Origin: Bradyrhizobium sp.
GTDB taxonomy: Bacteria; Pseudomonadota; Alphaproteobacteria; Rhizobiales; Xanthobacteraceae
Length of the DNA: 64,000 nt
Direction: 5' to 3'
Assembly (NCBI RefSeq): GCF_004799445.1
Contig: NZ_SSNA01000122.1
Coordinates: 1 to 64,000 of the forward strand
This document shows positions 1-64,000 of the stretch, one piece after another; within the stretch, counting starts at the first letter, position 1, and each line of letters begins with the position of its first letter. The position numbers and the translations under genes are program-made. The notes under the pieces were generated by a model that was not told where the DNA came from, did no database searches, and saw nothing but the letters and a program-made list of their open reading frames with translations.

Positions 1-558
1 GATGCCGACGGTCGGATCGAGGCTCGGGGTCAGATCGATCTGATAGGACGACATCTCGATGACGTGGACACGTCCCATCCGCGGCGGCTCCAGCGACAGG
101 ATCGCGTTGCCGATATTGCCGCCCATCTGGGTGTCGTAACCGGCCACCCGCATCAGGTGCGCGATCAGCGCGGTGGTGGTCGATTTGCCGTTGGTGCCGG
201 TGATGGCGACGAACGGCGCATCCGGCGCATGGCGGCGGCGCTCGCGGCAAAACAGCTCGATATCGCCGATCACCTCGACGCCGGCCTCGCGCGCCTTGAG
301 CACCGTCCAGTGCGGGGCGGGATGGGTGAGCGGCGCGCCGGGCGTCAGCACCAGGGCCGCGAAACTCTTCCACGACACCTTTCGCAAATCCGCGGTGACA
401 AACCCCGCTTTTGCCGCCTCGGCCAATCTTTCGGCGCCATCATCGCCGGCGATCACTTCGGCCCCGCCCGCCTTCAGGGCATGGCAGCTTGCCAGCCCCG
501 ATCCGCCCAGGCCGAACACCGCGACCGTTTTGCCCGCAAAGGAAGTGACAGGGATCAA
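1..558 (-). CDS. murD: UDP-N-acetylmuramoylalanine--D-glutamate ligase MurD, N-terminal part (cut by window edge)
   Basis: Cytoplasmic Mur ligase that adds D-glutamate to UDP-MurNAc-L-Ala in peptidoglycan precursor synthesis. My reverse-strand translation begins [20 protein letters not shown], a Rossmann-like start with a glycine-rich loop, and contains the Mur-ligase ATP loop [11 protein letters not shown] at about residues 120-130 followed by [11 protein letters not shown]. Only about 186 codons are inside the window; the C-terminal part lies beyond base 1. The ORF track misses it because it has no stop in the window. I place the start at a TTG at 558, four bases after the mraY stop, because the protein begins there in register with the conserved N-terminus. 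Last visible gene of the dcw operon here. Identity is very likely; the start codon is less certain. Confidence 0.93.
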
Positions 559-562
559 TTGT

Positions 563-1666
563 TCACCGCAGCTTCAGCGTGGAGAGGCCGGCCAGCGCCA
601 GCATCACCGAGATGATCCAGAACCGGATCACGATTTGCGGTTCGGTCCAGCCCAATTGCTCGAAGTGATGGTGAATCGGCGCCATCCTGAAGATGCGCTT
701 GCCGGTGAGCTTGAACGACACCACCTGCACGATCACCGAGACCGCTTCCAGCACGAACAAGCCGCCGATCACGGCAAGCACAATCTCGTGTTTGACCGCG
801 ACCGCGATCGAGCCAAGCATGCCGCCGAGCGCCAGCGAACCGGTATCGCCCATGAAGATCGACGCCGGTGGCGCGTTGAACCACAGAAATCCCAGTCCGG
901 CGCCGAACAGCGCGCCGCACAGCACCAGGAGTTCGCCGGTGCCCGCGACATAGTTGATCTGCAGGTAGTCGGAGAACACGACGTTGCCGGCGAGATAGGC
1001 GATGAGGCCAAAGCTTGCGGACGCGATCATGACCGGCACGATCGCAAGCCCGTCGAGACCGTCGGTCAAATTCACGGCGTTGCCGGCGCCGACAATGACG
1101 AAAGCGCCGAAGATGACGAAGAACCAGCCGAAATTGATGATTACGTCCTTGAAGAACGGGACCGCAAGCGAGGTCGACTGCGCGTCGCGGCCGAGCCGGA
1201 CCAGCGCGTAGCAGGCGACGAGCGCGATCGCCGCCTCCAGCACCAGGCGGATGCGGCCGCCGAAGCCGCCAGACGTCTGCTTGGTCACCTTCAGATAGTC
1301 GTCATAGAAGCCGACGAAGCCGAAACCGAGCGTCACCGCCAGCACGATCCAGACGTAGGGGTTGAGCGGGTTCGCCCACAATAGCGTCGCCACCACGAGC
1401 CCCGACAGGATCATCAGCCCGCCCATCGTGGGCGTGCCCTTCTTGGTGAGATGGGATTGCGGACCGTCGGTGCGGATCGGCTGGCCCTTACCCTGGCGGA
1501 TCCGCAGATGATCGATGATCCAGGGTCCGAACAGGAACACGAACAGCGCCCCGGTCGCTATCGCCCCGCCGGTGCGAAACGTGATGTAGCGAAACACGTT
1601 CAGAAAACTATGCAACCCGCCCAGACCGGGAACGGTATTGGAAAGGTCGATCAGCCAGTAAAACAT
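563..1666 (-). CDS. mraY: Phospho-N-acetylmuramoyl-pentapeptide-transferase MraY
   Basis: Integral membrane enzyme that transfers phospho-MurNAc-pentapeptide from UDP to undecaprenyl phosphate, giving lipid I. The 367-residue length is normal for the family. Signature motifs are visible: FYDDYLK with the paired aspartates near residue 120, [13 protein letters not shown] near 195, a [10 protein letters not shown] segment, and [13 protein letters not shown] near 330. About ten hydrophobic segments alternate with these cytoplasmic loops. It lies between murF (10 bases upstream) and murD (4 bases downstream) on the same strand, so it is almost certainly co-transcribed with them. Confidence 0.98.
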
Positions 1667-1676
1667 TCAATCCGCC

Positions 1677-3116
1677 CTATACCGCGGCTTCGTCGAGCGC
1701 GGCGTTGCCGGGAAAGCGCTTTTCGAGCGCGTTGACTATCGTTTTCATCTTCGAGCCGAGCGAGCCCTTGACCATGATCGCGTCGCCGGCGCGAATGGCG
1801 GCGACGGCCTGCGCTTCGAGATTCGCCGCGCTATCGGCATAGCCGCCCCGCTTGCCCGTGGAAAGAGCGTCCCACAGGTTGCGCATCAGCGGACCGCAAC
1901 AATACACCAAATCGATATGATTGGCCTTGATGGCCTCGTTCAGGCCGCGATGCAGCGCGGCGCTGGTGGGGCCAAGTTCGAGCATATCGCCGAGCACCGC
2001 GATGCGTCGGCCATGCGGGCCGACCGCGGCGGCGCCGAGCACGCTCAGCGCCGCCGCCATCGACGCCGGGTTGGCGTTATAGCTCTCGTCGATCAAGGTG
2101 GCCTCGCCACTGGCAACCTCGAGGGTGCGCCGGACGCCGCGGCCCGCCGCCGGCTCGATCTGCGACAGCGACAGCGAGGCCAGCGCCAGATCGGCGCCCG
2201 CAAGCGAGGCGGCCGTCAGCACCGCAAGCGAGTTGATCGCCATGTGACGACCCGGCATGCCGAGCTTGTAGGTGACTTCGTGGCCGAGGATATCGGCGTG
2301 CACCGCCGAACAGGCCGCATGCAGCGACACCTCGAGCAGCCGCGCATCCGATTTCTTGTCGGCGCCGAACGAGACGATACGCGAGATGCCGAGTTTTTTC
2401 GCGCGGCGCTGCAGCCTGGCGAATTGCGAATTGTCGCGGTTGAGCACCACGGCGCCGCCGGGCTCCAGCCCTTCAAAGATTTCCGCCTTGGCGTCGGCGA
2501 TTGCCTCGATGCCCTTGAAGAATTCGAGATGCACCGGCTCGACCGTGGTGACGATCGCGACCAGCGGCCGCACCATCTTCACCAATGGTTCGATTTCGTT
2601 CGCGTGGTTCATGCCGATTTCGAAAATCGCAAAACGCGCCGTCGCCGGGCAGCGCGCCAGCGACAGCGGCACGCCCCAGTGATTGTTGAACGACGCCGCC
2701 GAGGCGTGGGTTTCGCCTTGCGCGCCGAGCACGCGCCGCAGCGCTTCCTTGGTCGAGGTCTTGCCGACCGAACCGGTGACAGCGATCACTTTGGCATCGA
2801 GACGCGCGCGCGCTGCGCGGGCGAGATCGACCAGAGCAGCGAGCACGTCATCCACCACCAGCAGCGGCGCGTCGGCGGCGAACCTGCCGCGTTGGGCGGC
2901 TTCGACCACCGCGAGCCCGGCCCCCGCCTTCAACGCGGCGGCGACGAAATCATGGCCGTCATGGACCGCGCCCCTGATCGCGAAATAGGCGTCGCCCGGC
3001 GCGATGGTGCGGCTGTCGATGGAAATGCCTGTCACCGCTTCCGGCAACGCGCCTTTCGCCTGCGCGCGCATCGCCGCCGCCATCGCAGCCGAAGTCCATA
3101 ACGGCATCGCGCTCAT
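1677..3116 (-). CDS. murF: UDP-N-acetylmuramoyl-tripeptide--D-alanyl-D-alanine ligase MurF
   Basis: Adds D-Ala-D-Ala to UDP-MurNAc-tripeptide, the last cytoplasmic step of precursor synthesis. The 479-residue protein shows the three Mur-ligase domains: an N-terminal substrate domain containing ISIDSRTIAPGDAYFAI, the ATP loop AVTGSVGKTSTKE near residue 115, and the MurF-typical DESYNANPASMAAAL near 345 in the C-terminal region. Its ATG overlaps the murE stop (ATGA), which indicates translational coupling. The long plus-strand ORF 1917-3101 is its antisense shadow. Confidence 0.98.
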   Translation of the reverse strand: MSAMPLWTSAAMAAAMRAQAKGALPEAVTGISIDSRTIAPGDAYFAIRGAVHDGHDFVAAALKAGAGLAVVEAAQRGRFAADAPLLVVDDVLAALVDLARAARARLDAKVIAVTGSVGKTSTKEALRRVLGAQGETHASAASFNNHWGVPLSLARCPATARFAIFEIGMNHANEIEPLVKMVRPLVAIVTTVEPVHLEFFKGIEAIADAKAEIFEGLEPGGAVVLNRDNSQFARLQRRAKKLGISRIVSFGADKKSDARLLEVSLHAACSAVHADILGHEVTYKLGMPGRHMAINSLAVLTAASLAGADLALASLSLSQIEPAAGRGVRRTLEVASGEATLIDESYNANPASMAAALSVLGAAAVGPHGRRIAVLGDMLELGPTSAALHRGLNEAIKANHIDLVYCCGPLMRNLWDALSTGKRGGYADSAANLEAQAVAAIRAGDAIMVKGSLGSKMKTIVNALEKRFPGNAALDEAAV

Positions 3117-4609
3117 GCGACCCTCGGCGCAAGCGCAGAGGCAACCGCGTCGTGATCGCTGAACGGCAGCACGCGGTCGCCGACAATCTGCCCGGTCTCA
3201 TGGCCCTTGCCGGCGATCAAGAGCGCGTCGCCCGCCTGCAGGCCGGCTATCGCGGTCCGGATCGCCTCGGCGCGGTCGCCGATTTCGCTGGCGCCCTTCG
3301 CCGCGCTCAGGATCGCCGTGCGGATCAGGTCGGGATTTTCGCTGCGCGGATTGTCGTCGGTGACGATGACATGATCGGCATTCGCGGCGGCGATCGCGCC
3401 CATCAGGGGACGCTTGCCGGCATCGCGGTCGCCGCCGGCGCCGAACACCACCACGAGCTTTCGTTTGGCGTAAGGCCGCAACGCCTGCAGCGCCTTGGCC
3501 AGCGCATCGGGCTTGTGCGCGTAGTCGACGAAGATCGGCGCACCGTTGCGCTCACCGACCCGCTCGAGCCGGCCCTTGGCGCCCTCGAGATGTTCGAGCG
3601 CTGAAAATACCTGGTCCGGCTCACTGCCGGTGCCGATCGCAAGACCTGCGGCGACCAGCGCATTCTCGACCTGGAACTCGCCGACCAGCGGCAGGCGGAT
3701 GGAATAATGACGTCCACGATGTTGCAGCTCCAGCCGCTGCGCAAAGCCGTCGATATCGGCCGCGACGACACGGATGCCCTCGCCGGCGCCATCCCCCTGG
3801 CTGCCGACCGTGATCAGCAGCAAATTTTTCGCGCGCGCGGCATCGATCACTTCCTGCGAGCAGTCATGATCGGCCGAGATCACCGCCGCGCCATCGGCGG
3901 CGACGAGATCGCGGAACAGCCGGAGCTTGGCGGCCAGATAATGCGCGACATCGGGATGGTAATCCATGTGGTCGCGCGACAGGTTGGTGAAGCCGCCGGC
4001 ACTGATGCGCACGCCATCCAGCCGATACTGATCGAGCCCGTGCGACGACGCCTCGAACGCGAGATGGGTGACGCCGTCGCGGGCGATTTCGTCGAGCTGC
4101 CGGTGCAGCGCAATCGGATCGGGCGTCGTCAGCGAGCCATAGACAGTGCGCTTCGGCGAGACCAGCCCGATGGTGCCGATACTGGCGGCGGCATGACCGA
4201 GCCGCCGCCAGATCTGGCGCGTGAATGCCGCGACGGACGTCTTGCCGCTGGTGCCGGTAACGGCCGCGATCGTCGCAGGCTGCCGCGGAAAAAATCTCGC
4301 CGCGGCCAGCGCCAGCGCGCGCCGCGGATTGGGGGTCATGACGAACGGCACGCGGCGCTCGCCGGGGGGCGGATGGTCGCCCGCTACCGCGACGGCGCCG
4401 GAGGCGATCGCCGCCTCGATGAAGCGCGCGCCATCGGTCTTGAGGCCGGCGAGCGCGAAGAACAGATCGCCCGGCTTCACCGCGCGGCTGTCCACCGCCA
4501 GTCCCGTGACATCGGTCGCACCCGTGACCTCGGTCGCGCCCGCGGCCAGGGCCGCTTCCGCCTGCGGGTCGATCGTGGCGTCATCGCTGAAGAGGTCGCG
4601 GAGTCTCAT
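3113..4609 (-). CDS. murE: UDP-N-acetylmuramoyl-L-alanyl-D-glutamate--2,6-diaminopimelate ligase MurE
   Basis: Adds meso-diaminopimelate to UDP-MurNAc-dipeptide. Domains in order: an N-terminal domain with GLAVDSRAVKPGDLFFAL, a central ATP-binding domain with AVTGTSGKTSVAAF (a Ser replaces the usual Asn of GTNGKT), and a C-terminal domain with the DDNPRSE motif that specifies meso-DAP rather than lysine. The track starts at 4783, but that adds 58 residues lying inside ftsI and not resembling MurE. The ATG at 4609 (MRLRDLFSDD) gives a normal 498-residue protein. A gap of 79 bases separates it from ftsI, and it overlaps murF by 4 bases. Confidence 0.97.
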   Translation of the reverse strand: MRLRDLFSDDATIDPQAEAALAAGATEVTGATDVTGLAVDSRAVKPGDLFFALAGLKTDGARFIEAAIASGAVAVAGDHPPPGERRVPFVMTPNPRRALALAAARFFPRQPATIAAVTGTSGKTSVAAFTRQIWRRLGHAAASIGTIGLVSPKRTVYGSLTTPDPIALHRQLDEIARDGVTHLAFEASSHGLDQYRLDGVRISAGGFTNLSRDHMDYHPDVAHYLAAKLRLFRDLVAADGAAVISADHDCSQEVIDAARAKNLLLITVGSQGDGAGEGIRVVAADIDGFAQRLELQHRGRHYSIRLPLVGEFQVENALVAAGLAIGTGSEPDQVFSALEHLEGAKGRLERVGERNGAPIFVDYAHKPDALAKALQALRPYAKRKLVVVFGAGGDRDAGKRPLMGAIAAANADHVIVTDDNPRSENPDLIRTAILSAAKGASEIGDRAEAIRTAIAGLQAGDALLIAGKGHETGQIVGDRVLPFSDHDAVASALAPRVA

Positions 4610-4688
4610 GATCTTCCAGTCCGGCCGGCGCACCGGTGCCCCGTCATCGAAAAATCCGTTACGCGGTACCGGCCTTTGACGGTACGCC

Positions 4689-6437
4689 TTACTGGGTTCC
4701 CCTTGATGCCGCAAGAATAAGGCGCTCGGACGGCGGCAGGTCGAAACGCGGCTCAATGCCGAGAAGCGGCGCAATGCGCGCAATCACATTGCCGCCGGTC
4801 GGCACCGCGTTCCAGCCGGAGGTGATGAAACCGAAAGTTTCCTTCAGCGGCTGGGGTTCATCGAGCATGATCAGGAGCTGGTAGCGGGGATTGTCGGCGG
4901 GCAGGATCGCGGTGAAGGCGTTGAGCACGCGCTTCTTGGCGTAGTGGCCGTTGATGACCTTCTCGGCGGTTCCGGTCTTGCCGCCGATGTAGTAGCCCTT
5001 GACGTCGGCCTTCTTGGCGGTGCCGATCTCGGCGTTCAGCCGCATCAGGAACCGCATCTTCTCGGAGGTCTCGGGCTTGATCACCCGCTTTGCCATCGCC
5101 ATGGCCTCCTGCTCGGTGCGCTTGAGGAAGGTCGGCGGAATCAGGTAGCCGCCATTCACCAGCGCGTCGATGCCCATCACCGCCTGCAGCGGCGCCACCG
5201 ACAAGCCATGGCCGAAGGCGATGGTCACGGTGTTCAGCTCGGACCAGTGTTTCGGCACCAGCGGCGAAGCGCTCTCCGGCAATTCGGTTCGCAGCCGATC
5301 GAGCTGTCCCAGTTTGCGCAGGAACGCCTTGTGCGCCTCGACGCCCTGCGACATCGCGATCCGCGCCGCGCCGACGTTGGACGAGTAATAAAACACCTCT
5401 TTCATGTTGATCATGCGCCCAAGCGCGTGATCGTCGTGAATGGTGAACTTGCCGTAGTGCAAGGGGCCGCGCGCGTCCCACATCGAATTGAGATCGACCT
5501 TGCCGGAATCCAGCGCCATCGCCAGCGTGAAGGCCTTGAAGGTCGATCCCATTTCGTAGACGCCGGTGGTCAGCCGATTGATGCGATCGGGATCGTGCGC
5601 TTCCCTCGGATTGTTGGGATCGAAATCCGGCACCGACACCATCGCCACGATCTCGCCGGTCCTGACGTTGGAGACGAGGCCGGAGGCCGCCTTGGCGTGG
5701 AATTTTTCCTTGGCCTTGAGCAATTCATCGCGCAGCGCGTGTTCGACGCGCAGGTCAACCGACAATTCCACCGGCCGCTGCAGCCGGTCGGTGGCGAAGC
5801 CGGCGCGATGCAGATCGGCCAGGCCGTTGGTGTCGAGCCATTTCTCCATCCCGGCGATGCCCTGGTTGTCGATATTGACCAGGCCGATCAGATGCGCGAC
5901 TTCATTGCCGGTGGGATAGACGCGCTTGTTCTCGCGCAGGAAGCCGATGCCGGGAATGCCGAGGCGGTGAATTTCCTGTTGCTGCGACGGGGTGATTTCC
6001 CGCTTCAGCCAGACGAAACCCTTTCGCCCCGAAAGCCGCTCGCGCACTTCGCCGGTGTCGAGATCCGGCAATGTCGCGGTGAGAAGCTCGATCGCCTCGT
6101 CCTTGTCGATGATGCGGCGCGGCTCGGCGAACAGGCTCGGCGCCTTGACGTCGGTGGCGAGAATCTCGCCATTGCGATCGACGATATCCGGCCGCGCGGT
6201 CGCGATCGCGTCCTGTGCCGCGCTACGGCGCGCGCCGTGGCTGTCGCTTCCCGTCGCGAACATGACCAGCCGCCCGCCGATCACGGCATAGATCGCAACG
6301 AACGCCAGAATTACAAAGCCGACGCGGGCCCGCGCCTTGGCGGTGCGGTCGACGTTGCGCCCGTACAGCAGGCTGCGGATCAGCCGCTGCCGCCATGGCT
6401 CGGTGCGCTTGACCCTGGTGCGCGCGGGATCGGTCAT
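4689..6437 (-). CDS. ftsI: Penicillin-binding protein 3 / peptidoglycan D,D-transpeptidase FtsI
   Basis: Septal transpeptidase of the divisome, anchored in the inner membrane with a periplasmic catalytic domain. The 582 residues start with a basic cytoplasmic tail, then a transmembrane helix around residues 42-62 (VGFVILAFVAIYAVIGG). The PBP dimerisation domain contains RPDIVDRNGEILAT. Active-site motifs are all present: the SxxK serine in GSTFKAFTLAM, the SxN motif in YYSSNVGAARI, and GGKTGTAEKV. Its ATG overlaps the ftsL stop (ATGA), so translation is probably coupled to ftsL. Confidence 0.97.
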   Translation of the reverse strand: MTDPARTRVKRTEPWRQRLIRSLLYGRNVDRTAKARARVGFVILAFVAIYAVIGGRLVMFATGSDSHGARRSAAQDAIATARPDIVDRNGEILATDVKAPSLFAEPRRIIDKDEAIELLTATLPDLDTGEVRERLSGRKGFVWLKREITPSQQQEIHRLGIPGIGFLRENKRVYPTGNEVAHLIGLVNIDNQGIAGMEKWLDTNGLADLHRAGFATDRLQRPVELSVDLRVEHALRDELLKAKEKFHAKAASGLVSNVRTGEIVAMVSVPDFDPNNPREAHDPDRINRLTTGVYEMGSTFKAFTLAMALDSGKVDLNSMWDARGPLHYGKFTIHDDHALGRMINMKEVFYYSSNVGAARIAMSQGVEAHKAFLRKLGQLDRLRTELPESASPLVPKHWSELNTVTIAFGHGLSVAPLQAVMGIDALVNGGYLIPPTFLKRTEQEAMAMAKRVIKPETSEKMRFLMRLNAEIGTAKKADVKGYYIGGKTGTAEKVINGHYAKKRVLNAFTAILPADNPRYQLLIMLDEPQPLKETFGFITSGWNAVPTGGNVIARIAPLLGIEPRFDLPPSERLILAASRGTQ

Positions 6438-6832
6438 TGCTGATCCTCCGGCGCTGGCGCCGGCACCGAGCCGGTCACGGCGGGGGCGCCGGCGGCGGCA
6501 TCGATGGTCTGGATCATCGCGCCGATCGGATCCGGATCGCCGGGTCTGACCAGGTTCGCCGGCCGCTCGGGCAGGTTCTTCAGGGAATCATATTGCGTGG
6601 CGGCCAGCGGCTTCAGCGGCAGATGGCGTTCGGCAAGCCCCTGTAGCCGCAATGGCGCGTCAAGCCTGGCCCATTCCGCGCGCAGCACCGCGATAGCGTC
6701 GCGCTGCTCGCGAATTTCCGCGTGCAGCCGAAGCACCCGCTCGGTGCGATCGGTCGATTCCATCTTGATCCGGTAGACATAGGCGGCGGCGAACACCAGC
6801 ACGCCGATGACGAGGAGATGCAGGATCCGCAT
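6434..6832 (-). CDS. ftsL: Cell division protein FtsL
   Basis: Small bitopic divisome protein that works with FtsB/FtsQ to activate FtsWI. The protein has 132 residues: an N-terminal transmembrane helix (LHLLVIGVLVFAAAYVYRI), then a predicted coiled coil (RTERVLRLHAEIREQRDAI) and the FtsL-typical ERHLPLKPL segment. It continues into a Pro/Ala-rich tail of about 40 residues that is longer than in enterobacterial FtsL. Assignment rests on topology, the LPL segment and its position between rsmH and ftsI. A GGGAGG ribosome-binding site overlaps the 3' end of rsmH. Confidence 0.9.
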   Translation of the reverse strand: MRILHLLVIGVLVFAAAYVYRIKMESTDRTERVLRLHAEIREQRDAIAVLRAEWARLDAPLRLQGLAERHLPLKPLAATQYDSLKNLPERPANLVRPGDPDPIGAMIQTIDAAAGAPAVTGSVPAPAPEDQQ

Positions 6833-6834
6833 GG

Positions 6835-7830
6835 TCAGCCTCCCCTCATCACGTCATCGAGGGTAGGCCACGCCGGCAACGACGCGGCGGCATGCGCGGG
6901 CGCATCGGTGCGCATCGCCGCGCGCAATTTGGCGGAACGCGCGCGCGGATTGGCCGAAATCTCCGCCTCACCCGCCGTCACCGGACGCTTGGTCTGGATG
7001 ACAAAACTTGGCGCGAGTTGCGCGATCTCCGGCTGATGCCGCGATCCGCCGCCGGCCCTGGCGCGCTCGGTGAGGAAATTCTTGACGATGCGGTCTTCCA
7101 GCGAATGAAACGACACCACCACGAGCCGGCCACCCGGCTTCAGCACGCGTTCCGCCGCCGCGAGCGCCAGATGCAGCTCGTCGAGTTCCTGGTTGACGAA
7201 AATCCTTAAAGCCTGGAACGTCCGCGTTGCCGGGTGAATTTCGCCCGGCTTCGACCACACTACCTTGGCGACGATATCGGCGAGCGCCCGCGTGGTGGTG
7301 ATGGCCGCTTCCTTGCGCGCGGCGACGATGGCCCGGGCAACGCCGCGCGAGTGACGCTCCTCGCCGAAGATGTAGATGATGTTGGCGAGATCGGCCTCGG
7401 ACGCCTTCGCGATCACGTCCGCCGCGGTCGGGCCGTCATGCCCCATCCGCATGTCGAGCGGGCCGTCGTTGCGAAACGAGAAGCCGCGCGCGGCCTCGTC
7501 CAGCTGCATTGAGGACACGCCAACATCCATCACCACGCCGTCGACCGACGGGAACCCGTGGGCGGCGCAAATATCGGCGAGATTGGAAAACCGGTCTTCG
7601 ACCAGCGTCAGCCGGCCGGACGACCGCCCGACCAGATCGAAACCGCCCGCGATCGCCGCGCGGTCGCGGTCGATGCCGACGATCTGGGTTCCGGCGGTAT
7701 CGAGGATGGCCCGGCTGTAGCCGCCGGCCCCAAAGGTGGCGTCGACATAGATGCCGCCCTCGTGCGGGTTGAGCAGCGCCACGGCCTCGCGGCCCAGAAC
7801 CGGAATATGACGCGGGGCGGATGCAGTCAT
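6835..7830 (-). CDS. rsmH: 16S rRNA (cytosine(1402)-N(4))-methyltransferase RsmH
   Basis: SAM-dependent methyltransferase that modifies C1402 of 16S rRNA; first gene of the dcw cluster here. Motif I is [16 protein letters not shown], with GIDRDRAAI following. The family blocks [29 protein letters not shown] and [15 protein letters not shown] are all present. The track start at 8046 adds 72 residues of unrelated sequence; the ATG at 7830 ([13 protein letters not shown]) begins exactly at the conserved HIPVL block and gives 331 residues. No mraZ is seen upstream. Confidence 0.97.
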
Positions 7831-8514
7831 GCCGCGGCTCCCGGCGAAGTCCGGTTCAAAATGCGGAAATCGGACGCGAACGGGCCCATGGCGCCTCAAA
7901 AGCCTGCGTTTCGCCGGGCTTTCCGATGGGACTTGGCGGCCTGCCATCGGATTTCGAGCGTGAAAGCCGGCCGCCGGTGTCCTGAATCCGAAATTCGCCA
8001 CACCTTGCGGCCCCCTCTGTAGCGAACCTGGGATTCGAAAGGACACTGGAAACCTATGATTCTAGCGCCGCGCTGCGATCCGAAGTTCCTGGTCCGAATC
8101 CGGGGCACCTCCGTGCAGGAACCTGAAATCGGCGGCACCAGCCGTCCCCCAAACCGGGTTCGGCTCTTCACCACTTAGTAACGTCAGTTAGCGTTAAGAA
8201 AGCGTTGACGGTCCACGGCCGGATTGATGCGCTCTTGATCGGTCCCGATCCGGACCCAAGCGCAGCGCGCGGTCGGCAGCCGCCGCCCGTCAGGTGATGC
8301 GTTCCGCACACACTCGACCAAAATGCATCGCGGCAACCGGTTATCGGATTGCGCGGATGGCATCATGAAGGAATAGTGCTGGGGTTCATTTTGAAAACGC
8401 ACTATTGCCGTTCTCCTGCCCGGTTTGAGCAATCCGATGTCGCTTGGTTCGTTCGCATCTGTCGGTTCTGATTCGAAGCGTCGCGCCGTCCCCCTCCCCC
8501 GGCACAATGCGAGC
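7831..8514. other. Intergenic region between divergent rsmH and amidase genes
   Basis: About 680 bases with no convincing gene. The track ORFs here (7896-8174, 8184-8558, both minus) have no recognisable domain and arginine-rich compositions typical of GC-rich noise. The dcw promoter must lie in this stretch, but I could not identify a reliable -35/-10 pair. An mraZ gene, which precedes rsmH in many bacteria, is not encoded here in any frame. Confidence 0.6.
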
Positions 8515-9297
8515 ATGAAGACCTTCTCCCCCGATTCCTCGATCGCTTCCGACGTCATCCCCTCGGCGAATTATGGCGAGCGGAACAAGGGCCGTTTGCC
8601 CGACATGATTCTGCTGCACTACACCGGGATGCCCGACGTGGAAGGCGCGATCGCGCAACTCTGCACCGCGGGCACCGATGTCTCCGCGCATTACATCGTT
8701 CTTGAAGACGGCCGCATCGTGCAATGCGTCCCGGAAGCCAAGCGCGCCTGGCATGCCGGCGTGGCGTCCTGGGCGGGCGAGGACGACATCAATTCCTGCT
8801 CAATCGGCGTCGAGATCGTCAACCGCGGACACGACTGGGGCTATCCGGAATTTCCGCTGCGCCAGATCGCCGCCGTGATCGCGCTATGCCGAGGCATCAT
8901 GCTTCGCCGCAACGTGCCGTCGCATCGCGTGCTGGCGCATTCCGATGTCGCCCCCTCGCGCAAGAAAGACCCCGGCGAGAAGTTTCCCTGGCATTCGCTG
9001 GCCAATTCGGGGGTCGGCCATTGGGTGCAACCGGCGCCGGTCGTGCGCGGCGAACCCCTCAAACTGGGCACCATCAGCGACAGCGTTGGCGATCTGCAGC
9101 AGGCGCTGGCCAGATACGGCTACGGCGTCCCGATCAATGGAAAATACGACGGGCTAACCATGGAAGTGGTTACCGCTTTCCAGCGCCACTTTCGTCCCGC
9201 CCGGGTCGACGGCGTCGCCGACCATTCGACGTTGACCACGCTGCAGTCGCTGCTGGCGAGCTTGCCGGCCGAGGCCAAGACGGTGGCGGCAAGATAA
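8515..9297 (+). CDS. N-acetylmuramoyl-L-alanine amidase (Amidase_2 with peptidoglycan-binding domain)
   Basis: Zinc amidase that cleaves the MurNAc-L-Ala bond, as in AmiD/AmpD relatives; likely acts in wall turnover or muropeptide recycling. From the ATG at 8515 the protein is 260 residues. The catalytic domain shows LLHYTGMPD (first zinc His), WHAGVASW, SIGVEIVN and RVLAHSDVAPSRKKDPG (second His and Asp region). A C-terminal PG_binding_1 domain follows (VGDLQQALARYGY, VVTAFQRHFRP). I see no signal peptide from this start. The track start is a TTG at 8425, and an ATG at 8437 is also in frame; the domain begins closest to 8515. Divergent from the dcw cluster and convergent with the sigma factor gene. 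Confidence 0.9.
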   Translation: MKTFSPDSSIASDVIPSANYGERNKGRLPDMILLHYTGMPDVEGAIAQLCTAGTDVSAHYIVLEDGRIVQCVPEAKRAWHAGVASWAGEDDINSCSIGVEIVNRGHDWGYPEFPLRQIAAVIALCRGIMLRRNVPSHRVLAHSDVAPSRKKDPGEKFPWHSLANSGVGHWVQPAPVVRGEPLKLGTISDSVGDLQQALARYGYGVPINGKYDGLTMEVVTAFQRHFRPARVDGVADHSTLTTLQSLLASLPAEAKTVAAR

Positions 9298-9313
9298 GCA
9301 ACGACCTCGTTCG

Positions 9314-10555
9314 CTATTGACGTTCAATCTCCGCCAATCGCCGCGCGTAAAGCCGCCGCAGCGGCTCGAGCTGCGTCGCCGCGGTCGCCGCGAGATAGGC
9401 GTCGCGGGCCGCCTCGTATCGGCCGAGCCGACGCAACAGATCGGCGCGGACCGCCGGCAGCAATTCGTAGCCGTCTAGTCCGCCGCGCGCCTGCAGTGCA
9501 TCGGTCAAATCGAGGGCGCGCGCCGGCCCGTCCACCATCGAAATCGCCGCGGCGTGATTGAGCTCGATCACCGCCGACGGGCTGATCCGCAGCAGCACTT
9601 CGTACAGGCCGGCAATCTGCTTCCAGTCAGTGTCCTTATAGTTGGGCGCGCGCGCATGCAGGGCGGCGATCGCCGCCTGCACCGCGTAAGCCTCGGGGCG
9701 GCCCGGCATCCGCAACGCGTCTTCCACCAGCTTCAGCCCCTCGGCGATCTGCCCATGGTCCCAAAGGCTGCGATCCTGCTCCTCCAGCAGCACGATATCG
9801 CCGGCTGCGGTCTGGCGTCCCTCGCGGCGCGCATCGTGCAGCAGCATCAGGGCCAGCAGGCCCTTGACCTCGCCCCGTTGCGGCATCAGCACATCGAGCA
9901 GCCGGCCAAGCCGGATCGCTTCGCGCGCGAGATCGGGCCGCATCAGTTCCTCGCCCGAGGTCGCCACATAGCCCTCGGTGAAGACGAGATAGATCACCGC
10001 AAGTACCCCGCGCAGCCGCGGCTGCAGCGCATCGCGGTCGGGGACCTCGTAGGGAATGCCGGCGAGCCGGATTTTCTGCTTGGCGCGGACGAGGCGCTGG
10101 CCCATCGCTTCCTCGCTCACCAGAAAGGCGCGCGCCACCTGCGCCGTGGTCAGTCCGCACACCGTGCGCAGCGTCAGCGCGACCTGCACTTCGGCGGCGA
10201 AAGCGGGATGGCAGCAGGTAAACATCAGCCGCAGCATGTCGTCGTCGAGCGCGGCGTCGCTGTCCTGGTGCGAGGCTTCCGCGTTGAGCAGCAATTCGTG
10301 CGTCAGTTCTCCCTGCTTGCCGCGAAACGCGACTTGCCGGCGGACCCGATCGATCGCCTTGTTGCGTCCGACATTGACCAGCCACGCCCGCGGATTGGAC
10401 GGCGGTTCGCCGCAGGGCCAGCGTTCCAGCGCCACCGCAAACGCATCCTGCAATGCATCCTGGGCGAGATCGAAATCGCCGACCAGACGGATCAGCGTCG
10501 CCAGCGCCCGCCCCGCCTCGTCACGGAATATCCTGTCGATTTCGATCGGGGTCAT
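9314..10555 (-). CDS. ECF-type sigma-70 factor with long C-terminal domain (ECF42-like)
   Basis: RNA polymerase sigma factor carrying sigma-70 region 2 ([20 protein letters not shown], then [20 protein letters not shown]), region 4 ([20 protein letters not shown]) and a C-terminal extension of about 230 residues with helical TPR-like character ([35 protein letters not shown]). The long extension and the adjacent YCII/DGPF-domain gene are the hallmarks of group ECF42, which has no cognate anti-sigma factor. None is visible here. The track start at 10621 reads through a dispersed repeat; the ATG at 10555 ([10 protein letters not shown]) gives 413 residues and is preferred. Confidence 0.92.
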
Positions 10556-10573
10556 GGGGTTACGCCGTTGGTC

Positions 10574-10676
10574 GCCGTCATTCCGGGGCGTCCGAAGGTC
10601 GAGCCCGGAATCCATAACCACGATCGTGAGTATGGATTCCGGGCCTGCGCCTTGCGGCGCATCCCGGAATGACGGC
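10574..10676. repeat. Dispersed palindromic repeat, GCCGTCATTCCGG family, copy 1
   Basis: A roughly 100-base imperfect palindrome between the sigma factor and the YCII gene. The outer arms are GCCGTCATTCCGGG and CCCGGAATGACGGC, and an inner pair GGAATCCATA / TATGGATTCC is also complementary. It shares outer arms with the copies at 21608 and 60801 but has a different centre. No protein signature is inside it. Confidence 0.9.
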
Positions 10677-10687
10677 TGGAATCGTTG

Positions 10688-11038
10688 TCAATTATAAACC
10701 CAGATCGGCCGGACCTCGATCGAACCGAACCTGGCGCCGGGAATCCGCGCCGCAATCCCAAGCGCTGCGTCGAGATCCTTGGCCTCGACAAGATAGTAGC
10801 CGCCAAGTTGCTCGCGCGTCTCCGCGAACGGACCATCGGTCGTCAGGGTCTTGCCTTCGCGGACCCGCACGGTGGTCGCGGTCGTGGTCGGCTGCAACCT
10901 GTCACCAGCCTTGAAATTGCCGCTCTGGATGATGGACTGGGTGAAGGCGCCGTATTCTTCCAGCATCTTCTTGCCGGTTGCCGCGTCGATTTTGCCGTAA
11001 TCGGCTTCGTTCTGATAGATCATCAATAAATACTGCAT
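10688..11038 (-). CDS. YCII-related (DGPF) domain protein
   Basis: Small ferredoxin-like-fold protein of the YCII family; enzymatic role unknown. The protein has 116 residues beginning MQYLLMIYQNEADYGK, with the family's typical TTDGPFAETREQLGGYYLVE (the DGPF motif) and ending RPIWVYN. The track start at 11098 adds 20 basic residues that the family lacks; the ATG at 11038 is preceded by an AAGGAG-type site. It lies upstream of the ECF42-like sigma gene on the same strand, separated by a palindromic repeat. In known ECF42 systems the sigma factor activates the neighbouring DGPF genes, so it is the probable target. Confidence 0.9.
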   Translation of the reverse strand: MQYLLMIYQNEADYGKIDAATGKKMLEEYGAFTQSIIQSGNFKAGDRLQPTTTATTVRVREGKTLTTDGPFAETREQLGGYYLVEAKDLDAALGIAARIPGARFGSIEVRPIWVYN

Positions 11039-11150
11039 CGCGCTACTCCTTCTTGATCGGCTTGATCGCCGACACCCAGTCGAACGGGCCAACCGCAAAA
11101 CGACATCTTCAGGATAATTTATTTTAAGGAACCGCGCGGCGGTTATCGGC

Positions 11151-11183
11151 TTGACGCGGCCCCCCTAAGTCCCCATGCCTTAG
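11151..11183 (+). promoter_or_regulatory. Possible promoter of rnpB
   Basis: A TTGACG hexamer at 11151-11156 lies about 17 bases before a weak -10-like stretch (around CATGCC) just upstream of the RNase P RNA. The -10 match is poor, so the assignment rests mainly on position. Confidence 0.35.
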
Positions 11184-11186
11184 GCG

Positions 11187-11612
11187 TCAGTCGGCCGGAC
11201 GGCCGCTCCCGCTACGGCCGAAAGGCTGCGGGGGAGGAAAGTCCGGGCTCCATCGACATACGGTGCCGGATAACATCCGGCGGGGGCGACCCCAGGGACA
11301 GTGCCACAGAGAACGAACCGCTTCCCCCACCCCTAACGGGAGGGGCAGCAAGGGTGAAAAGGTGCGGTAAGAGCGCACCGCGGGTCCGGCAACGGAACCG
11401 GCATGGCAAACCACACCGGGAGCAAGACCGAATAGGGGCGGCAAGGCGGGCAGTTCGCGCAAGCGATAACGCCGCAGGGCGATGTCAGGCTCGCCGTCCG
11501 GGTAGGTTGCTCGAGGCAACGTGCGAACGTTGTCCCAGAGGAATGGCCGTCACGTATCGTCCGTGCAAGCGGGCGATGCCCTACAGAACCCGGCTTACAG
11601 GCCGGCTGATGC
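11187..11612 (+). ncRNA. rnpB: RNase P RNA, bacterial class A
   Basis: Catalytic RNA of ribonuclease P, which removes tRNA 5' leaders. The conserved P4 5' strand element GAGGAAAGTCCGGGCTCC is at about 11234, the ACAGAA of the 3' P4 half is at about 11584, and the closing CCGGCTTACAGGCCGGCT sits at the 3' end. The 426-base length fits an alphaproteobacterial type A RNA. The extents are estimated from the P1 pairing and may be off by a few bases. ORFs called across it on either strand are spurious. Confidence 0.96.
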
Positions 11613-11620
11613 TCTAAAAT

Positions 11621-11658
11621 GAGGGGTTCGGCGTAACGCGCCGGACCCCTCGCCATTT
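11621..11658 (+). terminator. Rho-independent terminator of rnpB
   Basis: GAGGGGTTCGGCG pairs with CGCCGGACCCCTC across a short TAACG-type loop and is followed by a short T run (CCATTTTG). It starts 9 bases after the end of the RNase P RNA. Confidence 0.75.
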
Positions 11659-11763
11659 TGGCGGTCTCCGGTTGCGTCGTCCCGCCGGGCCGTTTGCCTT
11701 GCGAGCGCCATATCCTGCCATTAATGCTAGACAATGGACCGGGTTATCGGTCAGGAGGTCGTC

Positions 11764-12297
11764 TTGAGCCGCTCAGTGTCTTGCATCCGTGCCACGATGG
11801 CGCTCGCCGCGGTCGCGATCATCCTGGGCGGATGCGCGGCGGCGAACAACGCCACGTCGAGCCAGGCGGCAGGCGAGGCCGGGCAGCCCTACAAGACCGC
11901 CTATGGCATCTCAAGCGACGGACCGTCGACCGACCTTTACACTGAACTGTTCGGGCCCAGGCGACGCGACGACCAAACCGTACCCCCGACCGCCGCGACC
12001 CAGCAGGTTCAGCCGGCGCCAACGGTCGCCGCAACCCAGCCCGTTCAACCCGCTGCTGCGCCTGCCTCGTCAACCCGGCCCGGGACCGCAACCGCGTCGA
12101 CCCGCCAGGCCAAACCCGCGATCGCGTCGACGCGACAAGCTCAGCCCGCGCCGGCCCCGGTCGAAGTCGCGCAACAAGCGGCCCCGCCGCCTCCAGCCGA
12201 GCCGGACGTTCCCACGGCTTATGGCATCACGGCCAACGGGCCGACGACCGATCTGTTCACCGAGTTGTTTGGGCCCAGGCGTCGCGACGGCCAGTAA
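11764..12297 (+). CDS. Putative lipoprotein with a duplicated YGI..GP.TDL.TELFGPRRRD segment
   Basis: Function unknown. The N-terminus has a hydrophobic stretch and a lipobox (ILGGC at about residues 18-22), so it is probably lipidated and kept in the envelope. Residues about 42-67 (TAYGISSDGPSTDLYTELFG and onward) are repeated almost exactly at the C-terminus (TAYGITANGPTTDLFTELFG), both ending in GPRRRD. The two copies are separated by about 80 residues rich in Pro, Ala, Gln and Thr that look disordered. I chose TTG 11764 because AGGAGG sits five bases upstream; the ORF track begins earlier at 11734. It follows rnpB directly and precedes the TauE/SafE gene by 43 bases. Confidence 0.75.
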   Translation: MSRSVSCIRATMALAAVAIILGGCAAANNATSSQAAGEAGQPYKTAYGISSDGPSTDLYTELFGPRRRDDQTVPPTAATQQVQPAPTVAATQPVQPAAAPASSTRPGTATASTRQAKPAIASTRQAQPAPAPVEVAQQAAPPPPAEPDVPTAYGITANGPTTDLFTELFGPRRRDGQ

Positions 12298-12340
12298 GCG
12301 TGAAAAGCTGCGCTGAGCCTTCGCCCAAGATCCGGCAACG

Positions 12341-13078
12341 ATGAGCACGCTCGCGTGGACGGTTTTGCTGCTGGGCGCGCTGGCCGGCGGTTTCGTATCC
12401 GGCCTCGCCGGCTTCGGCACCGCGCTGATGGCGCTCGGGATCTGGCTTTATGTTGTGCCGCCGTCGATCGCCGTACCCCTGGTCCTGATCTGCTCCATCG
12501 TTGCGCAAACCTCGACGCTGCCGGCGATCTGGCAGTCGATCAACTTCAGGCTGGTTTGGCCGTTTCTCGTCGGCGGCCTTGCCGGCGTGCCGTTGGGGAC
12601 CATGCTGGTCGCCTATGCCGATCCGCGTATCTTCAACTTGAGCGTCGGCGTGCTGCTGCTGGTATTTCCGACTGCGCTTTATTTCCACCGCAGGCCGATG
12701 ACGCTGAGCTTCGGCGGCCGGACGGCGGACGCAGGAATCGGATTCGCCGGCGGTATCCTTGGCGGCCTGGCCGGTCTGTCAGGTCCTATTCCAATCCTGT
12801 GGGCGAGCGTGCGGGGCTGGGGCAAGGATGAGCGGCGCGGCGTGTTCCAAACCTTCAACTGGACAATACTGAGCGCGGCGCTGTGCGTGCAGGCGGGCGG
12901 CGGATTGATCACGCGGGAAACCATGTGGCTGGGCCTGCTGGTGCTGCCGGCCACGGTGGCAGGGGCCTGGCTCGGCGCACGCACCTATCACGCGCTGAGC
13001 GACGGCAATTTCCGCGATGTGGTGCTTGGCCTGTTGTTCCTGTCCGGCGTCATGTTGGTATGGAGCACGCTGGGGTAG
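12341..13078 (+). CDS. TauE/SafE (TSUP) family sulfite exporter-like permease
   Basis: Inner-membrane permease of the TSUP family, whose members move small organic or inorganic anions such as sulfite or sulfoacetate. The 245 residues form about eight hydrophobic segments. The family's two repeated halves begin LAGGFVSGLAGFGTALMALG and GIGFAGGILGGLAGLSGPI, with the typical GxxxGLxG glycines in each. The substrate cannot be read from the sequence, and neighbours give no metabolic hint. Convergent with the ABC transporter gene, with a shared hairpin between. Confidence 0.88.
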   Translation: MSTLAWTVLLLGALAGGFVSGLAGFGTALMALGIWLYVVPPSIAVPLVLICSIVAQTSTLPAIWQSINFRLVWPFLVGGLAGVPLGTMLVAYADPRIFNLSVGVLLLVFPTALYFHRRPMTLSFGGRTADAGIGFAGGILGGLAGLSGPIPILWASVRGWGKDERRGVFQTFNWTILSAALCVQAGGGLITRETMWLGLLVLPATVAGAWLGARTYHALSDGNFRDVVLGLLFLSGVMLVWSTLG

Positions 13079-13106
13079 CCGACACGTCGCTCGACGCGTC
13101 GGCTAC
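13075..13106. terminator. Hairpin between convergent TauE/SafE and ABC transporter genes
   Basis: GTAGCCGACACGTCG pairs with CGACGCGTCGGCTAC with one mismatch, starting in the stop codon of the permease gene. There is only a weak T run on the plus side (CTGTCTTT). Likely a bidirectional terminator. Confidence 0.55.
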
Positions 13107-13116
13107 CCTGTCTTTA

Positions 13117-14919
13117 TCATTCTGCCGCCGAGATCTGCGCGAATTCCGTCACCTGCCGCTCGAACAGCCCGCGGTAGATTCCGCCGCTGCGCGCCGCCAG
13201 CGTGGCGTGGCTGCCCTGCTCGACGATCTCGCCGCGATCGAACACCAGAATCCGGTCGAGGCTCCTCACCGTCGACAGCCGATGCGCGATCACGATCGAG
13301 GTGCGTCCCTTCATCAGCCGCTCCATCGCCTGTTGAATCAGAGCTTCCGATTCGGAATCGAGGCTCGACGTCGCCTCATCGAGAATCAGCACCGGCGCAT
13401 CCGCAAGAAACGCCCGCGCCAGCGCCACGCGCTGCCGCTCGCCGCCCGAGAGCTTCACGCCGCGCTCGCCGACCAGCGTGCCGTAGCCTTTCGGCAGCCC
13501 GAGGATGAAGTCGTGTGCATTTGCCAGCCGCGCCGCCTGCTCGATCGCCGCCATGCTGGCCCCCGGCCGCGCATAAGCGATGTTCTCGGCGAGCGAGCGG
13601 TGAAACAGGATCGGATCCTGCTGCACGATCGCGATCTGGCTGCGCAGCGATTGCTGAGCCGCCTTGGCAATGTCCTGTCCGTCGATCAGGATTCGTCCGC
13701 CGGAGACATCGTAAAGCCGCTGCACCAGTTTGACGAAGGTGGTCTTGCCCGAGCCGGAGCGGCCGACCAAGCCAATGCGCTCGCCGGCGCGGATATCAAC
13801 CGACAGGCCGTCATAGAGCGGCCTGCGGTGACCGCCATAGTGAAACGTCACGTCCTCGAACACGATGCGTCCGCCCTGGATATCGATTGGCCTGGCAGCG
13901 GCGGCGTCGGCAATGCCGATCGGCTCGTCGTGGATCAGGACGAGCTCCTCCATGTCGTTGACCGAGCGCTGCAGATTGTTGAAGTGCATGCCGACGTCCC
14001 GCAGATAGGCGTGGATGATGTAGTAGCTGGTCAGCACATAGGTGACGTCGCCGGGCGAGGCGCGGCCGGCAAGCCACAACAACAACGCGCCGCCGATCAC
14101 GGAGGCGCGCAGGCACAACAGCACCGAGAGCTGCGCGGCGTTGGTGTAATTGTAGCGATGCCAGGTCCTGTTCACCCGCGACCGCCAGCGGTCGATGACG
14201 CGCATCAGCCTTGCGTCTTCGCGCGCCTCGGCGCCGAACGACTTCACCACCGCGTTGCAGGTCAGGGCGTCCGCCAGCGTGCCGCCGACTTTGGTGTCCC
14301 AGGCATTCGAGACACGCGCCGCCGGCGCGATATAGCGCGTCGAGAACGCAACCGTCATCGAGACATAGACCAGCGACACCAGTGCCACCAGCAGGCCGAG
14401 CGAGGCCCAGTGCAGCCCGAGCAGGATCATCGAACCCAACAGCACCATCAGCGACGGCATCAGCGCCATCAGGATGGTGTCGTTGTAGAGATCAAGAGCC
14501 CACATGCCGCGGGTGATCTTGCGCACTGTCGAGCCGGCGAAGCTGTTGGCGTGCCAGTCGGTCGAGAAGCGCTGCAGCCTCATGAAGGCCTCGCGCGCGA
14601 CGTCCGACATGATCCGGAGCGTGAACGGTACGAGCGCCTGCAACCCGATCATGCGCAGCGCGATCGACGACAGGCCGAGCGCGACGATCGCGCCGAATGC
14701 CATCAGCGCAGCATGGCGCGCGGCCGGGTTCTCAGCGCCTGACGTCAGCGCGTCGACCAGCTGGCCGGAGAAGATCGGCATGAACAGGTCGGCGACGGTC
14801 GCCCCCAGCAAGCCGAAGGCGACGATTGCCGCGCCGACCGGCTGGTCGAGCCAGTGCCGGAACACGAACGGGATTACCACACGGATGGCGGCCGGTCGCT
14901 TGTTGACATCAACGGTCAT
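13117..14919 (-). CDS. ABC transporter, fused permease and ATP-binding protein (exporter type)
   Basis: Half-size ABC exporter of the MsbA/lipid and drug exporter class. The N-terminal 330 or so residues hold about six membrane helices. The nucleotide-binding domain follows, with Walker A GLVGRSGSGKTTF, Q-loop IAIVQQDPILF, signature LSGGERQRVALARAFL, Walker B VLILDEATSSLDSES and H-loop VIAHRLSTV. At 600 residues it is full length for a homodimeric exporter. Substrate is unknown. No partner gene lies nearby, and the plus-strand ORF 12883-14742 is its shadow. Confidence 0.93.
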   Translation of the reverse strand: MTVDVNKRPAAIRVVIPFVFRHWLDQPVGAAIVAFGLLGATVADLFMPIFSGQLVDALTSGAENPAARHAALMAFGAIVALGLSSIALRMIGLQALVPFTLRIMSDVAREAFMRLQRFSTDWHANSFAGSTVRKITRGMWALDLYNDTILMALMPSLMVLLGSMILLGLHWASLGLLVALVSLVYVSMTVAFSTRYIAPAARVSNAWDTKVGGTLADALTCNAVVKSFGAEAREDARLMRVIDRWRSRVNRTWHRYNYTNAAQLSVLLCLRASVIGGALLLWLAGRASPGDVTYVLTSYYIIHAYLRDVGMHFNNLQRSVNDMEELVLIHDEPIGIADAAAARPIDIQGGRIVFEDVTFHYGGHRRPLYDGLSVDIRAGERIGLVGRSGSGKTTFVKLVQRLYDVSGGRILIDGQDIAKAAQQSLRSQIAIVQQDPILFHRSLAENIAYARPGASMAAIEQAARLANAHDFILGLPKGYGTLVGERGVKLSGGERQRVALARAFLADAPVLILDEATSSLDSESEALIQQAMERLMKGRTSIVIAHRLSTVRSLDRILVFDRGEIVEQGSHATLAARSGGIYRGLFERQVTEFAQISAAE

Positions 14920-15233
14920 GGTGTCATCCGGCTGCGCCCGCGCGCTCCGGCTCCGTTTGATTTGACGCGCGACGGCACCGGGCCGAACGCAGGCGTCGTT
15001 GAAAATACCAAAGACTTACCGGGAAGCTTGGGAATCGGGCGTCAGACCCGATCGATGCTGTCGGAAAACGCCCTCAAGGGGCGAAACAGGCGCCCAGCAT
15101 GGGCTTCGGACGCAAGGACGCGATCTGCGAATTAGTCATGATCATGCAAATCCCTCCCCGGTTCGAGCGACGACGCGCCGCTTATAAATCCATCACGGGC
15201 ATTTGGCAATATGTGCGCGCCCGTGAAGCGCGG
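14920..15233. other. Intergenic region without recognisable gene
   Basis: About 310 bases between the ABC exporter start and the MBOAT stop. Several short frames cross it, none with a domain or ribosome-binding site. It must carry the ABC exporter promoter; I see no clear hexamers. Confidence 0.5.
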
Positions 15234-16736
15234 TCAGAACTGGAAGTACAGAAATTCCAGCCGCTGCCACATGCCGAACAGCGAGATCGCCAGCGCCAGC
15301 GCCGACACCAATGCCCACGCTGCGTTCGGCCGCCATCGCAGCCAGCTCGCTTGCTCCGGCGCGCGGCGGTATTCGCGATATCCGAAGAGCTGCGGAACAT
15401 TGGGCAGCGCAAGCGCAAGCGCGAGCGCCACCGTCACCGCGCCGCCGCCGATCAGGAGCAGCCGCTCCTCGCCGACCAGAAGCGGCAAGTCCATCAGCCG
15501 CAGGATGCCGGGGGAAGTATAGGCCGAACTGCCGGCCTCGAATCCGAACAGGCCACCCAGCATCTGCCATGCCCCTACCGCGGTCCTGGCGCGGAAAAAC
15601 ACCCAGGCGATGACGACGGCGAAAAACGTCAGCGTCCAGGAGAACGCCTTTGCGATTCCTCCCGTGGCCGAGACAGCCGCGCCGGCGCCGCGCCACGCCT
15701 GCCAGAGATGATTGGCGCAGAGATAGAGGCCGTGCAGGCCGCCCCAGATCAGGAAATTAAGGCCCGCGCCGTGCCACAGCCCGCCCAGCAGCATCGTCAG
15801 CATGAGATTGAGATAGCGGCGCTGCTCGCCGAGCCGGTTGCCGCCGAGTGGAATGTAGAGATAGTCGCGCAGGAAGCGCGACAGCGTGATGTGCCAGCGC
15901 CGCCAGAATTCGATGATTGACGTTGCCTGGTACGGCGAGCGGAAATTCACCGGCAGCCGGATGCCGAACAACAGCGCGAGCCCGACCGCCATGTCGGAAT
16001 AGCCGGAGAAATCGAAATAGATTTGCAAGGTATAGGCCAGCGTCGCAAGCCACGCCCACGGCGCGGTGACGCCGCCGCCGGCGTCCAGATGCGCGAATAC
16101 CGGCGACACGAACTGCGCCAGATTGTCGGCGATGACGACCTTCTTGAACAGGCCGGCGGCGAAGATCGCCAATCCCCGCGCCGCCAGCACCGCCGAGCGG
16201 GAGGTGCGGCCGCGCTTGAACTGCGGAATCATCTCGGCGTGGTGCACCAGCGGGCCCGCGATCAGATGCGGGAAGAACGACACGAACAATGTATAGCTGA
16301 CGATGTCGCGCTCGACCCTGGCGCCGCGCATCACATCGACCAGATAGGCGATCTGCTGGAAGGTGAAGAACGAGATGCCAAGCGGCAAAACGATATTGAA
16401 GAACGGCAGCGGCGCGCCGGTCAGGGTATTGATGCTGTCGAAGATGAAGTTGGTATATTTGAAACAGCAGAGCAGCGCGAGATTGAGCGCGACGCCGAGC
16501 ATGCCGACGGCGCGGCGCCGAAGCGGATCCTCCATCCGCAGGCCGAGCGAAAAATTCACCGCGACCGAAGCGATCAGCAGCAACAGATAGACCGGCCGCC
16601 AGGCACCGTAGAAAAACAACGAGGCTGCGGCCAGCACCAGGATGCCGGCGCGCGGGGAATGCCGCCGCGCCGCAGCGAAGGCCAAGGCGACCGCGGGGAG
16701 GAACTGAAACAGAAACGTGTAGGAGGAAAACAGCAT
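15234..16736 (-). CDS. MBOAT family O-acyltransferase (AlgI/DltB-like)
   Basis: Multi-pass membrane O-acyltransferase that passes acyl groups across the inner membrane for transfer to an extracytoplasmic polymer. The 500 residues start MLFSSYTFLFQFLP, as in AlgI-like proteins. The MBOAT core is clear: LPLGISFFTFQQIAYLVD, YFDFSGYSDMAVGLALLFG, FWRRWHITLSRFLRDYLYIP, and the catalytic His region LGGLWHGAGLNFLIWGGLHG. The upstream gene on the same strand, 9 bases away, encodes an SGNH-like periplasmic protein, the usual partner that completes acyl transfer. The polymer acylated is not evident; no polysaccharide synthase is adjacent. Confidence 0.92.
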   Translation of the reverse strand: MLFSSYTFLFQFLPAVALAFAAARRHSPRAGILVLAAASLFFYGAWRPVYLLLLIASVAVNFSLGLRMEDPLRRRAVGMLGVALNLALLCCFKYTNFIFDSINTLTGAPLPFFNIVLPLGISFFTFQQIAYLVDVMRGARVERDIVSYTLFVSFFPHLIAGPLVHHAEMIPQFKRGRTSRSAVLAARGLAIFAAGLFKKVVIADNLAQFVSPVFAHLDAGGGVTAPWAWLATLAYTLQIYFDFSGYSDMAVGLALLFGIRLPVNFRSPYQATSIIEFWRRWHITLSRFLRDYLYIPLGGNRLGEQRRYLNLMLTMLLGGLWHGAGLNFLIWGGLHGLYLCANHLWQAWRGAGAAVSATGGIAKAFSWTLTFFAVVIAWVFFRARTAVGAWQMLGGLFGFEAGSSAYTSPGILRLMDLPLLVGEERLLLIGGGAVTVALALALALPNVPQLFGYREYRRAPEQASWLRWRPNAAWALVSALALAISLFGMWQRLEFLYFQF

Positions 16737-16745
16737 CGGACGCGG

Positions 16746-17735
16746 CTAACGCTTCAGCCGCGGCACGAGATAGCGCGTATAGATCGGCACGCCGGAGGCA
16801 TTGACATGCATTTCGTCGGCGTAATTGCCCTGTTCCAGCCCGGGCACCGACGCCATGTTGAGGACGTCGAAACCGCAGCGGCGGCCGGCGTCGGTGACGA
16901 GCGCCGCATATTGATCGTCCTTGTCGCGCCATTCGCTATCCCGCGCGCGGTCGTAGCGTGGCGCCCAGGGCGGCACCACGACGGTCACTTTCCGGGCCAG
17001 CGCCACCATCCCGCACAACGCGCCGATCTCGAAGCGCGCCTTCGGCCCCGACAGATCCCAGTTGGCGTAATGCGCGTGCGATCCGATATCGGCCGGCCAG
17101 CGGTCGTCGGGCTGGGTGCGGTCGATGATCTTGAGCCCGAACGCCGCCGGCCGCGGCCCGACATCGGCGAGGTGCTGATCGACCGCCAGCCGCGCCGCGA
17201 AGGCTTCGCGAATGATGCGGATCAGGGTGCCGACCCGTAACGGCAGGAACGAAGCCATCTGTTCGATGACGCCGAGCCGTGCGGCGACGTCCTGCGGATA
17301 GACCGCGGCCGACCGCACCCCTTCATTGAACAGAAACGGCGCGACGCTGACGACGACGTGGGCCTTGACGAAGCGATCCGGCTCGCGGCGCATCGCGGCC
17401 AGCAGCGCCAGCGGCTCGCCGGCATCGTAGGCGATGTTGACCACGGCGCCCTGCGGCTTGCCGATCAGCTGCGCGGCCAGGGAAGGATCGACCTGATAAA
17501 GCGTGCGGCTCTCGCCGGCGAAAATCAATTCGGGGCGCGAGGAAAGCAGCGGCAGCTTGACCGCCAGAAGAACCGGCACGTCGTCATGCACGCGATCGGC
17601 GATGGCCAGCAATCCGGCCAATGCCGCAAGCCACGCCACAGCCGTCAGCGCCAGCAAGCCGGCGACCCATCGCGCGGACGCCGCCTGCACACGCCGGAAC
17701 GATCCTTTTTCGGAGAGGGACAGGCCGCGCATCAT
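16746..17735 (-). CDS. SGNH-hydrolase-like exported protein paired with the MBOAT acyltransferase
   Basis: Predicted membrane-anchored periplasmic protein: a basic N-terminus, one transmembrane helix around residues 24-46 (VAGLLALTAVAWLAALAGLL), then a soluble domain. Features fitting an SGNH/AlgX-like fold are IFAGESRTLYQVDP (serine in a G-E-S turn, where SGNH enzymes have GDS) and a C-terminal DEMHVNASG that resembles the DxxH catalytic block. It lies immediately upstream of the MBOAT gene. The track start is a TTG at 17747; I prefer ATG 17735 but neither has a strong ribosome-binding site. Function as the acyl acceptor or transferase partner is inference. Confidence 0.7.
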   Translation of the reverse strand: MMRGLSLSEKGSFRRVQAASARWVAGLLALTAVAWLAALAGLLAIADRVHDDVPVLLAVKLPLLSSRPELIFAGESRTLYQVDPSLAAQLIGKPQGAVVNIAYDAGEPLALLAAMRREPDRFVKAHVVVSVAPFLFNEGVRSAAVYPQDVAARLGVIEQMASFLPLRVGTLIRIIREAFAARLAVDQHLADVGPRPAAFGLKIIDRTQPDDRWPADIGSHAHYANWDLSGPKARFEIGALCGMVALARKVTVVVPPWAPRYDRARDSEWRDKDDQYAALVTDAGRRCGFDVLNMASVPGLEQGNYADEMHVNASGVPIYTRYLVPRLKR

Positions 17736-17811
17736 GCCGCCGTTCAAGCATGAACGGCCGCGACAGACAATATCAGCGAGGACGTTGCGGCGTGAGGCTC
17801 GGCAAGGCCGC

Positions 17812-19398
17812 TCAATGCGCCGGTTCGGTCGAGGCCGAAACCGGCTTTTTCAGCAGGATGACCATGAGGCTGAGACCGAGATAGAACAGCGTCAGCATGA
17901 AGAAGGCGTCGCCATATCCCATCACCACCGCCTGGCGGTGAACGATCTGGGACAATTGCTTCATCGCCATCAGCGCGGCGTCGCCCATGCCCTGCAGGCG
18001 CTGGGTGAACTGGTTGAGCGTTTCGACCGCGCTGGAGTTGCCCCAGGTCACCCGGTCCTGCAGGCGCGAGATATGCAGGTCGGTACGGTCGTTCAGCACC
18101 TGGTTGATCAGCGCCAGCCCGACCGCGCCGCCGAGATTGCGCGTCAGGTTGAACAGGCCCGAGGCGTTCTTGACCCGGTCCGGCTGCAAGGTGCCGAGCG
18201 CGATGGTATTGGTCGGCACCATCGCGAGCATCATGCCGATGCCGCGCAGCACCTGCGGCAGCAGCAGTTCGTAGAAATCGTATTCCCGGGTGATCCACGT
18301 CATCTGGTAGGAGCCGAGCGCGAAGATCACGAGGCCGGCGGCGATGATCAGCCGCATATCGACCTTGAGCATCAGGCGCCCCACCACCGGCGCCATCAGG
18401 AACATGGTGGCGCCGGAAACGAACATGGTCTCGCCGATCATCAACGCGCTGTAGCCGCGCACTTCGGCGAGATAGCGCGGATACATGTAGGTCAGCCCGT
18501 ACAGGCCGATGCCGACGCAGAACGAGATCAGGCAGCCAATGCCGAAATTGCGGTCGGTGAAGGCCCGGACATCGACGATCGGCTCTTCCGCCGTCAGCAC
18601 GCGCCAGAAGAAGGCGATCGCGGAGATTCCGCAAATCCAGGCACAGATCGCGACCGAGGTGTCCTGCAGCCACTCATATTGCGGCCCTTCCTCAAGCACG
18701 TATTCCAGCGCGCCGAGAAACCCCGCCATCGCGATCAAGCCGAACCAGTCGAAGCGATCGAGCAATCCCAAATTCGGCTGGTCGAAATCGACCAGCGCCA
18801 GCACGCCCACGGTGATGCCGATGCCGGGGACGACATTGATGAAGAACAGCCAGTGCCATGACATCAGGTCGGTGATGATTCCGCCCACCGTCGGACCGAT
18901 GGTCGGCGCCAGCGTCGCGACCAGGCCGATGATCGGGCCGACGATATAGAATTTCGAGCGTGGAAACACCGTATAGGCGGAGGCGAACACGGTCGGGATC
19001 ATGCCCGCGCCCAGAAACCCCTGGATCGCGCGCCACAGGATCATCTGCTCGATCGAGGAGGCGAAACCGCACAGGAAACTCGCCACCGTGAAGCCGGCCG
19101 CGGAAATCGCAAACAGGATCCTCGTGCCAAGCGCGCGCGACAGAAATCCGGACAGCGGAATCGCGATCACTTCGGCGATCAGATACGACGTCTGGACCCA
19201 CGACACCTCGCTGGAACTGGCCGACAGGCCGGCCTGAATATCGGTGAGCGAAGCCGAGACGACCTGGATGTCCAGGATCGACATGAACATCCCGAACACC
19301 ATGATGAGAAACGCAATCAGCCGCCGCGGCGCGATGCGGTCGGACGGCGCAGCCGTGGCGCTCATCATTCCGGGGGAAGCGGTGGTGGCATCGGCCAT
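17812..19398 (-). CDS. emrB: EmrB/QacA-type (DHA2) multidrug efflux MFS transporter
   Basis: Proton-driven drug exporter of 14 transmembrane helices. The 528 residues show DHA2 features: DIQVVSASLTDIQ in helix 1, WVQTSYLIAEVIAIPLSGFL, the motif C-like GPTVGGIITDLMSWHWLFFIN in helix 5, and ALGTLQPDRVKNASGLFNL late in the protein. It sits 55 bases downstream of the HlyD-family adaptor gene on the same strand, giving a tripartite EmrAB-type pump with an outer-membrane channel encoded elsewhere. Probably repressed by the divergent TetR gene. Confidence 0.93.
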   Translation of the reverse strand: MADATTASPGMMSATAAPSDRIAPRRLIAFLIMVFGMFMSILDIQVVSASLTDIQAGLSASSSEVSWVQTSYLIAEVIAIPLSGFLSRALGTRILFAISAAGFTVASFLCGFASSIEQMILWRAIQGFLGAGMIPTVFASAYTVFPRSKFYIVGPIIGLVATLAPTIGPTVGGIITDLMSWHWLFFINVVPGIGITVGVLALVDFDQPNLGLLDRFDWFGLIAMAGFLGALEYVLEEGPQYEWLQDTSVAICAWICGISAIAFFWRVLTAEEPIVDVRAFTDRNFGIGCLISFCVGIGLYGLTYMYPRYLAEVRGYSALMIGETMFVSGATMFLMAPVVGRLMLKVDMRLIIAAGLVIFALGSYQMTWITREYDFYELLLPQVLRGIGMMLAMVPTNTIALGTLQPDRVKNASGLFNLTRNLGGAVGLALINQVLNDRTDLHISRLQDRVTWGNSSAVETLNQFTQRLQGMGDAALMAMKQLSQIVHRQAVVMGYGDAFFMLTLFYLGLSLMVILLKKPVSASTEPAH

Positions 19399-19453
19399 GA
19401 TGTGCTCGGCTCAGGGTAGTTTCGAACCAGGCGCGCCGCCCGATGCATGGGGC

Positions 19454-20761
19454 TTATTGCGGATGAATCAGCGTCGGCGCGTCGAGATCGGCATCGCTTT
19501 CGGCGCCGGTGGCGCCCTCGCTGGTATCGACGGAGGCATAGACCGACATCCCGGCCCGCAGCAGGTTTTGCTTCGCGACATCCTTTGGCACGCGAATCCG
19601 GACTGGAAGCCGCTGAACGATCTTGGTGAAGTTGCCGGTGGCGTTGTCGGGCGGCAGCAGCGTGAACACCGAGCCGGCGGCGGGCGAGATACTCTCGACG
19701 ACGCCTGAGAACTTGCGATGGCCGTAGGCATCGACCGAGATCGTCACCGGCTGGCCCGGACGGATGCGGTTGAGCTGGGTTTCCTTGAAATTGGCGTCAA
19801 TAAAGACGTCGTTGAGCGGCACCACATTGCCGAGCCGTTGTCCGACGACGATGAAATCGCCGGTGTTGACCAGGCGGTTGGAGAAGGTGCCGTCGACCGG
19901 CGCGCGCACCGAGGTGAAGTCGAGGTCGCGTTCAGCCTTGGCGAGGGTCGTCTGCAATTCCGCAAACTGGGCGCGGGCCTCGGCCTGCTGCGCCCTGGTC
20001 ACCTCGACATTGTCGCGCGCCGCGTCATAGGCCGCCTGCGCGGCCTTCACGCCGGCCAGGCCCTGGTCGCGTCCGGCCTCGGACTGTTCGAAGGTCGCGT
20101 GCGTGGCAAAACCCTTGGTGCTCAGCGTCTGCTGCCGGTCGTAGTCGAGGTTCGCCCGCTTCAGGCCGGCTTCCGCGGATGCCAGTTGGGCCTTGGACTG
20201 CTCGACCGCGCTTTCCTGCGCGCTGATCTGCCGGCCGATCCGGTCGATGGTGGCCTGCTGGGTGTCGATCCGGGTGCGCGCGGCGTCCACCGCGATACGA
20301 TAGTCGCCGTCGTCGATCTTGAAGATCACCTCACCGGTGCGGACCAGCGCGTTATCGCCGGGGAAGATAGCGGCGATATGTCCGGACACGCGCGCGCCGA
20401 GCGTGGTGCTGTTGGCGCGCACATAGGCGTCGTCGGTTGCGACATGAAAACGTCCGACCAGAACATAGTGGACGCCATAGGCGGCGGTGGCGAGCGCGAG
20501 CAGCAGGCCTGCGCCGATCAGAGCGAATTTGCGCTTGCCCGGCTTCGGCGCGGCCGACACGGCGGCAGCTTCGGGCGCCGCCGGCCTGGCGATGGCCGGC
20601 CGCTCCGGCACATCCGCGGGGCGGCGAGCGACGGATTCGTCCGAGAGTTGCGCGCGAATCGAGTCGGCGAGCGCGACCGACGCATCGCGCGCGGCATCAC
20701 TCTCAGCCGCATTCGGCTCGGTGCGCAGGACACGCGCGGCCTGGTCTCTCGCAGCGGCCAT
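19454..20761 (-). CDS. emrA: EmrA-type HlyD-family periplasmic adaptor
   Basis: Membrane fusion protein that links the EmrB pump to an outer-membrane channel. A cytoplasmic, Ala/Pro-rich N-terminus of about 75 residues precedes a single transmembrane helix (FALIGAGLLLALATAAYGVHY). Then come the barrel-sandwich half TDDAYVRANSTTLGARVSGH, a long coiled-coil hairpin, the second half LDFTSVRAPVDGTFSNRLVN, and a beta-barrel with FIDANFKETQLNRIRPGQPV. ATG 20761 with GGGGAGG upstream is preferred over the track start at 20809. The cytoplasmic tail is longer than in E. coli EmrA. Divergent from tetR. Confidence 0.93.
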   Translation of the reverse strand: MAAARDQAARVLRTEPNAAESDAARDASVALADSIRAQLSDESVARRPADVPERPAIARPAAPEAAAVSAAPKPGKRKFALIGAGLLLALATAAYGVHYVLVGRFHVATDDAYVRANSTTLGARVSGHIAAIFPGDNALVRTGEVIFKIDDGDYRIAVDAARTRIDTQQATIDRIGRQISAQESAVEQSKAQLASAEAGLKRANLDYDRQQTLSTKGFATHATFEQSEAGRDQGLAGVKAAQAAYDAARDNVEVTRAQQAEARAQFAELQTTLAKAERDLDFTSVRAPVDGTFSNRLVNTGDFIVVGQRLGNVVPLNDVFIDANFKETQLNRIRPGQPVTISVDAYGHRKFSGVVESISPAAGSVFTLLPPDNATGNFTKIVQRLPVRIRVPKDVAKQNLLRAGMSVYASVDTSEGATGAESDADLDAPTLIHPQ

Positions 20762-20841
20762 AAAGGCCTCCCCATTACAATGTCGTGGTGCGGACAAGGG
20801 CCGGAACATGGCGCCTGCCAGCTATAAAATTGAAATTAACA

Positions 20842-20862
20842 TTGACCGAACGGTTCGGTCAA
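20842..20862. promoter_or_regulatory. TetR-family operator between emrA and tetR
   Basis: A perfect odd-length palindrome: half-site TTGACCGAAC, one central base, then the exact reverse complement. It lies 81 bases before emrA and 85 bases before tetR, overlapping TTGAC and TATATT elements that could serve as promoter hexamers. The GACCGAACGGTTCGGTC core is the kind of site bound by TetR-family repressors of efflux operons. Confidence 0.85.
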
Positions 20863-20946
20863 GATATATTCTATGCCGGGACTATAGAGCGAAAGGTCCT
20901 ATCCAGGCGTTTCCGAAGCCGCGATTTTTCCAGAGAAGCTAAACCA

Positions 20947-21588
20947 ATGGTTGCAGCCCCATCCAACAATCTCCACCTGGTCGGTGACGAGGACTCAACG
21001 AAACGCCGGCAGATCCTGGACGGCGCACGCAAGGTCTTTCTGGACCTGGGCTTTGACGGCGCCAGCATGGGCGAAATCGCCCGCGCCGCCGGCGTCTCCA
21101 AGGGCACGCTGTACGTCTATTTCGCCGACAAGAACCGGTTGTTCGAAGCCATTGTCGAGGAAGAAACGCTCGCCCAGGGCAAGGTGGCATTCAATTTCGA
21201 CCCCGGACGGGATGTCACCACGACGCTGATGGAATTCGGACAGGCCTATATCCAGATGCTGTGCCGGCCCGGCGGCGGATCCGCCACCCGCACGGTGATG
21301 GCGATCGCCGAGCGCATGCCCGAGGTGGGCCGGCGCTTTTATAACAATGTGATAGCCCATACGATCGCCCGGCTCGCCGCCTATCTCGAGGTGCACGCGC
21401 GATCGGGCGAGCTTGCAGTTCCCGACTGCCAACTGGCGGCGACGCAGTTCATGCAGATGTGCCAGGCGTCGCTGTTCATGCCGTTTATCTTTCAGGCCGC
21501 GCCCGCCCCTTCGGCCGAGCGCATCGCCGAGGTGGTCGGCAGCGCGACGCGGATGTTTTTGGCGGGGTATCAGGCGAACAAGGCCTGA
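20947..21588 (+). CDS. TetR/AcrR-family transcriptional regulator
   Basis: Likely local repressor of the divergent emrAB pair and of itself. The N-terminal helix-turn-helix domain reads KRRQILDGARKVFLDLGFDG, then MGEIARAAGVSKGTLYVYFA. The C-terminal ligand-binding domain carries the AefR-like pattern seen in TetR_C regulators of efflux (AYIQMLCRPGGGSATRTVMA). The track start at 20785 is rejected because it reads through the operator; ATG 20947 gives the usual 213 residues. The inducer cannot be read from the sequence. Confidence 0.93.
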   Translation: MVAAPSNNLHLVGDEDSTKRRQILDGARKVFLDLGFDGASMGEIARAAGVSKGTLYVYFADKNRLFEAIVEEETLAQGKVAFNFDPGRDVTTTLMEFGQAYIQMLCRPGGGSATRTVMAIAERMPEVGRRFYNNVIAHTIARLAAYLEVHARSGELAVPDCQLAATQFMQMCQASLFMPFIFQAAPAPSAERIAEVVGSATRMFLAGYQANKA

Positions 21589-21596
21589 GGGCGGAG

Positions 21597-22523
21597 CTAT
21601 CCATCCACCGTCATTCCGGGATGGTCCGTAAGGACCAGACCCGGAATCTCGAGATTCTCCGATGTGCAATAGCACATCGTTGTTCGATGCTTCGCATCGC
21701 CCCGGAATGACGGCTGGATTGCTTCCTCGCTTCCACTTGCTCCGGACGCCGCGCTGGCCTCGCCCCGTAATTGCTCGCGATAGCCGGGATGTTCGGTTCC
21801 CATCAGCCGGTCCCACCAGGTGAAGTAGAGCCCGTAATTATGGTGGAAGCTCGAGTGATGAAGGTCGTGATGGGTTGTCGCGTTGATCCAGCCGAACCAG
21901 CGGCTGTCGGCGAGCGAACGGGGCATCAGTTCGACGCCGGCGTGCCCCATGACATTGCGCACGATCATGAAGGCCATGAACAAAAACAGCCCGAGCGCAT
22001 GCATCGGGACGACCGTTAGCCAGAGCGGCGTAAACAGCGCCATCAGCAACGCCTCCGGGACATCGAAGGCGTAGGCCGCGAACGGCGTCGGAGTCACGGA
22101 GCGATGATGGGTGCGGTGGAAAATGCGAAACAGCCGCGGATGGTGCATCAGCCGATGCGTCCAGTAGAAATACGCGTCATGCGCGACGATGATCGCCACG
22201 AGACTGACCGCGAGACAGCCAGTCCCGGCGGTCTCGAAATCCGTATAGACCGTGAAGACGCCGTGCATGGCGCCGAGCACGATTGCAACGCCGGTCAGCG
22301 AGAAGATGATCCCGGTCCGCAGCGAGGTCAGGATTTCGCGCCTGACGTCGGCGCGCGACGCCGACCGGGCCTGGATCTTGCGCCGGCCAAGCCCGGCATT
22401 CCAGAACAGTTTCAGGATCAGCGCCATGACGCCGGCCGCGATGACGTAACGGCCGACATCCAGAGCGAGATTGGGGGACCAGATTTGCCAGAAGCTGGCC
22501 AGCGCATCGGAGATAACTTGCAT
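21597..22523 (-). CDS. Sterol desaturase / fatty acid hydroxylase family protein with repeat-encoded tail
   Basis: Di-iron membrane oxygenase family acting on lipids. Histidine clusters are present: HDAYFYWTHRLMHH, FHRTHHRSVTPTPFAAY and TTHHDLHHSSFHHNYG, interleaved with four or so membrane segments. ATG 22523 (MQVISDALASFW) is preferred over the track start at 22577. The last 38 or so residues (from about position 271) are translated from the palindromic repeat at 21608-21713 and have no counterpart in the family, so the native C-terminus was probably near GTEHPGYREQL. Substrate is unknown. Confidence 0.88.
   Translation of the reverse strand: MQVISDALASFWQIWSPNLALDVGRYVIAAGVMALILKLFWNAGLGRRKIQARSASRADVRREILTSLRTGIIFSLTGVAIVLGAMHGVFTVYTDFETAGTGCLAVSLVAIIVAHDAYFYWTHRLMHHPRLFRIFHRTHHRSVTPTPFAAYAFDVPEALLMALFTPLWLTVVPMHALGLFLFMAFMIVRNVMGHAGVELMPRSLADSRWFGWINATTHHDLHHSSFHHNYGLYFTWWDRLMGTEHPGYREQLRGEASAASGASGSEEAIQPSFRGDAKHRTTMCYCTSENLEIPGLVLTDHPGMTVDG
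21608..21713. repeat. Dispersed palindromic repeat, GCCGTCATTCCGG family, copy 2
   Basis: Outer arms CCGTCATTCCGGG and CCCCGGAATGACGG, with inner hairpins GGTCCGTAAGGACC and GATGTGCAATAGCACATC, and GATGCTTCGCATC near the right end. It overlaps the 3' end of the sterol desaturase-like gene and supplies its stop-proximal codons. It is nearly identical to the copy at 60801. Confidence 0.95.
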
Positions 22524-22669
22524 CGGGGGGCTCCGCCAAGGTGTGGGGGGACAGACGACGCCTGTCCTGCCTTTCACCTTTGCGGCGGATCGGGTTGATG
22601 CGCTCGCCGAACCCTTCGGCTACGAGGGCCGATTTCAAAATCGGCTAGCCGTTTCCTTGGAGCTCGCCC

Positions 22670-23761
22670 CTATTCGGCGGCGACCCGATCGGTCCGGCTG
22701 AGTTGCAGACGCCTGAACTCGCTGGGCGTCATCCCGGTTTGGGTCTTGAACGCGCGGTTGAACGGGCCGAGCGACTGAAAACCGGCATCCAGCGCGATGG
22801 TCAGGATCGGCACCGCCTGCTGTGCCGGATCGGCCAGCGACGCCATGACATCGTCAAGGCGATAGAAGTTCAGGAAGGCGTTGAAGTTGCGGTATCCGAG
22901 GCGCCGGTTGATGAGCCGGCGCAGGCCGTGCTCGGGGATAGCGAGCTTGCCGGCAAGGCTTCCGATCGAAAGCCCCTCCTCGCGGTAGACCTTGTCGTGC
23001 TCCATGAGCCGGCGCAACGCGGTCAACAGCCCGGCGTCTTCGTCCCGCTCAGCCGTATCGCCGCGGCCGGGCGCGGCCGCCGAACGACGCGGTGAGGCAG
23101 CCTGCACGGACGGCCCGGACACGGGAAGCGAGATCAGCGCGCCGTCACGATTGACCGAAAGCAGCGCGACGGCGAATATCAAGGTGATCGCCAGCAGCCC
23201 GATGCTGTTGGCCAGATAAAGCGTCGGTCCGCCGCTGCCGGAAGGCCACGCGATCTCGGATGCGATGATCGCCGCCGAATAGAGAGCGGCCAAAATCACC
23301 AGTGCCGCGCGCAGCCGCCGGCGCTCCTCGACGAGATCGAACGCGCGCCCTGCCAGCACATACCAGACGCCGATGCCGTTGCAGACCAGCCCCAATCCGC
23401 TGCACACCCAACGCGTTTGCGGCAGGCCGCTCCACAGGCTTGAAAGGCCGAACGCCACCAACGCCAGCCAGGCGACCGCGTGCCACCATGACGGCCTGAA
23501 GTCGTCGTCGAACAAAGCTGCGGCAAACAAAATGAAGACGACCGGATTGCCCATGCCGACGACGCGCAGCGGCAAGAGCCAGGACGGAGGCGCCGGTGAA
23601 AAGACCGAGGCGGAAACGATCGTGTAGCTGGCGGCGCCCAACGCAAACAGGACCGAGAAAACGCCGGCCGGAACGCGGCGCGCATCGCGAACCAGCAGTG
23701 CCGCGACCAAGACCAGCAGGACCACTGCTCCGCCGCGCAATGCGGCCTCGATGAAGGACAC
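22670..23761 (-). CDS. AraC-family regulator with N-terminal membrane domain
   Basis: The N-terminal 205 or so residues form about seven hydrophobic segments (for example GGAVVLLVLVAALLVRDARR and LANSIGLLAITLIFAVALL). After a Pro/Ala linker the C-terminal AraC-type DNA-binding domain follows: LAGKLAIPEHGLRRLINRRL is the first helix-turn-helix and ILTIALDAGFQSLGPFNRAFK the second, ending TGMTPSEFRRLQ. The start is a GTG at 23761. Such proteins are thought to sense a signal in or across the membrane. It lies upstream of the sterol desaturase-like gene on the same strand (146 bases apart) and may regulate it. Confidence 0.88.
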   Translation of the reverse strand: MSFIEAALRGGAVVLLVLVAALLVRDARRVPAGVFSVLFALGAASYTIVSASVFSPAPPSWLLPLRVVGMGNPVVFILFAAALFDDDFRPSWWHAVAWLALVAFGLSSLWSGLPQTRWVCSGLGLVCNGIGVWYVLAGRAFDLVEERRRLRAALVILAALYSAAIIASEIAWPSGSGGPTLYLANSIGLLAITLIFAVALLSVNRDGALISLPVSGPSVQAASPRRSAAAPGRGDTAERDEDAGLLTALRRLMEHDKVYREEGLSIGSLAGKLAIPEHGLRRLINRRLGYRNFNAFLNFYRLDDVMASLADPAQQAVPILTIALDAGFQSLGPFNRAFKTQTGMTPSEFRRLQLSRTDRVAAE

Positions 23762-24007
23762 TATTCGCTCCCGGGAAGTGATCGGCGGAGCTTAGCAAAT
23801 CGCCGCACCGCAGGATAGCATTCAAAGGACTTGGCAGCGAGGAGCGAACGGCCCGGCCGGGCCCGCGGATCGGATCGAATGCGCCGCCAGGTGACAGGCT
23901 CCACGAGATGCGGGATCAAAAGAAGCAGGCGTCCCGGATATTGCTGCGCGCATCGAGCCACGCTTGCTTCCGACGGTACCCGAAAGACCTCACGATCTGC
24001 GAGCCAA

Positions 24008-24256
24008 TCAGAAAGCGACGCCGATCCTGATTCCGCGCCGCCAGACAATCCGGCATTTCTTTCTGACCGAGCCGTACACAAGTTCAACGCGGTCCGGCAA
24101 CGTCACCATCGGGAACACCTCAAGGCACGCGCCGCCGGCGGAATAGTCAACAAGGGTGCAGTCGACGGCAGGCGATTTCGGCGACACGACGATCTTGGCC
24201 TTGCTGGACATCAGGCCACCGGGCCGAACGCGTTTATATAGACGAGGGTGCGCCAT
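24008..24256 (-). CDS. PilZ-domain protein (possible c-di-GMP receptor)
   Basis: An 82-residue single-domain protein. The second PilZ motif is visible as DYSAGGACLEV (D-x-S-x-x-G), and the C-terminal strand VRKKCRIVWRRGIRIGVAF fits the PilZ barrel. The N-terminal RxxxR motif is only approximate (YKRVRPGG), so c-di-GMP binding is uncertain. It lies 5 bases downstream of the DUF2336 gene on the same strand, so the two are probably one operon. Confidence 0.75.
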   Translation of the reverse strand: MAHPRLYKRVRPGGLMSSKAKIVVSPKSPAVDCTLVDYSAGGACLEVFPMVTLPDRVELVYGSVRKKCRIVWRRGIRIGVAF

Positions 24257-24261
24257 CGGAC

Positions 24262-25353
24262 TTACTTTTCGATCTTATTGTGGAGCTGCCAGAAGCGCAG
24301 TGTGCGCTCGGCGGTTTGCGCCGACAACTTTCCGTAGTCCTTCATGGCGGTCTTCAGCGTTGTTTCGTCGATGCGGTGCTTGACCGGCCGGCGGCAAAGG
24401 ATCGCCTCGACCGTCGCCCAGTCCAGGCCGGCTGATTTGCAGGGAATCAGGATCAGGTCGGTGCGCAGCCCTTCCAGCAGCCGCGCCATCATCTCGGTCG
24501 GCGCGCTGTTGTTGAGAATGGCAAGCGACGCGGCCACCTCGTCGAACCTTTTGGCTTCGGCGAATGTGACGATAGCCGCGTCGTTCAATTCGTTGAGGCC
24601 TTTCATTCGCCGCACCACCCCTTCGGCCCGGCTGAAATCCCGGGTCGGTGACGATTCTCCCCGCGCCTTGTCGGCGAGCGTCTTCAAGACGCGCTTGATC
24701 TCTTCCTGCAGCTCGGCGGGCGCGATCTGGGCCAGCCGGGCGCGCACCGCCTCGGTGGCACGCTGCAACAGATCGCGGAGGAATTTCAGCGGCAAGTCGA
24801 TCCGAAGCCCGAGTAGCTCGGTGAGTTCGTCATCGGCTTCCGCATGCGCGACCATGCCGCTATAGCCGGTTTCGGAAAAGCGTGCGCCGGCGTTGTCGGC
24901 GAGCCTGCGAATGACCTTGCGTTCACCCCGGTCGACGATCACGTCGGTGACCGCCTCCGGCAGGCTTGCCCGGCCCGAAATGGCGAGCAGATGGTCCTGG
25001 CCCTTGGCCTTGGCGATCTCGACCAGGGTGGTGGTCGACAGACGGTTTGAGCCCGCCAGCACGGTGCCGGCCACGGCGATTTCATCGTCCCATGCGAGAT
25101 GCTCAATCACTCCCGTGGGCGCGTATTCGAGCGGCGCCAGCCGTCCGCCGAGTTCGGCTTTAACGCGGGTTTCAACGCGCGCGACGAGATGACACAGGAC
25201 ATCATCGAACACCCGAACCTGCTCTTCGCTGAGGCGCTCGCCGTCACGCAGGAAAAGATCCGTGACTTGTCGCAGGGTGCTGACCCGCTTTGCCGACGAG
25301 CCGCTGGTGACGGCCTCCTCGAGTTCGGCGATAATGGAAAGTGGTTGTTGCAT
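24262..25353 (-). CDS. DUF2336 domain-containing protein
   Basis: Alphaproteobacterial protein of 363 residues without assigned biochemistry. The N-terminal two thirds are helical with HEAT-like spacing (LRQVTDLFLRDGERLSEEQV, VIVDRGERKVIRRLADNAGA), the pattern I associate with DUF2336. It is soluble, with no signal peptide or membrane helix. It overlaps no neighbour but lies 5 bases upstream of the PilZ gene, which suggests a link to motility or surface regulation. Family assignment is from memory of the domain. Confidence 0.8.
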   Translation of the reverse strand: MQQPLSIIAELEEAVTSGSSAKRVSTLRQVTDLFLRDGERLSEEQVRVFDDVLCHLVARVETRVKAELGGRLAPLEYAPTGVIEHLAWDDEIAVAGTVLAGSNRLSTTTLVEIAKAKGQDHLLAISGRASLPEAVTDVIVDRGERKVIRRLADNAGARFSETGYSGMVAHAEADDELTELLGLRIDLPLKFLRDLLQRATEAVRARLAQIAPAELQEEIKRVLKTLADKARGESSPTRDFSRAEGVVRRMKGLNELNDAAIVTFAEAKRFDEVAASLAILNNSAPTEMMARLLEGLRTDLILIPCKSAGLDWATVEAILCRRPVKHRIDETTLKTAMKDYGKLSAQTAERTLRFWQLHNKIEK

Positions 25354-25623
25354 AATATGCCCGATGCCCTGGTCGGCATGTCACGGCCCAACAGCAAAAA
25401 ATCGCGTCCGGTCGGGCATTTGTCAAAAATTGAGACTAGCCCTAATTCTCTTAGCGCCGGGTTAATCCGGAATCGGCCCAACGGGCTTTCCAGCGCGAAC
25501 GACGCGACTTACCTTGCGTCCGGGATGGGATGCGGTGCAGCAACGCTGTCACATCCGCTCCAGATCATTGATCGGAAATGTTGATCATCCGGATCAGAAA
25601 CGGGAGCACGCTTGACCTCGCGC

Positions 25624-26856
25624 CTACTCGTCCTCGAACTCGTCTTCCTCGTTGACCTTGTCGGCCGCCCTGCGCGGATGCGGTGGAGCTTTCCTGCCGC
25701 CGAGCGCGCCGGTCACGAACGGTTCGCGCGAGGCGTAGGGATTGCGCTGCGCGGCTCGTGCTGCGGCTTCCTCGCCGGACACCGCGGCCGGCTGGCAGAT
25801 CAGGCGCCTTGAGGCGCGGCGCATCAGATCGACGTGGATGTGGTCGTAGTGATAGACGGAGCCCGGCGCCAGCACGGTGGTGAACTGCTGGCAGGCCGCC
25901 GCTTCGATGTCGCGCAGAAAGCCCTGCTCTTCCGGCAGACCGTGCCAGCCGTCCTTCACCGTGATATGCCGCCCGTCGGCGAGCGTGAAGCCTGCGATAT
26001 CCAGCGCGTTGCCAAAAGCGTGTTCGGAAATATGCGCGCGCGAGTCGCCGTTCATGCCGCGGCAGGAATAGGCCGAAATCTGCTTGATCTCGACGACGCG
26101 GGCGCCGAACCAGCGCTGCGCTGCCGGCTGCACGGCCTCGGTGAGCCAGCGGTCGAGCACCGAGACGATCGGGCACGCCAGCGTCGCCGCCGGCCTCATC
26201 GCCACCGGGCCGAACGCCCCGACGGAATTACCCTGCGCAGGGCCGAGCCGCGGCAGGCTCTCCGACGGCGGCTGCGCCGAAACATCGGGACGCTCCGGAT
26301 AGGGCGAGGCGTAACGGTCGCGGGAGGGATAGGTTGGCGTCGCCGGATAGGGACGTGGCGCGGCCGGATCCCGCAACCCCGGCGTGCCCTCGCTCGGCAG
26401 ATTGATTTCGCCTTCGACCCTGGCTGTGCCCGGCGCGCTCAGCGAAATCGGACCGCCGGCGGGAGCGCCGTAGGAGCCCGGCGCGCGTTGTCCGCGGTCC
26501 GGATAATAAGGAGTCTGGGGCGGCGGGGCCGGAGCCGGCTGGGCGATCGGCCAGCGCGGCTGATTGCCGACATTGGCGGGTGGCCGCAGGTCATCGTCGG
26601 CAAAACCGAACGTGGCGCTGCTTTCGCCGAGGGCTGCGACCTTGAGGGGGAATTCCGCGCCGCAAGCGCCGGGGCCCGAAATCGGGTCGATCCGCACCAG
26701 TTCGGCGTTCTCCTTGACGGCACCGGACTTCAGGCATGCGATTTCAGCCTCGGCCCGCCACGGCTCACGCTCTTCGGAAAAAAATCCGCGACCGCAACCC
26801 GCCAACGAGACAAGGACAAAGGAGCCGACGAGATACCAACGACCTCCGCGCGTCAT
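25624..26856 (-). CDS. Extensin-like C-terminal domain lipoprotein
   Basis: Exported protein of 410 residues. The lipobox LAGC at about residues 18-21 follows a hydrophobic signal. A long Pro/Arg-rich segment (about 95-215) precedes the extensin-like C-terminal domain with conserved ISAYSCRGMNG, HISEHAFGNALDIAGF, DGWHGLPEEQGFLRDI and YHYDHIHVDLMRR. The His and Asp residues resemble the metal site of D-Ala-D-Ala metallopeptidases, so a peptidoglycan-directed role is plausible but unproven. The C-terminal tail is acidic (EEDEFEDE). Confidence 0.88.
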   Translation of the reverse strand: MTRGGRWYLVGSFVLVSLAGCGRGFFSEEREPWRAEAEIACLKSGAVKENAELVRIDPISGPGACGAEFPLKVAALGESSATFGFADDDLRPPANVGNQPRWPIAQPAPAPPPQTPYYPDRGQRAPGSYGAPAGGPISLSAPGTARVEGEINLPSEGTPGLRDPAAPRPYPATPTYPSRDRYASPYPERPDVSAQPPSESLPRLGPAQGNSVGAFGPVAMRPAATLACPIVSVLDRWLTEAVQPAAQRWFGARVVEIKQISAYSCRGMNGDSRAHISEHAFGNALDIAGFTLADGRHITVKDGWHGLPEEQGFLRDIEAAACQQFTTVLAPGSVYHYDHIHVDLMRRASRRLICQPAAVSGEEAAARAAQRNPYASREPFVTGALGGRKAPPHPRRAADKVNEEDEFEDE

Positions 26857-27047
26857 CCGCGCAACTTCAACGAATTTATTTAAGGACTCATCAATGCCTT
26901 GATTTCACGGGTCTTTAACCACGTCGCCGGGCTTTGTGCGGTGCCGAGATAGGGCGGATAGACAGCAAAGCTGACTTTTTTGGCCGGGAACCCGTTGTTA
27001 ACTTCCTGCGTTATTGCCGACAGCGACGCTAACCTGGGAGGTTTGAA

Positions 27048-27140
27048 ATGGCCTTTGGCCCTTTGGTGAGCAGATTGAGCGTTGTTACCGCGTATCTCGC
27101 CTTCGCCCTTGTCGGCGCCATCGTGCTCGGCGTGTTCTAG
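27048..27140 (+). CDS. 30-residue predicted single-pass membrane peptide
   Basis: Too short for the ORF track. ATG 27048 follows a GGGAGG ribosome-binding site by six bases and encodes MAFGPLVSRLSVVTAYLAFA plus ten more hydrophobic residues ending LGVF, then TAG. Nearly the whole peptide is one hydrophobic helix with a single Arg near the N-terminus. A strong hairpin with a T run follows 30 bases later. The good ribosome site, helix and terminator together make a real small gene likely; no function is known to me. Confidence 0.6.
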   Translation: MAFGPLVSRLSVVTAYLAFALVGAIVLGVF

Positions 27141-27167
27141 TAATCCCAGTCAAAACCGGATTTTTAC

Positions 27168-27208
27168 CCGCCTGGCGGCCTGGATCGATCCAGACGCCGG
27201 GCTTTTTT
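27168..27208 (+). terminator. Rho-independent terminator after the 30-residue membrane peptide
   Basis: GGCG-GC-CTGGATC pairs with GATCCAG-A-CGCC and is followed by GGGCTTTTTTG. The six-T run on the plus strand assigns it to the small gene upstream. Confidence 0.75.
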
Positions 27209-27253
27209 GTGCCGCAAGCCACGCGGCGTTTGCCGTGATGCTTCCATGTGCCT

Positions 27254-27619
<366 letters not shown>

Positions 27620-27874
27620 TTACAGCTATCGGTCGCCTCGGATGGACGCGGCGGTTCAGATGGGATCGATTACAAATTGGAAAGCTGCAGCGGTTTCGCG
27701 GGAAAGCCTGTTCCCGCACGTGATGTGGCGTGGAAACCGGTCCGCGTGAAAAAGCACCCGCGGGCCGGCAGGGTCCTGTGACGCGGATCACAGAACCTCC
27801 CGCGTACGGCGCCTAGGGTCCGGTCCGGTTCACAACGCCGCTCAACCCTTGCGCTCAACGCCCCGGAGGCTCTC

Positions 27875-28591
27875 ATGAAGAAGTTCACCATTCTCGCCGC
27901 GCTAGTGATGGCCACCACTTCCGCGCACGCCGGCAACTCGATTTCCTTCGAGATCGACGGACACAAGGTCCGCATCGAGGCGCCGAGGAATTGCGACCAG
28001 CTGTCGTGCATCAAGATATCCGGTTTCGACCTCAAGGGCTTCAAATCCAGCCATGTCGAGGACGATGACGGTGCCGCCGCAAATCCCGATTCCCCCGCGC
28101 CAAAATCCTCGCCTGCTCCGGCGGTTCAGGCGGCGGCGCCGCAAGCCCCCGCCGCTCCGGTCACCGGCACCGCGCCGGCGTCGACGACGGTTGCGGCCAC
28201 CTCCCCTCGGCCTGCGATCAGCGACGATGTCGCGCCAGCGGCGCCATCTGCGGCTTCAACCGTTGCGCCGAAGCCGGCTCCGTCCACCGACGCCTCCGTC
28301 CCGGCGCCGACGACGCCGCTTGGCATATGGGCCACGGAAGAGAACAAGGGAAACGTCCGGATCGAGCCGTGCGGGCAGAATCTGTGCGGCTATGCCGTCA
28401 AGACCGGCGAGAGGATCCTGATCAACATGAAGCCACAGAGCTCCAAATGGACCGGCCAGATCCACGATCCCGACAGCGGCAGGAATTACGACTCCACGAT
28501 CGCGCTGAAGGGAGCGAATAGCTTGCGGGTTCAAGGCTGCGCCTTCGGCGGCATGTTCTGCGGCGGCCAGACCTGGAATCGCGTCAGCTGA
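27875..28591 (+). CDS. Exported DUF2147 domain protein
   Basis: The 238 residues begin with a signal peptide (MKKFTILAALVMATTSAHA) and a short domain with a disulfide candidate pair (NCDQLSCIKISGFDL). A disordered Pro/Ala/Ser linker of about 85 residues follows, then the DUF2147 domain: LGIWATEENKGNVRIEPCG, LCGYAVKTGERIL, GRNYDSTIALKGANSLRVQG and the ending FCGGQTWNRVS. Only the last 65 or so residues are domain, shorter than some DUF2147 proteins. GGAGG lies 9 bases upstream of the ATG. Its last 17 coding bases recur at 32259-32275. Confidence 0.85.
   Translation: MKKFTILAALVMATTSAHAGNSISFEIDGHKVRIEAPRNCDQLSCIKISGFDLKGFKSSHVEDDDGAAANPDSPAPKSSPAPAVQAAAPQAPAAPVTGTAPASTTVAATSPRPAISDDVAPAAPSAASTVAPKPAPSTDASVPAPTTPLGIWATEENKGNVRIEPCGQNLCGYAVKTGERILINMKPQSSKWTGQIHDPDSGRNYDSTIALKGANSLRVQGCAFGGMFCGGQTWNRVS
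28573..28589 (+). repeat. Left 17-bp direct repeat (3' end of DUF2147 gene)
   Basis: CTGGAATCGCGTCAGCT here encodes the last residues of the DUF2147 protein and is repeated exactly at 32259-32275 in the same orientation. The two copies bound a 3.7-kb segment of lower GC. This is the layout expected when an element enters at a gene's 3' end, but no integrase is present. Confidence 0.75.
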
Positions 28592-28593
28592 CG

Positions 28594-28750
28594 CATCGTT
28601 CGCGCACCGCATGGCTGAAGCGCCAGCCGCGAGCCAGCATGCCGTTCCTGTAGGGCTTCGAGGTCGGGATGGTCGCCCCGCTGGCCCGGCTGTAGATGTT
28701 GCCGGACCAGCGGTCCGCGGCCTTCGACTTCACTCCGGCGGCGCGTTTCG
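28594..28750 (-). pseudogene. Remnant of a second copy of the small exported protein at 27254-27595
   Basis: In the minus-strand frame the translation reads [20 protein letters not shown] and AVRER, matching [20 protein letters not shown] of the intact gene. The DNA match over about 75 bases is close. The copy has lost its signal peptide, the upstream cysteine region and the downstream half, and it abuts the left 17-bp direct repeat. It is therefore a truncated fragment, not a functional gene. The left limit of homology is approximate. Confidence 0.7.
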
Positions 28751-28826
28751 TAGATTCCCGGAATGGAGACGGAGACGCAGGAGGGTGAACCGCAATAGCG
28801 CGGCGCGTCGAAACCACGCCCTGTCT

Positions 28827-29555
28827 TTAGGGAGCTACGATCGCGAGTGAGACCGCGATGGCGACGGCCTCGGCGCGCGTCGAGACCTTCAGTTTCCGCT
28901 TCGCCTTCTCGAAATACTCATGCGCGGTCGACGGGGAGATTCCCAACTTGTGGGCGATGTCACGGTCCGTGGCGCCGCGCGCAATTAGTCGCAGCGCGTC
29001 GATTTCGCGTTTGGTCAAACCGACGGGCGGAATTGCGAACCCATGCTCGGGCGCGAGATTGCGCAGCCGCTCGTGAAAGCAGTATGAGAGCATCGCCAGC
29101 AGCGACTTCTCGTCGTCGCGAAAGACGCGACGCCGGCTTGCCATACTAACCAGCCCAAAGCGTTCATTGCCGCGCGGAATCGGCACGGCGAACCCCTCGG
29201 TCCATCCGTTCTCTCCGAATACCCGCCATACCTTGCTGCCGAAGGCCAATAGTTTTTGGTCTTTACGCAGCTCCGACCAGGTAAGCGGTGCCGGATGCTC
29301 CTTCAAGGATTCGAGCAGAGGATCACGCTGCAATAGTCCCGCCTCTACATAGACCTTGCGGAAAGCATCCGGCCAGCCGACGGCGTAGAACACTGTTCGC
29401 TCCAATGCCGTGAGATCAACCTCACCGCATGCAAATGTATCGATATTGAATGCGGCAATCGCCTTTCGGAATATTCTCGAACCGGCCTTCGGATCGGGCG
29501 CAGCCGAAATGGCGGAGACCGCAGTGGCAATGTCAAAATCCGTTTGGCGGTACAC
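28827..29555 (-). CDS. LuxR-family regulator with autoinducer-binding-type domain (orphan)
   Basis: The 242 residues comprise an N-terminal Autoind_bind-like domain and a C-terminal LuxR helix-turn-helix. The sensor domain keeps the quorum-sensing pattern WPDAFRKVYVEAGLLQRDPL followed by a Trp (APLTW) and a later FAVPIPRGNERFG. The DNA-binding part reads LTKREIDALRLIARGATDRD and IAHKLGISPSTAHEYFEKAK. The start is a GTG at 29555. No luxI-type synthase is in the window, so it is an orphan or solo receptor. GC here is lower than in the flanks. Confidence 0.88.
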   Translation of the reverse strand: MYRQTDFDIATAVSAISAAPDPKAGSRIFRKAIAAFNIDTFACGEVDLTALERTVFYAVGWPDAFRKVYVEAGLLQRDPLLESLKEHPAPLTWSELRKDQKLLAFGSKVWRVFGENGWTEGFAVPIPRGNERFGLVSMASRRRVFRDDEKSLLAMLSYCFHERLRNLAPEHGFAIPPVGLTKREIDALRLIARGATDRDIAHKLGISPSTAHEYFEKAKRKLKVSTRAEAVAIAVSLAIVAP

Positions 29556-30018
29556 GGCTTATCTCCCCAAAAACCCCACTTCAAGATTTGCCGCCGTAGC
29601 TACCGCTCGGACACCGACTGTGCAACCTGATGCAGGGCCATTCACCTGCGCCGCGAAGCTCGATGGCGGCACCCTCTATTTAGGGGGTTTGCGTCGGTCC
29701 CTGGCTCCCCTATTGGCTTGGCGCGCTAACCCTTCGATGCGCGATGGTATGTTTCGATCACAATTGAAACATCTTCGTTTGGGCCATGCGAAGAGTGAGC
29801 CACACCCAGCGCACAAACGGGAAGTGTCGATGAAGAGAAAAGTAATCCGCGTCGAACCGTTATCGACTCAATTTTAGCCTGCGCAAACGGTCGGCGTCCT
29901 ATTGAAAATTCGGTGGCGGTGGGCCGACAATAGCCTCTCAAAAGTGAGGCGATTTTACAATATCGGTGAGAGTTTGCACAAGATACTTCGAAATGGCTTC
30001 AGCGATTCTACTAAACGT
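29556..30018. other. Intergenic region between divergent luxR and lysR genes
   Basis: About 460 bases of lower GC than the flanks, with no supported gene. The track ORFs 29410-29877 (plus) and 29726-29941 (minus) carry no recognisable domain. The short palindrome CCTGATGCAGG at about 29617 is weakly lux-box-like but shorter than the usual 20-bp element. Confidence 0.45.
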
Positions 30019-30951
30019 TTGCTGGGCGATAGTCGTCGATTGCCACCGCTCAACGCTATTCGAGCATTTGAAGCGGCGGCCCGCAGGGGCGGGTTCCAGG
30101 CCGCTGGCGCCGAGCTCAACGTTTCTGCCAATGCGGTGGGTCGGCTGGTCAAGGTTCTCGAAGATTGGCTGGGGGTCAAGCTTTTCAGGCGACTGCCGCG
30201 CGGGGTCGCGGTGACGGAGGCGGGCCGCGGTTATCTCAGCCGCGTCGAAAATCTGCTCGACCAACTCGCCGAGGCCACGGCCCATCTCCAGCGTCTCGAA
30301 ACGTCAGAGGTCTTGACTGTTAGCGCCGGGCCATCGCTCGTCGCGCGCTGGCTCATTCCGCGTCTTGGACGCCTCGTCGAGCGACACCGCGATCTCAAGG
30401 TACGCGTGCTCGCATCTGCCTCGCTGGCCGATTTCGAGCGCGAAGAAGTCGACGTCGCTATTCGGCACGGGAGCGGAACTTATGAGGGGCTGCGCGGCGA
30501 TCTACTGATGCGAGAAGATTTTTATCCCGTCTGTAGCCCCGCACTGCTGGCTCGCGGACCTCGCCTTCAGGAGCCTGCCGATCTGTCGCAACACGTTCTG
30601 TTGCATCAGCAGCTGACGCGTCACGAGCGGGACCAGGCTTCCGATCAGCTCGATTGGGCGTTCTGGCTCGCCGAAATCGGGTTACGCGGCATCGATGCGC
30701 AACGCGGGCTGTGTTTTTCCTTTTCACATATGACGCTTCAGGCGGCCGCGGCAGGCCAGGGTGTCGCCTTGGCAAGTTCAGCCTATCTCGACGATGACCT
30801 CGAGACGGGCCGACTGATCAGACCGTTCGGCGACTTATCCGTCCAGGGACCACATGGGTTCTTCATTGTATCCCCTGAGGCGACCGCCGATTGCGACAAG
30901 ATCGTCGCATTCCGCAATTGGGCGCTTGAGGAAGCGGCCGACGGCGGCTGA
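30019..30951 (+). CDS. LysR-family transcriptional regulator (GcvA-like)
   Basis: The winged helix begins RRLPPLNAIRAFEAAARRGG and continues FQAAGAELNVSANAVGRLVK, LGVKLFRRLPRGVAVTEAGR, which is the GcvA subgroup pattern. The effector domain follows (LTVSAGPSLVARWLIPRLGR, DVAIRHGSGTYEGLRGDLLM). The track uses TTG 29902, but 39 residues before the domain are atypical; TTG 30019 places the domain six residues from the start as in GcvA. No start has a good ribosome-binding site, so this is uncertain. Its target is unknown; the PQ-loop and cupin genes downstream on the same strand are candidates. Confidence 0.88.
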   Translation: MLGDSRRLPPLNAIRAFEAAARRGGFQAAGAELNVSANAVGRLVKVLEDWLGVKLFRRLPRGVAVTEAGRGYLSRVENLLDQLAEATAHLQRLETSEVLTVSAGPSLVARWLIPRLGRLVERHRDLKVRVLASASLADFEREEVDVAIRHGSGTYEGLRGDLLMREDFYPVCSPALLARGPRLQEPADLSQHVLLHQQLTRHERDQASDQLDWAFWLAEIGLRGIDAQRGLCFSFSHMTLQAAAAGQGVALASSAYLDDDLETGRLIRPFGDLSVQGPHGFFIVSPEATADCDKIVAFRNWALEEAADGG

Positions 30952-31234
30952 ACGTATCAGATCCTCGCCGGTCCATTCCTGTTTCAGGCTCCGATTTTGT
31001 AAGCCTCAGGGCCAGCAATATGGATTTGCGCGCGCTCGTTTCGGGGTGGCATACGAAAGTCGTAGCCGAACAATCAAGCAGCCCCTGCATCGGGGATTAC
31101 CTCGATGTCGGCTTGGCGCGTTCGCCGCGACGATAATTTCTCAGCGTGCCGCGCTGCAGCCTTGGGAGATAGAACATGCCACCGCGTGCTACCATTCGAA
31201 GCGTCTTGGCAGCACTCTACGCGGCCGCGTTCCC

Positions 31235-31534
31235 ATGACGATCGCAGACGCTACGCTTGGAGTGTTCACGGTTTTCAACAGCCTTCGCTTCCTTGCTTAC
31301 GTTCCGCAGATCGCCAAGGCGATCAAGGACCAGAGTGGCGCGGAAGCTATCTCGTTTGGGACCTGGGCTTTGTTCCTCGCTTCACACGCGTCTGCAATGG
31401 CCTATGCAATTGAGAACCAGGGAGATTGGAAAATGGCCTCCCTGTTTCTGAGTAACGCGCTCGGTTGCGCCGCGATCCTCCTGATAGCGGCCTGGAAGCG
31501 CTCTCGTCATCGCAGGCGCGGGCACAGCAAGTAG
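31235..31534 (+). CDS. Small PQ-loop (SemiSWEET-like) membrane protein
   Basis: A 99-residue protein with three predicted membrane helices and one PQ-loop: FLAYVPQIAKAIKDQSGAEA, followed by ISFGTWALFLASHASAMAYA. This is the size and layout of a bacterial SemiSWEET, which works as a dimer to move small sugars, although PQ-loop proteins also carry other solutes. The track start at 30854 adds 127 unrelated residues; ATG 31235 starts just before helix 1. Substrate is not readable. Confidence 0.75.
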   Translation: MTIADATLGVFTVFNSLRFLAYVPQIAKAIKDQSGAEAISFGTWALFLASHASAMAYAIENQGDWKMASLFLSNALGCAAILLIAAWKRSRHRRRGHSK

Positions 31535-31611
31535 CCGCGCAGAGCGATCTGGATTCGTTTCGCTGTCTGGAAAATGTGATGCACCTCGGATGACTGTTTG
31601 GAGAATTTGCG

Positions 31612-32103
31612 ATGGTATGGAGTAGGATTTCGGTGCAGGCGAACCGCGGGCTGGGAATTACACTGACCTTGGCCGGGCTGGGGCTCTACGCCTTCGCAGC
31701 GGCGCAGACTGCCCAGGGCGTCTTGGCCCTAACGCCGGCTGAGATGAAATGGGCGTCGCAGGGCGGCTTGGCAGCTCCGGGAATGGAACAGCTCAATCTC
31801 CTTGGTGATCCCGCCAAGCCAGGGCCCTACACGTTGCGCCTTAAATTTCCAAAGGGTTTCAAGATTGCGCCGCACACGCACCCGGATTCCCGCGAGGTCA
31901 CGATTCTGTCGGGGATATTCGCAACCGGCTATGGTGAAAAGTTCGATACCGCCAATCTAAAAGTACTGCCAACCGGCAGCTTCTACACTGAACCCGCAAA
32001 CGTTCCGCACTACATAGAGATCAAGGAAGATACCGTCCTCCAGGTGAGCGGCATGGGACCGAGCGAACGCAGATTTGTTGATCCGTCCGCAGGTCCGAAA
32101 TAG
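31612..32103 (+). CDS. Exported cupin-domain protein
   Basis: The 163 residues start with a signal or anchor segment (LGITLTLAGLGLYAFAAAQT), then a single cupin fold: PKGFKIAPHTHPDSREVTIL supplies the H-x-H-x(4)-E metal motif (HTHPDSRE), and NVPHYIEIKEDTVLQVSG supplies the second motif His. This is the ChrR-like anti-sigma cupin subtype by pattern, but without an anti-sigma part. GGAG lies 11 bases upstream of the ATG. It is the last gene before the right 17-bp direct repeat. Confidence 0.82.
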   Translation: MVWSRISVQANRGLGITLTLAGLGLYAFAAAQTAQGVLALTPAEMKWASQGGLAAPGMEQLNLLGDPAKPGPYTLRLKFPKGFKIAPHTHPDSREVTILSGIFATGYGEKFDTANLKVLPTGSFYTEPANVPHYIEIKEDTVLQVSGMGPSERRFVDPSAGPK

Positions 32104-32258
32104 CATTTGGGAGGCGAGTTCGAAAGAACACAGAGGACGACCGTGAGGGCTCGTTGCCACGTGTCCGATCTCGCCACAAATACTGTTGAAAAAGTCGAAA
32201 ATCGAAAGAAGCCAAAAATCTCGCCAAAGCTGATTTTTAGACGACTCCGCCGCCAAGT

Positions 32259-32275
32259 CTGGAATCGCGTCAGCT
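32259..32275 (+). repeat. Right 17-bp direct repeat (copy of DUF2147 gene 3' end)
   Basis: Exact copy of 28573-28589, here followed by an in-frame TAG and, 29 bases further, by a strong terminator hairpin. The bases before it (GCCGCCAAGT) also partly match the DUF2147 gene (GCGGCCAGAC). Confidence 0.75.
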
Positions 32276-32303
32276 AGGTGGCCTATCACTGAGTGTTTTC
32301 GAA

Positions 32304-32338
32304 AAAGGGCCCTCGCGGATTTCCCGCGAGGGCCCTTT
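32304..32338 (+). terminator. Strong Rho-independent-type hairpin
   Basis: AAAGGGCCCTCGCGG pairs perfectly with CCGCGAGGGCCCTTT across a five-base loop. It closely follows the right direct repeat, so it may be the original terminator of the DUF2147 gene, now separated from it. It has A and T runs on both sides and could act in both directions. Confidence 0.8.
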
Positions 32339-32497
32339 GGCATGGACAGGGCTCCGCGCATTCATCTTGCATTCAGCCGCCAACCCTCTCAATCGCACCC
32401 GCCATCGCCAACTCCATTCTTGCCCGGATCGAAGTGATCGGCAAAAGTGGAATCCGAATTTGAAGTCCGACCGCGCTCCAAACGATTGAAGACAGGC

Positions 32498-33769
32498 ATG
32501 ATCTTTTCATCGACCGGCTCACGCTTAGGCAAATCGGGCGCGAGCGAGACGCCGCGGCGGCTTTCAATCGCGCTCTCGATTCTGGGTTGCCTCATCCTGG
32601 CCAGCCCGGCGCATGCCTATGCAGTGCCGTCTCCCGTACAAGACGCCTCCGCGCCCTCAGCCGCGGACGCGATCTCCGCGCCGACAAGACTTGCCCAGAC
32701 CCAACCGGCGCCTTTGCCTACACCTCTGCCCACACCGGCACCCGCGCGGCCAGCGGCATCCCCGTCGCCAGCACCGGCGGGGCCGGCCGCGCCTTCACCC
32801 GCTGCAAGCTCGCCCATATCAGCCCCCGCCGACGAACCGATCGGCAACGTCGCGACGCTGACGGGCACAGCCACCGTCATCCGCAACAAGGCATCGACGC
32901 CACTGAAACTGCAGGACGACATTTTCCTCAACGACATCCTGCAGACGTCGACGAATTCCACCCTCGGCATCACCTTCAACGACGCCACCACCTTCAACCT
33001 CACCGCCAATGCGCGGATCACCGTCGACAATTACCTTTATGAGGACGGCGGCAAACAGAACAATGCCTTGTTCGATATCACCAGGGGCACCGTCGCCTTT
33101 GTCGCCGCCGCCGTCGCCAAGACCGGCGACATGAGAATATCGACGCCGACGGCTTCGCTCGGCATTCGCGGCACCACCGGACTGGTCGAAGTGCCGCAGG
33201 ACGGGGCGGCCACCGGCGCCCACAACATCAAGCTTTATCCGGATCCCGACGGCAGGGTCGGTCACATCGATGTCAGCGATCACAACGGCGTCCGGCTCGG
33301 CTCGCTCACGCAAGGCGCCAGCGGCTTTACCATCCGGCCCGGCGCCGGTGGCCGCATCACCGCCGCACCGCTGATGATCTCGCCGCGAGAGGCCGCGCGC
33401 GACCAGGGCATCGTGCGCCAGGTGCACGCAGCACAGGTCGTTGGCCGACAGGTCGTGACCCGGCAGCGCGCGTTACGGCAGGCCAATCCGAACCGGAACA
33501 ATCCGCGCAACAATCCGGCGGGTCAGCCCGGACCGCAGCGGCAGAACAATCTGCAGCAACGGCCAAATTCACTGCAACCACGCCCGCCGCAGCAGCCGGG
33601 CTCGCCGAACCGGCCGCTCCAGCAAGGACAGCCGCAACAGCCGCACCCGCCCGGCCTGCAGCCCAATGCGCCCGGTGTGCGTCAACCCGGAGCGCCAAAC
33701 CGGCCCGCGTTGCAGCCGAAGCGACCGCCCGCGCCGAGGGGCAAGCCGCCCAAGGAGAAGAAACGCTAG
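32498..33769 (+). CDS. Exported FecR-domain protein with proline/glutamine-rich tail
   Basis: From ATG 32498 the protein is 423 residues. A basic N-terminus and hydrophobic signal (LSIALSILGCLILASPAHA) lead to a Pro/Ala-rich segment. The FecR domain follows: NVATLTGTATVIRNKASTPL, LNDILQTSTNSTLGITFNDA and MRISTPTASLGIRGTTGLVE. The last 110 or so residues are Pro/Gln/Asn/Arg-rich and end PPKEKKR, probably disordered. Unlike the classical FecR, there is no neighbouring FecI sigma or TonB receptor. The track start is a GTG at 32447 with no ribosome site. Confidence 0.85.
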   Translation: MIFSSTGSRLGKSGASETPRRLSIALSILGCLILASPAHAYAVPSPVQDASAPSAADAISAPTRLAQTQPAPLPTPLPTPAPARPAASPSPAPAGPAAPSPAASSPISAPADEPIGNVATLTGTATVIRNKASTPLKLQDDIFLNDILQTSTNSTLGITFNDATTFNLTANARITVDNYLYEDGGKQNNALFDITRGTVAFVAAAVAKTGDMRISTPTASLGIRGTTGLVEVPQDGAATGAHNIKLYPDPDGRVGHIDVSDHNGVRLGSLTQGASGFTIRPGAGGRITAAPLMISPREAARDQGIVRQVHAAQVVGRQVVTRQRALRQANPNRNNPRNNPAGQPGPQRQNNLQQRPNSLQPRPPQQPGSPNRPLQQGQPQQPHPPGLQPNAPGVRQPGAPNRPALQPKRPPAPRGKPPKEKKR

Positions 33770-33850
33770 CGCGTCGCGTGGCGCAGCGGGCTCGTCCTTG
33801 GTAACGGCGCAAGAGCAGGAGGGTAGTGAGACGAAGGCTTTTCGCGCGGG

Positions 33851-34606
33851 CTAGGCAGCGCGCCGCAGCCAGTCCCTCACCTTTTGCATCAGGTTGATGC
33901 GCCGGCTTCGAACCGGAACCCTGTTGTCGGAAGCAGGCTTCACAAACGTGGCTGGGGGGATTTCTTCGGAGATTTTTTCCATCATCCCGGACGCTGTCGA
34001 AAGATTCGATGATACGGCGCCGGCAACGGCGTTGCCGGCAACCGCCGGCTCATCCGACCCGATCGCCGTGGACGTCAAACCGGGCTCTGGCGCCACCGAT
34101 ACCGGCATCGTCAGCGAAGGTTGCGGCGCCTCGGCCGGCTGACGCCGCCGCTTGTCGAGAACCGACTGCTTCTTGACCTTGGGTTTTCTCGCAAGGGCGG
34201 CGGCTTCAAGCGCGAGCGGACCCACATTTTCAAGAAACGCCCGCTCATAGGACCGGGTGAGCCGCTCGACCGCGGCGTCAAGCGGCAGCCAGTCGACGGC
34301 TCTCACATCATCCATCAGCTCGCGCGACGGCTCGCCGCCCGCCTCCATTCGCCAGTAATGCACAACCTTGAACCGTCCGCCGGACTCGTAGACCAGGGTT
34401 CCCAGGAATTCATGCACCGATACTTCATGACCGGTTTCTTCCAGCACCTCGCGCTCGGCGGCATCGCGCGGCGTTTCGCCGTCATCGAGCTTGCCTTTGG
34501 GAAGAACCCATTCATTGCGCTTGCGCAGCCGCACCACCGCGACCAGCGGGGTTTCCTGCTGCCGCAGCACAATGCCTCCCGCCGCCAGAACCGGCGCTCG
34601 CGCCAT
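33851..34606 (-). CDS. Nudix hydrolase with long C-terminal extension
   Basis: Diphosphohydrolase of the Nudix fold. The Nudix box is complete: GKLDDGETPRDAAEREVLEE followed by TG (G-x5-E-x7-REVLEETG). The N-terminal domain (residues 1-140) resembles Ap4A/diadenosine polyphosphate or MutT-like enzymes. Residues 140-251 form an unusual low-complexity extension ending in a basic helix (INLMQKVRDWLRRAA), which could be an amphipathic membrane or protein contact. Substrate is not determinable from this. Confidence 0.88.
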   Translation of the reverse strand: MARAPVLAAGGIVLRQQETPLVAVVRLRKRNEWVLPKGKLDDGETPRDAAEREVLEETGHEVSVHEFLGTLVYESGGRFKVVHYWRMEAGGEPSRELMDDVRAVDWLPLDAAVERLTRSYERAFLENVGPLALEAAALARKPKVKKQSVLDKRRRQPAEAPQPSLTMPVSVAPEPGLTSTAIGSDEPAVAGNAVAGAVSSNLSTASGMMEKISEEIPPATFVKPASDNRVPVRSRRINLMQKVRDWLRRAA

Positions 34607-34699
34607 CTCAATTCCCTGATGCTTTTCGAATCGCGTTCGAGCGCGAACATATAACGGTGGGCGGCGGCAAAATCGAGGCGAGTGACGCCGATCAAAACT

Positions 34700-35566
34700 T
34701 CAGCCCGGCTTTCGCAGCAACCGCTGACCGGCCAATATCCGCGCGCCCTCGCGCACATTGTCACAGAATTCGAAATGGTCCGGCGCCAGCACGATGATGG
34801 TCGAGCCGTGCTCGAAATAGCCGAGCTCGTCGCCTTTGCGCAAGGAGACGTCGCAGGGAAACACCGTCGGTCCCGTTGTTTGCGCATTGAGCACGATATT
34901 GAGGAAATGCAGCCTGATGCTCGCCACCAGGATCGCGGCGACCGGCACCAGCGTGAGGGCCTCGCCGGATGAAAGGCGGCTTTGAATCACCGCGCGCTCG
35001 TTCTTGCAAAACAGCCGCTCGATTCGTTTCAGCGCGATCGGATTGACGTTCCAGGTGTCGCCGCTGATGAAGGTGACCTGCTCGATCCGGCAGTCGGCGG
35101 GCGCGTGAAAGCGGTGATACATGCTCGAGGTCAGCCGCAGCGTGACGAAGCGTCCGTTGCGGTGGGCGTCGACCAGTTTGGGATCGCCGAGCAAGTCCAG
35201 CAGTGAATAGCCAGCGCCCTTGATCTGAAACAGCTCGGTGTCCTCGATGGCGCCATGCGCGCCGATGATGGCGTCGGACGGGCTGACCACGGCCTGTGGG
35301 TCGGGGTCGGGCGGACGCAGGCCCGGCTTGAGCTCGCGCGTGAAACAGTCGTGCAGGCTGCTGAATTCGGTTTTCCTGGCTTCCGTCAAATCGAGATCGG
35401 AAAACATCCGCCAGCAGGCGATAGAGGCGTCGCGGACGACCGGATTCTCGATTTTGCTGAACCAGCCCATGAACCGCGTCAGCGCCGCCCGCGGAATGCG
35501 GTTGGTCAACAGGAAGTTGAGGTCCTCCTGCTGGGTCAGGGCGGAGAGCAGGCCCCGGATTGTCAT
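34700..35566 (-). CDS. Phosphatidylserine decarboxylase family protein (long form)
   Basis: Self-processing, pyruvoyl-dependent enzyme that makes phosphatidylethanolamine. The 288 residues from ATG 35566 (MTIRGLLSALTQQEDLNFLL) show SPSDAIIGAHGAIED, RLTSSMYHRFHAPADCRIEQ (the active-site Tyr-His block) and GYFEHGSTIIVLAPD, where the G-S-T cleavage site yields the pyruvoyl group. This is the proteobacterial/plant type I pattern rather than the short GS form common in rhizobia, so it may be a second enzyme. The track start at 35701 overlaps the divergent aminotransferase gene and is rejected. Confidence 0.88.
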   Translation of the reverse strand: MTIRGLLSALTQQEDLNFLLTNRIPRAALTRFMGWFSKIENPVVRDASIACWRMFSDLDLTEARKTEFSSLHDCFTRELKPGLRPPDPDPQAVVSPSDAIIGAHGAIEDTELFQIKGAGYSLLDLLGDPKLVDAHRNGRFVTLRLTSSMYHRFHAPADCRIEQVTFISGDTWNVNPIALKRIERLFCKNERAVIQSRLSSGEALTLVPVAAILVASIRLHFLNIVLNAQTTGPTVFPCDVSLRKGDELGYFEHGSTIIVLAPDHFEFCDNVREGARILAGQRLLRKPG

Positions 35567-35600
35567 GATTCTGTTAGATGGACCGGCTAGCGCTGGTGGC

Positions 35601-37262
35601 ATGGATTCGCCCCTCCCGATTCTTTCTTTCGCAGCCGCGGCCGCAGGCGCCGCAGCCGTATTTCCCAAACTCAAGGCGCGGCTGGCGCTGTCGCGGGCCA
35701 AGCACCGCTCGCTCGCCGGACATTCGAAGATGTCGCGGCGGGTGGCGCGGCTGATTCCGTTCTATGAGTTTTCGATTCAAGACTTCTTCCGCTCCGACGG
35801 CGCGCCGGCCGGGATCGCCAAACAACGCCACGACGCCTTCTTCGCGCTGGCCCGCCTTTACGGGGAGCGCTACGCCAGGGGACGGCAGATGACGGCCGAA
35901 GCCGCCAGCCGCATCTCCGACCTGCAATTCACCGAAACCTACCGGGTGCCGTTCCAGTACAGCCGGCTGGTGCGCGAGCATCTTGCGACCAGCGCCTTCG
36001 TGCAGTCGTCGGCCGGCGTCACCGTCACCGACGTCGACGGCAATGTCTGCTACGATCTCACCGGCTCCTACGGCGTCAACATCTTCGGCAACGACTTCTA
36101 CAAGGAGTGCATCGCCGGGGCGGAAACGCGCGCCCATGCATTGGGGCCGGTGCTGGGGCCCTATCACCCCGTCATGCTCGATAACGTGCGCCGGCTCACC
36201 GAGATTTCCGGGCTCGACGAAGTCTCGTTCCACATGTCCGGCACCGAAGCGGTGATGCAGGCGGTACGGCTCGCCCGCTATCACACCCGTCGCAGCCATC
36301 TGGTTCGTTTTGCCGGCGCCTACCATGGCTGGTGGGGCGACGTGCAGCCCGGCGTCGGCAACCCGGTTTCGCCGCACGAGACCTATACGCTGGCCGAGAT
36401 GTCGGAGCGGACGCTCCAGGTGCTGCGGACACGCCGCGACATCGCCTGCGTGCTGGTCAACCCGCTGCAGGCGTTGCATCCCAACGCCAATGCGCCCGGC
36501 GATTCCGCGCTGGTCGACAGTTCCCGCTCCGCCCGTTTCGATCGCGCCGCCTACAGCGCCTGGCTGAAACAGCTGCGCGAAGTTTGCACCGAACGCGGCA
36601 TCGTCCTGATCTTCGACGAGGTGTTCGTCGGCTTCCGTCTTGCCGCCGGCGGCGCGCAGGAATATTTCGGTGTCCGCGCCGACATGGTGACCTACGGCAA
36701 GAGCCTCGCGGGCGGCCTTCCCGTCGGCGTGGTGTGCGGGCGCAAGGAATTGATGCGCCGCTTCCGCGACGATCGCCCCGCCGACGTCTGCTTTGCCCGC
36801 GGCACCTTCAATTCGCATCCCTATGTGATGACCGCGATGGATGAATTCCTGAGCCGGCTCGCCAGCCCCAATTTCCGCGCGGTCTATAACGGTCTCGACG
36901 AGACCTGGAACGGCCGTGCCAAGGCGTTGAACGACAGCCTCGCCGCCGCGAACCTTCCGGCGCGCGTTTCCAACCTGTCCTCGATCTGGATGGTGCATTA
37001 TACCGAGCCGTCCCGCTACAACTGGATGTTTCAATATTACCTGCGGGCCGAAGGGTTGGCGCTGAGCTGGGTCGGGACCGGTCGCCTGATCTTCAGCTTG
37101 AACTACACCGATGCCGATTTTGCCGAAGTGGCAAAGCGCTTCGTGGCCGCGGCCGACAAAATGAAGCGCGACGGCTGGTGGTGGCACGAGGCGTCCCTCA
37201 CCAACAAGAGCATCCGCCGCCAGATCCTGAAAGAGATGCTTGGGCGCGTTGTTTCCCGCTAG
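35601..37262 (+). CDS. PLP-dependent class III aminotransferase / glutamate-1-semialdehyde aminomutase-like, with hydrophobic N-terminus
   Basis: The 553 residues begin with a hydrophobic segment (PLPILSFAAAAAGAAAVFPK) and about 90 residues absent from ordinary HemL. The class III fold follows: VTDVDGNVCYDLTGSYGVNI, FHMSGTEAVMQAVRLARYHT, AGAYHGWWGDVQPGVGNP, LIFDEVFVGFRLAAGG (PLP-binding Asp) and VTYGKSLAGGLPVGVVCGRK (Schiff-base Lys). HemL for heme synthesis is unlikely, as alphaproteobacteria use ALA synthase and the extension would tether it to the membrane. An in-frame ATG at 35565 is also possible. Divergent from the decarboxylase; a lipid or lipid-linked substrate is inference. Confidence 0.85.
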   Translation: MDSPLPILSFAAAAAGAAAVFPKLKARLALSRAKHRSLAGHSKMSRRVARLIPFYEFSIQDFFRSDGAPAGIAKQRHDAFFALARLYGERYARGRQMTAEAASRISDLQFTETYRVPFQYSRLVREHLATSAFVQSSAGVTVTDVDGNVCYDLTGSYGVNIFGNDFYKECIAGAETRAHALGPVLGPYHPVMLDNVRRLTEISGLDEVSFHMSGTEAVMQAVRLARYHTRRSHLVRFAGAYHGWWGDVQPGVGNPVSPHETYTLAEMSERTLQVLRTRRDIACVLVNPLQALHPNANAPGDSALVDSSRSARFDRAAYSAWLKQLREVCTERGIVLIFDEVFVGFRLAAGGAQEYFGVRADMVTYGKSLAGGLPVGVVCGRKELMRRFRDDRPADVCFARGTFNSHPYVMTAMDEFLSRLASPNFRAVYNGLDETWNGRAKALNDSLAAANLPARVSNLSSIWMVHYTEPSRYNWMFQYYLRAEGLALSWVGTGRLIFSLNYTDADFAEVAKRFVAAADKMKRDGWWWHEASLTNKSIRRQILKEMLGRVVSR

Positions 37263-37302
37263 AAGCATTCTGGCCTTGAAACCTGGCCCAGCCGTCGAGT
37301 CA

Positions 37303-37459
37303 CCTCGCCCCGCTTGCGGGGAGAGGTCGAAATTTGCGCGAAGCGAAAATTTCGGGTGAGGGGGACTATCCGCGCGTCTGACTCTGTGGAGAGTCCCCCT
37401 CACCCCCGACGCTCTAAGAGCGAGCTTCGCTCGTCTCGACCCCGCAAGCGGGGCGAGGG
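37303..37459. repeat. Dispersed palindromic repeat, CCTCGCCCCGCTTGCGGGG family
   Basis: A 157-base palindrome with outer arms CCTCGCCCCGCTTGCGGGG and CCCCGCAAGCGGGGCGAGG, and a middle pair GTGAGGGGGACT / AGTCCCCCTCAC. Inner hairpins (GCGAAGCGAAAATTTCGG type) decorate both arms. It sits between the convergent aminotransferase and membrane protein genes. A related copy is at 45198. Confidence 0.92.
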
Positions 37460-37474
37460 AGCTGCAGGCCGCCC

Positions 37475-38107
37475 TCAGGCGTGCTGCTCTTCGAGAGTGT
37501 GCTCGACGATATCCAGGCCCGGATCGATCAGTTCGCCCTTCATCAGGAACAGCGGCGCCTTGTAATAGAGCCGGAGATCGCTGAACGGGTCGGTCAGGAT
37601 CTTCGTCATCCAGACCAGGCCGGTCTCGACGTCGCGGATGAAGAACAGATGGATGGTGCGGAACAACAGCCCGCCGATGCCGATCGCGAGCCATATCTTG
37701 GCGACCTGCCGCATGAAGTCGGCCGGCGACGCCCATGGCGTGAAGATTCCGAACAGGGTCGGATCGAAGTACAGCACCACCGGCGACAGCGCCCAGATCG
37801 TCATCAGCACGACCTTGCGCTGCAGATTATAGCCGACCTTGATCTCCTCCTTGTGCTCATGGGTGGCCTGGTTGAGGTGGTCATACCCCTTGGGCTCGAA
37901 GAAGAAATGGCCGGCCTGGCGTGAGGTCATCGACACCAGCCAGCCGATCAGGGCTGCCACGACCGGATCGAAGAAGATCATGACGTAGCCGACCAGAAAG
38001 CTCGCCGCGCTGACGAAGTGCAGGCTCTGGTTGATGCGGCTGTGGTGATAGTAGCGATGGTCGTCCCAGCGCTGGGTTCGCAACTGCTCCAGGAAATCCT
38101 TGATCAT
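37475..38107 (-). CDS. Multi-pass membrane protein, possibly Mpo1/DUF962-like
   Basis: The 210 residues contain about four hydrophobic segments (FVSAASFLVGYVMIFFDPVV, VVLMTIWALSPVVLYF, IWLAIGIGGLLFRTIHLFFI). The N-terminal YYHHSRINQSLHF resembles the H-x-x-x-N-x-x-LH block of Mpo1/DUF962 proteins, which in yeast are fatty acid dioxygenases of lipid turnover. That resemblance is weak and the assignment tentative. It lies 132 bases downstream of the PmtA-like gene on the same strand, within a set of lipid-related genes. Confidence 0.6.
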   Translation of the reverse strand: MIKDFLEQLRTQRWDDHRYYHHSRINQSLHFVSAASFLVGYVMIFFDPVVAALIGWLVSMTSRQAGHFFFEPKGYDHLNQATHEHKEEIKVGYNLQRKVVLMTIWALSPVVLYFDPTLFGIFTPWASPADFMRQVAKIWLAIGIGGLLFRTIHLFFIRDVETGLVWMTKILTDPFSDLRLYYKAPLFLMKGELIDPGLDIVEHTLEEQHA

Positions 38108-38164
38108 TCTCTCCCCCAGGAAGGTGGCCTCTGATGCTGTTTTACAGCGATTCGATGTAGGGCA

Positions 38165-38187
38165 TGTGACATCATCAAACTGTCACA
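38165..38187. promoter_or_regulatory. Inverted repeat upstream of the membrane protein gene
   Basis: TGTGACA and TGTCACA are separated by nine bases, forming a 23-base dyad 58 bases before the start at 38107. The outer TGTGA...TCACA resembles a CRP/FNR-type half-site pair, but the spacing is wider than the usual six. It may be an operator for the membrane protein gene. Confidence 0.45.
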
Positions 38188-38239
38188 CGCCGTTTCATGA
38201 CGACGCGTTACGCAGGTTACGCAAATGTCTTGCGCTGGA

Positions 38240-38929
38240 CTAGGCGGCGGCCGCGGCGTCGATTTTGCGGAAACGCACCAGCGAGAAATGGCCGAGCGGC
38301 GGAATCAGGCGGCGCTCCACCAGCTCGACCCGCGTCGCCCCCGCGAGCCATCGGGTGTAGCGCGACCAGGCGAACTCGGCGGTCCGGAAACCAAGCCGGC
38401 GCACCACCGGCTGCAGTTGCTGCTCGATGAAGCGGCGCATGCCGGCATCGGCGCTGACGCGCGTAAGGATGATCAGTTCGCCGCCCGGCCGCAACACGCG
38501 GGCGAACTCGTCCAACGCCACTTCCGGATTCGGCACCGCGGTGACGACATATTGCGCCATCACCACGTCGAAGGAGTCGTCGGGAAACTCGAGCTTCTCG
38601 GCGTCCATTACCGCCAAGCCTTCGATATTCTTCAGGCGCAGGTCGGCGACGCGCTGCTTCGCCTTGTTCAGCATCGCTTCCGAAATATCGGTTCCGAAGA
38701 TGCGGACATGCGGCGCGTAGAGTGGCAGCGAAATGCCGGTGCCGACGCCGACTTCGAGGACGCGGCCGCCGATCTTGTTGGTCGCCTGAATGGCGGCGTC
38801 GCGGCCCTTGCTGAACACGCCACCGAACACGAGGTCATAGATCGGGGCCCAGCGATCGTAGGCCTGCTCGACCATTTCGCGGTTGAAGTCCAACTGCGTC
38901 GCGCCGTCCAGTTTGATGATTTCTGCCAT
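38240..38929 (-). CDS. PmtA-like phosphatidylethanolamine N-methyltransferase / UbiE-type SAM methyltransferase
   Basis: Class I SAM methyltransferase of 229 residues. Motif I is RVLEVGVGTGISLPLYAPHV; FPDDSFDVVMAQYVVTAVPN and FARVLRPGGELIILTRV follow. The N-terminal DFNREMVEQAYDRWAPIYDL resembles bacterial PmtA, which converts phosphatidylethanolamine to phosphatidylcholine, a major lipid in bradyrhizobia. UbiE-type enzymes share much of this pattern. Position near a phosphatidylserine decarboxylase supports a phospholipid role. Confidence 0.8.
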   Translation of the reverse strand: MAEIIKLDGATQLDFNREMVEQAYDRWAPIYDLVFGGVFSKGRDAAIQATNKIGGRVLEVGVGTGISLPLYAPHVRIFGTDISEAMLNKAKQRVADLRLKNIEGLAVMDAEKLEFPDDSFDVVMAQYVVTAVPNPEVALDEFARVLRPGGELIILTRVSADAGMRRFIEQQLQPVVRRLGFRTAEFAWSRYTRWLAGATRVELVERRLIPPLGHFSLVRFRKIDAAAAA

Positions 38930-38999
38930 GATGACCTTTGCCTCGTTGATCCCTGCGGTCTGATCCGGCTCGCCGGGTCAGATCAGTTGGTTGTTGATC

Positions 39000-40055
39000 T
39001 CAGCCGCGCACCGGATGTCTTCCAGCCACGACGAGGGCGGGCCGCGGCGAACGGCTCGGCTGCAGCGCACTCAGATTGCCGATGAACTGCCGCGCGCTGT
39101 TTTCCCAGGAGCGCTCCAGCGCAAACCGCCGGCAGGCCTCTCGGGACATGTCGAGCGCGCGCAGGCAGGCGCTGCGGAGATCCTCGTCGAGCGCGCCAAC
39201 CGGATGGTCCGCGATCACGTCGAGCGGCCCCGTCACCGGGAAGGCGGCAACCGGCGTGCCGCAGGCCAGCGCTTCCAGTTGCACGACGCCGAAGGTGTCG
39301 GTGCGGCTCGGAAACACGAACACATCCGCCGCCGCCAGATGCGCGGTCAGATCCGCCCCGGTCTTTTCGCCGAGGAACTTCACACCAGGATATTTTTGCT
39401 GCAGCGCCGCCCTTTGCGGTCCATCGCCGACCACGACCTTTGAGCCCGGCAAGTCCTGCGCAAGAAAGGCCTCGATATTCTTTTCGACGGCGACGCGGCC
39501 CATCGTCATGAAGATCGGCCGCGGCAGATCGAGCTCGGCCGGATGATCCGGGTTGAAGAGCTCGGTATCGACGCCACGCCCCCAGAAGCCGAGCCGGCGG
39601 AAGCCGCGTGCGCCGAGCTCATTATAAAGAGAACCGGTCGCCACCATCGTCATGGAAGCCGCCGCATGAAAGCGCCGCAGCACCGCATAGCTCAGCGCGG
39701 CCGGGATGATGGAGCGCACCGCGATATATTCCGGAAAGCGCGTCGTGTAGGACGTCGTGAAGGCGAGCTTGTGGCGGCGGCAATAGGCCCGCACCGCCCA
39801 GCCGATCGGCCCCTCGGTCGTGATGTGGATCGCGTCGGGCGCTGCCGCCTCGATCCTTCTGGCGATCTCGCGCCGGTTCGGCAACGCTATTCGCAGGCCC
39901 GGATAGGTCGGAACGCCGACCGAGGGAAACCCATCCGGGGTCAGGAATTCAATATCGGCCCCCAGCGCCGACGCGCTGCGCGCCAGCGAGGTCAGGGTGC
40001 GCACCACGCCGTTTACCTGCGGGCGCCAGGCGTCGGTCGCAATCAAAATCCGCAT
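39000..40055 (-). CDS. GT4-family glycosyltransferase
   Basis: The 351 residues start MRILIATDAWRPQVNGVVRT, the pattern of GT4 enzymes that glycosylate diacylglycerol or phosphatidylinositol-type lipids (SqdX/MgtA relatives). The GT-B donor site is visible: GRVAVEKNIEAFL, VVVGDGPQRAAL and VFVFPSRTDTFGVVQLEALA (E-x7-E). I choose ATG 40055; the track uses a GTG one codon earlier. It lies 70 bases upstream of the PmtA-like gene on the same strand, so a glycolipid product is plausible but not shown. Confidence 0.85.
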   Translation of the reverse strand: MRILIATDAWRPQVNGVVRTLTSLARSASALGADIEFLTPDGFPSVGVPTYPGLRIALPNRREIARRIEAAAPDAIHITTEGPIGWAVRAYCRRHKLAFTTSYTTRFPEYIAVRSIIPAALSYAVLRRFHAAASMTMVATGSLYNELGARGFRRLGFWGRGVDTELFNPDHPAELDLPRPIFMTMGRVAVEKNIEAFLAQDLPGSKVVVGDGPQRAALQQKYPGVKFLGEKTGADLTAHLAAADVFVFPSRTDTFGVVQLEALACGTPVAAFPVTGPLDVIADHPVGALDEDLRSACLRALDMSREACRRFALERSWENSARQFIGNLSALQPSRSPRPALVVAGRHPVRG

Positions 40056-40326
40056 CACGGGACCCTAAGGGGGTTGCTGATTCTCAGTTTCCCGACGTTC
40101 TGCTACGGATATTTCAAGCGTGTGACGTCATAGAGCTTAACGCCCTCCTTTTCGCAACCCTGTGGCCGTTTTTTCGGGCCCCAGGACCCCAGAATGAAAC
40201 AATTCATGAATGCGACGAAACCATTTTGCCGGTTTGGCGAAAATGTCCGGAAATGTTTCTCCGTTAAGGATCCCCCTAACGACGCAGCAAAAGCTCGCGC
40301 GCAAGCGATCGAACAGGGGACGCCAG

Positions 40327-41013
40327 ATGTCCAGCCTCAGGGCCATCAAACTGAATTCCCGCCGTGCCGCGGCCTTCGGCGCGCTGGCGATCGGCGCCGC
40401 GGTTTTTTCGGGCGCAGCCTCGGCAGCACCGCTTCAGCTGTTTCCTTTCATCATGACGCCCGAACAAGCGGCGCCGCCTGCGGTGCAATCCGCGCCATCC
40501 GAAGACGAAAACGCCACGGCGGAGCTGCCGGCGCGGCTGAAACGCCAGATCGTCAACTATCCCACCCGTGAGGCGGCGGGGACGATCATCATCGATACGC
40601 CCAACACTTATCTCTATTATGTGCTCGGCGGCGGCCAGGCGATCCGCTACGGCATCGGCGTCGGCCGCGACGGCTTCACCTGGTCCGGCGTGCAGTCGAT
40701 TACCAAAAAGGCGGAGTGGCCGGATTGGACTCCGCCGCCGGAAATGATCGCGCGCCAGCCTTATCTGCCGCGCCACATGGCGGGCGGCCCCGGCAACCCG
40801 CTCGGCGCCCGCGCCATGTATCTCGGCGGCACGGTGTATCGCATCCACGGCACCAACGCGCCGGGCACCATCGGCACCCACGTTTCATCCGGCTGCATCC
40901 GCCTCACCAACCAGGACGTGTCCGATCTCTATTCGCGGGTCAGCGTCGGCGCCAAGGTGATCGTGCTGCCGATGGACCGCCGCGCCGACAACATGCTCGG
41001 CAAGCGGGGCTGA
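40327..41013 (+). CDS. L,D-transpeptidase (YkuD domain), exported
   Basis: Periplasmic enzyme that forms 3-3 cross-links or attaches proteins to peptidoglycan. ATG 40327 follows an AGGGGA site; the 228 residues begin with a signal peptide (RRAAAFGALAIGAAVFSGAA). The YkuD domain contains IIIDTPNTYLYYVLGGGQAI and the catalytic block YRIHGTNAPGTIGTHVSSGC followed by IRL, with the active-site His and Cys. The track start at 40210 adds 39 residues before the signal. This form, with KRQIVNYPTREAAGTI before the domain, is common in rhizobia. Confidence 0.93.
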   Translation: MSSLRAIKLNSRRAAAFGALAIGAAVFSGAASAAPLQLFPFIMTPEQAAPPAVQSAPSEDENATAELPARLKRQIVNYPTREAAGTIIIDTPNTYLYYVLGGGQAIRYGIGVGRDGFTWSGVQSITKKAEWPDWTPPPEMIARQPYLPRHMAGGPGNPLGARAMYLGGTVYRIHGTNAPGTIGTHVSSGCIRLTNQDVSDLYSRVSVGAKVIVLPMDRRADNMLGKRG

Positions 41014-41097
41014 CGGTTTGCGCGCCCGCGAATCCCGCCCAACGCCGGCACCGCGAAAAATAAGCAAGCCGGCATCTCAGACGCAAACGTAAATCCG

Positions 41098-41832
41098 ATG
41101 TCGACACTCGCCATCACGTCACTGACCATCGTGCTTGCCGCTGCGGCGTTCCTGATCCTCGAGCGAGTGCGGCCCGGCCGCGAACTGCCGAACGCGCCGG
41201 GCTGGTACGCCCGTGCGCTTGTCGTCACGCTGTTTCAGGTCGGCATCACGCTCGTCACCAACCGGCTCTGGGTCCACCTGTTCGCACACATATCGCTGTT
41301 CGATCTCAGAGCGCTACATCTGCCGATCGTCGAAGGATTCATCGGCTGGTTCACCGGGACGTTTTTCTTTTACTGGTGGCACCGCCTGCGCCACCAAAAA
41401 GGCTGGTGGGTGCTATTTCATCAGGTGCATCACTCGCCGGCCCGGATCGAGGCCGTCACTTCATTCTACAAGCATCCGGTGGAAATCCTGGCGGATAGCG
41501 CGCTCGCGGCGGCGGTGTTGTATCCGTTGCTCGGCTGCTTGTTGGAAGGCGCAATGTGGTTCAACGCGTTCGCCGCGACCGGCGAATTCTTCTATCACTC
41601 GAACTTCAAATCGCCGCGCTGGCTGAAATACGTCATCCAGACCCCCGAACTGCATTCGATCCATCACCAGATCGACGTCCATTCGTTCAATTATGGCGAC
41701 CTTCCGATCTGGGACCGGCTGTTCGGCACCTATCGCGACGCCGACGATTTTGCTCCGCAATGCGGCTTTCCCCGCCACAACGAGCGGCATCTGTCGCGCA
41801 TGCTGGCTTTCCAGGATGTCTATGACAGGTGA
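41098..41832 (+). CDS. Sterol desaturase / fatty acid hydroxylase family membrane protein
   Basis: Di-iron membrane hydroxylase-like protein of 244 residues. Histidine clusters: FFYWWHRLRHQKGWWVLFHQ followed by VHHSP, FFYHSNFKSP and LHSIHHQIDVHSFNYGDLP. Four or so hydrophobic stretches bring them to the cytoplasmic face. It is a different lineage from the protein at 21597, with low similarity outside the His motifs. A native lipid substrate is assumed from the family; nothing local defines it. Confidence 0.88.
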   Translation: MSTLAITSLTIVLAAAAFLILERVRPGRELPNAPGWYARALVVTLFQVGITLVTNRLWVHLFAHISLFDLRALHLPIVEGFIGWFTGTFFFYWWHRLRHQKGWWVLFHQVHHSPARIEAVTSFYKHPVEILADSALAAAVLYPLLGCLLEGAMWFNAFAATGEFFYHSNFKSPRWLKYVIQTPELHSIHHQIDVHSFNYGDLPIWDRLFGTYRDADDFAPQCGFPRHNERHLSRMLAFQDVYDR

Positions 41833-42098
41833 GATCGCCATCCCGCTGTCGGGCGACGGCGACCGGTGATGTCTTGGACAGCGCAATGGCGCCCCTGCCC
41901 TGGCGCCGCCACACCGCGCGGAACGGCGTGGTCTTTCGCGCCGCTTTTTGTGTCTGACTGGCAATAATTCGACCCTATTTGCGCCCGCGGCCTGCGCCAT
42001 ATCTTGGCGTCGTGACCGCGGTGCCGCCGGGGGCGCCCGCTCTGGCGCAGCCCTACCCCGCCCTGTAGGCTCCCAAGCTGAATCAGTCCGGGGGGACG

Positions 42099-43655
42099 AT
42101 GCGTCTTAAGGCCATTTTGCTCGCGATCGCGGTGGTCGCGGTCTCGTTCTTCGTCAGCCTGAAAGCCCTGGACTGGTTGTCGCTGCGCGGCACGGTCCCC
42201 GGGCCGGCGCTTGCCCAATTGCCGCCGCTGCCGCCCGCGCCCCGCAGTTCGGTGATCCTGGCCCAGGTCACCATTCCGATCTCCGCCATTCGCGACGCCG
42301 CCGATCGCAGCGCGGCACGCAACTTCGCTGGCAAGGCCGACAATCCGGTGTCGCAAATCCTGCAAAACGCCGATATCGGCTGGACCGCCTCACGGGGACC
42401 GATCGCGGCGACCGGGGGCCAGGACGTGTTGTCGCTGACCACGGCGCTGACCGGAAAACTGAATGTGACGGGCTCGTTGTCGTCGAAGGCGACCGGCGCG
42501 GTCGGCGACGCGCTTGGCGGCCTGCTCGGCGGCAATGTCGCCAAGCAGATCGGCAGCGTCAACATCAAGGCCCTCAATGCCAGCGCCGAGATCAAGGGCA
42601 ATGTCGTCATCACCTCGCGCCCCAAGCTTGCCGCGGCCTGGCATCTCGAGCCGAATTTGGGCGCCCAGGTCACGCTGGGCGACACCAGCGTCACGGTGGC
42701 GGGCGCGCGCGTCAACGTTCCGGCGCAGGTCAAGCCGGTGATCGACAAGACCGTCGCCGATCAGATCGCCGCCGCCGGCGCGCGGATTCGCAACGATCCT
42801 TCCTTCGAGCGCAATGCCAGGATTCAATGGGCCAAGGCGTGCCGCTCCATACCGCTGCAAGGCAACGGCGCCGCCGCGTCGACGCCGGCGCTTTGGCTGG
42901 AGCTGCGGCCGACCCGCGCGGTCGCGGTGCAGCCCCGCATCGACGCCGCCGCGGTCACGCTGATCCTCGGCATCGAGGCGGAGACCCGGATCACCCCGGC
43001 GCAGACCACGCCCAGCTGCCCGTTTCCCGAGAAGATCTCCATCGTCCCGCCGACCCCAGCCGGCGTCAGCATCGGCATCCCGATCGACGTCCCCTTTGCC
43101 GACATCAACAAGATCGTGGAAGCCCAGTTCGCCGGCCGGACCTTTCCCGAGGACGGTTCGGGCTCGGTCAATGTCACGGTGAAGCGGGCGTCGGTCGCAG
43201 CGTCAGGCGACCGGCTGTTGATCTCGCTGCTGGTGAACGCCAAGGAGAAAACCAGCTTCCTCGGCTTCGGCGGCGAGGCCACCGTGCATATCTGGGGCAG
43301 GCCGGTACTCGATCAGGCGCAGCAGACCCTGCGGCTGACCAACATGGAACTGGCCGTCGAATCCGAGGCCGCCTTCGGGCTGCTCGGCGCCGCGGCGCGC
43401 GCGGCCATGCCGCATCTGCAAAAAGTCCTTGCCGAAAAGGCCACCGTCGATCTCAAGCCGTTCCTCGCCAACGCGCAGAAAAGGATCGCCACCGCGATCG
43501 CGGATTTCCAGAAGAACGAGGACGGCGTCCGGGTGGCGGCGGAAATCACCAGCCTGAACCTCGCCGACATCGCCTTCGATTCCAAGACGCTGCGGGTGAT
43601 CGCCGAGGCCGCAGGTACGATCACGGTCAATATAACGGCGGTGCCGGGGTTGTAG
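42099..43655 (+). CDS. Exported DUF4403 family protein
   Basis: The 518 residues have an N-terminal signal anchor (LKAILLAIAVVAVSFFVSLK) and a long, beta-rich body typical of DUF4403, a family related by fold to lipid-binding tubular (TULIP-like) proteins. Landmarks are VTIPISAIRDAADRS near the start, ASAEIKGNVVITSRPKLAAA, and the repeat-like second half with VSIGIPIDVPFADINKIVEA and VTVKRASVAASGDRLLISLL. The C-terminus ends in beta strands. Function is unknown; envelope location is likely. Confidence 0.82.
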   Translation: MRLKAILLAIAVVAVSFFVSLKALDWLSLRGTVPGPALAQLPPLPPAPRSSVILAQVTIPISAIRDAADRSAARNFAGKADNPVSQILQNADIGWTASRGPIAATGGQDVLSLTTALTGKLNVTGSLSSKATGAVGDALGGLLGGNVAKQIGSVNIKALNASAEIKGNVVITSRPKLAAAWHLEPNLGAQVTLGDTSVTVAGARVNVPAQVKPVIDKTVADQIAAAGARIRNDPSFERNARIQWAKACRSIPLQGNGAAASTPALWLELRPTRAVAVQPRIDAAAVTLILGIEAETRITPAQTTPSCPFPEKISIVPPTPAGVSIGIPIDVPFADINKIVEAQFAGRTFPEDGSGSVNVTVKRASVAASGDRLLISLLVNAKEKTSFLGFGGEATVHIWGRPVLDQAQQTLRLTNMELAVESEAAFGLLGAAARAAMPHLQKVLAEKATVDLKPFLANAQKRIATAIADFQKNEDGVRVAAEITSLNLADIAFDSKTLRVIAEAAGTITVNITAVPGL

Positions 43656-43684
43656 CGCCTTGGGCGGAAGTGGATGCCGGCGTT

Positions 43685-43760
43685 CCCCGGATGCGACGCA
43701 GCGCCTTCATGGCGTTTATGCGCGTCTGCGACGCGCTATGGCGCTGCGCTGCATCCGGGG
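43685..43760. repeat. Palindromic repeat, CCCCGGATGCGACGCAGCG family
   Basis: CCCCGGATGCGACGCAGCGCC pairs imperfectly with GGCGCTGCGCTGCATCCGGGG. The inner part holds GCGCGTCTGCGACGCGC. It lies in the 316-base gap between the DUF4403 gene and the binding-protein gene; the rest of that gap (43761-43971) holds no gene, only the promoter and leader of the next one. Confidence 0.8.
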
Positions 43761-43971
43761 GCCCAGTGTTCGATGTGCCATGGATCCCGGCTCTGCGGTG
43801 CATCGTGAAGAGCGCTGCACCGCGGCCGGGAAACGATCGCGGCGCGGAGCGAGGCAACCATAACGCCGCCCGCGTTTTAATCAGCATTTCCCGCCGCCCT
43901 TCGGCTTTGCGGGCCGCCGGAAGCCGGGTAGAAGGGCTACAAGCCTCAACAAAAACCAGGGAGAAGAGACC

Positions 43972-45186
43972 ATGAAACCGGTTGCAGCCATCGTGATGGC
44001 CGGCCTCGCCTACGCCGTGTCCGGCGGAGCGGCGAGCGCGCAGATTTCCGACGACGTCGTCAAGATCGGCGTGCTCACCGACATGTCCAGCCTCTATGCC
44101 GACGCGACCGGCAAGGGCTCGCTGGCCGCGGTGCAGATGGCGGTTGCCGACTACGGCAGCAAGGTGAAGGGCAAGCCGGTGGAGGTGATCGCCGCCGATC
44201 ACCAGAACAAGCCCGACGTCGGCATCAACATCGCCCGCAACTGGTACGACAATGAGAAGGTCGACGCGATCTTCGACGTGCCGACCTCCTCGGTCGCGTT
44301 GCCGATCTCCGCGCTGACCCGCGAGAAGAACAGGATCAACATCAATTCCGGCGGCGGCAGCTCCGACATTACCGGCGTCGCCTGCTCGCCCAACACCGTG
44401 CACTGGACCTACGACACCTATGCGCTGTCCAATGTCGCAGGCCGAGCGATGGTCAAGCGCGGCGAGGATACCTGGTTCTTCGTCACCGCCGACTACGCCT
44501 TCGGCATGGCGCTGGAGCGCGATGCCGCCAATGTCGTCAAGGAGAGCGGCGGCAAGGTGCTGGGCAACGTCCGTCATCCCCTGAACTCGTCCGATTTCTC
44601 TTCCTTCCTGCTGCAGGCGCAAGCCTCCAAGGCCAAGGTGATCGGACTGGCCAATGCCGGCGGCGATACCACCAACGCGCTGAAGCAGGCGTCCGAATTC
44701 GGCATCACGCAGGGCGGCCAGAAGATAATCGCGCTGTTGCAGGAAATCACCGACACCCACGCGCTCGGCGCCAAGGCCACCCAGGGGCTGATCGTCACCG
44801 ACGCCTTCTACTGGGACATGAACGACGAGACCCGCGCCTTCTCCAAGCGCTTCTACGAGAAGGTCGGGCATATGCCGACCATGATCCAGGCCGGCCTGTA
44901 TTCGGCGACCATGCATTATTTGAAGGCAATCGAGGCGATCGGCACCGATGAAGCGCCGAAAGTGATGGCGCAGATGCGGGCGACCCCGATCAACGACTTC
45001 TTCGCCAAGGGCGGCAAGATCCGGATCGACGGCCGCATGGTCCACGACATGTATCTGTTCGAGGTCAAGAAGCCGGAAGAGTCAAAGGGCGAGTGGGACC
45101 TCTACAAGCTGCTCGCCACCGTCCCCGGCGACGAAGCCTTCCGTCCGCTCGACAAGGGCGGTTGCCCGCTGGTCAAGACGAATTGA
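43972..45186 (+). CDS. Branched-chain amino acid ABC transporter-type periplasmic substrate-binding protein
   Basis: Periplasmic binding protein of the LivJ/LivK type. Signal peptide: MKPVAAIVMAGLAYAVSGGA, cleaved near ASAQ. The mature protein starts IKIGVLTDMSSLYADATGKG-like (VVKIGVLTDMSSLYAD) and shows typical domain-hinge blocks: DHQNKPDVGINIARNWYDNE, FFVTADYAFGMALERDA and MIQAGLYSATMHYLKAI. Ligand could be amino acids, amides or aromatic acids. It is an orphan: no permease or ATPase genes are adjacent, which is common for this expanded family in Bradyrhizobium. Confidence 0.93.
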   Translation: MKPVAAIVMAGLAYAVSGGAASAQISDDVVKIGVLTDMSSLYADATGKGSLAAVQMAVADYGSKVKGKPVEVIAADHQNKPDVGINIARNWYDNEKVDAIFDVPTSSVALPISALTREKNRININSGGGSSDITGVACSPNTVHWTYDTYALSNVAGRAMVKRGEDTWFFVTADYAFGMALERDAANVVKESGGKVLGNVRHPLNSSDFSSFLLQAQASKAKVIGLANAGGDTTNALKQASEFGITQGGQKIIALLQEITDTHALGAKATQGLIVTDAFYWDMNDETRAFSKRFYEKVGHMPTMIQAGLYSATMHYLKAIEAIGTDEAPKVMAQMRATPINDFFAKGGKIRIDGRMVHDMYLFEVKKPEESKGEWDLYKLLATVPGDEAFRPLDKGGCPLVKTN

Positions 45187-45197
45187 CAACATCATCT

Positions 45198-45330
45198 CCC
45201 TCTCCCCGCTTGCGGGGAGAGGGTTGGGGTGAGCGGGACTCTCGGCACAGCAGGACTCGCGGGGAGTCCCCCTCACCCGGATTTTTCGCTGCGCGTAAAA
45301 TCCGGCCTCTCCCCGCGAGCGGGGAGAGGC
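45198..45330. repeat. Dispersed palindromic repeat, CCTCTCCCCGC family
   Basis: Arms CCTCTCCCCGCTTGCGGGGAG and CTCCCCGCGAGCGGGGAGAGG, with an inner GGGACTC / GAGTCCC pair. It belongs with the copy at 37303. It lies 12 bases after the binding-protein stop and may also help terminate it. Confidence 0.9.
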
Positions 45331-45391
45331 AAGATGACCGCGGCTCTCAGAAAACAAAAGCGCGTCCGGCCATCCAGCTCCGGCGCCTTCG

Positions 45392-45604
45392 TCAGTCCTC
45401 GAATTTGAACGAGACGTTGAGCTTGGCGCGGTAGGCTTCGATCTTGCCTTTGGCATCCAGCTGCAAATCGAGTTTGACAATTTCGGCGACGCGAAGATCA
45501 CGGAGGGTCTTCCCCGCTCTCTCGACCGCGGCCGCGGCCGCCTTCTCCCATGAATCCTTGCTGGTACCGATCAGCTCAATGACTTTGTAGACGCTCTCGG
45601 TCAT
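45392..45604 (-). CDS. Dodecin family flavin-binding protein
   Basis: A 70-residue dodecin-type protein, which forms hollow dodecamers that store or buffer flavins. Sequence VYKVIELIGTSKDSWEKAAA, then RDLRVAEIVKLDLQLD and IEAYRAKLNVSFKFED match the family's one helix and three strands. GGAGG is six bases upstream of the ATG. Family members are found in many alphaproteobacteria. No operon partners. Confidence 0.92.
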   Translation of the reverse strand: MTESVYKVIELIGTSKDSWEKAAAAAVERAGKTLRDLRVAEIVKLDLQLDAKGKIEAYRAKLNVSFKFED

Positions 45605-45809
45605 GTCGTCCTCCCGTTCGGTATGCGGCAGGAGGCAGATGCTCCTGCCGCCGGCAAGACTAACATCGGGATGTCGAGGCCGATAGGATGCGTAGCGTCT
45701 TTTCGAACCAAGCCGCTCGGCAAAGTGCTGCGGAATCAGGAATGGCCGGGCGGCAGCGATGCCGTCCGGCCATCCAGCAAGTCTTATTGCTTGGCGCTTA
45801 TATGGTGCG

Positions 45810-46343
45810 CTACTCCGTTGAATACGTGAATTCGGGCATTGCGGTCAGACTGTCCTTGGTCGCGTTGAACACGGCGTGATCCGGATACCACGGATTCGGC
45901 TTCGTGGTGTTCGCCATCGCCGACGGCGCCGCGGTATTGGCCGCACCCGTCGTCGTGCTCGAAGGCGGACGGGCGGGCGGCGCGTTGGGCCCGTTGGCGG
46001 CGCCGCTATAGGCCACCGGCTCATTGACGAATTTGATCTTGTCGAAGGAGATGGCGACGAGATGCGAGCCCATGCCTAGGAAGCCGCCAACGCCGATCAC
46101 CACCGCCTTGATATTCCCGCTCTTGTCGGTCAACAGATCGTTGATCGAGCCGATGCTTTCGTTGTTGTCGTTATAGACGCTGAGGCCAACGAGTTTGGAT
46201 GCCCGCCAATCGCCGTGGAACGTGGAATCCGACGCCGCCGCTGGGTTGGCGCGGTCGGTGGTTGCCGTCGGGGTTTGCGCTGACGCTACCGTCGCCAGCA
46301 ATGCGGTCCCGGCCAAGACGGCCGTGATATATTTTGCCAACAT
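45810..46343 (-). CDS. Exported PRC-barrel domain protein
   Basis: The 177 residues start with a signal peptide (MLAKYITAVLAGTALLATVA). The PRC-barrel domain occupies about 44-110: ASKLVGLSVYNDNNESIGSI, NDLLTDKSGNIKAVVIGVGG and FLGMGSHLVAISFDKIKF. A Pro/Thr/Ala-rich segment and a short ending (DSLTAMPEFTYSTE) follow. PRC-barrels bind partner proteins or small ligands; role unknown. It shares the GGFLGMG block with the cytoplasmic protein 276 bases upstream on the same strand. Confidence 0.85.
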   Translation of the reverse strand: MLAKYITAVLAGTALLATVASAQTPTATTDRANPAAASDSTFHGDWRASKLVGLSVYNDNNESIGSINDLLTDKSGNIKAVVIGVGGFLGMGSHLVAISFDKIKFVNEPVAYSGAANGPNAPPARPPSSTTTGAANTAAPSAMANTTKPNPWYPDHAVFNATKDSLTAMPEFTYSTE

Positions 46344-46539
46344 TTGGTTTCTCCCTGATCATTTAAATTGTGGGGAGAGAACCCGTCACGGCGAAGGCCG
46401 TTCCCGTTTAGCAAATATTTAGATGGCTGCGATGCAAACCAGTTTTATGAAACCTGACGCGTTCGCGCACGCGCGAGTCATCGTCCGCGATCAAGCTTGA
46501 TCGCGAGCCCGTATCCACCCACCGACCAGGTCCGGGCAT

Positions 46540-46615
46540 GCTTCGCTGGAAAACGCTTATTGTCTTGGCGCGTTTTCTTGACGCGAACGGTACCCACTTC
46601 GCTCCGAAGCGCCAC
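46540..46615. repeat. Dispersed short repeat (ACGCGAACGGTACCCACTTCGCT type), copy A
   Basis: A stretch GCGCGTTTTCTTGACGCGAA followed by CGGTACCCACTTCGCT is shared, with a few changes, with 50740-50798. A self-complementary GATCAAGCTTGATC element lies just before it at about 46490. The 275-base gap 46344-46618 holds this and no gene. Confidence 0.65.
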
Positions 46616-46618
46616 CAC

Positions 46619-46996
46619 TCAGAACCCGCCCCAGTATGGCGGGATTCCGTAATATTGATGCAGCTCGATCTCCTTTGAGCGATCGCCCCAGTCGAAATCC
46701 TTGTCGGCGCGGAACGACGGCGCGCGCCTGAGCTCATCATCATCGATGTCGAGCTGGTAGGCTTCGATTTTGGTGTTGTAGGTCAGACGCGCCCAGGGCA
46801 GCGGCAGCAGACTGGCTCCCATGCCAAGAAAGCCGCCAAAACTGAGGATCGCGTAGGACACCTTGCCCGAGACCTTGTCGATCATCAGCCGTTCGATGTG
46901 ACCGATCCGCTCGCCGTTCGGCCTTCGCACCGCGGTGCCCTCGACCCGGTCGCTGGCGATCAACTGGTGTGGTTTTTCCTTCACGTCGGCCATCAT
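46619..46996 (-). CDS. PRC-barrel domain protein (cytoplasmic)
   Basis: The 125-residue protein starts MMADVKEKPHQLIASDRVEG with GGAGGG just upstream. The PRC-barrel is complete: GTAVRRPNGERIGHIERLMI, VSYAILSFGGFLGMGASLLP and LPWARLTYNTKIEAYQLDID. It ends with a Tyr-rich tail (LHQYYGIPPYWGGF). No signal peptide. The track start at 47524 reads through the next gene and is rejected. It lies 35 bases downstream of the formyltransferase-like gene. Confidence 0.88.
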   Translation of the reverse strand: MMADVKEKPHQLIASDRVEGTAVRRPNGERIGHIERLMIDKVSGKVSYAILSFGGFLGMGASLLPLPWARLTYNTKIEAYQLDIDDDELRRAPSFRADKDFDWGDRSKEIELHQYYGIPPYWGGF

Positions 46997-47031
46997 CACC
47001 CTCCCTCCGGGTTGATGAGGTGGATAACGCT

Positions 47032-47778
47032 TCAGCCGCGCTCGGGTTCCAGCGCGGCGATCATCGCCGGATCCAACCGGGGCCAGTGAGAGCCATCGGT
47101 CGGCTGAATGGGCGGGGCGGCCACGGCGTGGAATTCGACGCCGTGCAGGGTGATCGTCAGGGATATTCCGAAGTGGTTGGCGCCGAATATCCTGAGGCGC
47201 CGGTCGAATTCGTCCCTGGGGAGGTCGAGGGAAATCTCGCACATCGCGCGATAGGTGCTGCGAAAATATTTCCTTTCGCCCCATTGAAGCGGCAGCGCCG
47301 GCGGCGGCTCCGGGTTCAAGGCAAGCCATTTCGCCATGCGCCAGAACAATTGCGCGAGGCGAGCATAAGCCATTCCTTCGAGACCAAGGACCGAGATATC
47401 GGCTGGAATGGCAAACATCGCGACCTCGATGATCGGGCCGGCATCGACCCGTTCGACCATGACGTGGGCGGTTGCGCCGAATTCCGTTGCCTGATGGTAG
47501 AGCGCAAAATGCGCGGGCGCCCATCCGGGATAGCTGGGCGGACCCGGATGAAAATTGAACGCGCCGTAGCCGAGCTGGGCGAGAATTCGCTGCGGCACGA
47601 TCACGGGCGTCACATACCCGACCAGCCGCCCCCGCCGCAGCAGATCCGGGCTCAGCGCGGCGAGCTCGGCGGAGGTCTCGACCGGCATCACCGTGAGACG
47701 CGGATTGTGCCAGAGCAGAACCGACGGCAACACGGCCCGCTCGGCGGCACCTGCGAGGAGAATGACGGTATCGAACAT
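47032..47778 (-). CDS. Formyltransferase N-terminal-domain protein (Fmt/ArnA-like fold)
   Basis: Protein of 248 residues with the formyl-transfer catalytic triad pattern: FNFHPGPPSYPGWAP supplies the Asn and His and HVMVERVDAGPII supplies the Asp. It lacks the C-terminal anticodon or sugar-binding domain of Fmt, so a tRNA substrate is unlikely; a nucleotide-sugar or amine is more plausible. The N-terminus, MFDTVILLAGAAERAVLPSV, lacks the usual MRIVFMGTP. It is translated just upstream of the PRC-barrel gene on the same strand. Substrate unknown. Confidence 0.8.
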   Translation of the reverse strand: MFDTVILLAGAAERAVLPSVLLWHNPRLTVMPVETSAELAALSPDLLRRGRLVGYVTPVIVPQRILAQLGYGAFNFHPGPPSYPGWAPAHFALYHQATEFGATAHVMVERVDAGPIIEVAMFAIPADISVLGLEGMAYARLAQLFWRMAKWLALNPEPPPALPLQWGERKYFRSTYRAMCEISLDLPRDEFDRRLRIFGANHFGISLTITLHGVEFHAVAAPPIQPTDGSHWPRLDPAMIAALEPERG

Positions 47779-47823
47779 GCGCCTTGCGGTTTCCTCACCG
47801 CTATTGTCGTTCGTCGCTGAAGC

Positions 47824-48480
47824 TCAGGTCTGGTAGTCGATCAGAAGAGCCGAGGCTGACGTCGCGCTGGCGTTGCCGGTATCGGGCGTGCCGCTCGCGC
47901 TGTAGGATGAGGGTGACGAGGACGACAGCGAATTCTGCAGCGATTGGAGAAACTGCTGCAGAATGTCGTTGGCGGAGCTGGTGCTCGATGCGCCGCTGGT
48001 ACCGCTGCTCGACGATGACGAAGTGTCGGAAGCGGACGAACCGCCGTGGTGGCCGTGATGGCCATGGTGCGCGGCGCCGGCGCCCTGGAGGTCCGGGGTC
48101 TGACCCGGGCCACCGACAGCCGTCGCGGCATTTGCGCCGCCGGCGTCGGCCGCGCCGCCGGCGCCGTTGGCGAACGCGGCCTTGAAGACCCCCTGCAGTT
48201 CGGTGGCCTGGGCGCTGGTGAGCTTGCCGCTGGACACCTCGCCCGCAATCAGGTTGTCGATCTTCGACTTCAATTCGCCGGGAGGCAAATTTGTGCCGTT
48301 GGCCGGGGCGCCCGCGCTGCCACTCTGCAGCGAGGAATTGACATCCGTCAGTGCCGAGGAAAGCGCGGTCTGATCCGACGAACTGATGGCGCCGGAGTTT
48401 ACTTCCGACTGCAGTTCGGCCTGCAGCTGCTGCAGCGGGGTTAGGTAATTGTTACTGGACGCGGCGGCGATCGAGGTCAT
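47824..48480 (-). CDS. Ser/Gly/His-rich protein with two helical repeats, unknown function
   Basis: The 218 residues from ATG 48480 (MTSIAAASSNNYLTPLQQLQ) have no signal peptide. Two similar helical segments occur: LQSEVNSGAISSSDQTALSS and LIAGEVSSGKLTSAQATELQ. A Gly/Ala stretch then leads to AAHHGHHGHHGG, a possible metal-binding cluster, and a Ser-rich tail with NDILQQFLQSLQNSL. I do not recognise a domain. It is divergent from an OmpR-type two-component system, with a 170-base shared promoter region. The track start at 48513 is rejected. Confidence 0.6.
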   Translation of the reverse strand: MTSIAAASSNNYLTPLQQLQAELQSEVNSGAISSSDQTALSSALTDVNSSLQSGSAGAPANGTNLPPGELKSKIDNLIAGEVSSGKLTSAQATELQGVFKAAFANGAGGAADAGGANAATAVGGPGQTPDLQGAGAAHHGHHGHHGGSSASDTSSSSSSGTSGASSTSSANDILQQFLQSLQNSLSSSSPSSYSASGTPDTGNASATSASALLIDYQT

Positions 48481-48650
48481 GATGGCTCCAAAGGTTCTTG
48501 CCGGACGCCACAACGTTTGGGTTAATGTGCTTAACGATATCTTTTGATTGCCCGGCGGAGGTGTTGCCGGGTGTTGCCCGGGGCCCCTCAGAAATACTCA
48601 GAAACAAAAATGATCGTTTGTTGTCCCGAATCTCAGGCACAGGATTCCGC

Positions 48651-49397
48651 ATGACCACGGCGTCGCCCAACATTCTCGTCGTTGAAGACGACCGTGAGAC
48701 GCGGTCGCTGATCGCGAAATACCTGCGCAACAATGCCTGCAACGTGACGACGGCCAATGACGGCAGCGAAATGACCCGGGCGATGGCTGATCACCGCGTC
48801 GATCTGCTGATCCTCGACGTGATGCTGCCGGGCGAAGACGGCCTCAGCCTGTGCCGCAAGGTCCGCGCGGAATCACAGGTGCCGATCATCATGCTCACCG
48901 CGCGCGGCGAGGACGTCGACCGCATTCTCGGCCTTGAGATGGGCGCGGACGACTACCTCGCCAAACCGTTCAATCCACGCGAGTTGCTCGCCCGCATCAA
49001 CGCGGTGCTGCGCCGCCAGGCCGCCGCGCAGACCTTCAGCGCGATCAGCGGCGCGACCGCCCTCACCTTCCAGGGCTGGCGGATCGATTTCAGGCTGCGG
49101 GAGCTGCGCAATCCGGCGGGCGCGCGGGTCGCGATGACAAGCGCCGAATTCGACCTGCTGCGCGCGTTCTGCGAACGGCCGGGCCGCGTGCTGTCGCGCG
49201 ACAGCCTGCTCGATCTCACCCAGGGGCGCAATGCCGGCTCGTTCGAACGCAGCATCGACGTGCTGGTCAGCCGCATCCGGCGCAAGATCGAGCCCGATCC
49301 GCAGGACGCCACCTTGATCAAGACGGTACGCTCCGGCGGCTATATGTTCACTCCAGCGGTCGAGGCGATAACGGTCCCAATCAACGGCCTGTCATGA
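48651..49397 (+). CDS. OmpR/PhoB-family response regulator
   Basis: Two-component output regulator of 248 residues. The receiver has ILVVEDDRETRSLI (acidic pocket), LLILDVMLPGEDG (phospho-acceptor Asp), PIIMLTARGEDVDR and YLAKPFNPRELLARI (Lys). The winged-helix Trans_reg_C domain ends RSIDVLVSRIRRKIEPDPQD and VRSGGYMF. ATG 48651 is preferred over the track start at 48498, which adds 51 unrelated residues. The stop overlaps the kinase start (ATGA), so the two are translationally coupled. Confidence 0.95.
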   Translation: MTTASPNILVVEDDRETRSLIAKYLRNNACNVTTANDGSEMTRAMADHRVDLLILDVMLPGEDGLSLCRKVRAESQVPIIMLTARGEDVDRILGLEMGADDYLAKPFNPRELLARINAVLRRQAAAQTFSAISGATALTFQGWRIDFRLRELRNPAGARVAMTSAEFDLLRAFCERPGRVLSRDSLLDLTQGRNAGSFERSIDVLVSRIRRKIEPDPQDATLIKTVRSGGYMFTPAVEAITVPINGLS

Positions 49398-50728
49398 AGC
49401 TGCTCGATTTTCTGCATCTGAAGAATATCAGCGGCCAGATCGCGGCCCTGGTGATCGCCTCGATCATCGCCATTCACCTGATCCTCACGGCGATCTTTCT
49501 CGTCAGCCGGCCGGACCAGCCTGATCCGACGATTGATCGCGGTCACGCGCAGTTTGCCGCGGCGGTCCTGCTGCTCGGCGCGGCGCCCGCCGCCGAACGG
49601 CCGCGGCTCTTCGCCGACATCGGCCGCGCATTTCCGAAGCTCGAGATCGAAAGCCTTCCGCCGGGTCCGGTTCCGCCGGCGGGCGATCCGGAGGGCCTCG
49701 ACCTGCGGAGTCTGCACCGACGGCTCGACTCCCGCTACCGGATCTTCCCGCTCGCGCTCGACCAAGACCGCCACAAGGTCGGCATCGCGTTGCCGGACGG
49801 CGCCATGATTTCCGCAAAGGTGCTCCCCGACCTGCGCCGGCCTTCGTTCTGGGCCGGGCCGTGGGTGGTGACATTGCTGTTTGCCATTGTCAGCGTCAGT
49901 CTGCTGGGGCTATGGGCGGCGCGGGCCCTGACGGCGCCGCTGTCTTCGTTCGCGAAGGCCGCCGAAAGCTTCAGCCTGAACGGCGCCGCGGCACCGCTGC
50001 CCGAGCGCGGCCCCGAGGAAATCCGCTCGGTGGCCAAAGCGCTCAACCGGATGCGCGAGCGCATCACAACCCTGATCGACGACCGCACCAGGATGCTGGC
50101 CGCGATCAGCCACGATCTGAGGACCCCGATCACCCGAATGCGGCTGCGCTCCGAATTCATCGAGGACGAGGTGCATCGTGGCCGCATGATGGGCGACCTC
50201 GACCAGATGCGATCGATGCTGGAAGCGGTGCTGTCATTCTTGCGCAACGACCGCAAGCTCGAAGCGATGACGCTGACCGACATCGCCACCACGCTGCAGC
50301 TGGTCACCGACCAGTTCGCGGATATGGGGCACAGGGTCGCCTACGATGGTCCGGAACACGCCATGGCGATCGTGCGGCCGGACGATCTCAGCCGCAGCGT
50401 CACCAACCTGGTGGAGAACTCGGTCAGGTTCGGCGCGATGGCCACGATTCGTCTCAGAGCGTCGCCCGACACCGTGACGATCGAGGTCGAAGACGATGGT
50501 CCCGGCATTTCCGATGCCCGCAAGGAGGTGATGCTGGAGCCATTCGTGCGCGGCGACGATGCCCGGAACATGGATGAAACCGCGGGCTTCGGTCTCGGCC
50601 TTTCAATCGCGCGCGCCATTGTGCTGGCGCATGGCGGCAAGCTTTCCCTCAACGACCGTGCGCCGCATGGATTGATCGTTTGCATTCAATTGCCGGTTCG
50701 CCAGCCAAACCGGCAGTCGGCCGCGTGA
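49394..50728 (+). CDS. Sensor histidine kinase (EnvZ-like HAMP kinase)
   Basis: Membrane sensor kinase of 444 residues. Helix 1 (IAALVIASIIAIHLILTAIF) and helix 2 (VVTLLFAIVSVSLLGLWAAR) bracket a periplasmic domain of about 110 residues with no recognised fold. A HAMP domain (LTAPLSSFAKAAESF) is followed by the H-box MLAAISHDLRTPITRMRLRS, N-box NLVENSVRFG, G1 EDDGPGI and G2 GFGLGLSIARAI. This is the cognate partner of the regulator upstream. The signal is unknown. Confidence 0.94.
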   Translation: MKLLDFLHLKNISGQIAALVIASIIAIHLILTAIFLVSRPDQPDPTIDRGHAQFAAAVLLLGAAPAAERPRLFADIGRAFPKLEIESLPPGPVPPAGDPEGLDLRSLHRRLDSRYRIFPLALDQDRHKVGIALPDGAMISAKVLPDLRRPSFWAGPWVVTLLFAIVSVSLLGLWAARALTAPLSSFAKAAESFSLNGAAAPLPERGPEEIRSVAKALNRMRERITTLIDDRTRMLAAISHDLRTPITRMRLRSEFIEDEVHRGRMMGDLDQMRSMLEAVLSFLRNDRKLEAMTLTDIATTLQLVTDQFADMGHRVAYDGPEHAMAIVRPDDLSRSVTNLVENSVRFGAMATIRLRASPDTVTIEVEDDGPGISDARKEVMLEPFVRGDDARNMDETAGFGLGLSIARAIVLAHGGKLSLNDRAPHGLIVCIQLPVRQPNRQSAA

Positions 50729-50739
50729 GTTAGCAAGAC

Positions 50740-50798
50740 TTTATGTTTGACGCGATTTCTTCACGCTAACCGGTGCCCACTTCGCTTGAAAACGCTAT
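50740..50798. repeat. Dispersed short repeat (ACGCTAACCGGTGCCCACTTCGCT type), copy B
   Basis: TTGACGCGATTTCTTCACGC followed by TAACCGGTGCCCACTTCGCT and GAAAACGC matches the copy at 46540 in order and spacing, with scattered changes. It sits between the kinase stop and the convergent zinc-ribbon gene. Confidence 0.65.
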
Positions 50799-50800
50799 GG

Positions 50801-51001
50801 CTACGCCGCCAGCGCTTCCCGGTTCGGTTCCGACTGATCGAAAAAGGCCACCGCCTCGAAGCGGTAGTCGCAGGCCCGGCAGCGCCAGAGATAGGAGGTG
50901 CGGCGAGGTCCGGCCTCAACCCATTCCGGGACGGCGATCGGCTTGCCGCATTGGGCACAGGGATTTTCCCGCGGCAGGGAGCCGAAGTCTGTTGTGGCCA
51001 T
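50801..51001 (-). CDS. Small zinc-ribbon protein
   Basis: A 66-residue protein with two knuckles, NPCAQCGKP and LWRCRACDYRFEAVAFF, that would hold one zinc ion. It starts MATTDFGSLPREN at ATG 51001 with GGGGAGA upstream. The 56 residues added by the track (start 51169) have no family resemblance. Role unknown; such proteins often bind nucleic acid or a partner. Confidence 0.72.
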   Translation of the reverse strand: MATTDFGSLPRENPCAQCGKPIAVPEWVEAGPRRTSYLWRCRACDYRFEAVAFFDQSEPNREALAA

Positions 51002-51180
51002 GGCGCATCTCCCCTTTTTATGTCTGACGAATTTTTTATGTCTGATGAATTGGACAGGATGGCTGCCGGATACCCACGCCCCGACGCGCGAGCATTTTGA
51101 AAGAGCAATGAGTCGTTTGAGTGGCGAAGCAATCGCTGCGAGCGGCGCCGCAACTAGCGCGTTCCACAATGGCGGCTGAG

Positions 51181-52674
51181 CTACTTCGCCTTCGGATCCA
51201 CCGCCGGCTCGATGGTATGCATCGCGTCCGGTTTGCGGACATGAATGGTGGCGATGTCGTCGGCGTACAGCTTCTGCCAGCCGTCGATGTGATCCAGCAG
51301 CTTGTTCGCGGCACTCTGCGTCCGCATCAGTGTCGCCTCGATCTTGTATTCCTCCAGCAGCCGGAACAGATTTTCGGGCTTGCTCAGGCCGCTGGCCGCG
51401 TCGTGGTCGACAAAGAACTTCTCGCCATAGAGTTCGGTGCGCCCGTCGATGAACGGCGCAACCCCGCTGGCGATCAGATAGCCGCCGAAATCATAATCGT
51501 TGAGCACCCGCGACAGATTCAGTTTCTTCAGCGCGGCCACCGCCGCGACCGGCGAATTGCCGGTGTACGGCACAAAGCGATGCACCGACGCAAAGGCCAG
51601 TGTTCCCGTCACCAGCGCGACCGCGACGGCGGCGAACAACACGCCGCGCGCCGGCATCGCCGCGCCTGCATTGGCAACGTCGGCGCCGCCGATCTGCCGC
51701 GCCAGCGGGGCGGCGAGAATCATCGGCGCCAGCAGCGCCAGGATCTCGGCCGCGCGTCCCTGGGCGAGCGCCATGTGCAGCAGACCGAGCAGCATCGCAA
51801 TGCGCAGCGGCGGCAATTTGACGCCGCGAAACAGCGCAAGTCCGATTGCAGCGAGCAGGCAGATCTCGAACGGACGGATGGTTCCGAAATCCGCCGGCTG
51901 CCATTCCCGGATCAGCGGCAGCGCGCTGCCGAGCGCCAGGATTTTCTGCGCGGCCAGCAGCGAGTTCCAGCCATAGGGCGTGCAGCAACCTGCGATCAAC
52001 GCCAGGGCCGCGAATGCCGCCCATCGCAGCGCCAGCGACTTGCGCGACGCCGCATCCGCGTTCACGACCGCATCGAGCGCGATCGGCACGATCAGCACCA
52101 AACCGAAGACAAAACCGCCGTGCAGATTGGCCCACAGCGCCATCCATACCACCGACCAGAACGAAGGCACCCCGTGCCGATCCGCGGCGGCGACCAGTGA
52201 GCCGACCCACAGCACCATCAGCGGCAAGGCCAGCACATGCGGCCGCGCCAATGCATGCGGTACGATCAGTGCCAGCGCCGCGGCGACGAATACCAGCGCA
52301 TGGCTTTCGCTCAACTGCCGGCCAAGGAATTTCGTCAGCAACGCGAAGGTCGCCGCCAGCGCCGCGGCGGCCAGCACCACCGGCCCGCTCCAGCCCGCAA
52401 CGGCAAAGGCCTTGGCGTACAGCACCTGCGCCAGCCACTGCGTCGAAATCCAGGGCTGGCCGCGCATGGTGAAGGAAAACACGTCGGTTTCCGGCACCGC
52501 GCGATGGTCCAAAATCCACTGGCCCAGCGTGACCTGCCACAGCGTATCGGGGTCGATCAGCAGCCGGTTTCCGCCCAGCAGGAACAGCGCATAGACAAAG
52601 ACGCCAACCCATAGCGGCATCAGCCCGCGCAGCGGGCTTGCCTCCTCGGCGGTGCGGGTAACGAACAGGGTCAT
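51181..52674 (-). CDS. Multi-pass membrane protein, GT-C glycosyltransferase-like
   Basis: The 497 residues contain about ten to twelve hydrophobic helices. The opening LLIDPDTLWQVTLGQWILDH followed by PETDVFSFT carries the acidic loop (D-P-D) typical of GT-C enzymes, which transfer sugars from polyprenyl phosphate. The C-terminal soluble part has NDYDFGGYLIASGVAPFIDG followed by RTELYG, also usual in this unnamed group. ATG 52674 is preferred over 52806. No sugar-related neighbours, so the acceptor is unknown. Confidence 0.7.
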   Translation of the reverse strand: MTLFVTRTAEEASPLRGLMPLWVGVFVYALFLLGGNRLLIDPDTLWQVTLGQWILDHRAVPETDVFSFTMRGQPWISTQWLAQVLYAKAFAVAGWSGPVVLAAAALAATFALLTKFLGRQLSESHALVFVAAALALIVPHALARPHVLALPLMVLWVGSLVAAADRHGVPSFWSVVWMALWANLHGGFVFGLVLIVPIALDAVVNADAASRKSLALRWAAFAALALIAGCCTPYGWNSLLAAQKILALGSALPLIREWQPADFGTIRPFEICLLAAIGLALFRGVKLPPLRIAMLLGLLHMALAQGRAAEILALLAPMILAAPLARQIGGADVANAGAAMPARGVLFAAVAVALVTGTLAFASVHRFVPYTGNSPVAAVAALKKLNLSRVLNDYDFGGYLIASGVAPFIDGRTELYGEKFFVDHDAASGLSKPENLFRLLEEYKIEATLMRTQSAANKLLDHIDGWQKLYADDIATIHVRKPDAMHTIEPAVDPKAK

Positions 52675-52881
52675 CGGCGCGGCCTGGGATTTCCGGGATT
52701 TTCGGGCCGATCGAAGCACGCCAGTGCATAATTCCCGGTAAATCGGCCACCGCCGGATGGGGCAAAAGCCCGAGAAAGCCGGATTTTCGCCACATCGGCG
52801 CACCACACGAGCGCAACAATCGGCGCCTTCAGGCGTTCAACCGTGCGCCAGCCCATGCGCGCCCCCCCGAGGCCCTCTGCC

Positions 52882-53331
52882 ATGAAGCGTCTGTTAACCC
52901 TCGCCTGTCTCGCCGCCATGGCGGCGCTGGCCGCTCCGCAAACCGCCCGCGCCCAGCGCGCCGACTATAACGAGCTGGTCGCCAGGCACGCCCAGGCCAA
53001 CGGGCTGCCGGAGGCCCTGGTGCATCGGGTGATCGTGCGCGAAAGCCGCTATCAGCCTCACCTCGTCGGGCGCGGCGGCACCATCGGCCTGATGCAGATC
53101 AAGCTCGCCACCGCGCGCAGCCTTGGCTACACCGGTTCGGCCGAAGGCCTGCGCGATCCCGACACCAATCTCACCTATGCGGTGAAATATCTCGCCGGCG
53201 CCTACCGCGCCGCAAATGGCGATCACGCCCGGGCCGTGCATTATTACGCCAGCGGCTATTACAAGGCCGCCAAGCACCAGCGCCTCAGATCACCCATCGA
53301 GGCCAAGGCGGAACAGGTTCCCACCCGCTAG
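52882..53331 (+). CDS. Small lytic transglycosylase (SLT domain), exported
   Basis: Periplasmic muramidase-type enzyme of 149 residues. Signal peptide: MKRLLTLACLAAMAALAAPQ, cleaved near ARA. The SLT fold shows HRVIVRESRYQPHLVGRGG with the catalytic Glu, IGLMQIKLATARSLGYTG, and NLTYAVKYLAGAYRAANGD followed by YYASGYY. ATG 52882 is preferred over the track start 52843, which lacks a signal. It is a minimal single-domain form. Confidence 0.92.
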   Translation: MKRLLTLACLAAMAALAAPQTARAQRADYNELVARHAQANGLPEALVHRVIVRESRYQPHLVGRGGTIGLMQIKLATARSLGYTGSAEGLRDPDTNLTYAVKYLAGAYRAANGDHARAVHYYASGYYKAAKHQRLRSPIEAKAEQVPTR

Positions 53332-53357
53332 ACCGGTGCAAACCGGGGCCGCCCGCG

Positions 53358-53386
53358 TTGACACTCCCCGCCATCGGCCTACATTA
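53358..53386 (+). promoter_or_regulatory. Predicted promoter of the thiamine operon
   Basis: TTGACA at 53358-53363, a 17-base spacer, and ACATTA at 53381-53386. Transcription would begin about 53392, at the first bases of the riboswitch. Confidence 0.65.
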
Positions 53387-53390
53387 GTCC

Positions 53391-53512
53391 TGTTCCGAGG
53401 GGAGCTCCGATGAGGAGCTGAGAGACCGCACGCTCAAGTCCTTGTTCGCAAGGGATGCGAGACCGCGGTGACCCTTTGAACCTGATCCGGGTCATGCCGG
53501 CGAAGGGACAGG
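53391..53512 (+). promoter_or_regulatory. TPP riboswitch (THI element)
   Basis: Contains the two sensor elements of the TPP aptamer: GGGGAGCTCCGATGAGGAGC leading into CTGAGAGACCGC, and ACCCTTTGAACCTGATCCGG leading into GTCATGCCGGCGAAGGGA. The thiO ATG at 53514 begins directly after the aptamer, and its ribosome-binding site (GGGACAGGG) is within the closing helix. Ligand binding should therefore block translation initiation, as is usual in Gram-negative bacteria. Confidence 0.97.
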
Positions 53513-53513
53513 G

Positions 53514-54554
53514 ATGTACCAGAGTTCGATACCACAGCGCGGGCATTTGCCCGTCGCGCCCCGAGGGGAATCTCCCGTTTCGGTCATCGGCGCCGGCATT
53601 GCCGGCGCATGGCAGGCGCTGTTGTTCGCGCAGGCCGGCCATCCCGTGACGCTGCACGAACGCAGCGACCAGGCGATGATGCTCTCCACCAGTCACTGGG
53701 CCGGCGGCATGCTGGCGCCCTATTGCGAAAGCGAGGTCGCCGAGCCGATCATCAGCCGGCTCGGCCTGCGCGCGCTCGATCTGTGGCGCCGCGAATTGCC
53801 GGACACGCCGTTCAACGGCTCGCTGGTGGTGGCGCATGCGCGCGACCGCGGCGACTTCGAACGTTTTGCGAAACGGACCTCGGGCCACCGCCGGCTCGAC
53901 GCGCGCGGGCTCGCCGAGCTCGAGCCCTCGCTGGAGGGACGTTTCCGCGACGCGCTGTTCTTTGCCGACGAAGGCCATGTCGAGCCGCGCCGGGTGCTGC
54001 CGAAACTGCACGAGCGGATCGTCGCCGCCGGCGGCACCATCAAATTCAACAGCGAGCCGGGGCCGGATGATATCGAGGGCATCGTGATCGACTGCCGCGG
54101 GCTTTCCGCGCGCGACACGCAAAGCGAATTGCGCGGCGTCAAGGGCGAGCTGATCCTGATCGAGACCGATGAGGTGAAACTGGCGCGGCCGGTGCGGCTG
54201 ATCCATCCGCGCTGGCCGCTCTATGTAATTCCGCGCGAGGACAATCTGTTCATGCTGGGCGCCACCTCGATCGAGGCCGAGGATACCGGCGTCAGCGTGC
54301 GCTCGGCGCTGGAGCTGCTGGGCGCGGCCTATGCGGTGCATCCGGCATTCGCCGAAGCCCGCATCGTCGAATTCGGCTCGGGCTTGCGGCCGGCGTTTCC
54401 CGACAATCTGCCGCGCATCTGTATCGCCAACAACCGCATTTCGGTCAACGGCCTCTATCGCCACGGTTTCCTGATCGCGCCGACGCTGGCGGAGCTGACG
54501 CTCGCCTATGTCGACCAGGGGCGGATCGACAACGAGGTGATGCAATGCGTGTGA
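53514..54554 (+). CDS. thiO: Glycine oxidase ThiO
   Basis: FAD enzyme that oxidises glycine to iminoacetate (dehydroglycine) for thiazole formation. The 346 residues show the FAD fingerprint VSVIGAGIAGAWQALLFAQA at about residues 22-41, then MLSTSHWAGGMLAPYCESEV, a family hallmark, and FMLGATSIEAEDTGV. The C-terminal VNGLYRHGFLIAPTLAELTL closes the FAD site. Its stop overlaps the thiS start. Regulated by the TPP riboswitch directly upstream. Confidence 0.95.
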   Translation: MYQSSIPQRGHLPVAPRGESPVSVIGAGIAGAWQALLFAQAGHPVTLHERSDQAMMLSTSHWAGGMLAPYCESEVAEPIISRLGLRALDLWRRELPDTPFNGSLVVAHARDRGDFERFAKRTSGHRRLDARGLAELEPSLEGRFRDALFFADEGHVEPRRVLPKLHERIVAAGGTIKFNSEPGPDDIEGIVIDCRGLSARDTQSELRGVKGELILIETDEVKLARPVRLIHPRWPLYVIPREDNLFMLGATSIEAEDTGVSVRSALELLGAAYAVHPAFAEARIVEFGSGLRPAFPDNLPRICIANNRISVNGLYRHGFLIAPTLAELTLAYVDQGRIDNEVMQCV

Positions 54555-54742
54555 TCGTCAACGGCGAGCCGAGGGAAGTCGCCTCGACCAGCGTCGACGC
54601 GCTGCTCGGCGAGCTCGAATATGACGGCACGCATTTTGCGATCGCGGTGAATTACGACGTGCTGCCGAAGAGCCGTTGGGCCGAGACCGCGCTGAAGACC
54701 GGCGACGAGATCGAGATCATCACGCCGCGGCAGGGAGGGTGA
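54545..54742 (+). CDS. thiS: Sulfur carrier protein ThiS
   Basis: Ubiquitin-fold sulfur carrier of 65 residues ending in the required Gly-Gly (EIITPRQGG), whose thiocarboxylate donates sulfur to the thiazole ring via ThiG. Start MRVIVNGEPREVASTSVDAL overlaps the end of thiO by 10 bases. A 170-base spacer containing a palindromic repeat follows before thiG. Confidence 0.95.
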   Translation: MRVIVNGEPREVASTSVDALLGELEYDGTHFAIAVNYDVLPKSRWAETALKTGDEIEIITPRQGG

Positions 54743-54770
54743 TGGGATGATGTATGCTGCAAGAAATTCC

Positions 54771-54880
54771 GCCGTCATCCTGAGGCGCGAGCCGTTTTCG
54801 GCGAGCCTCGAAGGATGGCCACGTCCCACATCCCTGTCATCCTTCGAGGCGCGCAAGGGCGCGCACCTCAGGATGACGGC
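54771..54880. repeat. Dispersed palindromic repeat, GCCGTCATCCTGAGG family, copy 1 (between thiS and thiG)
   Basis: Arms GCCGTCATCCTGAGGCGCGA and CCTCAGGATGACGGC, with inner CCTCGAAGGATG / CATCCTTCGAGG. Inserted within the thi operon without breaking a gene. Related copy at 62433. Confidence 0.93.
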
Positions 54881-54912
54881 CGCGGCGTGCGGCAAGCAAG
54901 GACGCTGAAACC

Positions 54913-55695
54913 ATGCTGAAACTCTACGACCGCGAATTCACCTCGCGCCTTTTGGTCGGCAGCGCGCTGTATCCGTCGCCGGCGATCATGCAGGGCGCGA
55001 TCCGCGCCTCCGGCGCCGAGATCGTCACGGTGTCGCTGCGGCGCGAATCCGCCGGCGGCAAGACCGGCGACGCGTTCTGGTCCTTGATCCGCGAACTCGG
55101 CGTCACGGTGCTGCCCAACACCGCCGGCTGCCGCAGCGTGCGCGAGGCGGTGACCACCGCGAAACTCGCGCGCGAACTGTTCGCGACCTCCTGGATCAAG
55201 CTGGAGGTGATCGCCGACAACGACACGCTGCAGCCCGATGTGGTCGGCCTGGTCGAGGCCGCGGATATTCTGATCAAGGACGGCTTCGACGTGTTTCCCT
55301 ATTGCACCGAAGACCTTTCCGTCGCGCTGCGGCTGGTCGACGCCGGCTGCAAGGTGGTGATGCCGTGGGCGGCGCCGATCGGCAGCGCCAAGGGCATCAT
55401 CAACCCCGATGCGCTGAAATTGTTGCGTGACCGCCTGCCGGATATCACGCTGGTGGTCGATGCTGGATTGGGCGCGCCGAGCCATGCCGCGCAGGCGCTC
55501 GAACTCGGCTATGACGCCGTGCTGCTCAACACCGCGATCGCCAAAGCGGCCGATCCGATCGCGATGGCGACCGCGTTTCGCGGCGGCGTCGAGGCCGGCC
55601 GCGCCGCCTATCAGGCCGGGCTGATGGAAGCCCGCGATTTTGCCTCCCCTTCAACCCCTGTCGTTGGGACCCCGTTCTGGCATGCCGTATCCTGA
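54913..55695 (+). CDS. thiG: Thiazole synthase ThiG
   Basis: TIM-barrel enzyme that assembles thiazole phosphate from DXP, iminoacetate and ThiS thiocarboxylate. The 260 residues contain [60 protein letters not shown] (Schiff-base Lys) and [18 protein letters not shown]. Its 3' end overlaps thiE by 14 bases. Confidence 0.95.
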
Positions 55696-56290
55696 TCGAT
55701 TCTATCCTGTGGTCGACAGCGTCGCCTGGGTGGCGCGGCTGGCGCTGCTCGGCGCCGGCACGATCCAGCTGCGCGCCAAGAATCTCGGCGACGCCGACGC
55801 GCTGCAGACGGTCAAGGACGCGCTGGAGGTCATCAAGGGCACGGCCGCCAAACTCGTGGTCAATGATTACTGGCGCGCGGCGATCGCGGCCGGCGCCAAA
55901 CATCTGCATCTCGGCCAGGAAGACCTGGCGGACGCCGACCTCAAGGCGATCCGCGACGCCGGCCTGACGCTCGGCATCTCCACCCATGACGACGACGAAC
56001 TGGAAACCGCGCTGCGCGCCAAGCCGGATTACGTCGCGCTCGGCCCGATCTTCCCGACCACGCTGAAGTCGATGCGCTTCGCGCCGCAGGGCATCCCGAA
56101 GATCAGCCAATGGAAGCAGCGCATCGGCACGCTGCCGCTGGTCGCGATCGGCGGCATCAAGCTCGAACAGGCCCGCGAGATCTTCGCCGCCGGCGCCGAC
56201 TCGATCGCCGTGGTCAGCGACGTGACGCAAAACCCCGAGCCCGACGCGCGAGTGCGCGCCTGGCTCAGTATGAACGCGGAGGCCGCGTGA
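55682..56290 (+). CDS. thiE: Thiamine phosphate synthase ThiE
   Basis: Joins HMP pyrophosphate and thiazole phosphate to make thiamine phosphate. The 202 residues from ATG 55682 ([20 protein letters not shown]) show [40 protein letters not shown] and [20 protein letters not shown]. The track start at 55640 lies well inside thiG and adds 14 residues that do not fit the family. Ends just before a palindromic repeat. Confidence 0.94.
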
Positions 56291-56315
56291 TGATGATTTC
56301 GAAATCAAAGCGGCC

Positions 56316-56402
56316 GTCATTGCGAGCGCAGCGAAGCAATCCATATCCCACCAGCGGCACAAGGCTGGATTGCTTCGTCGCTTACGCTCCTCGCAATGAC
56401 GG
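56316..56402. repeat. Dispersed palindromic repeat, GTCATTGCGAG family, copy 1 (between thiE and thiC)
   Basis: Arms GTCATTGCGAGCGCAGCGAA and GCTCCTCGCAATGAC, with GCAATCCA / TGGATTGC inside. A second copy is at 63071. It separates thiE from thiC; no terminator-like T run follows, so the operon may read through. Confidence 0.93.
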
Positions 56403-56466
56403 AAGAGAGACCATCGGACTTCCGGATCGGTTCGCTTCGCGGACCGTCCGAAATGACAACAATTAA

Positions 56467-58377
<1,911 letters not shown>

Positions 58378-58390
58378 ACCCTACTCTCTC

Positions 58391-58424
58391 CTCGTCGTGC
58401 CCGCGCTTGACCCGGGCATCCATC
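58391..58424 (+). repeat. Fragment of a dispersed repeat (CGTGCCCGCGCTTGACCCGGG type)
   Basis: GTCGTGCCCGCGCTTGACCC followed by GGGCATCCATC is half of a palindromic unit I recall as common in Bradyrhizobium intergenic regions; the partner arm is absent here. Low weight, memory-based. Confidence 0.4.
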
Positions 58425-58432
58425 AGAAAATG

Positions 58433-58467
58433 AAAAGGCCGGGGGCGAAAGCCCGGCCTTTTTTTGC
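58433..58467 (+). terminator. Rho-independent terminator of the thiamine operon
   Basis: AAAAGGCCGGG pairs with CCCGGCCTTTT across a short loop (GGCGAAAG), followed by a seven-T run. It lies 56 bases after the thiC stop. Confidence 0.92.
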
Positions 58468-58602
58468 TCCCTACACGAATAGGCATGGTCCCCGGTCTGC
58501 CTTTCTAGGTCATGTTGAATGATTTCTTTGGGACATATACGGAGCTTATGTCTTCCTGTTTGAAGCCGGAATGCAGTATCTTAGTGCCTCGGGGAGCCTC
58601 AT

Positions 58603-59256
58603 ATGAAATGTCCACATTGTACTGTCACCATTCATGCCGGTTGGGTGATGTCCCCTGTCTTGAGACATGGTCATGTTACAGCCTGGCGAGTTAATTTCAT
58701 GACTTGTCCCGAATGTAGTGCAGACATATTGCAACTTGGTAAGGGTGCTGCCGGAAATCTTAATTCTCCGACTTCAGATTGGTATCAAATTTTTCCAACA
58801 GGCTCTAATCGCGGACCGGTGTCCAAAGAGGTGCCAACTGATATTGCAGCAGATTACACCGAAGCTGCCCTCGTACTACCGCTTAGCCCAAAGGCATCAG
58901 CTGCTCTTTCACGACGATGCCTTCAATCGGTCTTACGGCACGCTGGTTATGCCCAGAAGGACTTGTCGCAGCAGATTGACGCAGCTTTGGCTGAACAAGA
59001 TGCTAGAAAGGCTCTTCCGACCGGCGTGCATTCCATCTTGGATTTAATCCGAAACTTTGGAAATTTTTCCGCGCATAAAATAACCGATCAGACTACTTTG
59101 CAAGTCATCGACGTTGAGCCGCATGAAGCAGAATACTGTCTCGACACTCTCGACGCTGTCTTCGACCACTATTATGTGAAGCCAGCACAGGCAAAAGCAA
59201 TGAAAGATGCGCTCAATGCGAAACTGGCTGCTGCTAAAAAGCCTCCTGCAAAGTGA
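58603..59256 (+). CDS. DUF4145-like protein with N-terminal zinc knuckles, low GC
   Basis: The 217 residues start MKCPHCTVTIHAGWVMSPVL and carry a second CPECSADI pair, so one zinc ribbon is likely. The C-terminal part is helical and contains LRHAGYAQKDLSQQIDAAL and LDLIRNFGNFSAHKIT, the pattern of DUF4145, a HEPN-like domain often found in defence and restriction gene neighbourhoods. GGGGAG precedes the ATG by 8 bases. Base composition is clearly lower in GC than its neighbours and codon use differs, which suggests recent transfer. No partner gene of a known defence system is adjacent. Confidence 0.72.
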   Translation: MKCPHCTVTIHAGWVMSPVLRHGHVTAWRVNFMTCPECSADILQLGKGAAGNLNSPTSDWYQIFPTGSNRGPVSKEVPTDIAADYTEAALVLPLSPKASAALSRRCLQSVLRHAGYAQKDLSQQIDAALAEQDARKALPTGVHSILDLIRNFGNFSAHKITDQTTLQVIDVEPHEAEYCLDTLDAVFDHYYVKPAQAKAMKDALNAKLAAAKKPPAK

Positions 59257-59367
59257 TCGTTTACGTCCGCCTTAAACCCGCTTGTCACCAACTCATAGCC
59301 CCTAGGTCGAATTGGCGAAGCGTAATCCGCCATTTCCATTCCGCCTCACGAAAAGGGCGCGCACGAG

Positions 59368-59865
59368 TTGGAAAAACTTCCCGACCAATTGCAGAATGGT
59401 CTGAGACTGGTCTTCGTCGGCACCGCTGCCGGACATCGGTCGGCCGACTTGGGTCATTACTATGCGCATTCCGGCAATCGCTTCTGGCGCACGCTCCACG
59501 AGGTCGGCATCACGCCGCGGCGATACGAGCCGCATGAATTTCGGACGTTGTTGAAGATCGGAATTGGCTTCACCGATCTTTGCAAATCAGGCTCGGGAAT
59601 GGATCATCAGGCCCTCGCTTTTCCAATCGACGTTTCGGCTTTCCGGGAAAAGATGCGGCAGTACCGGCCGAAGACGATCGCCTTCACGAGCAAGAAGGCC
59701 GCGAGCCTTTTCTATGGAAGACCCACCAAGGCGGTGGCACTCGGCCAACAACCGCCGCTGGACGACTTCCCGACTGTGTTCGTTCTGGCCTCGCCGTCCG
59801 GCGCCGCCTCGGGTCACTGGTCGGTACAGCCATGGCAGGAACTGGCGGATTCGATCAGCGCGTAG
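59368..59865 (+). CDS. Mismatch-specific uracil/thymine DNA glycosylase, Mug family (UDG family 2)
   Basis: Removes U or T mispaired with G, starting base-excision repair. The 165 residues show LRLVFVGTAAGHRSADLGHY followed by YAHSGNRFWRTL (family 2 motif 1) and VFVLASPSGAASGHW (motif 2, where Mug has NPSGL). The start is a TTG at 59368 with a weak purine-rich site; an upstream start is possible. It follows the DUF4145 gene by 111 bases on the same strand but has normal GC, so the two are probably independent. Confidence 0.87.
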   Translation: MEKLPDQLQNGLRLVFVGTAAGHRSADLGHYYAHSGNRFWRTLHEVGITPRRYEPHEFRTLLKIGIGFTDLCKSGSGMDHQALAFPIDVSAFREKMRQYRPKTIAFTSKKAASLFYGRPTKAVALGQQPPLDDFPTVFVLASPSGAASGHWSVQPWQELADSISA

Positions 59866-59921
59866 GGCCATGGGATAGGTTGAGCCCGAAACCCATCGCG
59901 TGTCTTGATGGCCTGATTCCG

Positions 59922-60065
59922 AAAACTCCGATGTCGTCCCGGGCAAGCGAAAGCGCGACCCGGGACCCATAACCACCGGCCGTAGTTGTTTGGGCACGCC
60001 GGGGCTCCAGCTTCGCGCAACAACAATGCCCGTGGTTATGGGTCCCTGCTTTCGCAGGGACGACA
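59922..60065. repeat. Dispersed palindromic repeat, TGTCGTCCCGGG family, copy 1
   Basis: Arms TGTCGTCCCGGGCAAGCGAA and TTCGCAGGGACGACA, with CCCATAACCAC / GTGGTTATGGG inside. It lies between the glycosylase and the oxidase-fold gene. The copy at 61161 is about 90% identical and has matching changes on both arms. Confidence 0.95.
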
Positions 60066-60104
60066 CTGAGGTAGCCAGCGTAGCCGGACGAGCGTAGCGA
60101 CATC

Positions 60105-60728
60105 CTATTCCTCGCCCTTCCGATGCGGATCGTATTTCGAGAGCACGTCCCTGAGGTAATCCCGGCTTTTCCATTCCGGCGCCGGCGGCTCGTAGCCGGG
60201 GCGGGGAACGTAGGGATTGCCGGGGGCATCCACTGAGGCGCCCATCAGGTCGGGAACGTAGCGCGGACAGTTCGGGAAGATCTCGCATTTGATCCGCACG
60301 ACGACTTTCGCGCCATGATGCTGGCCAAGCGTTTCCGCGTCGTCGTGGATCGTGGCCGTGCCGCGGATGCGGGTGCGAAACGTCTTGCCGTCGAGGCGCA
60401 CGAACAAGAGCCCGACGTTCGGGTTGCGGTGAATATTGCCGAGCGTGCGGTACATGTTGTTGCCGTCATATTCGGGATATTCCAGCGTGTCGGGCCCGGT
60501 GATCCTGACGAAGCCGGGATCGCCCGAACGCATCGAACAATCGACGTTGTCCCGGTAGCTGGTGGCGATGAAAAAGAACGGCGTCACCTCGATCAGCTTG
60601 CGGTCCTGCTCCCAGAACTCGAAGTGCAGGCGATGCTTCTCGAGGCCATCGGCGACGCGGCGGCCGTCGAAGCGGTCCTGCAGCTCGCGCATGCCGTCGT
60701 GGTAGAACGGGGTGATCGGGTCGGTCAT
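60105..60728 (-). CDS. Pyridoxamine 5'-phosphate oxidase-family (FMN-binding split-barrel) protein
   Basis: The 207 residues form a PNPOx-like split barrel: ITPFYHDGMRELQDRFDGRR at the N-terminus, RKLIEVTPFFFIATSYRDNV, DCSMRSGDPGFVRITGPDTL, NMYRTLGNIHRNPNVGLLFV and FRTRIRGTATIHDD. The PNPOx fold binds FMN or F420; this subgroup (MSMEG-type 'PPOX' proteins) has no known substrate, and true PdxH motifs are absent. Monocistronic. Confidence 0.85.
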   Translation of the reverse strand: MTDPITPFYHDGMRELQDRFDGRRVADGLEKHRLHFEFWEQDRKLIEVTPFFFIATSYRDNVDCSMRSGDPGFVRITGPDTLEYPEYDGNNMYRTLGNIHRNPNVGLLFVRLDGKTFRTRIRGTATIHDDAETLGQHHGAKVVVRIKCEIFPNCPRYVPDLMGASVDAPGNPYVPRPGYEPPAPEWKSRDYLRDVLSKYDPHRKGEE

Positions 60729-60800
60729 GGGGACCTCGGCTTAGGTGCAGCATGTCCCGCTTGATAGCAGACCGCCGCCCCCGGCGCCCATGATATTGGG

Positions 60801-60903
60801 CGTCATTCCGGGATGGTGCGCAGCACCAGACCCGGAATCTCGAGATTCTCCGATGTGCAATTGCACATCGTAGTTCGATGCTTCGCATCGCCCCGGAATG
60901 ACG
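60801..60903. repeat. Dispersed palindromic repeat, GCCGTCATTCCGG family, copy 3
   Basis: Nearly identical to the copy at 21608 (same arms and inner GATGTGCAATTGCACATC and GATGCTTCGCATC hairpins). The hairpin GGTGCGCAGCACC replaces GGTCCGTAAGGACC with both arms changed together. Confidence 0.95.
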
Positions 60904-60926
60904 GCCCACCCTACGCTTGCTGCGAG

Positions 60927-61133
60927 CTAATCGTGGGTCCGTGACGCCTGGATCACAAGCCGGATCAGCCCGACCAGGGCGATCAGCCCGCCGGCAAAAC
61001 TGGCGGCCAGGGCAAACAGGCCGAGCCCGACCGGCATTGCGTAGCGATCATAGGCCTCGACCATCCACAACGGCACCCATGAAACAACCGTGATGAAGAT
61101 GCCCACGACGATCGAAATCAGGTTTGCTTTCAT
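60927..61133 (-). CDS. Small membrane protein, two helices
   Basis: A 68-residue protein with two hydrophobic helices (LISIVVGIFITVVSWVPLWM and LGLFALAASFAGGLIALVGL) separated by EAYDRYAMPVG. No domain recognised. It sits between two dispersed repeats. Confidence 0.6.
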   Translation of the reverse strand: MKANLISIVVGIFITVVSWVPLWMVEAYDRYAMPVGLGLFALAASFAGGLIALVGLIRLVIQASRTHD

Positions 61134-61160
61134 GCGCGAGCTGCCCTTCGCATTGCTGCG

Positions 61161-61306
61161 ATAACTCCGATGTCGTCCCGGGCAAGCGAAAGCGCGACCC
61201 GGGACCCATCACCACCGGCCGTCGTTGTCTGGGCACGCCGGGGCTTCAGCTTCGCGCAACAACGACACCCCGTGGTGATGGGTCCCTGCTTTCGCAGGGA
61301 CGACAT
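61161..61306. repeat. Dispersed palindromic repeat, TGTCGTCCCGGG family, copy 2
   Basis: Second copy of the unit at 59922, including ACTCCGATGTCGTCCCGGGC at the left. Inner pair is CCCATCACCAC / GTGGTGATGGG. It lies between the small membrane protein gene and the exported protein gene at 61370. Confidence 0.95.
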
Positions 61307-61369
61307 TGAGCGCAGGACAGCCTTCTCGCGCAATCCGGGGGAACGCGTCACGGTGAGAAACGCTCCCCC

Positions 61370-61810
61370 CTATCGCAGCGAGATCGCCAGCCCGCTCAGA
61401 TCGGCGTTCGCCATCAGGCCTACTTGCGTGCCCGACAATTCCAGCACCGCGCCCTTCTGGTTGGCCAGCACGATCGCGCGGGCGCCGCCGCCGATCGTCA
61501 GACCCGCGCCGGCCGCGCCATAGACCCCGGCGATATCCGACGGCCGCCAGATGTGGTGCACGCGGCCGTGCAGCACCGTCCTCGATCCGCCGAACACGAG
61601 GCCATAGTCCAGTCCGCCGGTGGACAGCGGATAGGCCCTGCCGTGAAAGTACAGCGTGCCGCTGCCGCCCGAGCCGCCGATGATCCATCCCGCCTTGTAG
61701 ATCACCAGCGTCACGGTGCCCTCGTCGGCAAAGGCGGCGGAGGGCAGCGCAGCGCCGGCGAACGCCGTCAGCGCCAGCAGCGCGACACGGATGGCGGATG
61801 ATATTTTCAT
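61370..61810 (-). CDS. Exported glycine-rich protein of unknown function
   Basis: The 146 residues begin with a signal peptide (MKISSAIRVALLALTAFAGA, cleaved near FADE). The mature part is a series of Gly-rich strands: VTLVIYKAGWIIGGSGGSGT, LYFHGRAYPLSTGGLDYGLV and LTIGGGARAIVLANQKGAVL. Pattern suggests a beta-rich fold with a repeated GGxG turn. No family I can name with confidence. Monocistronic with GGAGA upstream of the ATG. Confidence 0.65.
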   Translation of the reverse strand: MKISSAIRVALLALTAFAGAALPSAAFADEGTVTLVIYKAGWIIGGSGGSGTLYFHGRAYPLSTGGLDYGLVFGGSRTVLHGRVHHIWRPSDIAGVYGAAGAGLTIGGGARAIVLANQKGAVLELSGTQVGLMANADLSGLAISLR

Positions 61811-62110
61811 TGGGGTCTCCCTGGAATCCTTGCAAGGCGGGCGTTGCGAGGCGGATCGATTCGCAACCTGATCGACGGTAGCAAGCAAAGCACGGATCGG
61901 CCACCGGTTCGCATGACTACGCTGACAAGCTCTGCGATGTCCGGCGCGGGCTGAGGCCGCAGGCGCGAACGATCGCGGCCTCTTCCACCTGCAACCGCCA
62001 CGCTTTTGCCGCACCGCTTCGATATCCGCGCCATCACAGGATAGGCACCGCCGCGGCCCGCAAGGCGCCGCCGGACCGGGACATCATTCTATCCAGCTGG
62101 GAGATTTGTC

Positions 62111-62368
62111 ATGCGTCGCGTTACCGCTCTGTTTGCCGCCGCCGGCATCGCCGCCGCCAGCCTCGCCGTCATCACGCCCGCGCAGGCCGGCTATTATGTG
62201 ATCCGCTGGGACAACACCGGCATCTGCCAGATCTGGAGCGACGAGATGACGTCGAAGCCCGTGCGCTGGCCGTCGGATTACAAGGTGGTCAGCAAGCCGG
62301 TGCCGACCTTCACCGCCGCCGCGGCGGTGCAGGAACAGATGCGGCAGCAGCGCCACTGCACGCTCTGA
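62111..62368 (+). CDS. Small exported protein
   Basis: An 85-residue protein with a signal peptide (MRRVTALFAAAGIAAASLAV, cleaved near AQAG) and a short mature part containing two cysteines (TGICQIW and RHCTL), possibly a disulfide. GGGAG lies 8 bases upstream of the ATG. Conserved small proteins of this kind occur in Bradyrhizobium (memory); function unknown. Confidence 0.65.
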   Translation: MRRVTALFAAAGIAAASLAVITPAQAGYYVIRWDNTGICQIWSDEMTSKPVRWPSDYKVVSKPVPTFTAAAAVQEQMRQQRHCTL

Positions 62369-62432
62369 GAGCCCGAGCAAGGACCGGGAGACTGGTCGAG
62401 GCCGCGACGGCGCAGGTAGCCAGACAATGACT

Positions 62433-62565
62433 GTCATCCTGAGGCGCCCGCGCTCTCGCGCGGGCCTCGAAGGATGGTCGCGAGTCCGTGTATGTTGCCA
62501 TCCTTCGAGGCTCGCTTCGCTCGCACCTCCCCAGTGAGCGCAATTGCGCTCATCCGGGGATGACG
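62433..62565. repeat. Dispersed palindromic repeat, GTCATCCTGAGG family, copy 2
   Basis: Left arm TGTCATCCTGAGGCGC and inner CCTCGAAGGATG / CATCCTTCGAGG match the copy at 54771. The right arm has diverged (ATCCGGGGATGACG) and carries an extra GAGCGCAATTGCGCTC hairpin. Confidence 0.85.
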
Positions 62566-62572
62566 CCGTGAG

Positions 62573-63070
62573 TCAATGATCGCCGCCGACGGCCCGATTA
62601 ATTTCTGATTTTCCGAATTTCCCTTGACCGCCGGGTAGACTCAGAAATATTTTGATTCCGTCCCGCTCCATCACGAGGGGCGTTTCGCGATCGTCACGAA
62701 CGTGGGGCGGGATGCGGTGGACGCGGATGGCGCCTTTGACGAATGGCGCGATCGCGGACGGCGAAGTCGTGTGGTCCTGATGCCCCGACGCTGGCATCAA
62801 GTTGGCGGAAGCGATTCCGCCGGCGACGGTGGCAAGAAAGCCCGGTCACCGGGGAGAGCGCGAAGTAAGCCGTAAAACCATTGCGCGGGGAATGCCGGGT
62901 GTTTCCGGTGTGACCTGACTAACGCGTGTGCTTTTCGCTTTCTACCGTCGCACACGCGGCTATCGGGCGCATCGGGCGCCCGGCATTCCCTGCGCCCTCT
63001 GATTGGAGGGTAAGGAAATTTCTGGCAAACCTCGGGCATATCGGGCCGCGAGATCGCGAAGTCGTGTCTT
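62573..63070. repeat. Long non-coding dispersed element
   Basis: About 500 bases with no credible gene; ORFs 62573-62800 and 62797-63138 (minus) are what similar elements elsewhere in Bradyrhizobium yield as spurious 'hypothetical proteins'. Landmarks are GTGGTCCTGATGCCCCGACG, GCGGGGAATGCCGGGTGTTT and CGCCCGGCATTCCCTGCGCC, with GGGGAATGCCGG / CCGGCATTCCC complementary. Recognition as a genus-wide element is from memory and not verified. Confidence 0.55.
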
Positions 63071-63156
63071 GCCGTCATTGCGAGCGCTAGCGAAGCAATC
63101 CATCGTACCGCACGGGAATGGATTGCTTCGTCGCTCACGCTCCTCGCAATGACGGC
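63071..63156. repeat. Dispersed palindromic repeat, GTCATTGCGAG family, copy 2
   Basis: Arms GCCGTCATTGCGAGCGCTAG and TCCTCGCAATGACGGC, with GCAATCCA / TGGATTGC inside as in copy 1 at 56316. It directly follows the long non-coding element. Confidence 0.93.
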
Positions 63157-63201
63157 TTGAATCCTGGCTGTTTGATATTTGAATCAGTGGTGCGCCCCGG
63201 C

Positions 63202-63303
63202 TGTCATCATCCGCGAAAGCGGATGATCCAGTATTCCAGAACAGTTGCGATAGAATCGAGAAGCCGCGGCGTACTGGATACCCCGCCTGCGCGGGGTATT
63301 ACG
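63202..63303. repeat. Dispersed palindromic repeat, ATCATCCGCGAAAGCGGATGAT family
   Basis: Two hairpins, ATCATCCGC-GAAA-GCGGATGAT at the left and TACCCCGC-CTGC-GCGGGGTA at the right, joined by a spacer with CCAGTA / TACTGG at its ends. One copy in this window. Confidence 0.8.
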
Positions 63304-63388
63304 ACTTTTTGCGGATTAGCCGTATGGCGCGCCTGTCATCGAGCCGCGCCTCGCCAAATCGTTAGCCTAACCCACCTGCATTCCAAAC

Positions 63389-63814
63389 CTACGGCGCGGC
63401 CTCCTCCGCCTCCAGCCTGGTAAATTCCGCCCTGACCAGGCTGTGAAACGCCGGCTTGTCGAGCACGCCGGATTTGCGGAAGGGGGCTGCCGCCAGCGCA
63501 TTGATCACGGCGTCATGGACCTCGATGCCGCCTTCGCTGTGATGGACCATGCCCCATTTGATCAGCTTCCTGTCGCCGATGATTTCGGCAAATCGCTGCA
63601 GCCGCAGACTCAGGCTCTGGAATTCGTTCGCGTCGGGAAATTCCTTCTTCACCGCGACGATGCCGCGATTGCCGGGAATGTCCGCGCTTGCGGAAGATTC
63701 ACCCGCGCCCGCCTGCGGGGCTGCCGCGGCCAGCGCCGCCTGATAGACGCCCAGCGCCTGATGAAACCGCTCGGGATCGACCGGCCTGATTTTCTCGTCG
63801 CTGTTCGCACTCAT
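63389..63814 (-). CDS. Conserved hypothetical protein
   Basis: A 141-residue soluble protein, no signal or membrane segment. The N-terminal half is Ala-rich and the C-terminal half helical (LRLQRFAEIIGDRKLIKWGM, FRKSGVLDKPAFHSLVRAEF). GGAGGA is 5 bases upstream of the ATG. I do not recognise a family. The remaining 186 bases to the window end show no gene. Confidence 0.6.
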   Translation of the reverse strand: MSANSDEKIRPVDPERFHQALGVYQAALAAAAPQAGAGESSASADIPGNRGIVAVKKEFPDANEFQSLSLRLQRFAEIIGDRKLIKWGMVHHSEGGIEVHDAVINALAAAPFRKSGVLDKPAFHSLVRAEFTRLEAEEAAP

Positions 63815-64000
63815 GACATCCTCCCCCGCGGCGAATCGGCTCTCTCAAGCTGCGCCGTACAGGTCGCGTTTGTCCGCCCTATGCTCTTTCAGGAGGGAAT
63901 TTGCAACCTCCTCGATTGAACCGGTTCCGTCCTGCCCGACACTCAACCCATGTCCGGGGCCTCCCCCGTCCCCGGCGCCCGATCTCCGCAAGATCATTGC

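Follow-up and report, generated by a model that had tools for sequence, protein, structure and literature searches.

A putative Bradyrhizobium lipoprotein carrying two conserved, differentiated copies of a short peptide on either side of a variable linker

Why would a small lipoprotein keep two copies of one short peptide, one near its membrane anchor and one at its far end, around a linker that changes from relative to relative? The question is raised by an open reading frame in the window, i.e. the whole stretch of 64,000 nucleotides of Bradyrhizobium sp. (contig NZ_SSNA01000122.1) that was analysed. The putative lipoprotein gene was confirmed at positions 11764-12297 (forward strand, like all parts of the gene named below) and encodes a product of 177 aa with homologues in six other genomes. 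TTG 11764 is likely the start codon, because a ribosome-binding site (AGGAGG, 11753-11758) lies five bases ahead of it and because the start is kept as TTG or GTG in the relatives. Residues 1-24 (MSRSVSCIRATMALAAVAIILGGC; 11764-11835) read as a signal peptide with the lipobox LGGC and the codon of Cys24 at 11833-11835; judged by pattern, they show the positive n-region, the hydrophobic core and the [LVI]-x-[GAS]-Cys sequence expected of a bacterial lipoprotein. The Gly-Cys of the lipobox and the Ala that follows are invariant in all seven homologues, and the protein in the window has no Cys beyond the one predicted to be lipidated. The residue at lipobox position -2 is Gly, not Ala, in two of the seven, which counts against the lipid-anchored strap proposed below. 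A conserved promoter-like block (CCGTTTGCCTTGCGAGCGCCATATCC; 11690-11716) was recognised when the upstream sequences of the seven carriers were compared by eye; it also stands 5' of the gene in a carrier in which the gene occupies a different site (G078), and it has diverged in Bradyrhizobium sp. S69 (G195).

Copy 1 of the peptide (TAYGISSDGPSTDLYTELFGPRRRD) comprises residues 45-69 (11896-11970) and copy 2 (TAYGITANGPTTDLFTELFGPRRRD) residues 151-175 (12214-12288), two residues short of the protein end; between them runs a Pro/Ala/Gln-rich linker (11971-12213). The first-pass annotation had counted about six differences between the copies. Five were found (S/T, S/A, D/N, S/T and Y/F), leaving 20 of 25 positions identical. 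The best ungapped 25-aa self-match of the protein scores 115 with BLOSUM62; 2,000 shuffles averaged 28 and reached 50 at most, and the repeat is thus far outside chance. At the DNA level 43 of 57 bases match across the 19-codon core and synonymous differences are present, so the copies are not a recent DNA duplication. The motif consensus over the homologues is YG-x4-GPTTDLYT-E-[LIF]-F, and every copy has its YG...G frame and TDL[YF]T core.

All seven carriers have exactly two copies, and their placement is regular: the core of copy 1 begins 21-33 residues past the lipobox Cys and only 3-6 residues follow the core of copy 2. From core to core the linker measures 45-94 residues; it varies in sequence and is rich in indels (722 gapped codon cells in the homologue alignment). 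Over the seven homologues, pN/pS was 0.23 for copy 1 and 0.27 for copy 2, compared with 0.56 for the linker, 0.61 for the spacer after the Cys and 0.58 for the signal region; with short regions and seven related sequences, these ratios are descriptive and carry no significance test. Purifying selection acts on both copies, so it is the peptides that are maintained; the length of the linker is free of selection. The earlier proposal of a constrained peptide and a free linker is borne out by these values, and neither of the outcomes that it had named as refuting, homologues with a single copy or none and neutral evolution of the motif, was seen among the carriers.

The two copies differ in a fixed way. 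Core position 6 is D or E in 7/7 first copies and N or G in 7/7 second copies, and core position 15 is E in every copy 1 and A in four of the seven second copies. These copy-specific residues are consistent across two rpoB clades, and to judge from them one copy cannot stand in for the other. The two copies of a genome are no closer to each other than copies taken from different genomes (pN 0.156 vs 0.162), which means that there is no homogenisation and that gene conversion does not explain their likeness. The duplication therefore predates the split of the carriers.

AlphaFold2, run on the seven sequences, returned a mean pLDDT of 52 and a pTM of 0.13, with helices only in the signal peptide and, short and of low confidence, at LYTELF (58-63) and LFTELF (164-169). 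The model agrees with two helix-forming peptides in an otherwise disordered chain, as support rather than proof: the alignment behind it is shallow (seven sequences), and the low pLDDT could also reflect too few sequences. A fold search with this low-confidence model gave no match, as expected.

We propose, with a probability of roughly 0.45, that the protein is a lipid-anchored, intrinsically disordered strap with two putative docking peptides. The N-terminal Cys would be lipidated and probably sits in the outer membrane; the spacer of 21-33 residues would hold copy 1 close to the membrane, and copy 2, at the unattached C-terminal end, would reach into the periplasm on the long, flexible Pro/Ala-rich linker. 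On binding, each copy would probably adopt a turn and then a short TTD-capped helix, with Leu, Tyr, Leu and Phe making up its contact face. The two ends would then dock on related, non-identical sites, for example a pair of subunits, or two faces, of a single envelope assembly; that the sites differ is probable, given the consistently higher acidity of copy 1 compared with copy 2. The bivalent binding module suggested by the first-pass annotation is supported in form (two conserved peptides joined by a free linker), and a picture of two identical binding sites would be too simple for copies that differ consistently across species. Its suggestion of tethering to an envelope complex found no footing, as nothing identifies such a complex as the partner. 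An Lpp-like covalent link to peptidoglycan was considered but not adopted, because the tail at the C-terminus varies and has no conserved Lys.

Two other readings give the copies a different use. In the first, which we regard as unlikely, the two copies pair with each other, inside a single molecule or across molecules; the product would be a pseudo-symmetric hairpin domain or a membrane oligomer, with the linker serving only as a loop. A constant difference in charge between related copies (D/E vs N/G) could suit a pseudo-homodimer, and both copies are always retained together; AlphaFold2, however, does not pair them and builds no packed core (pTM 0.13, shallow alignment). The second, next in order and improbable as well, holds that having one binding peptide in two equivalent copies gives avidity, or redundancy, where the target is repeated or oligomeric. 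The core and frame found in all copies would be explained in this way, but equal copies do not need copy-specific residues that stay consistent in two rpoB clades, in a sample of seven. The strap has points against it too: the genomic neighbours vary between carriers and so name no partner, and most Bradyrhizobium genomes do well without the gene.

A motif profile search detected the gene in 7/272 Bradyrhizobium genomes (six of 249 in an earlier search), among them Bradyrhizobium sp. dw_411, Bradyrhizobium sp. S69 and two metagenome-assembled Bradyrhizobium, and no convincing relative in 150 genomes of the family, 348 of the order or 190 of the class. A whole-protein search returned one relative among 60 related genomes. 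A contig scan with the full protein, whose seeds were mostly linker and spacer peptides, gave nothing; a scan based on the alignment succeeded. Weak motif matches elsewhere (E 0.01-0.05) were rejected as chance, as the frames had no second copy or lipobox, and so was a weak match in a conserved membrane protein with TTTFLYREIFGPLSRD. Since most genomes of the genus are without the gene, any partner either does without the lipoprotein or is equally patchy. The carriers occupy two positions in an rpoB tree of 25 genomes: G217, G430 and G196 group together, whereas G195, G033, G078 and G000 lie among the non-carriers G006 and G025; loss and transfer cannot be told apart in this sample.

That the motif belongs to no known family, as supposed at the outset, agrees with searches of Pfam, NCBIfam, PHROGs, PADLOC and the PDB, which gave no convincing relative. 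The best Pfam match reached 11.7 bits against a cut-off of 27.5, the best NCBIfam matches 13.1 bits against 60 and 10.9 against 450, and the other homologues had nothing better in Pfam than E=0.02. The protein is best filed as a narrow, so far undescribed orphan lipoprotein family of Bradyrhizobium.

Comparison with known systems places it beside three of them. RcsF, the outer-membrane sensory lipoprotein of Escherichia coli, has a folded, disulfide-bonded C-terminal domain and, to our knowledge, no repeated peptide, whereas the protein described here has no Cys after the lipidation Cys and no predicted folded domain, its conserved parts being two short peptides only. The likeness lies in the region after the lipidated Cys, which in RcsF is proline-rich and predicted to be disordered (PMC9907809), as it is after the putative lipidated Cys here; in RcsF a longer linker compensates for a wider periplasm (PMC9907809). 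Short linear motifs and molecular recognition features share with our protein a short conserved peptide, with a small helix predicted, in a variable disordered chain; the present motif differs in matching no family searched and in forming a fixed, differentiated pair at both ends of a secreted lipoprotein.

The third system, Llp of phage T5, is a superinfection-exclusion lipoprotein that binds an outer-membrane protein from the periplasm; we know of no paired peptide in it. As a small accessory lipoprotein it is a possible functional analogue (PMC9586334). A protein of this kind would mask a receptor and block the entry of a phage or bacteriocin, a reading that the patchy presence (7/272) and the insertion of a single gene with its own promoter-like block at new sites would suit as features of an accessory trait. 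We nevertheless consider it quite unlikely: there is no sequence relation to Llp in the phage and PHROG searches, the plasmid and phage searches gave no match, PHROGs returned only matches with E of at least 0.03, PADLOC gave no relative, and in the loci read there is no phage context, with no prophage or defence genes adjoining.

The gene was found at three genomic sites. In the window and in G033, G217, G430 and G196 it lies between rnpB, the conserved upstream neighbour (RNase P RNA class A; 11187-11613, forward strand; Rfam RF00010, 280.6 bits), and a downstream TauE/SafE-family permease gene (12341-13078, forward strand; Pfam PF01925, E=3.8e-31), which is present in four of the five and truncated in G196. 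What is left of this permease in G196 (locus L025, 8584-8801) is residues 182-245, immediately past the lipoprotein stop. In G078 and in the non-carriers in which TauE was reached, an alpha/beta-hydrolase gene on the opposite strand lies between rnpB and TauE; at loci L033, L038, L040, L056, L032, L037 and L156 this hydrolase (KTFLVCHGAWSAGWAWKKMHPLM) stands in place of the lipoprotein. Genes seem to have been exchanged at this interval, and the permease is probably not a functional partner. In G078 the lipoprotein gene is flanked by genes for a class II aldolase and a RidA-family protein, which adjoin in G025 and G073. No remnant of the gene was recognised in non-carriers at the rnpB-TauE interval or at the pump genes described next; only low-complexity matches were obtained.

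G195 has the lipoprotein gene between two same-strand AcrB-type pump genes, which are adjacent in 30 other genomes. This position would fit an RND efflux pump accessory that connects two subunits, a reading we hold very improbable: it concerns one of seven genomes, the other six have different neighbours, and the pumps are retained in relatives that have no such lipoprotein. The insertion (locus L024, 8696-9361) is a lone gene within the RND operon, and joint expression of the pump genes might be affected. A neutral or decaying frame, for which the varying linker and signal peptide and the absence of the gene from most of the genus could speak, is largely refuted by pN/pS and scarcely credible given that all seven frames are intact, that both copies are under purifying selection and that the start and promoter-like region are conserved.

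At its new sites the gene is intact with both copies, and with the promoter-like block kept in G078 it behaves as a single-gene unit that changes place. Because of this shifting, adjacent genes, the pump and TauE among them, are in every case a weaker guide to function. A wider proposal, which we rate as rather unlikely, is a hitherto undescribed class of envelope gene that stands alone and relocates, having entered several chromosomal sites as a single gene together with its promoter. Its product would be a disordered lipoprotein made up solely of a lipid anchor and two differentiated docking peptides, spanning part of the periplasm and linking two specific proteins, or masking a receptor. 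If the strap reading is right, the protein would be a minimal natural two-ended strap in the bacterial envelope, consisting of anchor, peptide, variable linker and peptide; if it is wrong, a small accessory orphan family is what would be left. The peptide is short and well delimited, and its partner could reveal an unrecognised docking site on a Bradyrhizobium envelope protein.

Two further features were noted in the window. A YCII-like gene lies beside rnpB (10691-11044), and two neighbouring copies of it are present in G017 and G035 (loci L053 and L057). A TPP riboswitch was detected at 53388-53526 (Rfam RF00059, 70.8 bits).

Follow-up and report, generated by a model that had tools for sequence, protein, structure and literature searches.

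The window, i.e., the whole 64,000-nucleotide stretch of Bradyrhizobium sp. DNA that was analysed, carries two direct copies of a REP dimer of the family here named A: A1 (59933..60064, + strand) and A2 (61172..61304, + strand), about 93% identical to each other. A dimer of this family is built from a pair of inverted REP units of the CGTC type with their tails directed inward, each made of GTCGTCCC-hairpin-GGGACCCAT and then a tail such as AACCAC, and in most dimers 60-70 nt separate the two units. In A1 the left unit (GTCGTCCC..GGGACCCAT) is followed by the tail AACCAC (59971..59976, + strand), whose between-unit partner is GTGGTT at 60032-60037; the right unit lies on the minus strand, its tail also reads AACCAC, and the tags are on the outside. 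The tails of A2 are CACCAC/CACCAC, the left one (61210..61215, + strand) being faced by GTGGTG at 61272-61277. Since A1 and A2 also share ~9 bp on the 5′ side and ~6 bp on the 3′ side beyond the canonical ends, the two probably go back to a local duplication; close direct A copies of this type also occur in the relatives G004 and G100.

Two genes, 60105-60728 (an ORF on the minus strand) and ~60932-61132, sit between the two direct A copies within the segment 59866-61369. In the relative G078 the outer genes of this segment are neighbours, separated by a different small stretch in place of the inner genes, so that the segment may have been inserted in one lineage only, with an A dimer on either side. 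The G078 locus was considered as the pre-insertion site of A1/A2 and rejected, its spacer sequence being different and devoid of an A dimer, and A1/A2 are not polarisable from it. Nor did the orthologues of the 60105-60728 gene lead to A copies at orthologous positions: the best matches in relatives are without flanking synteny, and no A elements are found there.

A second family, B, is represented by B1 (21609..21712, + strand), a Br-REP1/Br-REP2-type element with the hairpin GGTCC-GTAA-GGACC, and by the similar B2 (60801..60903, + strand), with the hairpin GGTGC-GCA-GCACC; the architecture is CGTCATTCCGGG-hairpin-CCCGGAATCTCGAG plus an inverted second unit. A hybrid element at 10576..10674 (+ strand) joins B-type ends (CGTCATTCCGGG..) to a family A tail (CCATAACCAC) and makes the modularity of these repeats evident. 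Inverted pairs of CGTC-1-like repeats, CGTCATTGCGAG..GCAATCCA, lie at 56315-56400 and 63073-63153, with more CGTCATCCTGAGG repeats at 54774, 54877 and 62433. The loops of A units repeatedly hold a palindrome like TAGTGCGCAATTGCGCAC, at differing places and on the left or the right (alleles L296, L298, L311, L313 and L329; own copy C94:4424-4583), and a related one is present in B1 and B2, giving the look of a nested module. The window further contains a bacterial RNase P RNA (class A, 11187-11613) and a TPP riboswitch (53388-53526), both above the Rfam gathering score. Sequence searches of the draft genome (6.25 Mb, 241 contigs, 99.99% complete) collected 57 A and 55 B matches, numbers far beyond chance as repeats. 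All 36 relatives of the genus that were searched contain family A, whereas 24 genomes of the same order from outside the genus gave a single weak match.

The REP-like identity originally proposed for these elements is borne out: they are short palindromes of an ordinary, already described type, the CGTC-tagged REPs scattered across Bradyrhizobium genomes. CGTC-1 and CGTC-3 REPs have been described in Bradyrhizobium as intergenic head-to-head dimers with no dedicated transposase, and extended loops were reported for CGTC-1 (Di Nocera 2013, PMC3733652). When compared by described features rather than by consensus sequence, the present families share the outer (C/T)GTC (C or T precedes GTC in 66/84 units of A and 42/45 of B), the head-to-head dimers, the intergenic position and the lack of a dedicated transposase. 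With respect to the described stem of 8-9 bp and loop of 4-5 nt, short A units have an 8-bp stem and a 4-nt loop, while long A units and B units have extended loops. The first two stem positions are A-T pairs in B (ATTCCGGG) and G-C then T-A in A, whose first stem base is therefore G and not A; A dimers carry a CCCAT tail, which is CCA-like as in the hybrid, whereas the tail of B, CTCGAG, differs. Family B appears to be the published Br-REP1/Br-REP2 element, having CCGGAATCTCGAGATTC and flanking palindromes that, by eye, match Br-REP1 and resemble the Br-REP2 consensus, although the second unit of B1 and B2 is partly replaced by an insertion, a palindrome that in most copies reads CGATGTGCAATTGCACATCG. 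Family A would be a sibling family with a stem of 8 bp, a loop of 4 nt and a CCA tail, and is not described in the parts of the Br-REP report that we consulted (Hahn 2016, PMC5082802).

The original prediction rested on two paired differences, both confirmed by direct reading of the letters. Where A1 has A in the left tail and T in the right, A2 has C and G, and the exchange of GGTCC..GGACC for GGTGC..GCACC between B1 and B2 is equally real, 15 of 27 own-genome hairpins having C-G, 12 having G-C and none being mixed. The family A pair, CCCATAACCAC/GTGGTTATGGG, falls between two units 60-70 nt apart, while in family B GGTCC and GGACC are the two arms of a single small hairpin; the former thus concerns between-unit and the latter within-hairpin pairing, and the two need separate tests. 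As evidence of maintained pairing, the B example belongs to a strongly covarying class and the A example to a class without covariation. Of the predicted maintenance of pairing and covariation over a wider set of copies, accordingly, the part regarding the unit's own hairpin stood and the part regarding the two arms of the dimer did not.

Within the units, inner pair 1 was Watson-Crick in 194/198 cases as compared to 74.6 ± 6.4 after permutation, with T-A, C-G and G-C all common. Searches for the genus-wide set used a family A query, and the parsing of units required near-intact ends, which dropped 10 orthologues and biases the outer, not the inner, stem pairs towards being paired. In 79 disjoint pairs of close dimers, whose spacers are at least 72% identical, within-unit pairs showed 84 both-arm and 78 one-arm changes, or 34 and 30 when only units of equal length were considered, counts that exceed the number of double-change events because the copies are related and share history. 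Both-arm and one-arm changes are hence about equally frequent within hairpins. In an alignment of 21 sequences 99.7% of the within-unit positions were paired, with a covariation of 0.143 that none of 500 shuffles equalled, and slide controls as well as shuffles backed this structure. These data show that the hairpin of each unit is a conserved object whose pairing is strongly maintained.

The longer pairing between the units behaves otherwise. The same 79 pairs yielded one both-arm complementary change against 116 one-arm changes, plus five other double changes, and the sole both-arm case is A1/A2 itself. The contrast with the within-unit changes is highly significant for all units (Fisher p ~ 3e-24) and for those of the same length (p ~ 6e-18); it holds at a spacer identity of at least 80% (16/24 vs. 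1/49, p ~ 3.5e-6), and at 85% or more it is only 5/10 vs. 1/20 (p = 0.06). Because a query with AACCAC tails, as used for the initial dimer collections, could bias a test on the tails, a tails-free pattern search was run, and the result was unchanged: in 99 dimers (30 from the own genome) extracted without reference to tails, three tail cells were compensatory compared to 12.0 expected with arms re-paired at random, the own-genome figures being 3 vs. 14.7. In own-genome dimers AACCAC mostly faces ACGCCG or ACCGCG, which are not fully pairable with it, ACGCCG never faces itself, and most of these dimers are unable to pair along their tails. The orthologous alignment of 21 genomes gave a both-side change in 0/15 between-unit pairs, and pairing between units stood at 73%. 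Only the outermost cross-unit pairing in this 21-sequence subset showed a weaker covariation, at one column pair, which we attribute to both units often being of one type in related alleles. The between-unit pairing is therefore shown not to be maintained, and to decay by one-arm changes.

The same contrast emerges at one orthologous A dimer site (own copy C152:18614-18730), at which about 68/149 genomes have a full-length match. On a flank tree of 57 parsed alleles, within-unit pairs changed on both arms to another Watson-Crick pair 37 times, were broken 19 times and were never repaired, 880/900 cells (98%) being paired; the between-unit stem had 0 double and 22 single changes, and the tails ~1.4 double and ~71 single changes. 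The flank tree is weakly resolved and inflates the counts in all classes, so that the evidence lies in the contrast and not in the number. Short, long and AATT-tipped hairpins were swapped whole at this site, and the dimer has been lost or replaced in many genomes. Ten fetched alleles (L330-L335, L340, L346, L347 and L351) are reduced to one palindrome, e.g., GTCGTCCCGGCGAAGGCCGGGACGAC, as if all between the outer arms had been deleted. Their interpretation as empty sites was rejected: most retain a GTCGTCCC..GGGACGAC palindrome and thus look like collapsed dimers rather than clean empty sites. In others (L336-L339, L341-L345, L348-L350 and L352) a longer unrelated sequence, apparently genes, takes the place of the dimer.

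Several of these results bear on how both arms come to change together. A minority of the within-hairpin double changes are C-G/G-C flips, for which there is no passage via a G.U wobble; together with the whole-hairpin swaps, these make a one-step cause likely in part. Partial one-step origin is also suggested by the lack of reconstructed repairs and by the 13 of the 34 equal-length double changes that are unreachable by wobble. A single event explaining both arms, which the original prediction had set against its own claim, consequently fits part of the within-hairpin data. Against it, 21 of the 34 are transition pairs, for which a wobble route is possible, and the inversion of the loop, the hallmark of template switching, was seen once. 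Overall, we favor, with a probability of roughly three in four, the reading that these are CGTC-type REPs of Bradyrhizobium in which each unit retains its hairpin, pairing between the units decays, double changes arise largely in one step and no RAYT is needed. The hairpin of one unit would probably be replaced as a whole by that of another, or a short template switch within the hairpin during replication may have the same outcome, as proposed for the maintenance of hairpins in RNA genes (Monttinen and Loytynoja 2022, PMC8794818); unpaired variants would then be removed. That report shares with our case the one-step route to both-arm changes, and differs in concerning RNA genes and in the loop-inversion signature, found here once. 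The tail difference of A1/A2 would be a rare exception that arose after the local duplication; a single continuous template switch was rejected for it, as ~5 nt between the matching segments are not complementary.

An exchange between dispersed copies, by ectopic gene conversion or unit swapping, might by itself explain almost every both-arm change without any selection acting on pairing, a tentative option that we rate below even odds. In its favor, hairpins of the short, long and AATT-tipped types take one another's place at a single orthologous site, where L299 (G030) has a GGGC..GACCC unit and many alleles GGAC..GATCC. However, RecA-type conversion would find only a short stretch of homology around a unit, some changes are as small as that of TGCGAACGCA to CGCGAACGCG, and the rarity of broken pairs suggests that unpaired forms are removed.

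A function in RNA, with the hairpins acting in 3′-UTRs as mRNA stabilisers or terminators and selection on the RNA fold alone leading to classical two-step compensation, is comparably doubtful. Br-REP1/2 were indeed seen within 3′-UTR-region RNAs of B. japonicum (Hahn 2016, PMC5082802), the A and B2 copies of the window lie in convergent or co-directional spacers, and C-G/T-A makes up 19/34 of the same-length double changes. Yet mismatches in the units are similarly often G.T (21) and A.C (16), so that a tolerance of or preference for RNA wobble is not evident in these counts, in which the transcribed strand is not resolved; the double changes beyond the wobble route, the zero repair steps at the orthologous site and the frequent loss or replacement of the dimer there weigh in the same direction.

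A more far-reaching idea, that whole small hairpins are copied or replaced in place without a transposase, so that palindromes at fixed positions in the chromosome undergo concerted evolution as hairpin cassettes, we consider unlikely, although the frequent both-arm changes, the C-G/G-C flips, the swaps of short, long and AATT-tipped hairpins and the lack of a dedicated RAYT are features that fit it.

Weakest of all is the originally suggested RAYT-type transposition, whereby the elements would be REPINs moved by a Y1 transposase and their pairing selected for mobility: the dimers are REP-like and head-to-head, as in REPINs two inverted REPs with a spacer can fold into one long hairpin, and compensatory between-arm changes are common in Pseudomonas REPINs (Bertels and Rainey 2011, PMC3116915), but between-arm pairing is not maintained here, the tag is (C/T)GTC and not GTAG, and published CGTC REPs are without a dedicated transposase. 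Some kind of match to the Y1/RAYT transposase family (PF01797) occurs in 91/149 Bradyrhizobium genomes; none was found at E ≤ 1 in the own 99.99%-complete draft, where controls were positive, nor at E ≤ 0.001 in the A-rich G010, G002 and G005 or in G004, a single contig and the most A-rich genome seen, which leaves the RAYT reading unsupported. By a rough measure, first-look counts of family A were no higher in genomes with Y1 than in those without (p = 0.24), and among eight Y1 loci inspected an A unit was located at 1/8 and a B or CGTC-1 unit at 0/8. Such a transposase is very improbable as the agent behind these repeats, the upkeep of which would need no RAYT.

For CGTC-type REPs in which only the unit hairpin is kept, the present analysis distinguishes two levels of pairing, which in REP dimers are readily mistaken for each other, and, unlike the report on Pseudomonas REPINs, finds the long dimer hairpin not kept. 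Complementary stem changes are already coded in the consensus figures of the CGTC REPs (PMC3733652), and what our data add is a quantified example of an element type that was already known. The orthologous site, at which about 68 Bradyrhizobium genomes carry a dimer, offers a ground for comparing one-step and two-step compensatory evolution, and the findings as a whole argue that a resident RAYT is unnecessary for the persistence of CGTC repeats.
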